A stretch of 64,000 nt of DNA, from the NCBI GenBank assembly GCA_921293015.1, contig OV121088.1, forward strand, positions 3,286,001-3,350,000, written 5' to 3'. The notes under the pieces were generated by a model that ran no database searches, was not told the DNA's origin, and saw nothing but the letters and a program-made list of their open reading frames with translations. Of the stretch, positions 1 through 64,000 are shown piece after piece (within the stretch, counting starts at the first letter, position 1; each line of letters begins with the position of its first letter). A program made the translations under genes and the position numbers. Source of the stretch: Phorcus lineatus. Taxonomy: Eukaryota; Mollusca; Gastropoda; Trochida; Trochidae.

Positions 1-240
1 AGCCAGAGAAATATTTACATTAATTCTCTCTCCATCAGTAAAACACCTTGATTAGTCACCTATAAGCTATCAGCCGGTGAAATATTTACATTAATTCTCT
101 CTCTATCAGTAAAACCTTGATTAGTCACCTATAAGCTATCAGCCAGTGAAATATTTACATTCATTCTCTTTCGATCAGTAAAACACCTTGATTAGTCACC
201 TATAAGCTATCAGCCAGTGAAATATTTACATTAATTCTTT
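1..240. repeat. tandem repeat, about 70-bp unit, 3.4 copies
   Basis: Units begin with AGCCAGAG or AGCCRGTG followed by AAATATTTAC at 1, 72, 141 and 212. Each carries a TCAGTAAAACACCTTG-like core and ends in CCTATAAGCTATC. The copies differ by a few substitutions and 2-bp indels. The array probably continues beyond the left edge of the window. No coding potential is seen. Confidence 0.9.
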
Positions 241-600
241 ACAAATGTAGAAGCCTTTTAGATTAAATAAAGAATTTTGCTTTAGGATGGCAATAAATGT
301 AAAACAAACAAAAAGATTTCTCGTTTCATGAAAATAAGTCATGTGTTTCTGTCATCATCTTTCCCAATCTTTTATATTACTGAAAAATGATTATATATAA
401 AATTAGGGGGTTGTCTTATATAAAAGGTATATGATTTTGACTGCAATTTTTGGGGCTGAGAAAGGGGGTCGACTTATACACTGTTATATACGGTATATAA
501 ATCTATGGTGGTCATCTTGTTATTATCAACTGACACCTGTGTTATATTTAACAAATGAATAGTTAAGTGTCCTTGATGGGAATTAAGAAGAAATATACAA
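241..600. other. AT-rich non-coding stretch
   Basis: I see no gene here. A GGGGGTCGACTTATACA-like phrase at about 465-481 with a similar GGGGGTTGTCTTATAT at about 406-421 suggests decayed transposon sequence, but no ends can be drawn. Confidence 0.5.
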
Positions 601-772
601 AAGGAAGACAAGATTTTCTGGATAACAACTTCTTTGTTGTGATATTCACAACATTTTGCTTCATCAGGTGGATGAAATATAGCATCCCACCTGATGAAGG
701 GGCAAGCATATACTCAGAAACGAGTTGAATTTCACAATAAAGAAGTTCTTATCCAAAAATCTCGTCTTCCTT
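601..772. repeat. inverted repeat resembling Penelope-like/hammerhead termini
   Basis: Arms at about 601-671 and 687-772 are imperfect reverse complements. Both share CCACCTGATGAAG, an ACAAYAAAGAAGTT-like block, TATCC and GTCTTCCTT. The right arm has CTGATGA at 691-697 and GAAAC from 717, the two conserved boxes of a hammerhead ribozyme core. It also has the AAAGAAGTT tail phrase that I associate with Penelope-like element ends. A related tail recurs at about 40290-40340. The intervening stem II does not pair convincingly, so activity is not claimed. Confidence 0.5.
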
Positions 773-1410
773 ATAAAAGTATTGACCAGGCTGTTTTACT
801 GATAAGTGCTACTTTTCAGGTTTTCAATCCACACAGAGAATTTGGCATGAAATAATATGATATTGATTATGAAACTATAATGAGAGAAATCGTCAAGAAA
901 AATTATTGTGCCTTCCTTTTCATCTATGCATAGCATATTTACATATTGCTTGATACAACATTTTGATGTACCTATTTCAATAAATTTGAATATCAACAGA
1001 TTTGAATTTTAGATTGAACATACTGCAACACAAATCTGACAATCAAAATGTTTTGTCAGACAACCATACCTTTTACTAGCCGGAGACTTCCAAGCATTTC
1101 TAGTTCTAGGACCAACTTTGAAATACCAAAGATCCCAACATCTCTTCTCTTTATTTCAACATCAGAGGTCAACCACTGAGTTCAGATATGAATCTCACAA
1201 TGAAAAATGATGCAAATCAATCATATGAAAGACAATAGAACACAAATGAAGAGCCTATTACAGACAGTTCCTGCTGTCAGAGTTCAAGTGAGAGTTAGGA
1301 TGGAGGGGAGAGAAGTTGTTAGACAGACAGACAGATGAATGGAGGGAGGAAAGATGGGAGGGAGAGACAGACACAGAGAGAGAGAAAGACAGAGGCAGTA
1401 GGGAGAAAGA
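773..1410. other. non-coding stretch
   Basis: A short open frame exists on the minus strand near 796-996, but it has no recognisable domain, no splice context and AT-driven composition. I see nothing else. Confidence 0.5.
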
Positions 1411-1595
<185 letters not shown>

Positions 1596-2449
1596 CAGGG
1601 TGGGTGAGTAGGACATTACATGCTTCCAGCAATGTTTTGTTATTTAACACATCTAGGCAGACAGAAGAAGACAGAGAAAGAGGAATAAAGGATAAGAGAC
1701 AATGACAATTCAAATATGAGTGTAAAAGTAAACAAACATAAAAGAGAGAAAGGCTTAGAACAGGATAGAGAAATATGCTCAAAGAGAGAAAGATGAAAAG
1801 GAGAAAGAAGTGATAGATAAAAGTAGTCATGATGACCAAACTCTTAACACGTAACACATCAAATCTACATTCCCCATACATTAATCTATCGTTGGGTCAA
1901 TACCTGGCCGTCATACCTTACCTGACAGATACGACAGCTACCTGACAACTTACCTGACATCTCTGACATACCTCCACACCTGACTGCATGGCCATGGACA
2001 TTCAATAATTATAGCTAATACTGACACATAGCTGGTTGATAATTATGATAAAAAATATTTATGATACAGTGACCATGATTATGTAAAGTTGTCAATTTGA
2101 CACTTCAAAGGGCAAAAAATACAAAATGTGTATCTTTTATGATGCACAAAAGGGTCTCTTAAACTGTTCATGACTACATTGAAAACCTAAATTTTCAGAA
2201 AAATATTGATTTCGAACTTATCTATTGATTCAGTAATCTACATTCAACTGTTCCTTTATTTTCAATATGTTGTGAATCACCGATGATAAAAATAATATAA
2301 TGTAACTGCTTTCATATTTCCCTGAGAGGGAAAATATATTACCTAGTTAATTGTTTCAATATTCTTTGAACGATTAGCACAAAACAAGTCTCCTGATTAA
2401 CCATTGACCTAAGACTGTTTCCTGTAATTCAAGTGTTAAGTGGTATTTA
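1596..2449. other. non-coding stretch
   Basis: Purine-rich decay of the microsatellite is followed by AT-rich unique sequence. A short ACCTGACA-type repeat sits at about 1916-1985. No gene seen. Confidence 0.5.
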
Positions 2450-2862
2450 TATAAATATAAATATATATGTATATGTATGTGTATGTGTATTTGTATGTGT
2501 ATTTGTATGTGTATGTGTGTGTATGTATATGTGTATGTATATGTATGTTTATGTGTATGTGTATAAGTATATGTATGCGTATATGTATATGTATGCGTAT
2601 GTGTATATGTATATGTATGCATATATGTATATGTATGCGTATATGTATGTGTATATGTATGCATATATGTATATGTATGCGTATGTGTATATGTATGTGT
2701 ATATGTATGCTTATGTTTATGTGTTTGTGTATATGTATGTGTATATGTATGCGTATGTTTATGTGTATATGTATGTGTGTATGTATGTGTATATGTATGC
2801 GTATGTTTATGTGTTTGTGTATATGTATGTGTATGTGTATATGTGTGTGTATATATATATAT
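2450..2862. repeat. GTAT/GTATAT microsatellite
   Basis: Roughly 410 bp of interspersed GTATGT, ATGTAT and GTTTAT units with periodic GC interruptions (ATGTATGCGTAT). It opens Tyr/Val/Met and Thr/His frames of up to about 180 codons on both strands, which I regard as artefacts. Confidence 0.95.
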
Positions 2863-2905
2863 CACTGTTGAAAAGACTTGTAAACAAGTCGAAATGCGAC
2901 GCATC
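2863..2905 (+). ncRNA. degenerate hammerhead-like hairpin motif
   Basis: The sequence shows CTGTTGA at 2865-2871, then a perfect 6-bp stem GACTTG/CAAGTC (2875-2880 with 2885-2890) closed by TAAA, then GAAA at 2891-2894. This resembles the hammerhead layout CTGATGA, stem II, GAAA, with a change in the first box and extra A residues before the stem. It sits directly after a microsatellite, as retroelement ends often do. Probably an inactive relic; the resemblance could be fortuitous. Confidence 0.3.
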
Positions 2906-5634
2906 CAGTCATCATTTAAATGATATCTACAGCAAGTGTTGTCTGAAGTATTTCATTTTTTCAAATATATATATATATATATAAAATCTACAAACCCATT
3001 GAGAATTCTCCTTAACATCAAACAAAGCATTGCATGATGACAGATATATAGATTCTGGTAACATTTCATATAAAACATAGCAAATACTAGATTAACATAC
3101 CATTTTACGCTTAATTATATGGTACATAACCAAAAATGTAATGGTCACAAAAAAATTCTAAAAATGAATTATATAATGCCAAAAATCATTGTTGACTGCC
3201 ATACCATATGCACATTAAGATCCAAAAACACAATTGTATTGTATACATTATATGACTTCACTCAGTTTGTGCTGTACCATGATCAAAAACATATGCTGCA
3301 GGTAAATTTGAAAGATTCAGCTCATTGTGAAGAGAATGTATTTAGACTGAGGTTAGCATATAAAACTTAATGCTGTGCTGATTGTTAACAAACAGGTCGG
3401 ATACTCCCAAAGGTTTTGAGAAGGTTTCAATCAGTGTTCAATGATTTTATCTTTTTGAGAAAGAATTTTGTAAGTACATAAGAAATAAATAATTATTTTT
3501 CCATCCATTTCATCAAAAAAATATGTTTGGAAATAATTATGTTAATTGCTTTAAATTTGAACTGAGACCATTATATATTCTTTATTTCAATCTTTAATGA
3601 AAAGGGAGCTGTATGGGTTTGCAATAAGCATGATATAGTAATTTCTGACCGAAGTACAACAGTTGTATTGTAATCTAATGATGACTCACAACGTCATGTT
3701 GATTGTAATAATGACACCACACCATTGAACTGATGACACCATACCATTGTCTTGATGACACCATACCATTGAACTGATGACAGCATATCATTGTGCCAGT
3801 GATATCATCATCTTTGTATAATATCCAGTGATGAATAAAAATTTCTCACTGCAGTGAATGGACACTCTTCTAAGACAGGACTCTCTTCTAAGACAGGACT
3901 CTCTTCCAAGAAGACTCAGGAAGTTTGATTCTTATCACATAAAACAAAATGAAAATTATCTTCTTTTTCTCTTTGATCATAATTCAAACCAAACTAGGAA
4001 AGATCATGAAGTATAGACACTATATTTCAAACATAAACTGGTTAGCTTTACCCACAAGGAGAAGGTCCTCAGATGCTGGTGATTATAACATTATAACACA
4101 TGCCAGATGAAGGTGAATCACATAAACATACAATTACAGCATGATAAACCTCAAGGGTGGTTTCCTTCCCAAATATACACTTATAACATTCACACCACTG
4201 CCTGTTCTGTAATAGCTGAATAATTACACAATGGACTGTGACTAATTTAAGTGACTCTGTAACATCAGCATTATGACATATATGACAAAGCTAAATGAAT
4301 GAAGAAATGAATGAATGAAGGAATAAACTGTTATGTCACAGCAAAATATCTGAGGTTTTATTGCAACTCTTACCATAAACTTTATAATTGTTATATATAT
4401 AATAGATATTGATAACATAATTTTCACAATTGTTACTCTACTTTTCATTGAATAGGTAATATTATTTGAAATAATTGTTAGAATGAAATCATTCTTGTAA
4501 AATAGATCTATAAGTTAACTTCACTAGCATATGCAATAATATCAAAGTGACAAAGAATATTCATTTTTGGTAAGTGCCACAATATCATAAGTATATTTTT
4601 AAGTTCAAATCAAATAATATATTCACAGAAAGATGTCAAGATATGACATGTTCCTGACTCAATTGATAATTGAAAAAAAAGCCTTCTTTAATGTTAAAAG
4701 CTGAAAATTCCTTATGACAATTACATAAACACTAGATAGACGTTTTTCTTCAGAAAACTTTCCAAAATTACATGCGACTTTTTGGAGAGTGCCAGTTGTT
4801 GTACACTGTTGACTTTTTTTTATTAATCATCGTGACATTTTTAGTGTCAATTTACGAAACCATTAAGCATCAAATCAGCTTTAGTCAGTACTTCTCCATT
4901 GAAAAAACACTACTGATGATGTTTGACATACCTGAAACATCAACAGTGTTTGTCCTTTTAACATGTCCATTCATATGTCAAACATGTGAAGCAGGACTTT
5001 CCAGACATTAACTTATTTCATTGTGAAAAAATAATGTATTTACCAACCTACCTATATGAAATATATACTAATTTCAGGTTATCCAAATTTTAAATGAATC
5101 AAACAATTGATTTGACAAGACTAATGGAAATTTACCAACTAATACAAAGAATGAATTACATTTCAAATTAAATGCCAAATAAGAAGGTCGTTGTTAAAAT
5201 CTGATTTGTTTCAACATCCTTATAACAAAAAAACTTTAATTAAAACGTTAACTCTTATCATGCCAAAAGCAAAGTTTGTTCCCAATTAACACATTAATAT
5301 CCTATCTTTAGAAAAACAATTTTCACAGTTTTAATTTGAAATTTGTTTTCAATTATTGACCTTTTATTAAAGACTTGAGATAAACATTTAAAGAATAAGT
5401 GTTAATGGTATGAAGGAAATTGTTTCAACAGACACACAACTTTGTTTCATTCCATAAAGAAAAATTGGAAAATTCAAAATTCAGAGGGTAGAATTTGTAG
5501 AAGATCTTCTATAGACAATAAATGATTGAATTGTGTTGTCAACATATCTTTACAAGAAGTAATCACAACAAACAACAACATATCCTTACAGAATTGGAAA
5601 TAAGAACTTCACTAGTTTTGGTATAGGAACTTAC
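2906..5634. other. AT-rich non-coding region
   Basis: Contains an AT run near 2966-2982, small ATGA repeats near 4290-4320 and short AT-driven open frames without domain or splice context. No gene recognised. If the candidate exon at 5635-5704 is real, this could be intron of a minus-strand gene. Confidence 0.5.
3709..3795. repeat. short tandem repeat, about 24-bp unit
   Basis: Three to four copies of GATGACACCATACCATTG with variable linkers (GAACT or TCTT). The last copy is degenerate (GATGACAGCATATCATTG). Confidence 0.75.
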
Positions 5635-5704
5635 CATAAGTAGGCATTATTGTATCCATAAATGATTTTCTGTTCTTTTTCGTAGTGGCCCTCCTATCAC
5701 GCAT
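5635..5704 (-). CDS. possible first coding exon, minus strand
   Basis: On the minus strand an ATG at 5702-5704 opens 23 codons reading MRDRRATTKKNRKSFMDTIM and three further residues, ending in a good donor (G|GTAAGTTC) at 5635/5634 in phase 1. The basic start and the clean donor look like a genuine 5' exon. The downstream exons would lie at lower coordinates or beyond the left edge, and I could not identify any of them. No protein family is recognised. An ATG followed by 70 open bases can also arise by chance in this composition. Confidence 0.35.
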
Positions 5705-8666
5705 ACTGTAGGACTTAGAATCTCTCACAAGCCACATCGATAACAACGGAGTAATCCAAGGACTAGTTCTAAATTTATCTCCTTTGTGTTATATGAAAAA
5801 TAGCCACTAAGTAGTGGAAGCCAGGCTCCCAACACGAAATGAAAACAGTTTCAGATGGTGAGACAATGCGTATATGCCATAACACAATGTCGTGACAAGA
5901 CCTTTCCTCGGCGGATTACTCCTTTGACATGAGATAACGAAAAGAGTCTAAAACTTCCAAACTAAGTGATAAGGCGTGTTTCTACCTGCGGGTAAATTGC
6001 TTAATGGGATGGTAGGGTTAGTTAATGAGCAATTGATGAGCTTGGTTGTTAATTACATGCAATACATTACCTGACAATCACTCTGTCAACTTCGTATGTG
6101 ATCACTTCCGATCTGCGATTTACTTCCTTGTTTGGGACACTTGTTGATTATTTAGAGTTACCTCCCTTGGCGAATGGTAAGCGGCACAGCGTCAAATCGA
6201 ATATTGGTTCTACTTTCGGTTTTCTCTGCTTAACGCTACCACCTTTGTGTGGATCGAGTGAAGAATTAACAACGATCCTTGTAACAAAGTTACACATACT
6301 GAGAAACCACAATTTAAAAAGAATTGTTCCAATGATTATAGTTTGATTTTTCAACCACTTTATGAACTTAAAGTTGTATATAGAACCATATATATATAAT
6401 TGTAAAAAAACTAAGCACCGCAATTGATGTAGAAAACGAACCACGGTTTTTCACAGAATTCCAAAACTTAAGAAATAATCTAAGTATACATTATATAAAA
6501 GATGAATTCATGTGGAGGAAATACGTTTGGTAAAATTAGGGGGTATCGAAAATAAAAAAGATTTTTTTCTTCAAGAAGGATCTTGGTGATCAAGTCTAAA
6601 TTTGTGTTAAGATGGGCTATCACGATGCTGCAAACTTCTAAATTAGCCGGCTGTGTTTACTGGACGTGCCAACTGAGTGAAATGTCTCCCTGTGTCTCTC
6701 TTTGTCTCAGTCCTTGTTTACTCGCAACTCTCCTTGTTCGCTCTTAGACCCTCGTGTGTCACATTTTTCTTTTAGATATTCGAAACTTGTCAGCAAAAAT
6801 GTAGATTAAAATTGGTGAGAATGAAACATCCAGTGATTATAAAGGGAAGGTAGCACGTTTTCAAGAATATGCATTTCGCATTAGATATAAAGAAAACATT
6901 TCTTGGTAAGTATCTGAAATATCCAATTTCACAATACATTTTTGTTAATTTTATGTCATCAACAGATAAAGATGTTATAAACAATTTATGCCTATTTTTA
7001 TAGCAAGTTAGGAAATGAAGAAAACAGTTTTTCTATTAAGCTCATGCTATATTCACCTGCTTATTATTGTATTAAGGGCCAGTTGTCTTTTACTGAATAA
7101 AGTGTTTGTCTGTACTGTCTGTCTTTAAGAGGAAAGGGGAATTCTTCAAGTCGTTCTCTTAGTGAACTATTAACAACACCATCCGAATGGAAAAATTGCT
7201 GCAACTGTCAGAGTTATTCCTCCAATTCGGGCAGCTTTTCATATTGACATGGCGTAACCTTAAAATGCGAGTCTCGGGTGAGTTTGCTCCAAATGTGTCT
7301 TCGTTTTGCTTTTCATCTACATTCAATGGATGTGAAAAACACATTTAATACTTGATAGGCATGAATATCACAAAACCCTTTGCTATTCAAATGATAAAAG
7401 TGTCGGCGATCTCACTTAACGGAAACAGCGTTTAAAAAAACACGAATTTCCCCGATGGAATGCGTGACGTCATCTGTTGAATACACATAGACTCTGCCGT
7501 ATCTTTAACACTGTTAGATATGTAAATACGGGATTTTATGAGACATACCAGTCGACAATTTCATATAAAACTGGCGTGACAAATTCATATGAATTTCTGA
7601 TAACATTGACGATTAAAGTTGTCAATTGCATAACTCGGAAGTGAATCTTTTCAAACTGTAATCCAAAAGTTAAACGATGCTAGTTTCAATCGAGTCAACA
7701 TTGGGAAATAACGTATTTTTACAAATTCCCTCACCAAAGTATGCGTAGACGATGATTAAAACAAATATTTTTTATGTTACTGCTTATGTTGCGTTTGATT
7801 TCGCGAAATAACGCTCGGTTACGTAAGTCTATTTCCGCGTACACTACAGCTATATAGGGGAGTGTGGAGTGATTTATTGTATCGTTGACAGGTTCAATAT
7901 GAAATTATTAGCCATATATTCATTAAGAAATTGATTATTTTTTATCATATAATTTGTGTATTCTAACCTCTAGTCAAGTGTTTATGATTCCTTCAAATTA
8001 GTGATTATGAATATATACTAAGTGATACTAAAATATTATATGTTAAACATATTCAGAAATTTATTGAAGATATCCACGTTTTAGGATATGAACAGGGAAT
8101 TTTCTGTTTATATAGGATTGCAATATCGCTCTGAGGGGAGGTAAAGAACACAGAAGTTTGAGGATGTTTGTTAAGCCTCAGATAACCGGACCTCACAGTG
8201 ATGAAAACGGAAAAACATACCTCCTTTACACGGAAGATATATCCAAAAACGAACTGTGGCGGTTTGAAGCAGAGGAAACAAGCTCTAAAAAAGGTTCGTG
8301 CACATGAAAACACTGGCACCAAATACCGTTGTTATGTCAGAGTATTCCAAAATTACATATCATTGTGGTGAGGGCAGACATGTGACGTGTCTACCGAATG
8401 CCAAATCTTTACTTGAAAAGTTAATGTTTATTTTAACATAATAAACTCATTGAAAAAAAAAGAAACTGTCCATGTACTTAAAGGAGTCAAAATTGAAGTA
8501 GTAAACTCGTCAACATTATTAGCATATTCTTAAACTTTCGCTCGTTAAAAGTTTTGACCAGTCAGTGTTTTATATGAATATGCAATAAAACGCCGTTCAA
8601 TAGACTGATTTAGTTTTGTTTGTACAGTGAGGATAACAAATAAACTTCTATTCCATTTCTGTACAG
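5705..8666. other. non-coding region
   Basis: Mostly unique AT-rich sequence with short open frames, none with a recognisable domain. If the exon at 5635-5704 is real, the less AT-rich stretch 5705-5990 could be its 5' untranslated region and promoter. Nothing else identified. Confidence 0.5.
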
Positions 8667-8857
8667 GTCACACAAGTGAGGCCGTCCGGCCTTATAAACA
8701 TACTTCAGGTGTGCAGAAGTCGACTCTGTCTGATGTGCTCACCTCGGCGCCATTGAAATATCTGAAGAGCGAAACTACAACCTCAAGAAGCGCAGTAGAC
8801 ACACGCGAGAAGACTACTGATTCAGAAGCCGTTGGATCAACTAAATCAACGACATAG
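8667..8857 (+). CDS. possible terminal coding exon, Ser/Thr-rich
   Basis: A pyrimidine-rich acceptor ending TGTACAG at 8666 is followed by an open frame reading GHTSEAVRPYKHTSG and continuing as a Ser/Thr/Lys/Glu-rich tail to TAG at 8855-8857. An AATAAA-like signal lies about 45 bases downstream. Composition is less AT-biased than the flanks, which is why I list it. No upstream exon was found, the family is unrecognised, and the tail would be low-complexity and probably disordered. It may be an orphan exon or chance. Confidence 0.25.
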
Positions 8858-9198
8858 CCGACAGTCGTCTTTAATTTCAATATTTCCTAATCTTGAAGGT
8901 AAGAAATAAACCACTATCTCTTTCAGTTTTTTTTTATTCACAAGTATAGCATTCTTTTCCGTAAAAATCTACTTTCTGTGACATTTAATCCGAATTCTGC
9001 AAAATGTCCAAGGAATATTCTGGAATGTCCTAGGGGTTTTCTAGAATGCCCCAGGGATAAGGATACATAAAACTCTCATGATATACTTTACACGAATAAT
9101 ACATAATGATTATGTTTGTCCCCTAGTTATCTTCTATCTTTGATTATACAATGGCGAAGCGTCGATGGCTGAATTGGAAGGCTATTAGAAAATCAAGC

Positions 9199-9596
9199 CT
9201 GGTGATTTCTTCACTTTCTAAGTGTGTTGGTTCCCAACTCCGCAACAAGGTGAGGTGATTCAACGCCACTTTCAAGAGTATTTCACTTACATCGCTTACA
9301 TCGGCTGCTAGTATTATTGCAGGGAGAGACCCCTATGGCTATGCATTGCAATGAAACCTGCGAGCATCGGCTGGAACTAGCGAACTATAGGTGATATTAC
9401 GCTAAAATTCACTGTAGCATTACATCCAATCCTTACTGCGAGTAGAACCGTTCTGTACTGCAGACAAAGTTGCCGAGCCCCTGGCGGGATTCGAAGCACG
9501 GACTTTTTGATCCGAAACCGAACGCGCCAACCACTGCGCTATCCCGCCTCCGTGCGGGTTGGAACCAACACACTTAGACTTACAAGACATCACCAG
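9199..9596. mobile_element. composite repeat: SINE between inverted repeats
   Basis: Terminal arms of about 43 bp (9199-9243 and 9552-9596) are inverted copies sharing CTGGTGAT, TCTAAGTGTGTTGGTTCC and an imperfect AACYC-CGC end. Between them lies a SINE-like body. The segment about 9316-9470 recurs at 49372-49482 (continuing after 50102) and, inverted, at about 55690-55868. The right internal end carries a tRNA-like head on the minus strand. Either a SINE inserted in a small foldback or MITE, or the SINE and arms form one unit. Confidence 0.65.
9483..9548 (-). other. tRNA-like SINE head
   Basis: Read on the minus strand, GGCGGGA at the 5' end and TCCCGCC at the 3' end are complementary. TAGCGCAGTGG matches the A box and GCTTCGAATCC the B box of an RNA polymerase III promoter. 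D-arm halves GCGC/GCGC pair. At about 66 nt with a poor T-arm it is too short and irregular for a working tRNA. It is better read as the promoter head of a tRNA-derived SINE. Confidence 0.6.
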
Positions 9597-10367
9597 TATA
9601 ATCGAAGATAAAGTGATACATGAGATAATGTGTAAACTTCATTTTATAAAGAGATAGCAAGCGCCAAATTACCTTTAAGTTAGAAGCAAAAACTGCCATT
9701 GAAGTTCCTTCTCCAGTTCGTCTTCATACACGGACATTGACACATATTACAGAAGGAAAAGACAAAATGCACTGTTCATCCCCTCTACAACTAGTGCGTT
9801 AAGAGCGTGCACGTTTCACACGCTTACTTCACGAGTTAACAAATCAATCTTTTCCTGCAGGAAAAATCTATATCACTGAGCATGAAGAGGACGTGACATG
9901 CCTTCCTAACTAACTTTTATTTCTTTCGGTATATACTTTGCATGACATGTTCGAGCTGACATCAAGTTCGTGTTATCAACTGTTTTATACAGTTTAAAAA
10001 GGTTTGGCAGATGTAAGAATTATTTCATCATTAAAACGTGCAGTACGATGTGCATTATTATAGATATCACTACTTGCAGAGTATTTTTGTTAGCAAAGCA
10101 ACGCCTAAATTGATAAAATATGTCGTTCAAATAATATAGGTTTGAAAATTACCACAAAGTTTATTAAACATACTCTCACGTTTATCAACCTGTAAATGAA
10201 AGAAAAACGTTCACCATTGTCTTCAGACCATTGAGAGTAAATCTAGTTTCTTGCCAAGCTACTTTTTGTAAATATCACTTTGTTCACAGAAACTCGTGTT
10301 AATTTCATGCACGAGATGCGCATGCACACGCCGACCTATATCAATCAGGTGTTGGTTTCAGAGGACC

Positions 10368-10424
10368 ATGGGCTCTCTATGTATATTTCTTCTCCTTTGC
10401 TTTATGTGTGATTGTAACACAGCT
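10368..10424 (+). CDS. astacin gene exon 1: signal peptide
   Basis: Encodes exactly MGSLCIFLLLCFMCDCNTA and ends at the donor GCT|GTAAGT in phase 0. An upstream in-frame extension exists only from a GTG, so the ATG at 10368 is the natural start. The signal peptide is on its own exon, separated by a 2.2-kb intron from the propeptide. Confidence 0.8.
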
Positions 10425-13400
10425 GTAAGTGATTTAGCTCGCCAGTCTGATTTTGATATCAATGCAAAGAATATTCGAATTTTGGATTTCTGATCATGTT
10501 ATTGTTTCTAAGATGAAATTTTCAACTATTTAGAGAACATTTTAATTGATATATAAATAATTTGTTTCATATATAGTTTCATTTTTCAATCATGTGTTCA
10601 AATTACATTTACATTTCACTAACTATCGCAAGGGAATGAACTTATTGATTACCCTTTTAAATGGGGTTACAGACACGTCAGAGGTCGCCTGGCGAAAGGG
10701 TCGGGTATCACATTCTGATCACATTGCCTGATAATGTTTTAAAGTTAGCTATTTGTCGATTGATACATTCGAAACAATGCTTTGTGCTGGATGAGTTGAT
10801 ATTGATGCGTTTGACAACAGCCCCTTACCAACAGTGACTTGGGACATCGTATTGGACAGTTTGTGGAAATCGAGAATGGCAAGCCATACAGAGTAACTAT
10901 AATCATTTTTAATATATGTGTACTAACCACTTACTTTTAAATTTAATTTGATTCGATGTCATTCAGGACTTTACAATTAATTAGAATTAAATATTTTTTA
11001 CAATGTTGAGAGTGTAAAACTGTACTATCAGACCCAATGTGTCATCAATAACCAAGTTATAGCATCATGTGAAATATTATTCATAACATGTGTAGAAAAA
11101 CATATACCCTCGCCAAAATCGTATACTGTGAATCGGACCTCTTTGTGCTATACAGGCAACCTACAGATGCATACTTTTACCATTGTTTTTATTAACTATA
11201 AAATTAAACCCGCTGAGTTAAGATATTGTGAAGGAATGGCGATTCTTACCGTAGAAAAGCTTTTGACCTACCGTACAGAAAATCCATTTGAACGTATAAT
11301 CCAGATCTGTCGTATCTTTGTTGTATATACATAGAAATTCATATAGGGCATGTATTATTGGATAGTTTGATAACACTAACAACCAAATTGTCTGATGTTT
11401 GTATTTCCTTATACGATAAGCGTTGCTTTCACATAGAATACACGACTTCTTCAAATGTTTGTATTCTAGTTATTCATCTATTGTGAAGTTAATGTATTTA
11501 CATGTTAAAATGGTTCTGTGTAAAATTGTCACGTTGAAAAGGACCTAGAACGATTACAATGATTAGTAACATAGCACGACCACCACGACGGTTCATCTAC
11601 GGTGATGTTTGTACCTTTTGTCGATGAGGAAATATTTTACATAGCAGGCAGAAACGGAAAATGAAATATACAAGTAGATATTAAATCATTCAACCTAACT
11701 AGATACAGGGAATGTCCAATGAAATTGACAAATGATTTGTAACTTTGTTTGCAAGTACTCCGTGAGTTGTTGGAGTCATATAGGCCAAACTTAATCAATG
11801 GTGTCATTTGATCGCGAAGTATCAACTGTTACCAAAAAGACATGTTTTGAATCTTATTGGTTTTTTACACTGACAATATGAGGGTAGAACGTCGCAATTA
11901 TGATCGAAAACCGGACAGTGGCGCGCGTGAAATAGTCAAACGTAATTTCGGAGAATTATCTAAAACAGCCAGGAGGGCAGCAAGGAGTTGATAGTGTTTG
12001 TTAGGTTATATTACTAGTATCTATGTATATTGGACGTGATATCTACCCCTCTGTGCATCTATAAGGCTGTTTTTAGATTTTCATGGACAAACAGTATTTG
12101 TCATATGTCTTTTGGACATGAAAATTTAAGATGTTTTGATTTTATATCACCACATATGACATTTAGGTTCGTATTAAAGGTAAATAATATGTCATGAAAA
12201 TCACGGAGTGGCTCTTTAATCCACCATGTTTTGGTCTTTATTGCATAATCGACGTCAAGCGATGTCAACATGTGTGGATCGCGATAGTTTGATATAACAA
12301 TCCAAACACCTCCGGTGGATAAAAATAGATTTCGAAAATCACGGTCTACCGGAAATACCAGAAGAATGGTAATTCAAGGCCTAATTCATATCATAAAACA
12401 ATTATGGACTTCAGACTCGGTTGATCCAATGATTTATCGACCTTGGACATGTGATATTCACCTCGGCTTCGCCTCTGTGAATATCACACGTCCAAGGTCG
12501 ATAAATCATTGGATGAACCTAACTTGAAGTCAATAATTTTTTAATATTATGAATAAATCTTAATATGTCTATGTGTTTTGAAAGAGATTATTTTAAGAAA
12601 ATACCATGCATATTTTCAAATCCATTTACAGTCGTGGTTGTATGAACTGCTTGCACGTGAACCGGAAGACGAAAACATTCAACATTCAGCATATGACCCA
12701 CCTGATCGCTCATTGGTTGGAGACATGTTGTTAACGTTCAATCAGATGAAAGCATTATCAAGAAATGTAAGGGATGAACTTCAAACCATTTAAATGCTAT
12801 TTCACTTGCACGGATATATCGATTCTTATATGGGTGAACAAATCAAGACGGGAAATTCTTTTAAATTCCAACGGGAAAGCTATTAATTTCCACTCAAATA
12901 CAAAATGATGTATTGACTTCAAATGCCAAATATTTTTACCACTTTACATTTTCAAATGCCATTCTCTTTACCAGTTTAGATCTTCACATGCCATTATCTT
13001 TACCAATTTACCTCTGCACATGCCATTATCGTTACGAATTTACCTCTGCACATGCCATTATCGTTACGAATTTACGTCTTCACATGTCATTATTTTCATC
13101 AATTTATATTTCCACATGCCACTACTTTTATCACTTTGCATCTTCGCTTTCAGTTATTTTGACAACTTTACATATTCACTTGCCATTATCGTTACCACTT
13201 TACACCGTCACTTGCCATAATCTTTGCCACTTTAAACATTCACATGTAATAATCTTTACCACTTTCTATCTTCACACGTCCATATCTTTACCAGTTTACA
13301 TCTTCACTTGCCATTATCTTACCCACTATACATCTTCACTTGCCATTATCTTACCCACTATACATCTTCACATGTCATTAGATTTACCATTTTACCACAT

Positions 13401-16400
13401 GCTTGTAGTACCGTTACACGTTTGTACAATGTATCACATAATATATATTTCCTCACATCATCTCACACCATATCTGTCATATCTTCTCCCATCTAAATAT
13501 ATCAAATATGTGTCATTTTCATATTTATTTTTTTCTAATATAAATCTCTAAACAGCACACCTTGTATAACATTATAACATATATCACATATCTATATTAA
13601 TTCCTAACATACCATAAAGCTGACTACCACTTGTATCATAATATCAAGTATGCTGCACCTAAAAAATTACATGGTAGCATGTCATAGCAAACACTTTCAA
13701 ATTATAACAAAGTCAATATAAATTTATGTAATAATTCGTTTGCTTTTTTTATTGACACCCACATGTTTACCGACACATTGTATACACACAACTTAATTCT
13801 CAACGCAAATCTAGTCACCAAGTCTCTAAGATAACTTTTATATTAAAATATACATAAAGAGAAAATCTCCATACACCACAAGTTGTGTTTAGCGTTTGTC
13901 AAACATGTCAGTTAATCTTTGCTTGTACATCAAGAAGTAAGATACATCTGACCTTATGGACAATGATGTAAATAACAATAATGGTCTAGAAAATAGTTTG
14001 TCTTACTTCATTAATTGTCTCTGCAATTCCTTGATTGTTGATGAAAAAAGGAAGATATCATCTGCCTGCAACAACAAAATTTCCTTGGTAATATTCAGAT
14101 GAAGCTGAAAGTTATGACTGAAAAAGTAGAGACAATAGGTTTTAAACGCACCCTTGTCTCATCCCAAACTGATTTCAGAAATCTCTTTATTATTGCGTTC
14201 ACATACTTTTACATTTTCTTAAATGTTTCCAATAGTTTATTCATTATGGTGCCAAGGCCATGTCTTCTTAAAATATTTCAATTTCCAAAAGCTTTTGCAA
14301 AGTCAGAAAAGAGTCCATAAAATCTCTCCCTTTTGACACTCGGATACCTGTTAAAGTTTGTTTAATAAATATGTTTGTGATACCGAGGGACGTTGGCGCG
14401 CGCCATTGACTCAAACGTAATATTGGAAAAAAATACAACAAAGACAAAGACAAATATGGATTGGTAATGTTTAGTAGGTATTTAACTGATATTTATGTTC
14501 ATTGGCGGCATTATTTCGACATATTAACATCTATATGATCGTTTCTCGATATTCAGTCAATTTTAGAGATGCAGATTTTGGGAGAGCATAACTCAGGACA
14601 TGTGGTATTTCATTATCATTAATGTTTCACACATATTTATGGTATTTTTAAATGTATTTTCATTAATGAATAATATTTTCAATATAGCATTAATGTTAAT
14701 AGTTTACGTTTTAACATAACATTATAATTTATGATGATATCGTGAGATCCATCTTTAACATTTCACATTTTTTTTTATCTCATTAACATTTTTGATCAAC
14801 ATCTTAGTATTGCATCTATATTTTATATTTCCCATCTTTAAATGCCTGTTTTGTTTTTTATTAACATCTTAATATGACATCACTAATATTTCACATCATT
14901 ATATGCCTGTGCCATTTTTTAATTAACATTCTCTTACTGCATTTTGTTGATTATTTCACATCCTTACAGGACATAATGTTGAATATCTCACATCCTTACA
15001 TGACATTATGTTGAATATTTCACATCCTTACATGACATTATGTTGAATATTTCACATTTCACATCCTTACATGGCATTATGTTGAATAATTCACATCCTT
15101 ACATGACATTATGTTGAATAATTCACATCCTTACATGGCATTATGTTGAATAATTCACATCCTTACATGACATTATGTTGAATATTTCACATCCTTACAT
15201 GGCATTATGTTGAATAATTCATATCCTTACATGACATTATGTTGAATATTTCACATCCTTACATGACATTGAAAATTTCACATCCTAACATGACATTATG
15301 TTGAATATTTTACATTTCACATCCTTACATGACATTATGTTGAATATTTCAAATCCTTACGACATTATTTTGAATATTTCATATCCTAACATGATATCAT
15401 GTTGAATATCTCACATCCGTACCTAACATTATCTTTTTATTTCACGTCTTCCTTTTACCCTTTCTTCTCTCCCGTTTCTATTCAAGGCTACAGAACAAAA
15501 ACGAAAGATTCCGACAAACGCCTTCATGCTGTGGCCTGACGGAATCATACCCTGGATGTTTGACTCGACAGACCGGAAATTTAGTAAGATTTCATTGGGA
15601 GAGGATTATTTGGTAACTTTCCAAATGATCTATTTTTGTCTCGATATTTGTTTGGCATTCCACTTCTAGAGACCAATAGAGTGTCCTTATTTTAGAAGAA
15701 TATGAATACACAGACGAGCATATTTCTTCAATGACTTCAATTTCTTTAAAGAGCCACTCCGCGATTTTCATAACGTATTATTGCCTTTGAAACGAACCTA
15801 AATGTCATATGTGGTGATATAAAATCAAAACATCTTAACTTTTCATGTCCAAAAGACATACATATGACAAATACTGGTTTTCAACGAAAATCTAAAAACA
15901 GCCTTATAAATGCACAGAGGTGTAGATATACATGGATACCAGTTATATAACCTAACAAACGCTTTCAAGTCCTAACTGCCCTCCTAGATGTTTTAGATAA
16001 GTCTCCAAAATTACGTTTGACTATTTGACGCGCGCCACTGTCCGGTTTTCGATCATAATTGCGATGTTCTACCTTCATATTGTCACCGTAAAAAACCCAG
16101 TAAGCTTTAAAATGTGTTTTTTTGGTAACAGTCGATACTTCGCGATCAAATGACACCATTGATTAAGTTTGGCATATATGACTCCAACAACTCACGGAGT
16201 GGCTCTTTCAAGGGGAACAACAACCCTAGCCTTTCAGACCTAATTGACCAGCAGTTACGTAATTGCCATAGCCGGGAAATAGGTCACGTGACACGGACTG
16301 GGCGCCGGCCAAGCGGTCATTGTGACAGGGGAATCCCCTTTATGACATGCGATCGTTGATTGGCTTATTCATTTTCGTTCCCGACACGATGCCTGTATTC

Positions 16401-19400
16401 CAAATTCCAAATTGATTTCATTTTTTTACCACTTTAGAACTTTTATTAACTTAATTTGGGTGTCTTTGACATATTCTCAATCTTATTCCCCCGTTCATTG
16501 CAAATAACTAAGGCATAGGCCCCACGTCGGCGACATAACACAATGGTGGAAGCAGACGTTAAACTTCAACCCAAGAACACGATGCCTGCAGTCCAAAATG
16601 GCTAGCTTCTCTACTATCACATGTCGCTGTGAGAACACCTGCATTCGGTCGACTATAGGGGGAGCATGTCCTTGCCGTACAGCCGTTGGCCTTTTGTCGA
16701 TGATTATTGAAAATAAGTAAATATCATTATTTTGGCATTTAAGTGATGAAAATGCAATTATTTCGAAATATTTTCAATTTCAGTAAGCTGCCTTACGCCC
16801 ACATACAATCATAAACAAATAAAACAGAATTAGAAAGGAAGTGAATTGACAATGTTTATTCCAGCTCGTCAACTGAAAACATGGCAGTAGAGCGAGATTA
16901 CAGTGACTGTTTAGACCAGACTTTCCGAGTACTATATAACTTCCTTGAAGTATTATAAACAACGTATGTGATCGATCTCTTACATAATATCGTTATTATC
17001 ATTTCCTGTTTCGAGGACAGCTGTGCTTTATTGCTTTATGCCTGACTGGCTGGCTGATAAACATCATAACATCATTGTTGCTCTCAGCTTTACCGTTCAT
17101 GCATTGTATAATGTCTGAGAGACTACGTGGAATAAGATATATCTATAACAAAATGTAGATTATGCGGTTTTGATTATGTTCAAGATTAATCCAACTATAT
17201 TTTATATTTTTCACTATCTTTTAAATGTCAAAAGCATGTGTTCATTTACTGTGGCGAAAAATATCAAAACAAAGTAACTATTTGTCAATCCGGGATTAGG
17301 ACGAGATAATATTTATTGTCATTTACTAAAGTGAATCTATCATTAATTATCAGTTGGGCCCTTTTCTCTGTAAACTGGTAAATAAATGTACGTTAACAAT
17401 TACTGCCAGGTTTGTATACATCATTTTTCAAGTCATTCTTATTCTTATCCATTCGTAATCAGAAATCCCATATCGGAACTATCGGGACGCGTGATGTACG
17501 AGGTGAACCCCTTGTCGATGACTTTGAAATAATGAAAATATTAAATCAATTTTCGATTGTATCATCATGAGATTATACCTTAAAATTTTACTGATGAATA
17601 GTCAACTCAAATGCGAGACATACTAAACCGGACCAAAAAAAAACAGTTTAAAACACCCTATCATCAAGGTAACCCTTTTAGTTAAACTTTATAACTAGTG
17701 ACCAGTATATCCTTCATGTATTCCCTTTTTATAATTATCAGTGATATTTTAAAATTATGGCAAACGTGTCTTAAATTTCTGAAAAATGATTGTGTCTTTG
17801 TTAAATGTCAACTTGGTGTTCAATTATGCTCTTAAAAAGTTGGATAACTATATGTGAATTGTATCAATATTAAAAGTGCATTGACTTTACAGTTGTTTAA
17901 TCCAGGTTCAATTTACTGCCAAATATAAAAAAAAAAACCTCAAACCCCTATCTGCCATAGAAATTTCAAATAGTTAGGAATTGAGTAATAGTGACGAAAA
18001 TTCAAACAATATCCACACAAGTCAAAACCTAACTTTTAAAAATATCGAAAGAAATATTGTGAAGTTTGTTGTGTCCAAGCTTACAAGTAAAATGAAAACA
18101 ACTGCATAATACCAGAGTACCAGAATTGTTTATCTAATTTTGTAAAAGGTGAGGAAAATCAAAAAAAAAACTAAAAAAGATTTCACTTTACAAATATTTA
18201 TATATTTTTTCTCATATCTCATATCTCATATGGCAGTTCAGTTGTAGAACGATTTGTTTAAAACGACATTCTCACACGCGTATCCGGTTGGGTAATTCGC
18301 GCGTGTAAGGAAACCGCACGTAGGATGCAGCGCAGTAAAAACACCGCTGAGTAGAGGGCACGCTGATTGAGATTTACGACTCTCGCGGGGCCTCGCTAAT
18401 TAAACACTGGAAGTTAAAAATTAAAGTTGTAGTCCACCTTTAATGTTTCAGATCAAGAAGGCTTTTCACACACTTAGCGACTTATTCATAAAAATTTTGT
18501 TGATAATTTAATTTTCTCCGCACCTTATATACAAGGAGCAGACATAGTTTTACACTTATCAAAACAAATCTATGAAGGGCGCGGTTTACACGTGGTGTAA
18601 GGGACCTATCGGACCCTTGCCAACCCCTTTGATCGGGTGGAAGGAATCGTATCCTCCGAATCGTTCGGTACTTTAACAATAAAGACGCTGTTATCCCGAA
18701 AATATTGCTTTTATAAATTTATGGAACAAATAATGAAAACATTTGACGTCCTTTTTATCACCTCGTAAATGTAAATGCAATGTGGACTCATAGATATCGG
18801 GATGAGGTTACAAGGCAGGTAATGTTGCAGCCCATGACGAGTCGTACCGAGCTGTGAGAGAGGCTTTGGATCACTGGGAGACGCGCACCTGTTTGAACTT
18901 CATCCATCTCGGCTCATCTGAGTACAAATATCTCAGGGTCAAGCCTCAAGCCATCTTGTCTTTTGGAATTGGACAGGGGTACGTGTTTTTCTGTTAATTT
19001 GTGCCAATTTGATTTAATGGGGAAAGCATCCTTCTCAGGAACCGAACCGTTTATCTGCAATGACAATCAAATCACTTTGTATTAAAAAACTTGAAACAGG
19101 TGTTAAAGCAATATGCTTATGTTGTTCATACTTATATATTGTTGTCAAAGAACTAGCAGTTGAGTCCGCACTTCAATTTTGAGAAAAGAGTTTATACCAT
19201 CTCGTGGAGCCATTACCTTCCCACTGAAGCCAAGAACCTCATAACTTGTCTATTGGAATCAACGTCGTAATAAAATCCCAGCAAACTAACTAACTATATT
19301 TATTTTTGAAAATGCAGTGCATATAGTGTGATCTTTATTTTGGACAAATATTTTCATATCAAAGATTTATATTCAACAGTTTTATTCATTGTCCTGTATA

Positions 19401-22400
19401 TTCACTTTTATCTGGCAGGTGTGCGTCTCCAGTAGGATATGCCCCAGGTGTGCAGGGTGTCTACCTGTCTGAACCTACCTGTACACACGTTAGTCTTTTT
19501 ATGATCTCTCTATTTTCGCATTTGAATAGAAATTGAACACAATTATAAATTGTAATGCTGTTTTTATCTTCATACAGTGATTGTTCAGGTAAATTAGTTT
19601 TTTACATTTTAAAGCATATTATTCCTGTTCATTTAACATCCATCAGGAGATAAGGCCAAGCGTTAAGCGTCGTCGCGCCTCATACACTGATTGGTCACGG
19701 TACCAGAACAAAAAATTTTTTGTGAAAGAAATGTTTCTTATAGGAATGTTTTGACTTTTTTCCTTTATCAGTTGTCTGTTGAAGCATGGGAAATTCATCC
19801 TAGTTTTCACAAATCCTGGCCTCTGAAGGTCATCTAATCTTAAATGAATACTACGATTTTATTTCGGTTGCAATTTTATACTTTATGTTGGCCATTCAGG
19901 TTGGAACCATCATTCATGAAATTGGCCACGTGATCGGCTTCTTCCATGAGCATGCGCGATCAGATCGAGACGATCACGTGACCATTCAAACAGAAAATGT
20001 GATCGATGACGTCAGTTTCAACTTCTTGGTGACCCCGTCGCTCTCGGTCAAGGTCAACTACGATCTTGGGTCAGTTATGCACTACGGGCCTCGGGTAAGC
20101 TACTCAACGTTTACTAACAGAAGCAAGATTTAGATGAGCCAGTGATTTATACTGGCGCGGGTTTTGTCTTGACATTGTCGAGAAATGTATTTGATAGAAA
20201 CTGAACGAACTTGAGGAAAGCATTTAGCAGTGGACCAATTTGCGTTGATGTATAAGCAAGGAGGGGGGAGGGGGAGGGGAGGGTTTTTATTGGGTGACAT
20301 GCTTACGATTGTGCGTGAACGCTATAGTACTATAAACCAAAGTTATTCAAAAATTTATTTGCTATAAATGGATTTGCTAATCGATGACATGGATATCATA
20401 CATTTTTTAGTTAACGCAATTAAGATAATCATGTAATCATTTTTTGGACGTTCATGTCTTGTCAGACAAATGTTTTTCTGGATTAGCGCAGTTCTGTCGA
20501 ATGTCGATGTGTGGCTAAATTTATTTCTCCTGTTAGTTCTTCAGTAAGAATGGACAGAACACCATCTCGCCGAGACATCCCTTCCTGGAGTTCCTCATGG
20601 GACAGCGAGAGGGTCTTAGTTTCTATGACGTACAGGCAGCAAACGACGCCTACGCATGCGCAGGTAGGCGTGTCCTTAAAGTTCTGTATGAATTGTAAAA
20701 ATAAGTAATAAGTTTATTTCATACCACAAAATGCTGCACTATGTCAATCAGCTCTGTTCGTGGGGACGGTCTTTACTCATTTTTGGTGTAATAGTTATAC
20801 GTTAACTTAATATACAACCTACTTCTGGTCGATAGAAACATGGTTAGAGATCAAATCCTTCTAGTTGGTCAACGCAATGTGATGATCGCTTAACACGGAT
20901 AGCGGAAGCTTCGCATGAACCTTTGCGCGTGCATAGAACTTCAACAGCATACTCCGTGGCCATTTAAGGGGAATGGTCTCTCTCATAAATTAATCCCTCT
21001 TTTTACATCTCATCCATTATTACGTACCGTGTCAATTTGTCTATATTAAACAATCCAGTACGTATTTCCAGCCAGCTGCAGGAACAGACCACTCTGCGAG
21101 AATGGGGGGTTTCTGGTCAAGGGTTGTTCCTGCAAGTGTCCGGAGGGGCTGGCCGGTGTCACGTGCAATGAAATTGACCAACAGACTTCCCAAGGTGTCC
21201 ACGTGACTTGATATTCACATATACCATTGAAATGAAGTAAACTTTTCTGTAGTTCTTCAATATATATATAATTGAAAATAATTCTCTCATTTATTTTGCA
21301 TTTAATAGCTATTGAGATATAAGAAACGTGATGTTTCTACATTTTTTCTACATTCATACGTGATGATTGACCATTTCTAAAATCCATTATATATTCTTAC
21401 AGACGGAGGTATCCATCATATATTCTACGATTCATCAAAGCTGATCACATCTAAACTGCTGAACTCCTTCACGAAAATAACATGGCTTTTCAAGGTAATG
21501 CCTTTTTCCATTATGAAGCCGTCAATGTGTTATTATTTTTCTGAGTTCACATTGATTTGAGATTTTCTTGCTGCTTATACCAATCACCATTGCCACATTT
21601 CATATTTATGCTACCAAATGGATAATGTTACGATGGCTATTTTCAAATGAAGGAAAAATAAACCTACTTTGGTATCCCTTTCCCCTATTAAGTTTAAAAA
21701 CTTATGCTTAGTTAATCAAACCATTCATTAATATAACATCCCCGTAGGTCACCATTTGCGCCAGTCTTCGTCACTTGCGTATTCAAGGCTTGCTGCACTG
21801 CACACAATTCTTGGTTGAAGTTGAGTGCCTTTATAGGCGGTAACAAGTTCAGTTAAAGCACACTGAAGGGGTGGCATAGAATAATTGACGAAAATCAGCA
21901 AGGCGTGAATTATCTACATGTAAAGACAGTTGCGGGTTATGCCTTGCTGCTTTAAAGTTTTTAAACATAAAATTTTTCCCCATATTTATTTCTCACAGTT
22001 TCAAGTTTCTTGCATACAACATTCATATAGGTAAAATATCCACTTATACATTTGATATGAAGATCTTCATATTCTTCAGTTTGAACAATGTTTTATCAAC
22101 AGGGTGAGGATAACAATTGTGTATCATATCTATATCAAAATATTATTCAAATTTTCAATTCAAGACATTAAAGTAGTTACCGTTACAATTGCACGTCACT
22201 GTTACATTTATCATATATACCATGAAAAGTTATAATATACAATTAATATCAATATTATCTGAACTTGATGATTGTTCCTTACACTTCTCAAAACTATCCT
22301 ATGAACATTACTTATTGATAAGATTATGAAAGGTTGACCAAAATATGTAGAATTTTTGCACAATTGCAGTTTGAGAAAGCAATTCTTTTGGAAGTTTGCA

Positions 22401-24027
22401 ATATTTAATGAATTCTCTCTTAAGGGCTCTGAAGTATAAACATTTATTAATTCTGCTTGAATGTATTGTTTGGCCACAAAAGCAACAGCATTTAAAGGAT
22501 TATTATTTGCCCTTTTAAGTCCAAAAATAATGTTTTCATTTTTGAAAACAATTTCTCCTTCTGCTACTGTACCAAGCCATTTTGCCAAGTTGTTCCATAG
22601 TTCAATTACATGTTTACATTCACAAAGTAAATGTACAATAGTTTCATTTTCCTCCACACAAAAGCAACAAAAAGGGGATTCACAATATCCAATCTTGTAC
22701 AAATAGTTTCTTGTAGCCAGAATATTGTGCAATATTTTAAACGGCAGCCATTTTAAATTTACATGAACTTTTCATCTATATGCCTTTAAGTTGTAATTAT
22801 TTTTTTTCACTAATATTGTTCTCTTTGAAAATATTCATCCATCCCTGTGAACCAACTGTTTGTATCTCTCTTGCATTTAATAAAAATTTATGAAAATATT
22901 TGCACCCCTATTCCTTACTGTATAGTATACTTTTATTGAAAGGTAGAATTGGACCACAAATCTTAACAATCTTTCCTTGTGATATTGATTTTAAAACCCC
23001 CCCACTTTTGAAAATGAATTATAGATTCAAGTCACTAAAAATAATTTGAAAATACGAATGGTCTTATAGAAAATCATATAACCCCCCCCTCCTTTTTCAA
23101 AAATCCTGGATCCGTCACTGATGGTGATCAAGGGTCCTCCTGTTTATATTATAGAATCATACGCAGTACCATTATACAACAAAATCAGTCTACTAATGAT
23201 AGCTTAACTGAGTGGCTTAAATTTTGGATGAAGGATTTTGAACTTTCACATTGCAGAGTCCACAGCACACGACAATGTCGCTATCCATGATACTTGACCT
23301 TTCGCATGATATCTATCTGCGCATGTGTTTCCACTGGCTCGAGATTCGCTTCAATCTGATTGGTCAACCTGGACCAAGGTTTGTTACTATGAATGCTCAC
23401 AAGAATTGGCTTCTATTTCTTGATCTAGATCTTGAAAATTATCAAACGTTGCTTCATAATCTGAGACAATCTTTATGATAATGTTATGAAGTTCTAAACA
23501 GTTTGTTAGCTATCAATGTGTTTAAATATTATTACATGATTGCTGTTAAGTTTTTTCTATAGAAATGTGGGCTTTTTCATAACTTTGATTTTCAGCCGCC
23601 TTATCGCGGTGGGATAGGTGGACAACCCATATCTGAATTATTTGAGAGTTGACATTTCATTTAAAAGAATTAAAGATATAAGGGTTGATTCCCCGAGAGA
23701 AGGGGAGTTTTGTTGTCTCCTTGAGCAAGAGAATCAATAATAAAAGACGCCTCATTTCAGCAAGCACTACAAGTGGGTACCCAGTTATGTCGAAGATGGC
23801 ATTTTGCTGATGGAGAGATAACGCACTGAACAATCTTTCGGCCACATGTGCTATTCAAATATCCCAATTCTGACAATTTATTCGTTTCCAGATTCTGTGG
23901 CTCTTCCTTCATCCCAGTCCGCCTGGAGACGAAGACCAACGTGTTACTGGTCCTGTACAACAGTGAAGACGTCAGATACAGCCCTGGCAGAGGCTTCTCC
24001 TTGCGGGTCGCCATCAGTGACCTTTGA
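10368..24027 (+). CDS. astacin-family zinc metalloprotease (SP-pro-astacin-EGF-CUB)
   Basis: Secreted M12A endopeptidase, 433 aa from 11 exons: 10368-10424, 12632-12766, 15487-15583, 18831-18978, 19419-19488, 19900-20094, 20537-20663, 21072-21194, 21403-21494, 23257-23378, 23892-24027. All introns are GT-AG and phases agree. The start lies in ACCATGG and opens a hydrophobic signal peptide (residues 1-19). The propeptide contains VGD, a likely aspartate-switch zinc ligand. The catalytic domain begins near NAFMLWPDGIIPW and has zinc motif HEIGHVIGFFHE (175-186) running into RSDRD, plus Met-turn SVMHY (227-231). An EGF module (Cys 279, 285, 295, 297, 299, 308) and one CUB-like domain (about 320-433) follow. 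This order matches animal proteases of the BP10/SpAN and nematode NAS type; the exact substrate is unknown. It appears intact. Introns hold MITEs, minisatellites and a LINE fragment. Confidence 0.88.
11757..12219 (+). mobile_element. MITE family A, copy 1 (intron 1 of astacin gene)
   Basis: About 460 bp matching copies at 15746-16211 (inverted) and 32250-32546 (internally deleted). The right end is TCACGGAGTGGCTCTTTAA. The left end starts within the expected terminal repeat (ACTCCGTGAG), so it has lost about 14 bp. An internal signature phrase is CCGGACAGTGGCGCGCG. Ends next to TTAA suggest TTAA target sites, as in piggyBac-type elements. No transposase is encoded. Confidence 0.8.
12402..12536. 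repeat. foldback element in astacin intron 1
   Basis: Two arms, core 12421-12461 and 12477-12517, match as reverse complements at about 39 of 41 positions. They extend outward imperfectly to 12402 and 12536 and are closed by a 15-nt loop (CTCGGCTTCGCCTCT). Would form a stable hairpin in pre-mRNA about 95 bases before exon 2. Confidence 0.85.
12905..13430. repeat. degenerate 32-bp minisatellite after astacin exon 2
   Basis: About 15 units of the type CACATGCCATTATCTTTACC plus ANTTTACNTCTT, becoming more degenerate toward 13430. It begins about 140 bp after exon 2. It opens a 212-codon frame that is only translated repeat. The unit shares ACATGNCATTAT with the second array in the same intron. 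Confidence 0.85.
13431..14383. other. decayed repeat and AT-rich intron
   Basis: Traces of CATCTCA/CATATC units continue from the preceding minisatellite. The rest is AT-rich intronic sequence without a supported gene. Confidence 0.5.
14384..14600 (+). mobile_element. MITE family A relic
   Basis: Contains GGCGCGCGCCATTGACTCAAACGTAAT-like sequence and a downstream GTTTAGTAGGTATTTAACT phrase, both also present at 50550-50620 and 63785-63880. The terminal repeats are not visible, so this is an internal fragment. Confidence 0.55.
14930..15440. repeat. 32-bp minisatellite before astacin exon 3
   Basis: About 15 units of ATCCTTACATGACATTATG followed by TTGAATATTTCAC, with G/A alternation (ATGGCATT) and AATTCAC variants. 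It ends about 45 bp upstream of exon 3, so the branch-point and pyrimidine region of intron 2 lies at its edge. It shares length and ACATGNCATTAT with the array after exon 2. Confidence 0.9.
15746..16211 (-). mobile_element. MITE family A, copy 2 (intron 3 of astacin gene)
   Basis: Most complete copy, with TTAAAGAGCCACTCCGCGA at the left and TCACGGAGTGGCTCTTTCAA at the right, terminal inverted repeats of about 19 bp. Internally it is the reverse complement of copy 1 over most of its length. It carries no protein-coding frame of its own. The orientation is opposite to copy 1. Confidence 0.85.
16212..18830. other. intron 3 remainder of astacin gene
   Basis: A GC-richer patch at 18270-18380 and another at 18575-18670 stand out from the AT-rich background, but I recognise nothing in them. 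No coding exon fits the reading phase of the astacin gene here. Confidence 0.5.
19900..20094 (+). CDS. astacin gene exon 6: catalytic zinc site
   Basis: Carries the whole zinc-binding helix HEIGHVIGFFHEHARSDRD and the Met-turn SVMHY in 65 codons, phase 0 at both ends. His175, His179 and His185 are the expected zinc ligands, Glu176 the catalytic base and Tyr231 the astacin-specific fifth ligand. All are present, so the enzyme should be active. Confidence 0.92.
21072..21194 (+). CDS. astacin gene exon 8: EGF-like module
   Basis: Six cysteines with CENGG and CKCPEGLAG spacing typical of EGF modules that follow astacin catalytic domains. Phase 1 at both ends, the usual phase for a shuffled EGF exon. 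Confidence 0.82.
22211..22790 (-). pseudogene. non-LTR retrotransposon C-terminal fragment
   Basis: Minus-strand frame reading KWLPFKILHNILATRNYLYK, then CESPFCCFCVEENETIVHLL and CECKHVIELW. This is the zinc-binding C-terminal region found after reverse transcriptase in L1-like LINEs (Cys-x2-Cys, then His and Cys before a Trp). No reverse transcriptase core precedes it, so it is a truncated relic. It sits antisense inside intron 9 of the astacin gene. Confidence 0.75.
23257..24027 (+). CDS. astacin gene exons 10-11: CUB-like C-terminus
   Basis: Exon 10 (23257-23378) and exon 11 (23892-24027) join in phase 2. With exon 9 they give a single CUB-like domain. KITWLFKSPQH at the start and the Cys372/Cys391 pair, then NVLLVLYNSED and GRGFSLRVAI at the end, fit the CUB beta-sandwich. 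The stop is TGA at 24025-24027, directly after the last CUB strand. ATTAAA at about 24053 may serve as a polyadenylation signal. Confidence 0.75.
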
Positions 24028-24373
24028 CCCCTCATCTACAACATTGTGATGAATTAAAATGAGTGACGTGTCATTAAATTTCATCTTTAACAAAGCGTCA
24101 TCTGATTTTTCGACTCTCAGGCACTATAACGCGCTTTTTCGGTTCAAATTGGCTATTATGGGGTATTTGAGGATGTAAATAGTCAATTTTGCTCTTTATC
24201 GATGCAATTGAATACTTTTTATTCTTTGCAATTGACCACCCAAATGGATCGAGAAGATTATGAAATTGACGCAGCTACTTCAAATGCACTTTTTCATATT
24301 CGACAATTTGTTGAGTTTCTTTTATGATAGAGACACGTATTATCAGAGAGGAAGAATGTTTGTAAAGAAAAGA

Positions 24374-24818
24374 ACTTTATAGGAGGTCTGCAGTCACATG
24401 TGCCAAACTTTGTGAAAGGTGTGATTTTATCGAGAACTACCTCCTATTACTGAAAGTTAACCTTATGTTGCTATTCGCACTCAGACGCGCAGCAATTAGT
24501 CAAACGCAATTTTGTAATTTTATCTACAAAGCAGGTTGAATACAAAATTTGAGTTGATAATGTCGAAAGGTTATATAACTAACTACCATGTAACTGGTAA
24601 CCGTGATTGAATCTTCCATTGGAAAATAATAATGATCATGCTTGATAACGGTATTAGAACATATACCGAAACTTCGCTCTCATATTGAGCATCCATAAAT
24701 CCTCTCTTTCTTGTGATATACAACTTTGAATGCCAATCAAATAATTGAATTATCATGTATTTGGGATTTAGGATATCAGAGTCAAATATGTTATTAAAAT
24801 CACGAAGTGTCTCTTTAA
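24374..24818 (+). mobile_element. MITE family A-related element, diverged
   Basis: The right end TCACGAAGTGTCTCTTTAA matches the family terminal repeat. Internal phrases (GTGATTTTATCGAGAACTA, CGCGCAGCAATTAGTCAAACG) align with the family. The left terminal repeat is degraded. Confidence 0.55.
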
Positions 24819-25435
24819 GGATAAAATCTGATAAGATACTAAACACTCCCGTCATTCAGTGCTTGAAGAGTACCGTGTTGTGATCGCGCTGTGCTATGAT
24901 GAAACTACGACATGCCTGCAATACCTTTCGAACTCAATTGCACACACGCGATTTATGACGCGACAGTGGTTGACCCCACCTATATTACCACACAAAGGAA
25001 GCTGCATTTTACAGTTTACTGTTGCCAAAATGATATTTGATTAAAGCTCTGTTGTATGTAGGCCTATTTACGCTCTGTGATTCCGAATAATAGCTGACTA
25101 AGGTAAAGACGCCCTTCGTACCTTCCGGCTTCAATCTCATTAAAACAGAATAAGGATTTTGTTGCACTAGGTAACGCAGAATAAGATCCTTAATTATTAC
25201 TCCTGGCTTCACAAAACACATTGGTTGAGCTATTCATCTTGATGGACTAGAAATCGTAATGCAAATTTACAGTTATGACTTGAGGTCGAGGTTCACAGGC
25301 GCGAACCCATGTTTCGACTGTTACATTAGTAATTGCAAATTTAACTAGGGAAAGAGTGCATTTCAAAAACAGATTTTCACTTATTATTTTTTAAAAGAAA
25401 TGATCGTATCAGGCGTTGTTGGCTCATATGTTTAT

Positions 25436-25569
25436 GATGAACACCCGGTATGCAGCATGATGAACGCACGGTATGCATGGTGAACGCACGGTATGCATGA
25501 TGAACACCCGGTATGCTTGGTGAACGCACGGTATGCATGATGAACACCCGGTATGCGTGATGAACACCT
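25436..25569. repeat. 20-bp minisatellite, about 7 units
   Basis: Units of TGAACACCCGGTATGCATGA alternate with TGAACGCACGGTATGCATGG. Two variant types alternate within the array, suggesting a two-unit higher order. Confidence 0.9.
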
Positions 25570-26545
25570 AGGTGCATGCAAACCAAAGACAGAATTAGTT
25601 AGAATATGAGCAATGAATACCCGAATAATACAAATGAGCTAGTTTGTAAGCCGAGCTGCCGCCTTCATTGTATAAAACTATATCCCGTGTATCAAGCAGA
25701 CCTCAGAATCACGTAGTGCATGTTCAGACGTTGTAAAAGGCTTCAATGTAATCAAGTAGGTTACGAACATAGTCCCGACAACCGCATTCTTTATAGTAAC
25801 CTGTATCGACCTTTGACCCAATATATTTATGACATGTTCTTGTTGACTTCTTCCCTTCCCTTATCAGGACTAAGAACAGCGTCAATATGTTGCTGAAAGG
25901 AATATTAAGACGTTGACACTTGACGTAGCATTAGTCCCTTTATTACTTACAGACCTCTTAAAGGCGCTGCATCACCATTACAAATTCTATTTCTTAAAAT
26001 TGTCCTTTAAAGATATGTTAATGCAAAATGGGTATGCAAAATTGTCAGAGGGTAAAACATTTAATAAATTCACCAGACTATCCGCAGTCGTAGGAGAAGT
26101 TATCACTTATAAATAAACACTGCATGCGAGCATTTTAATGTGAACACCTTTTGATAATTGTATTTAAACCGTGTCACAGTGCATTTAAGACACACTCATG
26201 TTGGGTTGAGGGTATTTCCGAGAAAATCCTAACTATCTATTGAAGTTAACTCGCATTAAGGTTAAAGAAAAATGCTGGCATCCATTTGACTGTGAACACC
26301 TTTTAATTATTAAAGGTAGGGAAATGGATTCCCCTAGTTTAAACGAACTTGTTATGTTCGTTTTAGAACTGCTTCTGTGGAAAACGAATGTCATTCAATT
26401 GGTATCAATAATTTTCGCTTACGTGAGACCATTCTGCTTCACCTTTTTTTAGAAAACGTGCTACCACCGCTAAGTCCTAAAATTGTCTTGGTATTGAAAA
26501 TGTCGTATTAAACTGAGTATTGAATATATTGTATATATGATTTTG

Positions 26546-29499
26546 GAAGATATGACATTAGAAGGTGTGCTGTCAAAGGTTGGAGAGGTGGTTATATGGT
26601 GAGATATGACATTAGAAGGTGTACTGTGAGGGGTTGGAGAGGCGGTTATATGGTGAGATATGACATTAGAAGGTGTGCTGTCAAAGGTTGGAGAGGTGGT
26701 TATATGGTGAGATATGACATTAGAAGGTGTACTGTGAGAGCCTGGAGAGGTGGTTATATGGTGAGATATGACATTAGAAGGTGTACTGTGAGAGGCTGGA
26801 GAGGTGGTTATATGGTGAGATATGACATTAGAAGGTGTACTGTCAAAGGTTGGAGAGGTGGTTATATGGTGAGATATGACATTAGAAGGTGTACTGTCAA
26901 AGGTTGGAGAGGTGGTTATATGGTGAGATATGACATTAGAAGGTGTACTGTCAAAGGTTGGAGAGGTGGTTATAAGGTGAGATATGACATTAGAAGGTGT
27001 ACTGTCAAAGGTTGGAGAGGTGGTTATATGGTGAGATATGACATTAGAAGGTGTACTGTGAGAGGCTGGAGAGGTGGTTATATGGTGAGATATGACATTA
27101 GAAGGTGTACTGTCAAAGGTTGGAGAGGTGGTTATATGGTGAGATATGACATTAGAAGGTGTACTGTCAAAGGTTGGAGAGGTGGTTATATGGTGAGATA
27201 TGACATTAGAAGGTGTACTGTCAAAGGTTGGAGAGGTGGTTATATGGTGAGATATGACATTAGAAGGTGTACTGTCAAAGGTTGGAGAGGTGGTTATATG
27301 GTGAGATATGACATTAGAAGGTGTACTGTCAAAGGTTGGAGAGGTGGTTATATGGTGAGATATGACATTAGAAGGTGTACTGTGAGAGGCTGGAGAGGCG
27401 GTTTCATGGTTAGATATGACATTAGAAGGTGTACTGTGAGGGGTTGGAGAGGCGGTTATATGGTGAGATATGACATTGGAAGGTGTACTGTGAGAGGCTG
27501 GATAGGCGGTTTCATGGTTAGATATGACATTAGAAGGTGTACTGTGATGGGTTGGAGAGGTGGTTATATGGTGAGATATGACATTAGAAGGTGTACTGTC
27601 AAAGGTTGGAGAGGTGGTTATATGGTGAGATATGACATTAGAAGGTGTACTGTCAAAGGTTGGAGAGGTGGTTATATGGTGAGATATGACATTAGAAGGT
27701 GTACTGTGAGAGGCTGGAGAGGCGGTTTCATGGTTAGATATGACATTAGAAGGTGTACTGTGAGGGGTTGGAGAGGCGGTTATATGGTGAGATATGACAT
27801 TAGAAGGTGTACTGTGAGAGGCTGGATAGGCGGTTTCATGGTTAGATATTACATTAGAAGGTGTACTGTGAGAGGCTGGAGAGGCGGTTTCATGGTTAGA
27901 TATGACATTAGAAGGTGTACTGTGAGGGGTTGGAGAGGTGGTTATATGGTGAGATATGACATTAGAAGGTGTACTGAGAGGTTGGAGAAGCGGTTTCATG
28001 GTTAGATATGACATTAGAAGGTGTATTGTGAGGGGTTTGAGAGGCGGTTATAAGGTGAGATATGACATTAGAAGGTGTACTGTGAGGGGTTGGAGAGGTG
28101 GTTATATAGTGAGATATGACATTAGAAGGTGTACTGTGAAAGGTTGGAGAGGTGGTTTTATGTTGGGATATGACATTAGAAGGTGTACTGTGAGAGGCTG
28201 GAGAGGCGGTTTCATGGTTAGATATGACATTAGAAGGTGTGCTGTGAGGGGTTGGAGAGGTGGTTATATGGTGAGATGTGACATTAGAAGGTGTACTGTG
28301 AAAGGTTGGAGAGGTGGTTTTATGTTGAGATATATCATTAGAAGGTGAACTGTGAGAGGCTGGATAGGCGGTTTCATGGTTAGATATGACATTAGAAGGT
28401 GTACTGTGGGGGTTGGAGAGGCGGTTTTAAGGTGAGATATGACATTAGAAGGTGTACTGTGGGGGGTTGGAGAGGCGATTTTAAGGTGAGATATGACATT
28501 AGAAGGTGTACTGAGAGGTTGGAGAGGCGGTTTCATGGTTAGATATGACATTAGAAGGTGTACTGTGAGAGGCTGGAGAGGCGGTTATATGGTGAGATAT
28601 GACATGAGAAGGTGTATTGTGAGGGGTTGGAGAGGCGGTTATAAGGTGAGATATGACATTAGAAGGTGTACTGTGGGGGGTTGGAGAGGCGGTTTTAAGG
28701 TGAGATATGACATTAGAAGGTGTACTGTGAGGGGTTGGAGAGGTGGTTATTTGGTTAGATATGAAATTAGACGTTGTATTGTAAGAGGTTGGAAAGACGG
28801 TTTCGTGGTTAGATATGACATTAGAAGGTGTGCTGTGAGGGGTTGGAGAGGTGGTTATATGGTGAGATGTGACATTAGAAGGTGTACTGTGAAAGGTTGG
28901 AGAGGTGGTTTTATGTTGAGATATATCATTAGAAGGTGAACTGTGAGAGGCTGGATAGGCGGTTTCATGGTTAGATATGACATTAGAAGGTGTACTGTGG
29001 GGGTTGGAGAGGCGGTTTTAAGGTGAGATATGACATTAGAAGGTGTACTGTGGGGGGTTGGAGAGGCGATTTTAAGGTGAGATATGACATTAGAAGGTGT
29101 ACTGAGAGGTTGGAGAGGCGGTTTCATGGTTAGATATGACATTAGAAGGTGTACTGTGAGAGGCTGGAGAGGCGGTTATATGGTGAGATATGACATGAGA
29201 AGGTGTATTGTGAGGGGTTGGAGAGGCGGTTATAAGGTGAGATATGACATTAGAAGGTGTACTGTGGGGGGTTGGAGAGGCGGTTTTAAGGTGAGATATG
29301 ACATTAGAAGGTGTACTGTGAGGGGTTGGAGAGGTGGTTATTTGGTTAGATATGAAATTAGACGTTGTATTGTAAGAGGTTGGAAAGACGGTTTCGTGGT
29401 TAGATATGACATTAGAAGGTGTCTGTGAGAGGTTAGAGAGGCGGTAATGTGGTGAGATATGACATGATTAGGTGTATTGTAAGAGGTTGGAAAGGCGGT
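26546..29499. repeat. 54-bp minisatellite, about 54 units
   Basis: The unit starts GTGAGATATGACATTAGAAG, continues GTGTACTGTGAGGGGTTGGA and ends GAGGCGGTTATATG. Variant classes (CAAAGGTTGG, GAGAGGCTGG, GGGGGTTGG; TTATATGGTG, TTTCATGGTT, TTTTAAGGTG) occur in runs. Because 54 is 18 codons, stop-free frames persist on both strands. The plus frame repeats MVRYDIRRCTVRGWRGGY and the minus frame repeats a Ser/Thr/Pro-rich 18-mer. There is no promoter, splice signal or non-repeat protein context, so I treat it as satellite DNA. It resumes at 31233 after a LINE insertion. Confidence 0.95.
28231..29412. repeat. tandem 591-bp higher-order duplication inside the minisatellite
   Basis: 28231-28821 and 28822-29412 appear identical or nearly so, including rare variants (GAGATGTGACATT, TATATCATTAGAAGGTGAAC, ATGAAATTAGACGTTGTATT, GGTTTCGTGG). 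The offset of 591 bp is about 11 units with some shortened units, pointing to a recent unequal-crossover duplication. Confidence 0.9.
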
Positions 29500-31232
29500 A
29501 ATAATAATAATAATAATAAGAGGATTTATATAGCGCGTTATCCACATCACTCAGGGACATGCTCTAAGCGCATAACATATATACAGCTTATATACAGTAA
29601 AGGTAGCGTTCAGATATATCGCTGGAACAGATGTGTTTTGAGTCTGGACTTGAAAGCAGGGAGAGATGGAGAGGCTCTAAGATCTTGTGGAAGGGAGTTC
29701 CATAGAGTGGCAGCAGCATACGAGAATGAATTTGCACCAAAGGTTTTCAGCTTATATTTGGGGACCACTAGTAGAAGTTTATCACTGGAGCGGAGGGATC
29801 GTTCTGGTTTGTACAAATGTAACAAGTCCTGTAGATATGCTGGTCCGATGTTGGAAATGGTCTGGTAGACAAGGGATAATACTTTAAATTCAATCCTCTC
29901 GCGAATCCGGAGCCAATGAAGAGAATTTAAAGCTGGTGTAATGTGAGAGCACAACTTTGTCCTTGTGACTATTCGAGCAGCTTGGTTTTGTATTTTCTGG
30001 AGACGCTGTAGCTGTTCCTCCGAGATACCAAATAGTAAACTATTGCAGTAGTCAAGGCGGGTTAGAACTAGAGTCCGAACGAGGGTGGCTGTTGCTTCCA
30101 TGGTTAGGATGTTGCGTATCGAACCAATATTCCTCAAATGATAATAACAGGTTTTACAAATGTGGCTGATGTGACTTTTCATACTTAAATTTGAGTCCAA
30201 ATAAACACCAAGATTTCTCACAGAGGTCGAGAAGGGGATTGAAGATTGTCCTATAGAAATGGAGGTGAGCTGACACTTCTGCTGTCGTTGACGCGGAGCA
30301 ATAATAATGGCTTCTGTCTTACTGTCGTTTAAGACAAGTTTGTTGCTGGTCATCCAGGACTTTACATCATTGAGACAGGACTCCATTTTGACCTTGGCTT
30401 TCTGCTGACTGTCTTTGCATGGCTTGAAACTGTCCATAAGTTGTGAGTCATCTGCATAAAAATGTCTTCCAATGAGATGCTTGATGATGAGTTGTCCTAG
30501 AGGTTTGGTATACATGGTGTAGAGTATGGGTCCTAAAACCGAGCCCTGTGGCACTCCACATTCAAGGATATGGACATCTGACAGTGTTCTGTTAATCTGA
30601 ACGGATTGAGAACGATTTTCAAGGTATGATGAAAACCATTTCAGGACTGTGATGTCTATTCCATACTCAGTCTGTAGCCTTGATAAAAGTGTAGCATGGT
30701 CAATGGTATCAAAGGCAGATGATAGATCTAAAAGTACAAGCATGGCAATATCTCCGTTATCTACAGACATCTTGATGTTGTCCAGAACAGCATTGAGAGC
30801 TGTTTCCGTGCTATGTGCACTCCTGTAGGCTGATTGATACTTGTCAATGAGATCAAAGTTCTGTAAATGGCTAAGCATCTGACTCTTGACAACCTTTTCA
30901 AGGATTTTAGAAATAAAAGAGAGGTTTGAAACCGGTCGGTAGTTGCTTAGGTTTTCAGGTTCTAATGATGGTTTCTTCAACAACGGTTTGATGACTGCTC
31001 GCTTAAAACACCTGGGTACTGTTCCAGATGACAGACTGAGGTTGACAATCCGGGTGATGACAGGCAGGATGGTGTCTAGTATTTTCAGCATGAACTTTGT
31101 AGAGATTGGATCTTCCTCACATGATGTTGGTTTTGAGGATGTTATGATGTTCTTGATTTCCTGTTCCGATATGTTTGTGAATGATGAGAAATGTTCTCCT
31201 TGGAACTCTTGGTAAGAAACATCATCGCAGGC
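29500..31232 (-). mobile_element. 5'-truncated non-LTR retrotransposon (CR1/L2-like)
   Basis: Runs right to left. The 3' end at about 29500-29520 is a (TTA)n tail preceded by a GCGCTATATAAATCC phrase, typical of CR1/L2/Rex-type LINE ends. The 5' end stops abruptly at about 31230, where the minisatellite resumes. No endonuclease domain is present, so the copy is 5'-truncated. No clear target duplication is seen. The insertion splits a 54-bp unit between GGCGGTAAT and TGTGGTGAGA. Confidence 0.88.
29610..31228 (-). CDS. LINE reverse transcriptase, 5'-truncated
   Basis: Open from the truncation point to the stop at 29610; the first Met of the frame is at 31091. Counted from that Met, reverse transcriptase motifs are present in order: YRPVSNLSFISK (51-62), LDLSSAFDTIDH (121-132), GVPQGSVLGP (179-188) and catalytic FYADD (211-215). 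A C-terminal LWNSLPQDLR and FKSRLKTHLF tail common in CR1/L2-type ORF2 proteins follows. It copies element RNA at a nicked target in the nucleus. The frame has no stops, so the insertion is young, but the lost 5' part (endonuclease, promoter) makes it non-autonomous. Clade assignment rests on motif style only. Confidence 0.85.
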
Positions 31233-31345
31233 TGTGTGGTGAGATATGACATGAGAAGTTGTATTGTAAGAGGTTGGAAAGGCGGTAATGTGGTGAGATA
31301 TGATATGAGAAGTTGTATATTTAAGAGGTTGGAAAGGCGGGATAT
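31233..31345. repeat. remnant of the 54-bp minisatellite beyond the LINE
   Basis: About two units (TGTGGTGAGATATGACATGA and a diverged copy with TATATTTAAGAGG) continue the array interrupted at 29499. Confidence 0.9.
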
Positions 31346-31759
31346 GAGATCATTGAGATGCATAATCTCGATTCCGAGAGTTTGTATTGAAGATTTTATT
31401 TTGATGAAGTATAACGAGCTAGAGTACATGACACAAATCTCTTTTTTTTAAATCGGTGTGAGGGAAACAAAAATATCGTACGGACGCCTGATATCCGTTT
31501 AGACTGATATACCAACCACACTCTTTATTGATTGATGCAAGTAAAATAGTCTTAATAAAAAGAGTTTAAAATATTCTGAAGAAGTTTGGTTTTAAAATTG
31601 TTTTATTCCGGTTATTCATTTGAGTTCAGCCGGTATTTATTTGTGTTCATGTCGACGTAGGGCAAGTGCGTGTTATGTAGATCAGTAGTACCTCTGACCC
31701 GTGACTATAGATGTAAATTATCTTGGTAGCGCTTCCTATCTAACATAGAATGGTTGCTG

Positions 31760-31819
31760 GAGTGAATGAGTGGGTTATTGTTTAACGCCGCTTGGGCAAT
31801 ATTTCAGCCATTAGCGACG
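31760..31819 (+). repeat. GAGTGAGT-hairpin repeat, copy 1
   Basis: Phrase GTTATTGTTTAACGCCGCTT followed by GGGCAATATTTCAGCCATTAGCGACG. ACGCCGCT and AGCG(A/G)CG form short complementary ends. It recurs at four other places in the window. Confidence 0.85.
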
Positions 31820-32249
31820 TGGTTGCTGCACATGCAATATATTTTCTTTTATTTAAAAAACCTATTTGACAATTTTTATCTGAAAATTTACGTTTGACAC
31901 GGACTATTGTTGGTACAGTAGACAAGATGTTTTCCTGCCATTTACACGCCATCGGAATGTTTTGCGTTTCGGACATCGTGGGGTTTTTCATATTCAGGCC
32001 AATCTTCCCACTCATTGGCTAACTTGCGCAGACCCAAAACGACTTGCTATAATAGGGTTTGCAGCATTTCCCCTTTTCTTCGTATGCCGACATGTTTGCT
32101 GGGACGGATCTGATAGTTTAATCACAAAGCTTAATATGAGAATTGCAAGTGTTCACAGAGAACTGGCGCATTAATTTGTATTGTTCCAAGCGAAAGCTAT
32201 ACGGGGAGTTGACTCGGCCCACACACTTTCAGGACAGCCCTTGTGCGGT

Positions 32250-32546
32250 TTAAGAGCCACTCATTGAGTTGCTGGAGTCATATATGCCAACTTAATCAAT
32301 GGTGTCATTTTATCGCGAAGTATCGACTGTTACCAAAAAGACACATTTTAAAGCTTATTGTTTTTTTACACCTCTGTACATTTATAAGGCTTTTTTTAGA
32401 TTTTCATGGAAAACCAGTATTTGTCATATATATGTCTTTTGGACATGAAAGGTTAAGATGTTTTGATTTCATATCACCACATATGACATTTACGTTCGTT
32501 TCAAAGGTAAATAAAATGTTATGAAAATCACGGAGTGGCTCTTTAA
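32250..32546 (+). mobile_element. MITE family A, copy 3 (internal deletion)
   Basis: TTAAGAGCCACTC at the left and GAGTGGCTCTTTAA at the right. The interior matches copy 1 but lacks about 160 bp around the GGCGCGCG segment, the classic form of a deletion derivative. Confidence 0.85.
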
Positions 32547-35255
32547 AACACAAAGTTTATATATAGTTTAAATTATCTTATCACTGAAATGTTTGTGTAA
32601 TGTTTTGCTGCAATCAAGTTTCCAAAAAGACTTTTCGATGTCAGTTTCGGCTGTTTAAACCCCAGACCGAGGTGAATAGGTTTAATTATGATTGCTCCGA
32701 GATGTAAACCAACTGCCTGGCCTTGTCGCTTTGTATAGCTCAATTCACTCCCTGAAATGCATCAGGCATTATGACATTGAGGTTAACCGGGACAGTATAC
32801 ATGGGTTTTTTTAAATCTATGCAATTGTTATTCAACGATACTTCAAAATCTTTGAGCAGATCTACTTCAGTTGACGAAGATTAAAATGTAAGGGTTGGTT
32901 GCTCAAGCATGGAACCATGTCTTGAGTAAATCTTTTTCGGATGTCATGTCAGCTATAATAATAAGATCTGCACTAATGGAAATTTTCTAATGCAAACTCC
33001 TTTATTTTTCAATGATTTCCAAGAAATACCGAGGTGTAACACCCTCTGAAAACTCTCTGAACACCCACTTATACACTTAAACCGCCATTGGTTGAACAAA
33101 AATGATGAGTCCGAACCTTTTATTTTAGGTTACATAAAATAAAATACGCTCAAAGACCAACACAATTGCTTCTTTACCATAGGGATTCCTAGTGAGATGA
33201 GGGGTTGACAATTCTCATAGCAAATGTCAGCTTGCAGGAGTAGACGGATCGCAATTCAACAAACAGACATACAACCGATCTTTTTTTATTCCAAAAAATT
33301 CAATATACCCGACATAAAAAATGTTAAAATGATCCCATCATTGACATAAATCAAACCACCATTTCAACTTAAGCGCACTTCCATTGCAAAATTCACACTC
33401 TCAGGACGGAATGGAAGAACGAATGGTCTCAGACATTGGTTGGCGTTATGTTTTGTTATCCATGAATGTTATCTCGATGCTCTGGGTCCTATACTTGGTA
33501 TGAGAAACATTCATGGATAGCTCACACATCTTAAATCAAGAGTTGAATCAACCGGGTCCTAACAATGATCTAAAACAGAAATGAAACAGGTCACAGCGTA
33601 ACGAGGCCTAATACATAAACTCACTACTTCTTCTCCAGCATATCGCCAGTCGCACTTGGCCTACAGAGCAGAGTTTTCACTTCGCTATGTCAAGCTAAAA
33701 TGGTGACCGAGTCGAGTATTGAAAGATTAACTAGGTTTACAATAAGTGCTAACTGATGCTGGAAAGAGAAATATTTGTCATTATTTTACATTTCCATTAA
33801 TATTAATAATAACTCTTTATTCAAATTCAAATCGTCGTCGAGATTTGTCACTCTATGAAGACAATTTGGATTTAACATACGCCATAATTACAATATGTCC
33901 TTTTCCATTCCTGTCAAAATGCTTTACTGGAGGTTAACAAAGAGGTTGTAAGTAAGTCAAAGTGGAAGAATTACTAATATCATCATGACGATAAGCTGGC
34001 ACTGATACTGTTGTACAATGCAAACAAACAATCAGTGGCTACTTAAACTGTGAAGTGAACCGAACTTATGAATTCATAATCTTCTTATGACTAATATTTC
34101 ACAGTTCATTACATATAGCTTATACATATAGGAATGTATGAACATATATCAGACATTACCTTTATTAATTTCAGAAAATGGTAAAGGACACTAAATAAAA
34201 CCAGAAATTATCGATGAAAATAACCACAAACGATTTTCTAGGTCTAAAGTATAACGATTAAAGGACGCTGCATCAGGGCGAGACGGTAATAACAATGGTG
34301 GCCCGTACGATGGATATCTGAATATGAGATCGAATGGTTGTTATGGTAACGTTCGAATAAGACGATTTGAGGGTGTAACCAAGCACAAAGACACGTCTCG
34401 CGTGACAACGTTTCGTCATTTGAGGTTTAGAGTTACTTAACGTTCGTCTTGTTTACTTCCTGGTCCCAACCAAATAATAGAAAAGGGTTATGAACTTATG
34501 TAAGAAAACTTTCAAATAAACTTTCACATTCCATGATGATTTGATCTCTTTCACTCATTTGAAGGTGTTATATGCTTCAATTCAGAATCGTTTGTTTTGG
34601 TTAATTAACGACCACACGATGCATTCTAATAACTAATAATGTTACATGCTTATTATACATTTCCCGGAAAAATGTAAGTACGTAAGTAAACAGAAAAACA
34701 ATTGAAGTCATTTACTAACTTAAGTATAATTTATAAGCGAGGCCATCAGCCACAACAAAATCGTCTACCTTTGGAAATAAAATAATATTTCAAATATATC
34801 AAAAAAACGTAAAAAGCTCTACACGTGATGGCAAAAACATCTAAATTCCTTTCATATGAAAATCTTAAACTACATTCAACATTCACAGTTGCATTGATGA
34901 AATAAAATCACCATTGAGGCATATGGATATCAATATATATATAAACATTTTATTAAGCAGACCCTGGTTGATGTTTCAAGTCATCAAACGTCATGATATA
35001 TCGGTCATTAATGTACCAACGTGAAGCTATATAATGCCTGTGGTTCAATGAGGCGTGTAATACTGGTTTGTCTTCATAGCCGATATCACATAGCACCAGG
35101 GGGTCTTTAAAAGAGGAAGATAGCTAATGTGTTATAACATGTGGTGAAATAGAGTATCCATGTTGAAATCTGCTATGAAAATGCTATCAAAAAAGCAGAT
35201 TATGTAATCTTATGGTATTTTGGACAATGCCTTACTGCGTACATGTAAGAACCGT
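32547..35255. other. intergenic region between the minisatellite and the METTL27-like gene
   Basis: Unique AT-rich sequence with a short inverted repeat (TCCATGAATGTT at about 33460 with its complement at about 33507). No gene recognised. Confidence 0.55.
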
Positions 35256-35261
35256 TTTATT
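35256..35261 (-). terminator. possible polyadenylation signal of the METTL27-like gene
   Basis: AATAAA on the minus strand, about 500 bases after the stop codon. The intervening sequence has no further supported exon. Position is plausible but unproven. Confidence 0.35.
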
Positions 35262-35757
35262 AGGGAAGACCTCACGTAATATCAGGTTTTAAAACAACTT
35301 GGAGTCCGCTTTTTTTAATCCATTTCGGTAAAATATGTTTTCCTTCTATCAAATGGAAGTTCTGAGGTTTGAAAATGCAAGAGGCACTGAAACTACAGGA
35401 TATACCATGACGTTGACGACCTATTTCTTGAATGAATGAAAAAATATTAAGTCTCATCGAAATCAAATCGAATCTTCCATCGTTCATTATTGTTTTCGGA
35501 TCTGAGTTTCTATCTTGTGGTCTTGTAGCTTTTAACCTTCCATAACTCAAAGAATCAGGGGACCCGCTAAATATCAAATCCTAGCGAAGTCGCTGATAGG
35601 CTCTAGTCTAAGGACACCTAACACAAGACCCTATTGGACCGGTACTCAGATCGGGAAGGCAGCAAGGTTTTCGATGATAGGTTCGATCTGGTTTTAATTT
35701 GATTGAAAAAGGTAACAATTGAACACAACATTCAAGGACTTGAAATCCTTTCCAGTA

Positions 35758-38700
35758 CTAGCACTTCTTGTACTTGTAGACGACGCCATTGTTGTCGAAG
35801 GAGTATCTGGGGACGACGACCCGGGACACCTTCTTCCAGGTTCCAGCATCCTCCAGCGACTTCATGAGAGGCTCCAGTCGGTCCTTGTACTCTGACACGT
35901 GTTGCAGGTACTCTTCCCGCATCACGATACACACCAGCCCACCTGGGGAAAGAAGAAAATATTGAATAGCCTAATTTGGCAGACTCCAAACGACCTGAGT
36001 AGAGCAGATGGCTTTGATGACCTTAGCTCATTCTGGAATAGACTCCAATCCATCTTGGTCGAGCAGATGGCTATGGAGATCCTAGCTTAATTTGGAATAC
36101 AGACAAGCCTACTGAGGGCTAGCGGGTGGGCAGTGGGGAGTTACTTATAGCCAGCAAAATGTGGTTAACGCTTTGTAAACTTTTCCTCCCGTATAAAAAG
36201 ATTAAAGAGATGCGAATTTAGTATTCCCCATAGTAAAAGGGTAAATAGTAATTTGTTAACTCCAAAAGGTATATGTTCTGAAACAGAACATGTATCACTG
36301 AATTAAAACTTTTGGTGCACCTATTTTGTTTCACACAATTCTGAATGAGACTTTCATAATCATCAGGTGAGTGAATTATTGTTTAGCGCCGCTTGGGCAA
36401 TTTTTCAGTCATTAGCGGCGCATAATCTCCAAATGGAGTTTAATAAGATCAAAGACAATACAAGAAACCCAAAGCAATTGCCAACGATTGCAAGAGTAAT
36501 TACAGACCTCCAATGGTGGTTCATGCCAATCGTGAGACAACTTACCCACTTTCGTTATCCGGATGAGCTCGTGGATGCCATCACAGGGGATGTGCCCCTC
36601 CCCCATTCCACCCGATATTACACAGCAGTCGTACGTGTCTGCAATAAACAGTTTTATTAGACACCTGCAAATACATGTTCAGTTTTACTGAATGACTTTT
36701 TAGCAGTTTTGGTAATGGCAAACTAAATTGGCAATCACAGTCAAAGTTGGTAATAGAGAGGAAGTAATGGGAAACTAAAATTGTAATTAGGCAAGATTGG
36801 TAGAGGAAAACTAAATTGGTAATCATGGGTAAGGGTGGTAATAGAGAGGAAATGATGGAAAACTAAATTTTTAATTGGGCAAGGTGTGTAAAGGCAAACT
36901 AAATTGGTAATCATGGGCAAGGGTGGTAATAGAGAGGAAGTAATGGAATTTAAGGTTGTTAATGGAACGCAAATTTTAATATGGAGAGCAAGTTTGACTC
37001 CATAGCAAACTTGGTGTAGAATATGGTTGTTATGGAGAGAAAGGTTGAGTATGAAAAACAAGGTTGTTAATGAGAGCAAATGGTTATTGTGAGCAAGGAT
37101 TGGCTATGAAGAGTGAGGGTAATTGAGAGCAGGGTTGGTAATTTTGATCAAGATTTTCCATTGATAGAAGTACTGGTAATTTTGATCAAGGTTATTCATG
37201 GAGAGAAGGGTTGATAATTTTGATCTAGATTTTCCATAGATAAAATTACTGGTAATTTGGATCAAGGTTATTCATGGAGAGGAGGGTTGGCAATATAGAT
37301 GAAGGTTGGAAACGGAGCTCAGGTTCGGAAATGAACAATCAAATCGGTAGAAGCTTTTACTCACTCTCCTCAATAGGCAGAGGGTTGTCATCGAGGAACT
37401 CGCAGTAGAACTTGGTGTAGACGTTCTTCTTCCTCGCCTCCTCCAGCATGCCGGGGGACGGCTCCAGGGCGTCTATGTTCCTGAACCCTCGCTTATTCAA
37501 CTGGGAAGGGAAATATTACTCATAATTTTATTTCATCGATAAAGTAGTCCACAAGCTTCAAGAGGGTCAATTAGATTGTCGTAAACATATTGCTACATAC
37601 AAAGCGCAAATGACTTTTGATTTTGAAAAAACAACTTTGGTTTGCAACATGCATTTTGGAGTCTAAAATAGACTCACAGAATGGCTTTGCTCCGATAAGT
37701 TGCATTAAGGGAATGAACAGTAGACTATATGTCTTATGAAACCTGACAATCCAATGAACTTTAGTCAGTACACGTACAGTTAATGAGTTGACTTGCTCCG
37801 GTAATAGACCTTTACAAGTAATATTGAGAGCATGAACAGTATAAACTATGTATTACGACAATTGCCAATCCAATGACCTTTTGTCAGTACAGTCAATAAG
37901 TTGACAGACATGCCCTCAGTTGGCACCTGATGTTGAAAGCCAGAACTCCTAACTGCAGATTGCTCTGTCAACACGCATCAATAATCGTACTATTGTAGCA
38001 GATCGTTACAGGGATTCATTACAACTTTGATCATTAGTACAGAATAACCCTTAATATAAATCGTTTTAGGAAGACATATCGTAAAAAGTATTCAATGATA
38101 TTCGTTTAAACACCCTATGGCAAATGTGCCTGCTCACAACATTTCTAAGCAATAGGGTTTTGGAAATTAAAACAGACAGATTTTAAAAAGATTCGGCCTT
38201 TGTGAACATTACTTATGATGTCACAAAATCTTCTATTTCGACGCATGCCGTGCCATAAGCTGAAACAACTGCGGTTTTTAATTTTAGAAATATGAAGAAG
38301 ATGTTATAAAGATGTATCAAGATGTATCAAGATGTATCAAGTGTACCTGTTCCCCAACGTATCCAGTACCTGCGGCCACATCGAGGATCCTGGTGTTGTA
38401 TTTCTCCTCCCCATAGTACTCTGCAAGGTGCTCGGCAGCGATGATTGGTCCCTTGTAGCGCTCCAGACTCAGATCCTGATACATCACACCGTGTAGGGAG
38501 TTAAAGTCATATCACACATACAATAACACCGGTAAGGTATGAAGAGAATAACAGTCACAATGTTAAAAACATCACGTTAGTAAGGAAATACCAGTCAGTA
38601 TTTATATAGCATATCGGCAATAAGGGAATAAAATACCATATAAGCATTGAGAGTAAGGGAATATAGAAGTACAGTAGCGTAGGAGTAAGTCATACTTACA

Positions 38701-41700
38701 TGGCATACATGGCATAACACAATTAAGGAAATATCAATCATACCGTACTTAGCATAACACTAGTGAGGAAATATCAGCTATAGTGTACTTAGCAAAAAAA
38801 CAGCAAGGACATTTCAGTCAAATTGTACTTAGCATTACACTGGAAATATCAGTCATATCAAGTAAATTGAAACAACAATCATATTCAACATAACATCAGG
38901 CCAGTAAGGAAAGAACTATCATATTCAACTGAATAATCTCCTGTCAAAAGTAATTAATCATTCTAATGATTTAAAACTGGAACCAACGAATTTTGATTGT
39001 ATTAAAGTATTAACGTGTTTTTCTGATTACTGAATCATGTTCTGTCTGAAGTTAATTATTATCCTAATGAATTAAAACTTGAACGAACGAACATTTTTAA
39101 TCGCAAAGAAATTACGAAGGCTCTCTTGTCCTTATTTGTCCTTCGTCGCCAAACATTGAATCGTTGTCACAATCTAATTTCGTTATTTTAAGAGTGCCAT
39201 GTATCAACTTGTCATTTAGGCAAACAAAAGCACCGAGTAAAGGAAACCATGCAGTTCCAGTATTTATCACGCTCTACTTTATTATTGATAGTATGGATAA
39301 GCCGCTCCGCTTATTAACAACAAGAATCCATTTGGGTTGAACAAGGTTTCTCTTGATTAATTGATAAAAACACGGATACAACGTGCATGATATAAGAGCT
39401 TTTCATATCTGTATGAACATGTAAAACATGTCATGGGGAACGATATTTATATAGGGGCAACCCTGTTTATCAATCCCCTTTCCTGTACCATCTGGAAATA
39501 TATACAGTTTAAATCAGATGTAAAATTAACCTAGCACACTTGTCTTGAGGTAAAATACTATACCGTCTGTGCCAGTATAAAACCATTATTGATGATTTTG
39601 AAAAACCACACTTAAAATCTATGGGCTATAACGCCTATGATTTGTTATCCATTTCACAGTCGAATAAGTGTAGAGACGTTTGGCATTGTTAATTCAATCA
39701 CATGGATATGCGAGAAACCCGAAGATGCGTAATTCACGAAAGTTGGAATGGGGGAGTAGCAGGAAGTCGACAATTAGAAAATCAAAAATAGCATAGAGTC
39801 GACAGTTTCAATTTTTAATCCATGTCAATGGCTAAGACAAAACACGCGGGTTATTGTAGTCGCTTATTGCTTATGAACTCCGAGAAGCACGAAGTCGACT
39901 CGAAATTTGCTTGTTTGTTGTTACACCACACACCCTTCCATGTGTCGACGTCCTGCGATATAACCGTTTGAGTAACGCGACTACAATCTACAAGACACCA
40001 TGACTATGGACGAATAGAAATGAAGGTTACTTTATCCCGCCAGCTTATCATCTCATTAACATCAATCAGCAGTAATTCATTGTACTTTATACAGGCTTCT
40101 ATCATCTGTTAGCTCAACCTATCATATCCTTACATCAACCTTGTTTCTTGTATAAACTACTTTCCACTGTAAACACTCCATTTTAAAACAAAATATACAT
40201 CAAACCATTTAATTGTAAAATTACCATCTCAATTAAGTATATATTTGTCTTCATGGAATCATATGTATCACTTGCTTAATAACGGTGTTGATATCTACTC
40301 AGAAACGTCGCAATTCGTGCGATAAAGAAGTTGACTATCCATACGAACTTGTTCTTTTTCATCAATCCAGCTTCAAAAATGCCCCTTAAAGAAGACTATG
40401 GACGAATCAGCCATTCAGCATTATACTTCAGAGCTATATCAACTATAACCGCATACAAATTCTCAAATCATACTCTTCGAAACAAATCAATTGATACTTT
40501 CTATCCTTTAAGATTTAATTCGAGTGGTGGTAGACTGTCAGACACAAAGATGGAAAGATGTATCTCAGGGTTTTTTTTCCAGTCAAATAGACGTGAGATC
40601 TATATATTCTGTCTGATTGTGCCACGCCCGAAACTCATTATATGCTTATCTTGAGAGTGTTGACATATGAAAGGTTTAGCAAGGAAACTCCAATGTTTAA
40701 TGAGTGGTTGCTGAATAGTTGCATACAAGGAGCTGTCACCGACTATCGAACTGTGATCTTTTATGCCAACACCTTGATTTATTTCCCGATGCTAACCTCA
40801 GGGGTGAATTTGCGCTAACATATAAATGGTATAGGCTCAGCTTTTGAGCTCAACATATATTTATCTGGAGTCAACATCTGATTGTATTCAGACATGAATA
40901 AAGGTTTTCCTTCTTCCTGCTGTTGTATACAAAATTTGTCCTGACCTATTCGTATTTTTCCTCCGATAAACCAGGGACCTTATATACACATATATATATA
41001 TATATGTATATAAGGTCCCTGGATAAACCAAAGCTTGTCCTGACCTCTCCGATTTTTCCTCCGATAAACCAAAGTTGTCCTATACTATTCGTATTTTCCC
41101 TGATAAACACAAACTTGTCCTTTAATGTCCGAATTTACCTACTTTAAACCAAACTTGTCCTGAACTGTTTGTATTTTCCCTGCTGTAAAGAAAAGTTATC
41201 CTCACCTGTTCGTATTTTCCCTCCTCCGCCCATTTGGAGTAGTATTCCGCCGACTCCTTCATGGAAATGCCTACACGGTGAGCCCCGAAATTAGCCGAGT
41301 AGGCGCTGGCATCTTCCTGGTTGCTGCCTTCGATGAAGGACTTGGCCTTTTCTTCTGCCATTTCTTTCTGCAACATAAAGTTAGGATCATGCATTTCCTC
41401 TAGAAGAAACGAGACATCACATTACGTGGCATGGCAGCGAAAATAGTTTTATTTATCTGAGAGCATTATGATAGAAGTGTTTCGATGTGTTTGAATATAA
41501 GTCTGTTTATTACTATGGTTCGTCCTATCACCTTGTCTGTCCACAAGGAAATTAAAATCAGACAGATTACATCTGTTATTTCAGGTCAACCAAATTAAGA
41601 CAGGAAAAGAGTTCTAATTTATCCTATTTTCTTATGAAACATTCCATTACATCATAGAATAGAAATTAGAACATTATTTCAATACACAAGGGTGTCTATA

Positions 41701-42059
41701 TTGTAGTATAAGATACACAAGTTATAAACAATGGCACAAAGTGACTTATACAGCGAATAATTCCATACGCGATAGTATTGATTTTATTAACCGATTACGC
41801 ATATTTGAGTCAAACCGATTTCGAATATTTGAATCAAACCCATTTAACACAATATATCAAAACCGATTTCGCGCACTATATTTAAACTTGTACGCGCATT
41901 TTATTCAAATTTATCGCGTGTAATCCGAAGGACGCTCACGTTCGCGATCTTGTGACGGAATCGCTCGATCTGAAGCCGTGAAAAGAGGTAAATCATATGC
42001 ACATAACAAGAAAAAGCCAATTAGCGAGTTTCAAACAGCGCTCTTACCTTGTCAGCCAT
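35758..42059 (-). CDS. METTL27: METTL27-like (WBSCR27) SAM-dependent methyltransferase
   Basis: Class I methyltransferase, 238 aa, from six minus-strand exons: 42048-42059, 41206-41367, 38347-38475, 37365-37500, 36546-36638, 35758-35942. All junctions are GT-AG and phases agree. The family is about 245 aa, so this is full length. SAM-binding motif I is ILDVAAGTG (88-96), Glu114 in DALEPSPGMLEEA is the acidic motif II residue, and YDCCVISGGMGEGHIP (149-164) is the motif IV region. GGLVCIVMREEY (178-189) starts the next strand and helix. These match the WBSCR27/METTL27 pattern (PCxxIxEL, TKxGGLV). The methyl acceptor of this family is not established to my knowledge. Stop TAG at 35758-35760. 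The start is uncertain: ATG at 42059 (exon 1, MADK) or ATG at 41361 in exon 2. Confidence 0.87.
35983..36105. repeat. 62-bp direct repeat next to METTL27-like exon 6
   Basis: Two and a bit copies containing GAGCAGATGGCT, GACTCCAA and TTTGGAATA phrases, starting about 40 bp from the exon 6 acceptor. Confidence 0.7.
36367..36420 (+). repeat. GAGTGAGT-hairpin repeat, copy 2
   Basis: GTGAGTGAATTATTGTTTAG then CGCCGCTTGGGCAATTTTTC and AGTCATTAGCGGCG. It lies in intron 5 of the methyltransferase gene. Confidence 0.85.
36700..37340. repeat. degenerate minisatellite between METTL27-like exons 4 and 5
   Basis: Repeated GGCAAACTAAATTGGTAATC, GGGCAAGGGTGGTAATAGAG and GAGGAAGTAATGG blocks, about 45-55 bp apart, decaying toward 37340 into GATCAAGGTTATTCATGGAG units. 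It fills nearly all of intron 4 and ends about 25 bp from exon 4. Confidence 0.8.
37520..38320. other. intron 3 of the METTL27-like gene
   Basis: Two loosely similar blocks (AGTTGCATTAAGGGAATGAAC region near 37700 and a related phrase near 37820). A GATGTATCAA triplication sits at 38311-38340, next to the exon 3 donor. No coding exon seen. Confidence 0.5.
38490..38930. repeat. degenerate minisatellite upstream of METTL27-like exon 3
   Basis: Loose units of about 45-50 bp with AGCATAACACTAGTGAGGAA, ATATCAGTCATA and GTACTT blocks, within about 20 bp of the exon 3 acceptor. Confidence 0.65.
38931..40920. other. intron 2 interior of the METTL27-like gene
   Basis: AT-rich. A tail resembling the Penelope-like inverted repeat at 601-772 is present at about 40290-40340 (ACTCAGAAACGTCGCAATTC, GATAAAGAAGTTGACTATCC). 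A 107-codon open frame at 40331-40654 has no recognisable domain and I do not call it. Confidence 0.5.
40930..41235. repeat. tandem repeat derived from the METTL27-like exon 2 splice donor
   Basis: About six units of roughly 50 bp. Each contains a variant of CTGACCTATTCGTATTTTCC with a CCTCCGATAAACC-like tail. The rightmost unit is CTCACCTGTTCGTATTTTCC, which on the minus strand is the last codons of exon 2 plus its donor (GAACAG|GTGAGG). The others therefore look like tandem copies of the exon-intron junction. Two retain AG|GTCAGG at the equivalent place. Confidence 0.75.
40971..41022. repeat. perfect palindrome with AT-rich loop
   Basis: CCAGGGACCTTATATACA (40971-40988) and its exact complement (41005-41022) flank a CATATATATATATATA spacer that extends the pairing. 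It lies inside the exon 2 donor-derived tandem repeat. Confidence 0.95.
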
Positions 42060-42168
42060 CTGAAGTGCAAGCAAATTAGAACTGTTAATTTCTATAGCTA
42101 AACCATGAAAGAACAACAGTTTATCAGCAGTTGCAACAGTAGTAGGTGAGTTCAGCAGGTGCTTGGAT

Positions 42169-42902
42169 ACTTTAAATAAAGAGACACTCTGGGCTTTTTA
42201 TGGAATTCGATTTGGCTTTAAAATGTTTTTAAAAAATCATTTACATTCAAAACTTCTCACATACGTATAAAAAAATCACCAAAACATGACAACTTTCAAA
42301 GAAAATCGAACCAATACCCTTCTGGGTGTGCAAAAGCCGAAACCACATGAATACTTATATTATTCATAGAACATTTAAAAAACTATACACTTTTTAACTT
42401 CTACCTAGTTTCGAAAGTTACGTTCGACTACTTGACGCGCGAATCGTCCGTTTTTCGATCAAAATCGCACATTTAAACCTTCACTATAATGAACCGATTA
42501 GCCTTAAAGTGATCAATTTCAGAACCAGTCAATTCTTCTCGACGAGATGGCACTATCAACAGCATTTGGCATGTATTTTTTCAATGATAATCGGAAAACG
42601 GTCGTAGTAATGTTACGAAGTATAATTTCTGCGTCCCATTTACATGTATCTTACTTAAATGACCTACTTTACAGTATCAATCCATGCTTATGTTAGCGCC
42701 TGCTGTAAATAAGTTTTCAAAATTACGTTTGAGTCCGGTTTTCGATCACAAAACACGACTTAAACCTGTTTATTGTCCACATAAGAACTTGTAAGCTTTA
42801 TGGTACTGCTTGTCAGAGACAACCAATACACCTTGATAAAATAACACCATTTATAAAGGTTGACATATTTGAATCCAACAACATACTCTGTGCTCCTTTA
42901 AC
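42169..42902. mobile_element. MITE family A-related composite
   Basis: TTTAAATAAAGAGACACTCTG at the left and ACTCTGTGCTCCTTTAA at the right are imperfect inverted ends. Inside, two segments (about 42415-42485 and 42715-42775) each carry the family phrase ACGTTYGA...TTTTCGATCA. This suggests two diverged copies joined or nested. Confidence 0.5.
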
Positions 42903-44901
42903 GACATGTGTCTCTTGTTTCAAGATACTTTTTGCCAATAACACAACATTACATAAAATACATTTTGTAGTATAATGTTTATACCACAATTGTCACGGCT
43001 TAAAATCTTCTGTATTTAAAAAGGATGTATCATTGTAATGTCACCCTTTGAATGATAATTAAGTAACACGCCATAATCCTTACAAGAAAACTTATACTGC
43101 AAAGCAACTTCCACATATTTCAAGAGGAATATATACTATAAAATGTTTTAATCAGGCGAAAATGACGGCAAATAGAAACAAACGCAAAGAGGACAAAAAG
43201 ACTTTTGTGAAGGACTCGTCTTGTTAATGATTATCACCAGAAATAAGACATTTTCAAAGTATTTATCATTAACGCTAACAGTTAACAAATAAATCTCAAC
43301 CCCATTACGAACCTATTCAACCTCTGAATTCATCTTATTTTCTATAAGGTACAATTAATCTGGATAGAAATCAGTACTGGAAGTAAGTAAATTCCGAGAA
43401 GGACAAAATACATTACACGAATAGTTTATAACAAATCAAACTACCTTCCGGTTCCAGTATAGATCAGCTGTTTCACTAATTACAGGTGAGAACGAGACGC
43501 TACAGGTGTGTTATAGTAACTTCTTTCTCCTGTGCACCAAGAGTGTGGGATGACCGCACAAAATTATCTTGCCTTTTATGCTAGACATGCAGGAAAAAAT
43601 CCATACATAATCCCCTATTTGTAAAGATCTGTATGCACTAAACCCATGTTGCTTGGATTAGAAAACGCACACTTTGGCGTTACTAACACTTTCGCGTAAA
43701 AGATTAGGTGTGTGGTGATTATCACTCCGGACTTCTCACTTATCTTCTCACAAGGCAGGACATAATCCAAAAATATACAACATTTTATCAATATTTTTAT
43801 CCACTTTACCAAATTACTGTGATAGCGATGAGATCACAAAAACATGTGAACATTACTTACACTTTTACGTAACAGATAGGAAAAATCTGCTTACAAATTC
43901 TTACTTATATGAAATTACGCAACAGACACTACATCTGAACCTTAATACGATTTAAGAACAACTCCCAGTTGTGTGAGATGAAACATCCTCGGTAAACCAG
44001 GGTTAACGTTCCGATAATTCTACACCCTGGTATCGGGGATCGACGCGAAGACTTTATCTCCTTCCCTTGCTGGCATTTTATCCAATCACCTGTCTCCGCA
44101 GGCTTGGCCAAGATGGCAATATCTAAGTGAGCGTAAATTTTTGGATGACTTTGTGACATTGCAAAGTGTCAAATAACAGGAAAATATGTTTGTCAAAGAA
44201 AACCACCTGGTGTGGGTGTTTCAGTTACAACTTTGGCTGATTACGAGTGTTGCAAATATCACGTTGGTTCATTGTGACGTAAGAGCGCCTTTCGGCTGTT
44301 TCAAATACCTATCAGAGTATTTCATGAGGTTGCCTACCTAGAGAACAATCGATGACTAACAAAGAAAATAGAGCCATTGGCTCTGTAGCTCGTCAGGCTA
44401 TCTATAATTTATGCTATAAACGGTCATAGGGTCACCATATTAGCTGCCACAGTATCACCAAATACAACCACCTAATCTGAGGAGTCTGTGTACAAGATTT
44501 GAGCTTTCTAGTTCTTTTCTTTTCGAAAATAGAGATGAATAGAGTTTTAAGGGTGTGACTACTGTAAACCTCATTAGGGGTCACAGGGTCAACGCATTCA
44601 TAAACTAGAAATATGTGCATTTGATGCACAGTGATGTCCCCCTTCCAAACTTTTAATCCAACTTAATCATCTTATTGCCACTTATACCAGAATAAATCCA
44701 TACCAAACATAAATTTATAATAAACAGGTTAATATATTAACATCAATGAACTTTACATAATAATGACTAGTGAAATATACAAGTTCAATGGTGCATAAGG
44801 AAGAGTTTTATATATTTGTCAACTTCTTTATTGTAGGGAATGTGACATTTGATACTTACACAGTTATCAAAGATTATAATTAGCGTCTACAACCCCTAAT
44901 A

Positions 44902-45215
44902 TGCACTAAGTTCAAATTGTTTCCATGGAAACCAGAAAATAAAATTCAGAATAACCAAAATAGCAAAAGGCACCACTACCACTAGACCTAACCACAAACA
45001 AGTATCGTAAAAAAGGGTTTTGAGATATGGCTCCAAAACGGACCCTACCCCCAACTTGCACTAAGTTCAAATTGTTTCCATGGAAACCAGAAAAAGCTTC
45101 AGAATAACCAAAATAGCAAAAGGCTCCACGCCATCACTAGACCTAACCAAAAACTAAGTTTCGTAAAAAAAATATTGAATGTTTTTTTAGATATGGTACG
45201 GAAACGAAAGCATTT
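44902..45215. repeat. 155-bp direct duplication
   Basis: TGCACTAAGTTCAAATTGTT with TCCATGGAAACCAGAAAA and CACTAGACCTAACCA blocks at 44902 and again at 45057. The segments at 44460-44640 and 45300-45480 flanking it are also related to each other (GAGGAGTCTGT, GTTTTAAGGGYGTGA). The whole area is therefore a decayed repeat family member and its duplicate. Confidence 0.8.
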
Positions 45216-46258
45216 CGGAATTACGGAATAAGGGAATTTCGGACGGAACTGAAAAATTTATGCCTCCGGCAAAGCTTTTTTGCGGGTGACATAATTAGAA
45301 CTCCCAAACAGTTGAGGAGTCTGTATACAAGGATTCAGATTTCTAGGCCTTTCCCTTCTGGAGAGGAAGGTGAATATCCAGGGTCACCAATACTATGAAT
45401 TAGAATCTCAGTAAAATAAGAAATCTATTGCTTTTGGAGAAGAATATAAAAATAGTTTTAAGGGCGTGATCCCATTGGCCCTTATTAAAAAATCAGTAGA
45501 GACTGAATTGGAATATATATCTAAGCCTTTTTTCTTATCAAGATTAATATGCCGTTTTCTTATACTTATACTACTTAAATGCCTATTTTAGCTATCAGCA
45601 TAAAAAGTGCAATGAATACACGATTGAAAGTTAGAAAACAAAACGATAAATTGCACTTTTAAAAGGAATGTTCTCAAGAGACGTAATTGAATATCACAAT
45701 ACATTTTGCGACCACGAATTAATCCTATAATCTTTTCCTAAAACCAGTTCAATGTAGTCCATTGTAGTGCTTTGGTGATGAGATAAACCCAGAAATACGG
45801 TGGTTACTGAGAGACTGGAGGGCGATGCAGTGTTAAACTAACAAACTGTGTTGACAGAGTGATTTGACCCGACCTACTTTGACAATCTGGCCAGGGCAGC
45901 CGTCTCATGATATACTGAATTACGAATACTTTATAGCATAGCATCAACTGTCGATGAAAACCTGAATTCTAGATTGTAGAGTTGATGGTCGTGCCCATCC
46001 ACACGAAATTTGCAATCTGAAACATATCCCGTACATGTTCGATAGTGTTGAGGACCGGCGAACGGGCAGTCCATTTTGGACGATTCTCTCTAGCTATAGG
46101 AACTAGAGGGAGGGGAGGGGGGTATTCAATTTATTCACGATTTCAGGCTCGATCTCCTTCATGCAATATGAATTTCTCTTGAATTGCACTAGAACATAAG
46201 ACTTGGACACTTTTAATTTGTGTGGGGCTATCCAAAAGGCTCCTCTCGATGGTGATAT

Positions 46259-46808
46259 TAACACAGCTTGTAATACAACATATGTGTTTCTCCACTTAAA
46301 GTGGCAAGCCGGTTATAAAAGATGACAAACAAGAAGACTTTGTGTTTTTCTTCTGTATTTTCTGCGGGAGGTTTTCACCAGAACTTTTACAATAATGGCG
46401 TCCACAGGCGAGAGAAGTCGGGGATTGTGTCACGCCGTAGCTGCGACTCCGAACCTGTCTGCCTGGTTTACGCTATGCACGAGCCTTTATAGATTATGGA
46501 CAATAGGGTCATTTAACATTAAAACTACACACCAGATGTCAGTTTGAAACTGTTGCAATATGTCAAGTCCGGAGAACAGCGGCCGTTCAATTACTGCATC
46601 GGGCTCTGATTAGCGTGGCGAGGGGATGCTTTGATCCCCGCCGACGTGCTCTGATTAGCGTGGCGAGGGGATGCCTTGATCCCTGCCGACATAAGCCACT
46701 TCACTGGGAGCGTGGCAAGGGGATGGTTTGAACCCTGCCGACTTGAGACACTTCACTGAGTATTTATCATGAAACAGAAAATTATATATGAACAGTTACG
46801 CTATGACA
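46259..46808 (-). repeat. 3' LTR
   Basis: Differs from the other LTR at about seven positions, all within its first 110 bp as numbered on the plus strand. The remaining roughly 440 bp appear identical. Contains three internal GC-rich subrepeats with the phrase GCGTGGCGAGGGGATG (46603-46745). Confidence 0.9.
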
Positions 46809-46824
46809 AATTCCTCCGCCCCCG
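46809..46824 (-). promoter_or_regulatory. polypurine tract of the LTR element
   Basis: On the minus strand CGGGGGCGGAGGAATT abuts the TGTCATAG start of the 3' LTR, the position where plus-strand DNA synthesis is primed in LTR retrotransposons. Confidence 0.7.
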
Positions 46825-46846
46825 GTGAGACTCGTCCTCGAGTCTC

Positions 46847-47989
46847 CTAATGCGGTTTGTGGTGTGCATTCGAGTATGTTGAAGATGAGTTGAGTCCAGC
46901 ACAGTTGGGGGAGATTAGACCAGGAATCTGCCAGCGGGTGGATGGACATGGTTTGTGGTCAACATGAGAAGATTTATGACTGTCGTGCATTATGTTGTGG
47001 TGAGGATTTGAATAATTCTGATATTGTTTACATCTAAATTCTAAACTTCTTACATGTGAATTTAGTCTTGATATTTCTTGATTCTGCCGTATGGAAGCAC
47101 GTTTATGGACCAAATTTTCTAGCTGAAGATCTTGGAATTGTTTTTGTAAAATGTTTATTTCCGTTTCTTTGTCTTCAATATTTGCCATATTTTCAATATG
47201 TAATGCTTCATTCTCACGCGTTAATTCTTGGTTCTCCTCTTCTAGCAAAGAGACTTTGTCTGTTAACCTACTTATGGCATCTAACAGCGGACCGGTTGTG
47301 CTAACACAATCGAAAAATGATCTAATTCCTATGTTCGAAAAGGGTAATTGTCTAGCCAAATATTTTCTAACATGGAAGTCTAATTTTCGAAATGAATCTC
47401 TTTCGTTTCTCTTTGAAGATTTAGTATTTGGCTTTTGAAATGAATTTTTCTCTAGTTTCTGATGTTCGCCTCGATTTTGATTTTGATTTTTGACTTTAAG
47501 TGCATATACGGCAGAAGCATGATGGCCAGAAGAGAGTGTCTTACTTGTAATTGAACTGTGCCCTACGGTAGGGTAATTTCTAGGTTTTGAAGGTGAAAAA
47601 TACAAAGGGGCATCAAAACAACAAATAGTCAAATGACCAACCTGACCACACAAGAAGCAGTTTTTGAAATTAGCATGACAGTCAACTTCCTGATGAGAAG
47701 ACCACTTACCACATCGCCGACAGCGGTGATCCTGGTGTAGATCAGTGTGTTTGTCCTGCCACTGACGTTGACGGCTTGCAGTCTGTCTCATTCTCCAGTG
47801 AGATGGGAAGAAGGCTGTCATGTCTGCTCCTCTGTGTTGGTCGGGATGATCCTTGACTCTGCCGGAGGTAGAAGTTTCTTCTCTGGGGGTTATGAAACCG
47901 AATGTAGTTTCTCCGAGAAGTCCTCGTTCTTTTCTCACAGCAGGGGGGACTCCACCAGGTACCGGAATACCACTTAACTTTAAGAAAAG
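46847..47989 (-). CDS. gag-like protein with two zinc knuckles and a coiled coil
   Basis: Single open frame on the minus strand between the LTRs. It opens after a TAG at 47990-47992 and has no ATG until 47821-47819, so the true start is unsure (non-ATG start, splicing or a frameshift from an upstream frame are possible). Counting from 47938, Cys73-x2-Cys76-x5-His82-x4-Cys87 and Cys94-x2-Cys97-x4-His102-x4-Cys107 are two CCHC-type zinc knuckles, the second with canonical Gag spacing. They should bind element RNA. A basic Asn/Lys/Arg-rich linker follows, then a predicted coiled coil at about 215-290 (LLEEENQELTRENEALHIEN and onward). A His/Ser-rich tail ends at 46847. No capsid fold could be recognised by eye. 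A coiled coil after the knuckles is unusual for Gag. Confidence 0.7.
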   Translation of the reverse strand, partial: LFLKLSGIPVPGGVPPAVRKERGLLGETTFGFITPREETSTSGRVKDHPDQHRGADMTAFFPSHWRMRQTASRQRQWQDKHTDLHQDHRCRRCGKWSSHQEVDCHANFKNCFLCGQVGHLTICCFDAPLYFSPSKPRNYPTVGHSSITSKTLSSGHHASAVYALKVKNQNQNRGEHQKLEKNSFQKPNTKSSKRNERDSFRKLDFHVRKYLARQLPFSNIGIRSFFDCVSTTGPLLDAISRLTDKVSLLEEENQELTRENEALHIENMANIEDKETEINILQKQFQDLQLENLVHKRASIRQNQEISRLNSHVRSLEFRCKQYQNYSNPHHNIMHDSHKSSHVDHKPCPSTRWQIPGLISPNCAGLNSSSTYSNAHHKPH

Positions 47990-47996
47990 CTAAGTA

Positions 47997-48012
47997 CCTC
48001 TGTTCAACACCA
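47997..48012 (-). promoter_or_regulatory. possible primer-binding site
   Basis: TGGTGTTGAACAGAGG on the minus strand, two bases inside the 5' LTR. It starts TGG as expected for pairing with a tRNA 3' CCA end. The tRNA was not identified. Confidence 0.5.
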
Positions 48013-48014
48013 AT

Positions 48015-48564
48015 TAACACAGCTTGAAATACAACATATGTGTTTCTCCACTTGAAGTGGCAAGCCGGTTTCAAATGATGACAAACAAGAAGACTTTGAG
48101 TTTTTCTTCTATATTTTCTGCGGGAGGTTTTCACCAGAACTTTTACAATAATGGCGTCCACAGGCGAGAGAAGTCGGGGATTGTGTCACGCCGTAGCTGC
48201 GACTCCGAACCTGTCTGCCTGGTTTACGCTATGCACGAGCCTTTATAGATTATGGACAATAGGGTCATTTAACATTAAAACTACACACCAGATGTCAGTT
48301 TGAAACTGTTGCAATATGTCAAGTCCGGAGAACAGCGGCCGTTCAATTACTGCATCGGGCTCTGATTAGCGTGGCGAGGGGATGCTTTGATCCCCGCCGA
48401 CGTGCTCTGATTAGCGTGGCGAGGGGATGCCTTGATCCCTGCCGACATAAGCCACTTCACTGGGAGCGTGGCAAGGGGATGGTTTGAACCCTGCCGACTT
48501 GAGACACTTCACTGAGTATTTATCATGAAACAGAAAATTATATATGAACAGTTACGCTATGACA
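48015..48564 (-). repeat. 5' LTR
   Basis: Partner of the repeat at 46259-46808, the same length, flanked outside by ATAT. As the 5' LTR it should hold the element promoter; no core promoter motif is obvious. Confidence 0.9.
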
Positions 48565-48965
48565 ATATCACAGTGTTACTGATCATTTAGTTGAAGGGAA
48601 GAAACAGGACCTTTTGGAAGCATGACAAATCTTCCTTGTTTCGTCAGTTCACCTCAAAATGGAAAAAGGTTTTCTTTTATCTACTAAGTACTTATCTAGA
48701 CTTGGAATGACGGTAAATGAAGGTTCAATTACAGTTCAACTAATCAAGATAAAGCAAATAGTCAACCGTTGAATACGGCCTTCCCACAGGTGGATATAAA
48801 TGTAAGACATCTATATGTATAACAGCCTGTGGTATACTTAAACACGCTTTATAATCATCATAATCTTAAGAATGTAAATCAATCATTATCTTACAGCTGT
48901 GTTTTAAATAAAGATTGTTTAATGACGTGCATTGAAGAGCATACTTATGTGGCCACAGATGTCAC

Positions 48966-49029
48966 GAGTGAGTGAGTGAGTGAGTTATTGTTTAACGCCG
49001 CTTGGGCAATATTTCAGCCATTAGCGGCG
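48966..49029 (+). repeat. GAGTGAGT-hairpin repeat, copy 3
   Basis: Best copy. (GAGT)5 leads into TATTGTTTAACGCCGCTTGG and GCAATATTTCAGCCATTAGCGGCG, with CGCCGCT and AGCGGCG perfectly complementary. Confidence 0.9.
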
Positions 49030-49371
49030 TCAGATGTCATGAAATTCAAGACATAACATTTTTTCATAAATATCGATATGAATAATAGATGATAGAATTA
49101 TCAAGAATCACAAACTAGCTCTTTTTTAGGTGAATTGTTACGAGTGATTCCGAAATTACAATTTTAATGAAGTAAAGGGAGAAGTTGAGGGTCACATATA
49201 ACCGTCAGATGATCTTATAAACTTTCAGATAAGATAACTCTCCAATCTGCTCCGGCTATCCCAGGCAATAACTACACCTTACCGTCCCAGGGAGAGGGCA
49301 TGGCAGGGTCGGCTGTTTTAAGGTTAACGTTGTATTTTCAATACATTTTTTTGTCTCGGCTGCTCGTTTTA

Positions 49372-50165
49372 TTGCAGGAGAAAGCCTGCTATGCATTGCG
49401 GTGAAACCTGCAGGCATCGGTAGGTACTAGCGAACCATGGGCGGTACTGCAGTGTAACATTTTACCCAATCCTTAAAGGCTCTAGTGCACGCTTTTACGG
49501 TTTAAATTGGTGATTTTAAGGTTTACGATGACTTATGCATTCACTTAAACTTTCTATCGATGCAATGATGTACTACACATTCTTTACAATTTACCTGCAA
49601 TTAGCAATGAAAACGTTAAGACAGTCGCTGCCGGCTTCGACATATACAAATCTATGGTTAGCTGTGCACAAAACGGATGGATTATTGACACTTGGAAACG
49701 GCTGAACTAGTACTGTGTGCAGCTATTGAATTTACCTAAACTCTGAACTGAGAACAAATCATGATATATGTTTTATGAAAGGAATGTTGTAAATTAACCG
49801 ATTTAAGAACAAGGTATTGGCATAGTTATTAGATTGACCATAGCGGCTGCCGTTTCCGCTTTTCTCGTTATGAGCAAAATCTTAATATTTCCGATATCGT
49901 AGTTCATGCGGATTGAATGTAACGTAACATTAAATACTTCCGGCCTTTAAAAATCCACTTTACTACCTGAATACGTAAATATTTGTTAAAAAACTTACGA
50001 GGTAGATTACTTTAGTGAGGATAGTGAGTAATATCGAGGGATATGCAGTATTTGTGAATTCGTTGTTTTTTTCGAAATATTGGTGTGCACTAGTGCGTTT
50101 AATGCATGTAAAGCAGTTCCCTACTACAAACAGAGGGATACGAACCTCGGCGGGGCAGAGCGTTT
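49372..50165 (+). mobile_element. SINE interrupted by a MITE
   Basis: 49372-49482 aligns with 9316-9432 (TATGCATTGCGGTGAAACCT, GCATCGGTAGGTACTAGCGA). The alignment resumes after the MITE at 50103 (TGTAAAGCAGTTCCCTACTA) with what follows at 9433 and beyond in the intact copy. The interruption lies exactly at a TTAA. Confidence 0.7.
49483..50102 (+). mobile_element. MITE family B, copy 1 (TTAA target)
   Basis: 620 bp bounded by TTAA. The left terminus is AGGCTCTAGTGCACGC and the right terminus, inverted, ACGCACTAGTGCACAC. The interior matches copies at 56612-57224 and, reversed, 59060-59733. The TTAA duplication suggests mobilisation by a piggyBac-type transposase. No protein is encoded. Confidence 0.88.
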
Positions 50166-50377
50166 TAACAGAACCTTTCTCAAGAAGTTAGGTGTCCTCA
50201 AAACTGAAAAAAATCAAGACTTGGAAGTCGTTTGTTGCCTAAACAATCAATGCATTCACATTACGCCACTTGACGGTACAAAGGGCTACATCATGCGTGC
50301 CGTGCAATCTGTAATCCGAGTTGATTTAGGTAATTTGTTCACCAAAACGCGAGATTTGAGTTTATAAGGGTTAGTCT

Positions 50378-50740
50378 TTAAGGGCCACAGAATATGTTGT
50401 TGGAGTAAAATATGTCAAACTTCATAATTGATGTCATTTTATCAAGAAGTACTGGTTGTTTCTGAAAATCAATATCGTAGTGCTTATTAGTTCAGTATTG
50501 TGACAATAAAGAGATTAAAGTCGTGATTCATGTTCCAAAACCGGACAATGGCGCGCGACAATGAATCAAACGATTCAAAGACAAATATTGATTGGCAGTG
50601 TTCAGTGGGACATTTAACTAATATATTTGTAAACTGGACACAAGTTATGACTTCCTAACATTTAAACGGCTGATTTCCAACTATCATTGAAAACTATAAA
50701 ATATCATAATTTTGACATTTTAGACATAAGGTGCAAGTTT
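50378..50740 (+). mobile_element. MITE family A, copy 4, diverged
   Basis: TTAAGGGCCACAGAATATGTT at the left, then GTCATTTTATCAAGAAGTAC, AAACCGGACAATGGCGCGCG and GTTCAGTGGGACATTTAACT, matching other members. The right terminal repeat is not visible. Confidence 0.6.
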
Positions 50741-51830
50741 AGAGAGGCGATATGGGTTTAACTCAGGATATATGGTACATAAAAAGTAGATATACAATAG
50801 TCAATATTGAGTTTGGAAGGTTCAGATCAAATCAAACTCAACTCATAAACAGTTTTCTGTGCACATGTTTATACATTTCAATCTTTTTTCACATTTCGAC
50901 AGTTTTACAAAATTTAACATTCTTACATTTTCCAACAGATTAGCATTCTAATAGCATTAACGTAACGTCAGATACCTCAGACAGAACAGGGACACACGAA
51001 GCGCATCATCGATTTCATTAACACGACATGGAGATAGACGATCTTATCAGTGTGTGAGTCAATTATTGTTCAGCGTCGCTTGGGCAATGATTCGGCCATT
51101 AGTGACAAAAGCGATTAATTAAAGGTAGGTACAATCTTTCTTCCGCTTTCAAACATATCCCTATGAGAGCCGACACGGAAGCGTGTTAGGGCAATCTGAT
51201 ACTTTCAACTTCAATATTTTCCTATGCACAGAGTTTCCTAAATATGAAGATATCAACGTTACAGCCACGTGAGAGAATTGGAGATTGAAATAGCTGATAC
51301 TGAATGTCTTCGAAGAAATAATCTTTCTTTTGAATATCTTGTTCAGCGAACCGGGTGTCTTTAAACCTTGTTCTGTAAATATTTTCAGAGCTAATGAAAA
51401 CGCCCACCTGCTGAAAATACCAAACCAATATATCTATAACTCCTGATTACTTCTACAGGTAAACCGTTAAAAATGTCTTTAAATGAAAAAATGAATTTAC
51501 TACCTCCTTTTTGAAAGATAACAGATAAAGTTTTCAGTTTTTACTGTAAAAAGGATATTGCAGTAACAATGCGTCATTTCTAACCATCCCGATATCATTT
51601 AACACTAACAGTTATGTTGAACAAAATGAACAGAAACATTCACACAATCATAACCATCAGGTGAAACTACAAGTTCTTCATATAAACTGTTTAACTATTT
51701 TATTAACAAGCATGAAGAGTCGTCTTTATGCCGCCATTTTTTAAAATAAAAATTTATTCTTATGATTAATACTAAACTCCTCACATTTCTGGCATTGAAC
51801 ATTGTTTATATTTACCTTTAAGATCATTTG
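50741..51830. other. non-coding stretch
   Basis: One GAGTGAGT-hairpin copy (51052-51106: TGTGAGTCAATTATTGTTCA, GCGTCGCTTGGGCAATGATT) lies here. The remainder is AT-rich with unsupported short frames. Confidence 0.55.
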
Positions 51831-52183
51831 CAGGGGCGTAGGAACAGGGGGGGGGGGCTTAGCCCCCCACTTTTTATCGAAATGTTGTTTTTTTTCAAAA
51901 TGACTATTTTCCCCTTTCTATTACATATTTCTCAATAACTGGTCTAGTATTGTTACAAAACAGTTACTATGCACTACTTTGAGGGTAGTTCTAAAACTAC
52001 TCTGAGGGTAGAACTAAAACATCCAATCAAACAAGGAATTAAACTGACTTCAGTATTATGTCCTAATTGATGATAAGATGGGATAAGCAGCCAGCAAGTT
52101 TCCTGTTACAAAATTTCAATTCAAGCTCTCCCCCCCCCCCCCCCCCCCCCCCCCCCACTTTCAAATTCGCTCCTACGCCCCTG
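51831..52183. mobile_element. small DNA-transposon derivative with poly-C end
   Basis: CAGGGGCGTAGGA at both ends as perfect 13-bp inverted repeats, flanked by ATTTG on each side (possible 5-bp target duplication). A G11 tract near the left end faces a C run of about 28 at the right. CAGGGGCG-type termini are common in hAT-like elements, but those make 8-bp duplications, so the superfamily is open. Confidence 0.7.
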
Positions 52184-52362
52184 ATTTGTAAAATATAATC
52201 TACACAAGATAATTGTTTCACATTTTCATTTTTCCCCCCGAAAGTATTGCAGTAAATGAAAATACCGATTAGAGGAAACTCCAAAAAGGCACATCTACAT
52301 GCTGACTGAGCCACATGGTAAGCTTCATTGAGCTTCTTGGAACAAATTTTTAGTTTTTATCT

Positions 52363-52423
52363 TGAGCGAGTGAATGAGTTATTGGTAAGCGGCTCTTGGT
52401 CAATATTTCAGCCATTAGCGGCT
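52363..52423 (+). repeat. GAGTGAGT-hairpin repeat, copy 5
   Basis: GAGCGAGTGAATGAGTTATT, GGTAAGCGGCTCTTGGTCAA and TATTTCAGCCATTAGCGGCT. The most diverged of the five. Confidence 0.75.
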
Positions 52424-52932
52424 ATTGAAAAGGAACTCTCAGTAACATTACCATGAACGCAATAAAAAACAAAAACTTTAAAACCCGAAAAAGCACATCA
52501 ACATATGCTGCTTAAACCACGAATCAAATTTGCTGTGCTATTGTTTTTTGAGTCCGGAACGATGTCCGGAAAATCGGGAGGTCGGACGGGGTCAAATTTA
52601 ATATCCAACACCAACTTCGTGTAATAACTATCTGATTTTGGAGTGAAATAGGTTCATGTTGACATTTGATGTGAATGGCCTTGTCTAGGATTCATAAAAA
52701 CACGGCAGAAATTGTTCCACTAAATTCAGAGCACAGGGCAGACTCAATCGTCACCTTAGTAATGCAATAAAACAGTTTTTCCCTCGTATTTCAACTATAA
52801 AAATGATCCAGGGAAAACTTAATTATTATTAACTTTTTGTACTAGGAATTAAAAAGTTATAATGTTTCGTTCCATGTTGAATGAATAAGAGACTCTCCAC
52901 GACGTAGTAGAAAATATTTAACATATGTATAA

Positions 52933-54362
52933 TGATTTGATATGACATTTTAGCATACTAGTATCATAAACTACTATACGAAGTATATTAGTAATGCTGT
53001 ATTATATAACTTTTTTCATCCGGGAGAATTGTAAAAGTATGGTGAGGCTATAACAAAAAAATTCTTGATTCAACAAACTTAAGAAAATCAACTTAAATGA
53101 TTTGATATGACATTTTAGCATACTAGTATCATAAACTACTATACGAGGTATTAGTAATGCTGTATTAAATAACTCTTTGCAACCGGGAGAATTGTAAAAG
53201 TATGGTGAGGCTATAACAAAAATTTTCTTGATTCAACAAAGTTAAGCAAATCCACTTCAATGATTTGATGTGACATTTTAGCAAACTAGTATCATAAACT
53301 ACTATACGAGGTATTAGTAATGCTGTATTAAATAACTCTTTGCAACCGGGAGAATTGTAAATGTATGGTGAGGCTATAACAAAAAAATTCTTGATTCAAC
53401 AAACTTAAGCAAATCCACTTCAATGATTTGATATGACATTTTAGCATACTAGTATAATAAACTACTATAAGTATCAGTAATGCTGTATTAAATAACTCTT
53501 TGCAACCGGGAGAATTGTAAATGTATGGTGAGGCTATAACAAAAATTTTCTTGATTCAACAAACTTAAGCAAATCCACTTCAATGACATTTTAGCATACT
53601 ATCATCATAAACTACTATAAGTATGAGTAATGCTGTATCAAATAACTCTTTGCAACCGGGAGAATTGTAAAAGTATGGTGAGGCTATAACAAAAAATTTC
53701 TTGATTCAACAAACTTAAGCAAATCCACTTCAATGATTTGATATGACATTTTAGCATACTAGTATCATAAACTACTATAAGTATTAGTAATGCTGTATTA
53801 AATAACTCTTTGCAACCGGGAGAATTGTAAAAGTATGGTGAGGCTATAACAAAAAAATTCTTGATTCAACAAACTTAAGCAAATCCACTTCAATGATTTG
53901 ATATGACATGTTAGCATACTAGTATAATAAACTACTATAAGTATTAGTAATGCTGTATCAAATAACTCTTTGCAACCGGGAGAATTGTAAATGTATGGTG
54001 AGGCTATAACAAAAATTTTCTTGATTCAACAAACTTAAGCAAATCCACTTCAATGATTTGATATGACATTTTAGCATACTAGTATAATAAACTACTATAA
54101 GTATTAGTAATGCTGTATTAAATAACTCTTTGCAACCGGGAGAATTGTAAAAGTATGGTGAGGCTATAACAAAAAATTTCTTGATTCAACAAACTTAAGC
54201 AAATCCACTTCAATGACATTTTAGCATACTATTATCATAAACTACTATAAGTATTAGTAATGCTGTATTAAATAACTCTTTGCAACCGGGAGAAATGTAA
54301 AAGTATGGTGAGGCTATAACAAAAGTTTTCTTGACTCAACAAACTAAAACAAATCCACTTCA
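52933..54362. repeat. satellite-like tandem repeat, 150-166-bp unit, 9 copies
   Basis: Units start at about 52933, 53099, 53262, 53425, 53585, 53735, 53895, 54055 and 54215. Each has GATATGACATTTTAGCATAC, TAATGCTGTATTAAATAAC, CAACCGGGAGAATTGTAAA and GGTGAGGCTATAACAAAA. Two units (53585, 54215) share a deletion of GATTTGAT, implying block duplication of three to four units. The last unit runs into an exon-like frame. Confidence 0.95.
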
Positions 54363-54387
54363 TGTACATGTATGTATCATCACACAG

Positions 54388-54560
54388 GCCAGACAATGGT
54401 TTGGAAATATGATATACCCGGGTAACTCACTAACAGCACGAAACGTCTCCCCTACCTTTGTGCCACGTGTGGTTCAGTCGCTATCGGACAGAGATGTGAC
54501 TGACTGGTCCTTGTTCAAACTAACCCACAAAGCCTTTATCAGTGTTTTTCAACGTGGTTG
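54388..54560 (+). CDS. unidentified exon-like open frame
   Basis: CATCACACAG at the left is a usable acceptor and TTG|GTAAGT at the right is a strong donor. The 173-nt interval is open in one frame, reading ARQWFGNMIYPGNSLTARNV then SPTFVPRVVQSLSDRDVTDW and SLFKLTHKAFISVFQRG. Codon use is balanced, unlike the surrounding AT-rich repeat, so it looks like real or once-real coding sequence. I do not recognise the family; the QWFGN resemblance to M1 aminopeptidases is only local and lacks their HExxH site. No partner exons were found on either side. Confidence 0.4.
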
Positions 54561-55689
54561 GTAAGTGGAGGGCTTGTACTAGACTTTGTATAGATCTCTC
54601 TCGACTGAAAAAACTTTCATAGACATCATACATATGGGGTTGTAGACTTGTTTACTTTCGCATCCTAATAACGACAAAACTTTGTGAAGGGCATCTACGA
54701 AAAGAAACAAATATTTTTGTCTTAGTTTCTCTTATTTTATAACGAGAACCAGTGAATGAATCTTGACGAAATGATTCTAATTATCTGGTAGATATTACCC
54801 TGGTGGGATTTTTTTTACTTTCTCCGCATTGGCATTTTATTCTTTAAGGACCAAATTCTGTAGTAATCAAGACGAAAGACTAAAGCTCATTAATACGTTC
54901 ATTGCTTTACAACACTCGTGCCAAACTTCGTGTTCATTATTCTGCAAAAAAACGACTCGTTTAACTTTGATACAATTAAATCGACGTGTTGAAAGGCTAC
55001 CAGATAACTATAACTATGACTTGACATGGGGGTATTCATACTTTATTATTCAACATATTTCCTTGAAGACATCTTTTTAATTAAGTAATTTAACATATAT
55101 GACGCCAAAAGTCTTTTTATTCTATTTTATTCCATAAGAAGGCTGTTTCTCCTCTTTTTTTAATGAGTGCTACCCGTATTTGGATATTCGTCAAAAAACG
55201 TACGTTCCATGCCTGTGGTATCTAACACTTTCAAGTCCATAACCGGCCAATTCTGATTTTTTTCAACATATTCCTAATCAAAAAAATTCTTTTTCTTTTT
55301 ATTATTACCATATTTTATTTTTTTTGAAATGTATTAGTTTCCATAGGTGACAGAATTTAAACATCATATATGGACATAGATAAAACAACAATTAAGAGAC
55401 ATGCAAATGAAAATATCAATCTAACAATATGGATTGTTGTATATTATTCCATGAATTCTGACAACATCGCAGTAAAGCATGCGCAGTGCCAACAAATCAT
55501 GACAACTTCTCTATACCACCACGACAACATCCAACCACTTCGGCTCCCTCTTCACAACTTCCTGGACTACATCTGCTGCCCACTTTATCAGCAGTGGATA
55601 AAGACTCACAGAGGGTCAGCAGTCCTTGAGGGTCCCACTGTGAGGACATTACTTTCGAACTAGGACACGTTGTTTGCCACGTCAACACC
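54561..55689. other. AT-rich non-coding stretch
   Basis: Several AT-driven short frames. 55500-55670 is richer in GC and may be part of the decayed retroelement neighbourhood, but I recognise no domain. Confidence 0.5.
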
Positions 55690-55868
55690 GACAACTTTGA
55701 CTGCAGTAATTTTTTTTTTACCATGTCCCTTCTGGAGCTTCGTACATTCGTACAGTAGAGACCTGTTCTACAGGCAGTAAAATTTGGGTGCAATGCTTCA
55801 CTGAATTTCAGCGCTAGTTCCAGTCGATGCTCGCAGGATTTACCGCAAAGAATAGCCATAATAGATTA
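55690..55868 (-). mobile_element. SINE relic, reverse copy
   Basis: On the minus strand TCCTGCGAGCATCGACTGGA, ACTAGCGCTGAAATTCAGTG and GCATTGCACCCAAATTTTAC align with the SINE body at 9345-9435. It is diverged. Confidence 0.6.
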
Positions 55869-55895
55869 TGTAAGCGGCGTTAAACTCCAAATCAC

Positions 55896-56160
55896 GGGAT
55901 CTTGTACAGACACATCATGATCAACAACTCCGAAGGTACTGAACAGCAGTTGGTTCTACCCAGGAACAAGACACAAGATTTACTTAAATCTCTCCATGAC
56001 AGCTCCGGACATAAACGACAGAACTCTCAGTCTTGTGAAATCACGTATCTTCTGGCTTGGAATGTCTGAGAATGTGAGGATGTACGTCAAGAACGGTGGA
56101 AACTATAGTTGTCCATGTCCTCTTGGAAAGCACTATCGGTTTTCAAAGGAAATAAACTGA
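55896..56160 (+). pseudogene. Ty3/gypsy integrase zinc-finger fragment, frameshifted
   Basis: The first frame reads GILYR then QQLVLPRNKTQDLLKSLHDS and SGHK. The continuation RTLSLVKSRIFWLGM and ENVRMYVKNG is in another frame. This is the HHCC zinc-binding head of a Ty3/gypsy integrase (LVLPxxxxxxLLxxLHD, HxGxxRTL, FxWxGM). One frameshift after the second His and loss of the last Cys pair spacing show it is dead. No catalytic DDE core or LTR is visible next to it. Confidence 0.75.
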
Positions 56161-56611
56161 CTTTATCTTGTAAGCGACGTTTAGTCTTCTATTATTGTCC
56201 ACGGACGATACATGATCCGACATATATCATATGAAACATCTTCCTTGAAATAAACAACTACTTTTTTGGCACATCAAATTAATTTTGGTCCACAATGAAA
56301 ACCAGATTAATTTGATGATTAATTCATCAGAGCCGAAAGCTATGTTTGCAACTGCAATAACCATCAAGATTCTTTTTTCCTTTTGAAGAATATTGTATCA
56401 TCACCCTATTAGCGATGGAGACGAATATATGTTAAAATTTTCTCGACCCTATCTTCAATGTTTTGGCCTCGCTAAACATTTATTTATTTATAAAAGTTCA
56501 ACTGGAGGACAAGGCCAGCTATCGTTTACAGGCTCGAGTTTATGAGAATAAATAATTCCCTGACCCAAACTCTGGTTGGTGAAAAAAACTGACACTGTCA
56601 CTGTTGAATGT

Positions 56612-57224
56612 TTAAAGGCACTGGTGCACGCTTTTACGGTTTAAATTGACTTTTTAAAGGTTTACGAGGACTGGTGCATTCACAATAACTTTCTTTCGAT
56701 GCAATGAAATACTAAACATTATTTACAATTTACCTGCAATCAACAATGAAAATGTTAAGACAGCCGCTCTCGGCTTGGACATATACAAATCTATGGTTAG
56801 CTGCGCACAAAACGGGTAAATTATTGACACTTGGAAACGGCTGAACTAGTACTGTGTGCAACTATTGAATTTACCTACACTCTGAACTGAAAACAAATCA
56901 TGAAATATGTTTCATGAAAGCAAATAAGTAAATTAACCGATTTAATAACACAATATAAGCATTGTTATTAGATTGACCATAGCGGCTGCCGTTTCCGCAA
57001 AATCTTAATATTCCCGATATCGTAGTTCATTCGGATTTAATGTAACGTAACATTAAATACTTCCGGCCTTTAAAAATCCACTTTACTACCTGAATACTTC
57101 AATATTTGTTAAATAACTTACGAGGTAGATTACTTGAGTGAGGATAGTAAGTAATATCGAGAGATATGCAGTATCTGTGCAGTCGTTGTGTTTACGAAAT
57201 ATTGGCGTGCACTAGTGCGTTTAA
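56612..57224 (+). mobile_element. MITE family B, copy 2
   Basis: TTAA at both ends. Termini are AGGCACTGGTGCACGC and, inverted, ACGCACTAGTGCACGC. The interior aligns throughout with copy 1, lacking about 15 bp near the GTTTCCGC segment. Confidence 0.9.
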
Positions 57225-59059
57225 TGATGATTATCATATCGAGACTTTTGCGTTCTAATAAATTACGATTTTGATCGAAAAACCGAAAATCTACATGAAA
57301 ACGCCAATAATTAGATAGGATGAATGGCGAATTTCTAAATCAACCTCATAAAGGCTCGCTAGACACACACCCCTTGTACAATGTCCAAGTCAAAGTTCGA
57401 ACTTGTAGACTATTGTACAATTATAGACTTGATTCAAGATGTCATGAAAACTTGTCAATCTTTGATTAATACGTCTTTGTTTACATTATATAAGCTCTAC
57501 CCGTAATGCTTTACACCTCTGACTGTTTCTTTATAAGTAAGAATTGCAAAATGGTTGACGAGAAAATATTTTAAAAAAACAAATGCTGACCACCCGATGG
57601 TTACCACATATGTACTCAGCTGGCAATAATTCAACCAGAACACTATGTCCCGTTTGTACGCGATGCATCCCTGACACGATACTTATAGTGTGTGTATGAA
57701 ATTTAGATTTCATTAAAGTTTCAAGCATGGTTGCTAATCTTTGTGAAGAATGAAAAACTGAAAAAATAATTATACATTACTGAACTTGGTTCAAATTGAA
57801 ATTCATGTAATCATAGTCACTTTATTCTATATTCCTTTATGACGGAGCTACCTCTGTTGGGAGAGAATGAGTCACTGTACGTCTTGACTGCAGCAATAAT
57901 TAAGAATCGTATGATTCATCATAAATAAGCAAATGATACTGTTGTCGTCGCTTACAACTATTCTAATTTCTATATTATTATTATTATTATCATTATTATT
58001 ATTATTTTCTTATTATTATTATAAAAGAAATCGTGTATAAACTGTCCCTTATTATGACTTAAATCTGATTGGCTGGTTTACTGCTGTATACTTTCAACTT
58101 AAACTGAGTAAGTTGTTCGAGTCAATCTTTATCTCAGAGTTATATTCATGCTAGAGGTAGTAAAAGTTTCAATCAAGGCAAGAAATCTTTATATTTTTGA
58201 AATCTTACAAGAAAAGACGTGTTCAAGATTGTGAAGGAAGTAGCTAGGGAGACTTTCAGATGAATACGACACAAAGTTATTGCCTTTTCATATTCTTGTT
58301 TCAGAGAGGAGGAAGTATTTTAACAAGAGGTAATGGATCACATGTCAATACCCTTATTAAGTGGTCATCTTCAATAAAAGGAATGTATTTTTATGAAATA
58401 TTAATCAGTTTCAATATGTATTTCTATAACACAGACTTGTCACGACAACAATGTGAAATTTTGAGAAGGATTTCCAAACATACACGTCGATTCTGACCTC
58501 GACTTAAACGCGGGTCAGTTGTCATCATTTAGTTTGACGTTTGCAACAATATACAGGTATGTAGATAATGCCACAGATGATACTTACCAGATAAATGTTT
58601 CGTCCACAATCCCTTTAAATAATATTACAAAAGAGGAACCAGGGTTTGAAAAAGCACCTGAACCTCCCTATACTTGAAAGTCCAGTGAAAGTTTCTGAAA
58701 TCAATGTTTTAGATCTCCTTCTAAAGTACGTCGAATTCACCACCCAACTCCCAGTCCAAATTTGGTCTTGAAGGTTATTTAAGGAATAAATGTTTTATAG
58801 ATATAAAGATTAATAGATATGTTGTTACATAATAGATAAGTGCATCGAAACTAACCCTGCCCCCAATCCCTCAACCATACACACGCAAGCGCACATTAAC
58901 CTCAAATCCAAACCGATACCCTAACATCCCCCCCCCCCCCTAGTTCATTGATCCGACCACAGTGTTCGTTGTTTCAACAGGGAGTTTGACACGTATCCTA
59001 TTACCATAGAGTCATAAATCGTACCTTCTGCATACAAAGACGCGTTTGAATTGCCTTAC
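57225..59059. other. non-coding stretch with an ATT microsatellite
   Basis: An (ATT)n microsatellite occupies about 57974-58021. A C-run lies at 58929-58940. Short frames at 57531-57728 and 58260-58496 have no recognisable domains. Confidence 0.55.
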
Positions 59060-59733
59060 CTAAACGCACTAGTGCACGCCAATATTTCGTAAACACAACG
59101 ACTGCACACATACTGCATATCTCTCGATATTACTCACTATACTCACTCAAGTAATCTACCTCGTAAGTTATTAAACAAATATTTACGTATTCAGGTAGTA
59201 AAGTGGATTTTTAAAGGCCGGAAGCATTTAATGTTACGTTACATTAAATCCGCATGAACTACGATATCAGAAATAATAAGATTTTGCTCATAACGAGAAA
59301 AGCGGAAACGGCAGCCGCTATGGTCAATCTAATAATAATGCTAATACTGTGTTATTAAATCGGTAAATTTACAACATTGCTTTCATAAAACATATTTCAT
59401 GATTTGTTCTCAGTTCAGAGTTCAGGTTAATTCAATAGCTGCAAACAATACTAGTTCAGCCGTTTCCAAGTGTCAATAGTTTATCCGTTTTGTGCACAGC
59501 TAACCGTAGATTTTTAATAACAAATGTCTACTTCCAGGGAAGACACCGATTTTTATAAGACCAAGCGGCAGCCAACAGCGGCTGTTTTAATGTTTTCATT
59601 GTTGATTGCAGGTAAAATGTGAAGAATGTTTAGTATTTCATTGCATCGATAGAAAGTTTAAATGAATGCATAAGTCCTCGTAAACCTTAAAATAGCCAAT
59701 TTATACCGTAAAAGCGTGCACTAGTGCCTTTAA
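59060..59733 (-). mobile_element. MITE family B, copy 3 (inverted, with insertion)
   Basis: Reverse complement of copies 1 and 2, bounded by CTAA (mutated) and TTAA. It carries extra sequence of roughly 50-60 bp near 59515-59570 and is therefore longer. Confidence 0.88.
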
Positions 59734-60118
59734 GATAAGCCACATTTAAACCGTACGAAGATTTGTTCATTTCCGTTCACTCTTCCTAAGTAAAGACCCG
59801 ATACTATCATGAACTCCAAGAATTAAAAAAAGTATGCACCCCTGCTTAAATGTTGGCCATAGGAAAATATAGAAAAAACATTGGTAGATTAAAATAATTC
59901 ATACTATCTGTAACTTTGGGAATACAATATGGAAAAAGCTTCCAGAGTATGGCGACAAAATAAGTTAGAGGTTTTTTAATTTATAAGATTAACATTTCAT
60001 CAGGTGCTCAACGTTAAGATATGTCATAATTGATAATTTAAGAAATTTCAATATCCCTGATTACTATTGAATATCGGTAATATGGTGACATCACCTGTAT
60101 GACGCCCAGGTGAGTATG

Positions 60119-60765
60119 TACAGTAAACTCTGGTCATAATGCCACCATTTGTCCAGGAGAAATTATGGCACTATATCCAGGTTGGCATTACACCCAGGTA
60201 AGGCATTTACAAACATTATTCTTCATCTATCTACCATAGACACTCATGCCTATGCAAAGCCTTTTCAATACATACATGTACATGTACAAGAAGTTTGATT
60301 TACATCGGCTGAAAGATGCCTTTACTGGTGTCTGTTAATTGTGGCAATTGCCTTGTAGGCCTCGCAGGATGTCAGTAGATTTCTCCATCGCTAGTCATGA
60401 TTTTGACATGATGAACTGGTGTACAAGCCACTACTTAATGAAGTGATGAGTTTTGTCAATTAATGTGAGGCAAGTAAAATGTCACCCAAGTAGTTCATGC
60501 CTATTAACCACCAATTAATGTACCTTTACAACGTGCACCCATTGTTAATTGATTTCAGCCATGTCAATTTACCTTAATTAATTAAAACAAAATCTTACAT
60601 AGTGTGGTTTCATTGGACAACTGACTTTTGTTCCATAAAGAGTTGGCAAATGGCACTGTATCCAGTTTGGCATTATAACCAGTGAAATATATGTAGAGGA
60701 AATACCTTCTGGCAAAAGCATGCATGGCATTATATCCAGGGGCATTATAACCAGGGTTTACTGTA
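60119..60765. mobile_element. pogo/Tigger-like MITE
   Basis: TA-CAGTAAACTCTGGTCATAA at the left and the inverted CAGTAAACCCTGGTTATAA-TA at the right: terminal repeats of about 23 bp with two mismatches and TA on both sides. GGCATTATAACCAG-like motifs repeat several times near both ends as subterminal repeats. No transposase frame is present. Confidence 0.75.
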
Positions 60766-61965
60766 TATCTTAGCTTCGAGACCTCCTTCACCGATAAAAA
60801 GATCTAATTCATGGTCTCATAAATCATTTGGAATGTGTTGACCAAGTTAGACGTGTTTAAAAAGAATGAAGTGTGAGGACCCTTATCTTTTCATGAAACA
60901 ACGTTTAGAATTGTCTGAAACATTAGTTTCTACACAGCTGAATTTCTAAAACTTAAAAAGTTGCACTATATTGATACCAGGGATATTGTTATAGGGTTAA
61001 ATCTGACAGTTTTTCTCTAAAATTCTTCAAATAAATGTATAAAATATTGAGGTAAAATATTAATGTTCATCGTATCCTTATATTGAAACTAAGTTGGGTA
61101 AAGTCAGTCCTCACTCAAATTGTACCGAGTGAAATTGAATCACTGCATAAAACCATTTTGTATTGGGCGTCTTATAATCAGGGCAATGTAAATTTACGCC
61201 ATCGAGTTGCGACCAAGCTCTTTTGCCTTTGCAATTTTTACATTACAATTTCGTAACTTGAGACTTTAGATAAAACTGATTTTGGAGGGGAAATCGAAGT
61301 TTCATTGGATAGCTACCACTGCCACGGTCAATCTCCTTTTGAGTAACTTCTTATCATGCTCACTCATAGAAAGATAACACGAGAACAGGCCAACAGGGGG
61401 AGGTAATAATGCCATTGTAAACTACGTGATATTGACCCTGTCTGATGTATGTTGGAAACTCGAAAATGGCGACGGGTACGATATCCCTTTGCAGAAATGG
61501 ATGTCATAAATAAAAACCCACCAAACACCAGTTAGATATGGACGTCAATTAGACAGTGAACATGAGTAACATTGCTGGCAGTCTTTTCCCAAATAAAACA
61601 ATGCTATACCAAATATTAAAGGAATAACTTATTCCCTTGATGTATGGATTATGTAGACTTTTATTTCTAACTATATATATTCTCAGCGAGGGATAACCAT
61701 TCAACAAAACTGTTATCACTGACAGTAAGCTACGATTCCATGGCTTATAACGATAGGCAAATGTGTTCAAAATACCACACTGCGAAAGCAGGCACGACGG
61801 AATATTTGAAAGGTTTCGAGGTTTACAAACATTCCCTGTTGAATGAGTATAGTTGGTCTTCATAGACATAAACCCAAAAGCGTAGGATAGAAGTTTTTGA
61901 ATTCAATGGAACGCTATTACCAATACGCTAAACCATATACCTAAACTATACGACAGTCAAGGTCT
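60766..61965. other. non-coding stretch
   Basis: AT-rich unique sequence. A minus-strand 106-codon frame (61549-61869) has no recognisable domain. Nothing else seen. Confidence 0.5.
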
Positions 61966-62050
61966 AGTGGCTGAGCGGGTAGGCTGGTGATACGGTCAGT
62001 GCTCGCGAAGGTTGCCTGACTATGAGGTTGAGGGTTCCAATTATTATTCA
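61966..62050 (+). mobile_element. tRNA-derived SINE head
   Basis: TAGTGGCTGAGCGGGTAGGC matches an A box and GAGGTTGAGGGTTCCAATT a weak B box, about 45 bp apart as in polymerase III promoters. TTATTATT follows. It is not a functional tRNA, since no acceptor stem forms. Confidence 0.45.
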
Positions 62051-62763
62051 AACAGAGACAAGACTGTAATTCTGCAGATCGCGTGATCCCATATAACACT
62101 TAAAAACGTTCTACACTTCAAGTTGGACCAACTGGTATCGGATGTCTATGGCAAACGGTGAATGCCCGTAGAGATTTGTTTAACTGAGGCAACGTGGACA
62201 CAGTTAGAGAATGGCGGCAACTATTGGACTGAGATGATATCATTGACTACGTGAGGGTACTAGGCGTATCTTCTCTAAGCCGGATATGAAATGGGGAGCT
62301 AATCACCCCTTGACCTACAAAAGACGATTTGCTGATTGGGTACGATGGTCTCGAATGTTCTATTACTTCGACGCGGCTGGTTGTTATCATGAGGTGAAAA
62401 TATTCTTTAAAGGGGGGTTGGGGGAGGGGGGTGGGGGTCACAATATGTTGAAGACTGGGTCTAATGATATGTTCTCTCCCTGGGCAAAGTACTTTACTAT
62501 TCATTCTTACATCAATTTCTCTCGCTCAACCAATCTTTCGAAATGGAAACAACAGGATGGAAAGACCATCGGACATTTTTTTTTAGGACAAGTTTACGGA
62601 CGGACGAACGTCGGACGCCATGTATTTCCACAGGCCCATCGGGTCTTTCAGCCAAAATGAAAATTAACCCTCTAATATCTAATTTTTGTTGTCTCTCAAA
62701 TTGTTCAAAAATGCTGGAAGTAATAAGAGTTTGAAAACAACCATAAAATTACCTGAAATCACT

Positions 62764-63330
62764 GTGAATGAATGTGAATGAATTGTTTATTAACGTGTCA
62801 CGCATGAAATTACAAGGTGTAAATACACATGAATATACAAGATAAAAGTATTATGCTGGGCCTCAATAGGCCGAAGAGACACGGTGAAAATCTTGAAAGA
62901 TAAATAAATAATATAAGTAATAATACAGAAATATATCACAGAATGTACATTGTTGATAAAATAATTACTTACTTGTGCTAGTCGCAAAACATTTGCGACG
63001 ATAAAACATTTTAAAACACATTAAACCTAATTTTGATAAATAGAGTTTAGAAGATAATAGAAAATGGAATTTAAAATCTAAAGTATTACAAATAAAAGAG
63101 TTGTTATTAAAAATCGTAGGTAAAACAGATAGACGTATATCACTATAAAAAGGGCACTGTAAAAGAAAATGTTTTTCGTCCTCGACGCAAGAGTGGGAAC
63201 AATATTTACAAAGTCTCTGGTCAGGTGGGGTGGGAGGGGTGTTATATCTGCCCGTTTCAATTTCCAGTTCTAAAGACCCACATCGTAACGAGGCTAGTAT
63301 GGATCGCTTGGGGGGAGGCTGAGGTAACAT
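62764..63330 (-). pseudogene. LINE 3' end with C-terminal zinc-knuckle region
   Basis: The minus-strand frame ending at 62965 reads RCGSLELEIETGRYNTPP then RLCKYCSHSCVEDEKHFLLQ and CPFYSDIR. This is the Cys-x2-Cys, VEDExHFLxxCPxY signature found at the C-terminus of many invertebrate and fish LINE ORF2 proteins. The 3' tail is made of TTCATTCA-type repeats at about 62764-62785. The reverse transcriptase is missing, so the copy is heavily 5'-truncated. Confidence 0.75.
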
Positions 63331-63739
63331 TCGGTGTTTATAGTATTCTTAAAAGTCTTGTAGGTTCTCTCCACAGATGAGTGCAATTATAGGTCAGAAG
63401 CAGGTGCTCTCCTGAAAATGCCCTGCTCCAATACGATATACAACCCTGACGACTTGGGCTTCTTACCCAAACCGGTGTCTAAGGTTAAATGACAAAGTTT
63501 CGAGGTGCAGCAGTTTTGAAGAAGGTGAAGAACCGTGAAAGGTGTACAGTCGGCTGACACGCCTCAGATGACAGCCAATGCCAGAAGCCCATCTAGCTCT
63601 ATAGATCTAATAAGCTAAAAACGGGTCATAACATTTTTCTCAAAATTTATACTGCACAGCAAATTAAAAGCTACTGCTACTCGGCAACAAGTGACACAAC
63701 GTAAACAGAGCTCTGTGTAGCCAAATTACAAGTCCTCTG

Positions 63740-64000
63740 AAGCCATTCAGAGTAAAGAGTTTTATGATCGAAAACTGGACAATGGCGCGAGTCAATTACT
63801 CAAATGCAATTTTTAAAACTTATTTACAACAGACAAAGAGAGAAATAAAGCTTGGCATTGCTCAGTAGATTATTCAATTAATATTAATGTAAATGGGACA
63901 TATAATTTCGACTTCTTAACATTTACATGGCCGTTTTTAATTCACAATCGAAAACAAGAAAATGTCATAATTTCGAATTAAAGGCATAAAGATGAAACTT
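63740..64000 (+). mobile_element. MITE family A relic at the window edge
   Basis: Contains GATCGAAAACTGGACAATGG, CGCGAGTCAATTACTCAAAT and CTTCTTAACATTTACATGGC, aligning with 50525-50740. It runs to the right edge, so its end is not visible. Confidence 0.6.

Follow-up and report, generated by a model that had tools for sequence, protein, structure and literature searches.

Non-autonomous LTR elements are usually non-coding or carry a recognisable Gag, and TR-GAG elements, which belong to the second kind, have been described in plants. In the excerpted rules of the classifier Inpactor, assignment to TR-GAG depends on a recognisable Gag domain, or Gag plus protease (PMC6022998). For animals, bivalves included, excerpts of the description of Helenus define TRIMs of 311 to 1263 bp that have tRNA-derived LTR sequence and no protein; they make 4-bp target duplications, presumably rely on Gypsy elements for their movement, and have LTRs that retain a box B with GGTTC (PMC10886601). 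According to the same excerpts, the only autonomous elements with primer regions resembling those of animal Helenus were Gypsy elements (PMC10886601). For TelKA2n, a non-autonomous element of bdelloid rotifers, excerpted text gives the retained frame as env-like, and the TelKA env-like proteins as having a membrane anchor (PMC5408684). Judged by titles and the starts of abstracts, the open-licence literature on TR-GAG consisted of plant, method or algal works. A search of the same literature for a gag-only non-autonomous LTR retrotransposon gave no match, where absence does not equal unpublished, and the two papers in it that held most terms for a non-autonomous molluscan LTR element with a zinc knuckle and a coiled coil were, by title, not about one.

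Structure of the LTR element

During our analysis of a 64,000-nucleotide stretch of the Phorcus lineatus genome (contig OV121088.1, positions 3,286,001 to 3,350,000; hereafter the window, to which all coordinates refer) we identified a structurally complete LTR element of 2306 bp on the minus strand (46259-48564), with an interior of 1206 bp (Table 1). Its LTRs form a gap-free alignment in which 543 of 550 positions are identical, and their termini are TG...TA, versus the usual TG...CA. A 4-bp match such as the flanking ATAT is expected by chance about once in 256 cases by our own arithmetic, yet here it directly adjoins both ends of the 550-bp repeat, and the joined flanks give an insertion point, GTGATATCAC, that is a small palindrome. 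Paired LTRs together with a target site duplication identify this as an LTR retrotransposon, and the original prediction of paired 550-bp LTRs with ATAT on both sides proved exact in its coordinates, with 7 mismatches in 550 positions. The complete ends and the duplication indicate that the 2.3-kb form integrated as such, or that a later shortening spared the ends. The prediction had gone one step further, taking the complete termini to mean that the short interior was the element's natural content; this step fails because a deletion arising within one round of reverse transcription still integrates with complete termini.

Table 1. Features of the element and its target site, in window coordinates
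Feature	Position	Strand	Details
Target site duplication ATAT, copy 1	46255..46258		
3' LTR	46259..46808	-	550 bp; 7 mismatches vs 5' LTR
Three GC-rich hairpin-folding units, 3' LTR	46600-46742	-	counterpart of 5' LTR units
Polypurine tract	46809..46824	-	ends AATT at 3' LTR
Single long open frame	46847..47989	-	380 codons + stop, stop to stop
His/Ser-rich C-terminal tail	46850..47023	-	9 His and 10 Ser in 58 residues
AT-rich middle block of interior	46958..47672		34% GC; flanks 50% and 54%
Probable coiled-coil segment	47024..47290	-	~89 residues
Knuckle 2, CX2CX4HX4C	47618..47659	-	residues 111-124
Knuckle 1, CX2CX5HX4C	47678..47722	-	residues 90-104; five-residue spacing
Candidate primer binding site TGGTGTTGAACAGAGG, weak	47997..48012	-	2 nt from 5' LTR; TGG start
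5' LTR	48015..48564	-	550 bp; TGTCATAGCG at start, GCTGTGTTA at end
Three GC-rich hairpin-folding units, 5' LTR	48356..48498	-	starts spaced 45 and 52 bp apart
Target site duplication ATAT, copy 2	48565..48568		

In the coding orientation the interior opens with AT-TGGTGTTGAACAGAGG and closes with CGGGGGCGGAGGAATT at the 3' LTR. The latter is a convincing polypurine tract, as had been proposed, while the primer site proposed along with it is weak: in a comparison with eight animal tRNA complements, which may not be those of the host, the best was Phe, with 11/18 matches (8 of the first 10), and the Val complement matched at 10/18 (7 of the first 10). We rejected self-priming, in which the primer site would pair with the element's own LTR, as the best local match was equalled in 28% of 2000 shuffles. 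The GC-rich units of the LTRs are each ~46 bp long, with folds of -15.9, -13.5 and -11.8 kcal/mol (values taken without a shuffled control), and inside one of them is GGGTTCAAACC, which is box B-like. We found no tRNA genes with ARAGORN and none with Rfam at E up to 10, where the matches were to three snoRNA families, all far below their gathering scores; a tRNA- or 5S-derived origin of LTR sequence was rejected on these searches. Core promoters could lie at TATATA (position 21 of the LTR, accompanied by TCAGTG at 50) or at TATAAA (position 318), and there is no AATAAA or ATTAAA in the 5' LTR.

All seven LTR mismatches are on the U5 side within 85 bp (46271-46355 in the 3' LTR, 48027-48111 in the 5' LTR), which confines them to 7/97 at the variable end, versus 7/550 overall, and leaves the other 453 bp identical. 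For seven random places the probability is 1.25e-5 that one terminal 97-bp stretch, the first or the last, receives all of them, and 8.75e-5 that some 85-bp span does. This clustering suggests that gene conversion partly homogenised the two LTRs, or that they were collapsed in the assembly, and because all differences are at one end we consider LTR identity a poor clock for this element.

Coding content of the interior

Nearly all of the interior is filled by one open frame, which begins 25 nt past the 5' LTR and ends 38 nt before the 3' LTR, and which from its first ATG (47821) encodes 324 aa. By either count (380 codons, or 324 from the ATG) it is longer than every longest frame in 2000 interiors simulated with a second-order Markov model (median 100, 95th percentile 152, maximum 255 codons), and the single protein that had been proposed for the 1206-bp interior is represented by a frame beyond chance length. 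GC by codon position is 0.48/0.41/0.33 over the frame and follows the same order (0.61/0.52/0.36) over the 56 open, ATG-less codons ahead of the first ATG (47822-47989, minus strand); since this order is coding-like, albeit over few codons, translation may include this stretch, by way of a non-ATG start, of splicing or of a spliced leader. In simulations with substitutions only (no indels), the frame remained stop-free in 68.1% of 1000 copies at 0.64% divergence per lineage and in 12.7% of 1000 copies at 3.6%, which is a hint, and a hint only, that the element is young or that the frame has been kept.

Ahead of the first knuckle there are 89 residues, which are few for a capsid. Both CCHC-like knuckles retain all of their cysteines and histidines, and no Pfam model attained its curated cut-off over the frame, knuckles included (zf-CCHC scored 14.5 bits with the knuckle segment, under its cut-off of 20.8). 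A search of the whole frame against solved structures at E up to 1 gave one match, to a Gag nucleocapsid chain, presumably of HIV-2 type, over the knuckles (E 0.6). The knuckle segment by itself, with an E limit of 10, gave 19 matches; 14 of these were named as Gag, nucleocapsid or capsid proteins, and they were weak (E 0.044 to 9.8). From these matches the knuckles would appear to resemble those of retroviral nucleocapsid, weakly but in one direction. A loose HX3H...CX2C pattern, such as that of an integrase zinc domain, also matched over the knuckle region; we rejected this reading because the same cysteines are accounted for by a pair of neighbouring CCHC spacings and by the resemblance to nucleocapsid.

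An interior of 1206 bp is too short for protease, reverse transcriptase (RT), RNase H and integrase. Pfam, in a scan of the long frame alone among the six, listed no such family for it, which agrees with the proposed lack of pol, and two narrow active-site patterns, for protease and RT, had no match in any of the six frames. Nor did Pfam list a Gag or capsid model for this long frame with an E limit of 10, at which the HMMER filters drop most matches above 0.1. We found no membrane-like segment in the frame, the maximum 19-residue hydropathy (1.27) being over knuckle 2, and rejected an env-like protein on this basis. Given that no pol domains were found in the frame, the element does not appear to be an autonomous member of Ty3/gypsy; and since neither pol nor a Gag/capsid model was seen, it would be unable to copy itself and movable only by a partner.

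The 109 residues after the knuckles are basic (19 K+R versus 7 D+E). A 100-residue segment containing the putative coil matched 19 Pfam families (E limit 0.5), of which many have the names of coiled-coil families, and nine heptad-shuffled controls of 98 residues matched 3, 14, 3, 2, 2, 2, 0, 2 and 1 families. A simple heptad score of our own failed to set this region apart from its 300 shuffled versions (10.4, versus a shuffled maximum of 11.5 and mean of 7.7), and, crude as it is, speaks against a very regular coil. We therefore regard the coiled coil, which is supported by the Pfam matches, as probable rather than proven. As to the protein architecture originally predicted, the two CCHC-like motifs and the His/Ser-rich tail are present as described, and the long coil is probable only.

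The best two-break segmentation of interior GC gave 49.7% before ~47672, 34.3% from there to ~46958, and 54.0% after, with a gain of 17.1, versus 8.5 for the highest of 100 triplet shuffles. The first break is inside the frame, between knuckle 1 and knuckle 2. This mosaic fits an element assembled from pieces, and amino-acid content may contribute to it.

Genomic surroundings

Within the window there was no second copy of the LTR, interior or frame at the E limits used. Scans of IMG/VR viral contigs, prokaryote genomes and phages, collections unlikely to hold a relative, found none; the contig scans used a few exact peptide patterns, which reach close relatives only.

The window has a GC content of 36%, a CpG observed/expected ratio of 0.75, many tandem repeats, and remains of non-LTR retrotransposons (RVT_1 E 2.4e-28, zf-RVT 2.2e-7), a combination that would suit an invertebrate host. 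The RVT_1 match is to a 579-codon reverse transcriptase frame on the minus strand (29610-31349), non-LTR in type by its look, whose upstream end overlaps a short repeat of 54-bp units (31235-31340). A 54-bp minisatellite at 26548-29503 (~55 copies, 89% matches), the unit being a multiple of 3, contains open frames of 493 and 525 codons, one per strand. Other repeats include a 160-bp satellite at 52931-54362 (9 copies, 92% matches) and three copies of a ~630-bp repeat that are 83 to 88% alike (49472-50104, 56612-57226 and 59061-59734, the third inverted). An inverted pair of ~460 bp (11757-12219 and 15746-16200, 88% alike) encloses 32-bp tandem arrays at 12917-13395 and 14933-15432 and is possibly a foldback element.

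Proposed origin and mobilisation of the element

The reading that we favour, with confidence a little better than even, is that of a non-autonomous, pol-less LTR retrotransposon (with Ty3/gypsy as its probable superfamily) that encodes a chimeric nucleocapsid/coiled-coil protein, would be mobilised by an autonomous partner and may belong to a family of copies. The 4-bp duplication and the type of knuckle agree with this probable superfamily assignment. Beyond the ends and the duplication, the steps by which such an element would move follow from general knowledge of LTR elements. Transcription would begin within the 5' LTR and yield an RNA that encodes one small nucleocapsid-coil protein, predicted to bind RNA via the knuckles and to oligomerise via the coil, perhaps aiding the entry of element RNA into the partner's particles. 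Once packaged in such a particle, the RNA would undergo tRNA-primed reverse transcription from ~48012, with the second strand primed from the purine tract, and the partner's integrase would insert the product and generate the 4-bp duplication.

The alternative that survives best, which we consider unlikely though worth serious weight, is that the element is a single deletion or recombination derivative, in which template switching, while a full gag-pol element was being reverse transcribed, deleted capsid and pol in one event or stepwise and fused the knuckles in frame to some downstream part, e.g., the last portion of pol or a third, accessory frame. Such a derivative would have complete ends because integration comes after the template switch, and the GC change point at ~47672, within the frame and between the knuckles, is as expected of it, since a one-off fusion also gives a mosaic. 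However, it requires that capsid was lost before the knuckles and pol after them with the frame left intact, and the frame has neither a trace of pol by Pfam nor a membrane-like segment.

Capture of a host transcript, as in retroviral transduction, would instead make the coil part a piece of a cellular gene lying between the element's ends. The AT-rich middle of the interior (34% GC) is nearer to the window average than the interior ends are, and the whole frame has a single Pfam match under E 0.01, to HAP1_N (1.4e-5), which is also the best family for the coil segment; there its E-value of 6e-5 beats the best of the shuffled controls (1.7e-4), and HAP1_N itself was matched by 0 of 9 controls. 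Yet the whole-frame match is below its cut-off (24.9 bits versus 33.9), and because one control came within a factor of three, via another coiled-coil family, it scarcely exceeds what a generic coil would give. The sole match of the coil part to solved structures at E up to 10 was vimentin (E 6.3). Without rejecting a HAP1/TRAK-derived coil outright, we find it hardly above a generic one, and host capture improbable. That the frame is no functional gene at all, the element being a LARD- or TRIM-like non-coding passenger and the frame a decaying remnant still open by happenstance, we consider very improbable: the first 56 codons lack an ATG and a young remnant is often still open (as in the 68.1% of simulated copies above), but the frame is far beyond chance length, has a coding-like order of GC by codon position and keeps every knuckle Cys and His in place.

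If the partner-mobilised, pol-less element that we favour is taken further, it could represent a lineage, in animals, of LTR elements lacking both capsid and pol, in which a trans-acting adaptor kept under selection, nucleocapsid zinc knuckles fused to a coil, brings the element's own RNA into the particles of a partner; this is a speculative extension that we put forward as doubtful. If true, the element would be a packaging parasite that carries its own packaging factor. An element that keeps of Gag just the RNA-binding portion, joined to a coil for oligomerisation, would demonstrate that retrotransposon parasites can retain packaging alone, and with so small a protein the cis-preference of packaging would become testable.

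Comparison with known systems

Judged by the excerpted description of Helenus, the element resembles that group in being non-autonomous, in its 4-bp target duplication, and in having GGGTTCAAACC in one LTR unit, to be compared with the GGTTC of box B; however, at 2306 bp, with a protein frame and no tRNA found, it does not belong there. It shares with TelKA2n, as far as the excerpts on that element go, the form of a non-autonomous LTR element in an invertebrate, but differs in having no membrane-like segment. The likeness to TR-GAG is in the LTRs, the purine tract, and the one frame with a Gag-type motif and no pol found; the difference is that the frame here has knuckles and a probable coil only, with no Gag/capsid model, and it is outside TR-GAG as defined by a recognisable Gag. 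The original prediction of a gag-only, TR-GAG-like lineage accordingly retains its non-autonomous look and its Gag-type motif, and is weakened because no Gag/capsid model was listed and only 89 residues precede the first knuckle. At 2306 bp the element is within the LARD range of at least 2000 bp, with complete ends and no domain at curated cut-off, and the excerpted Inpactor rules would class such an element as a LARD (PMC6022998). Unlike LARDs, which are without any domain, it has an open frame far beyond chance length.
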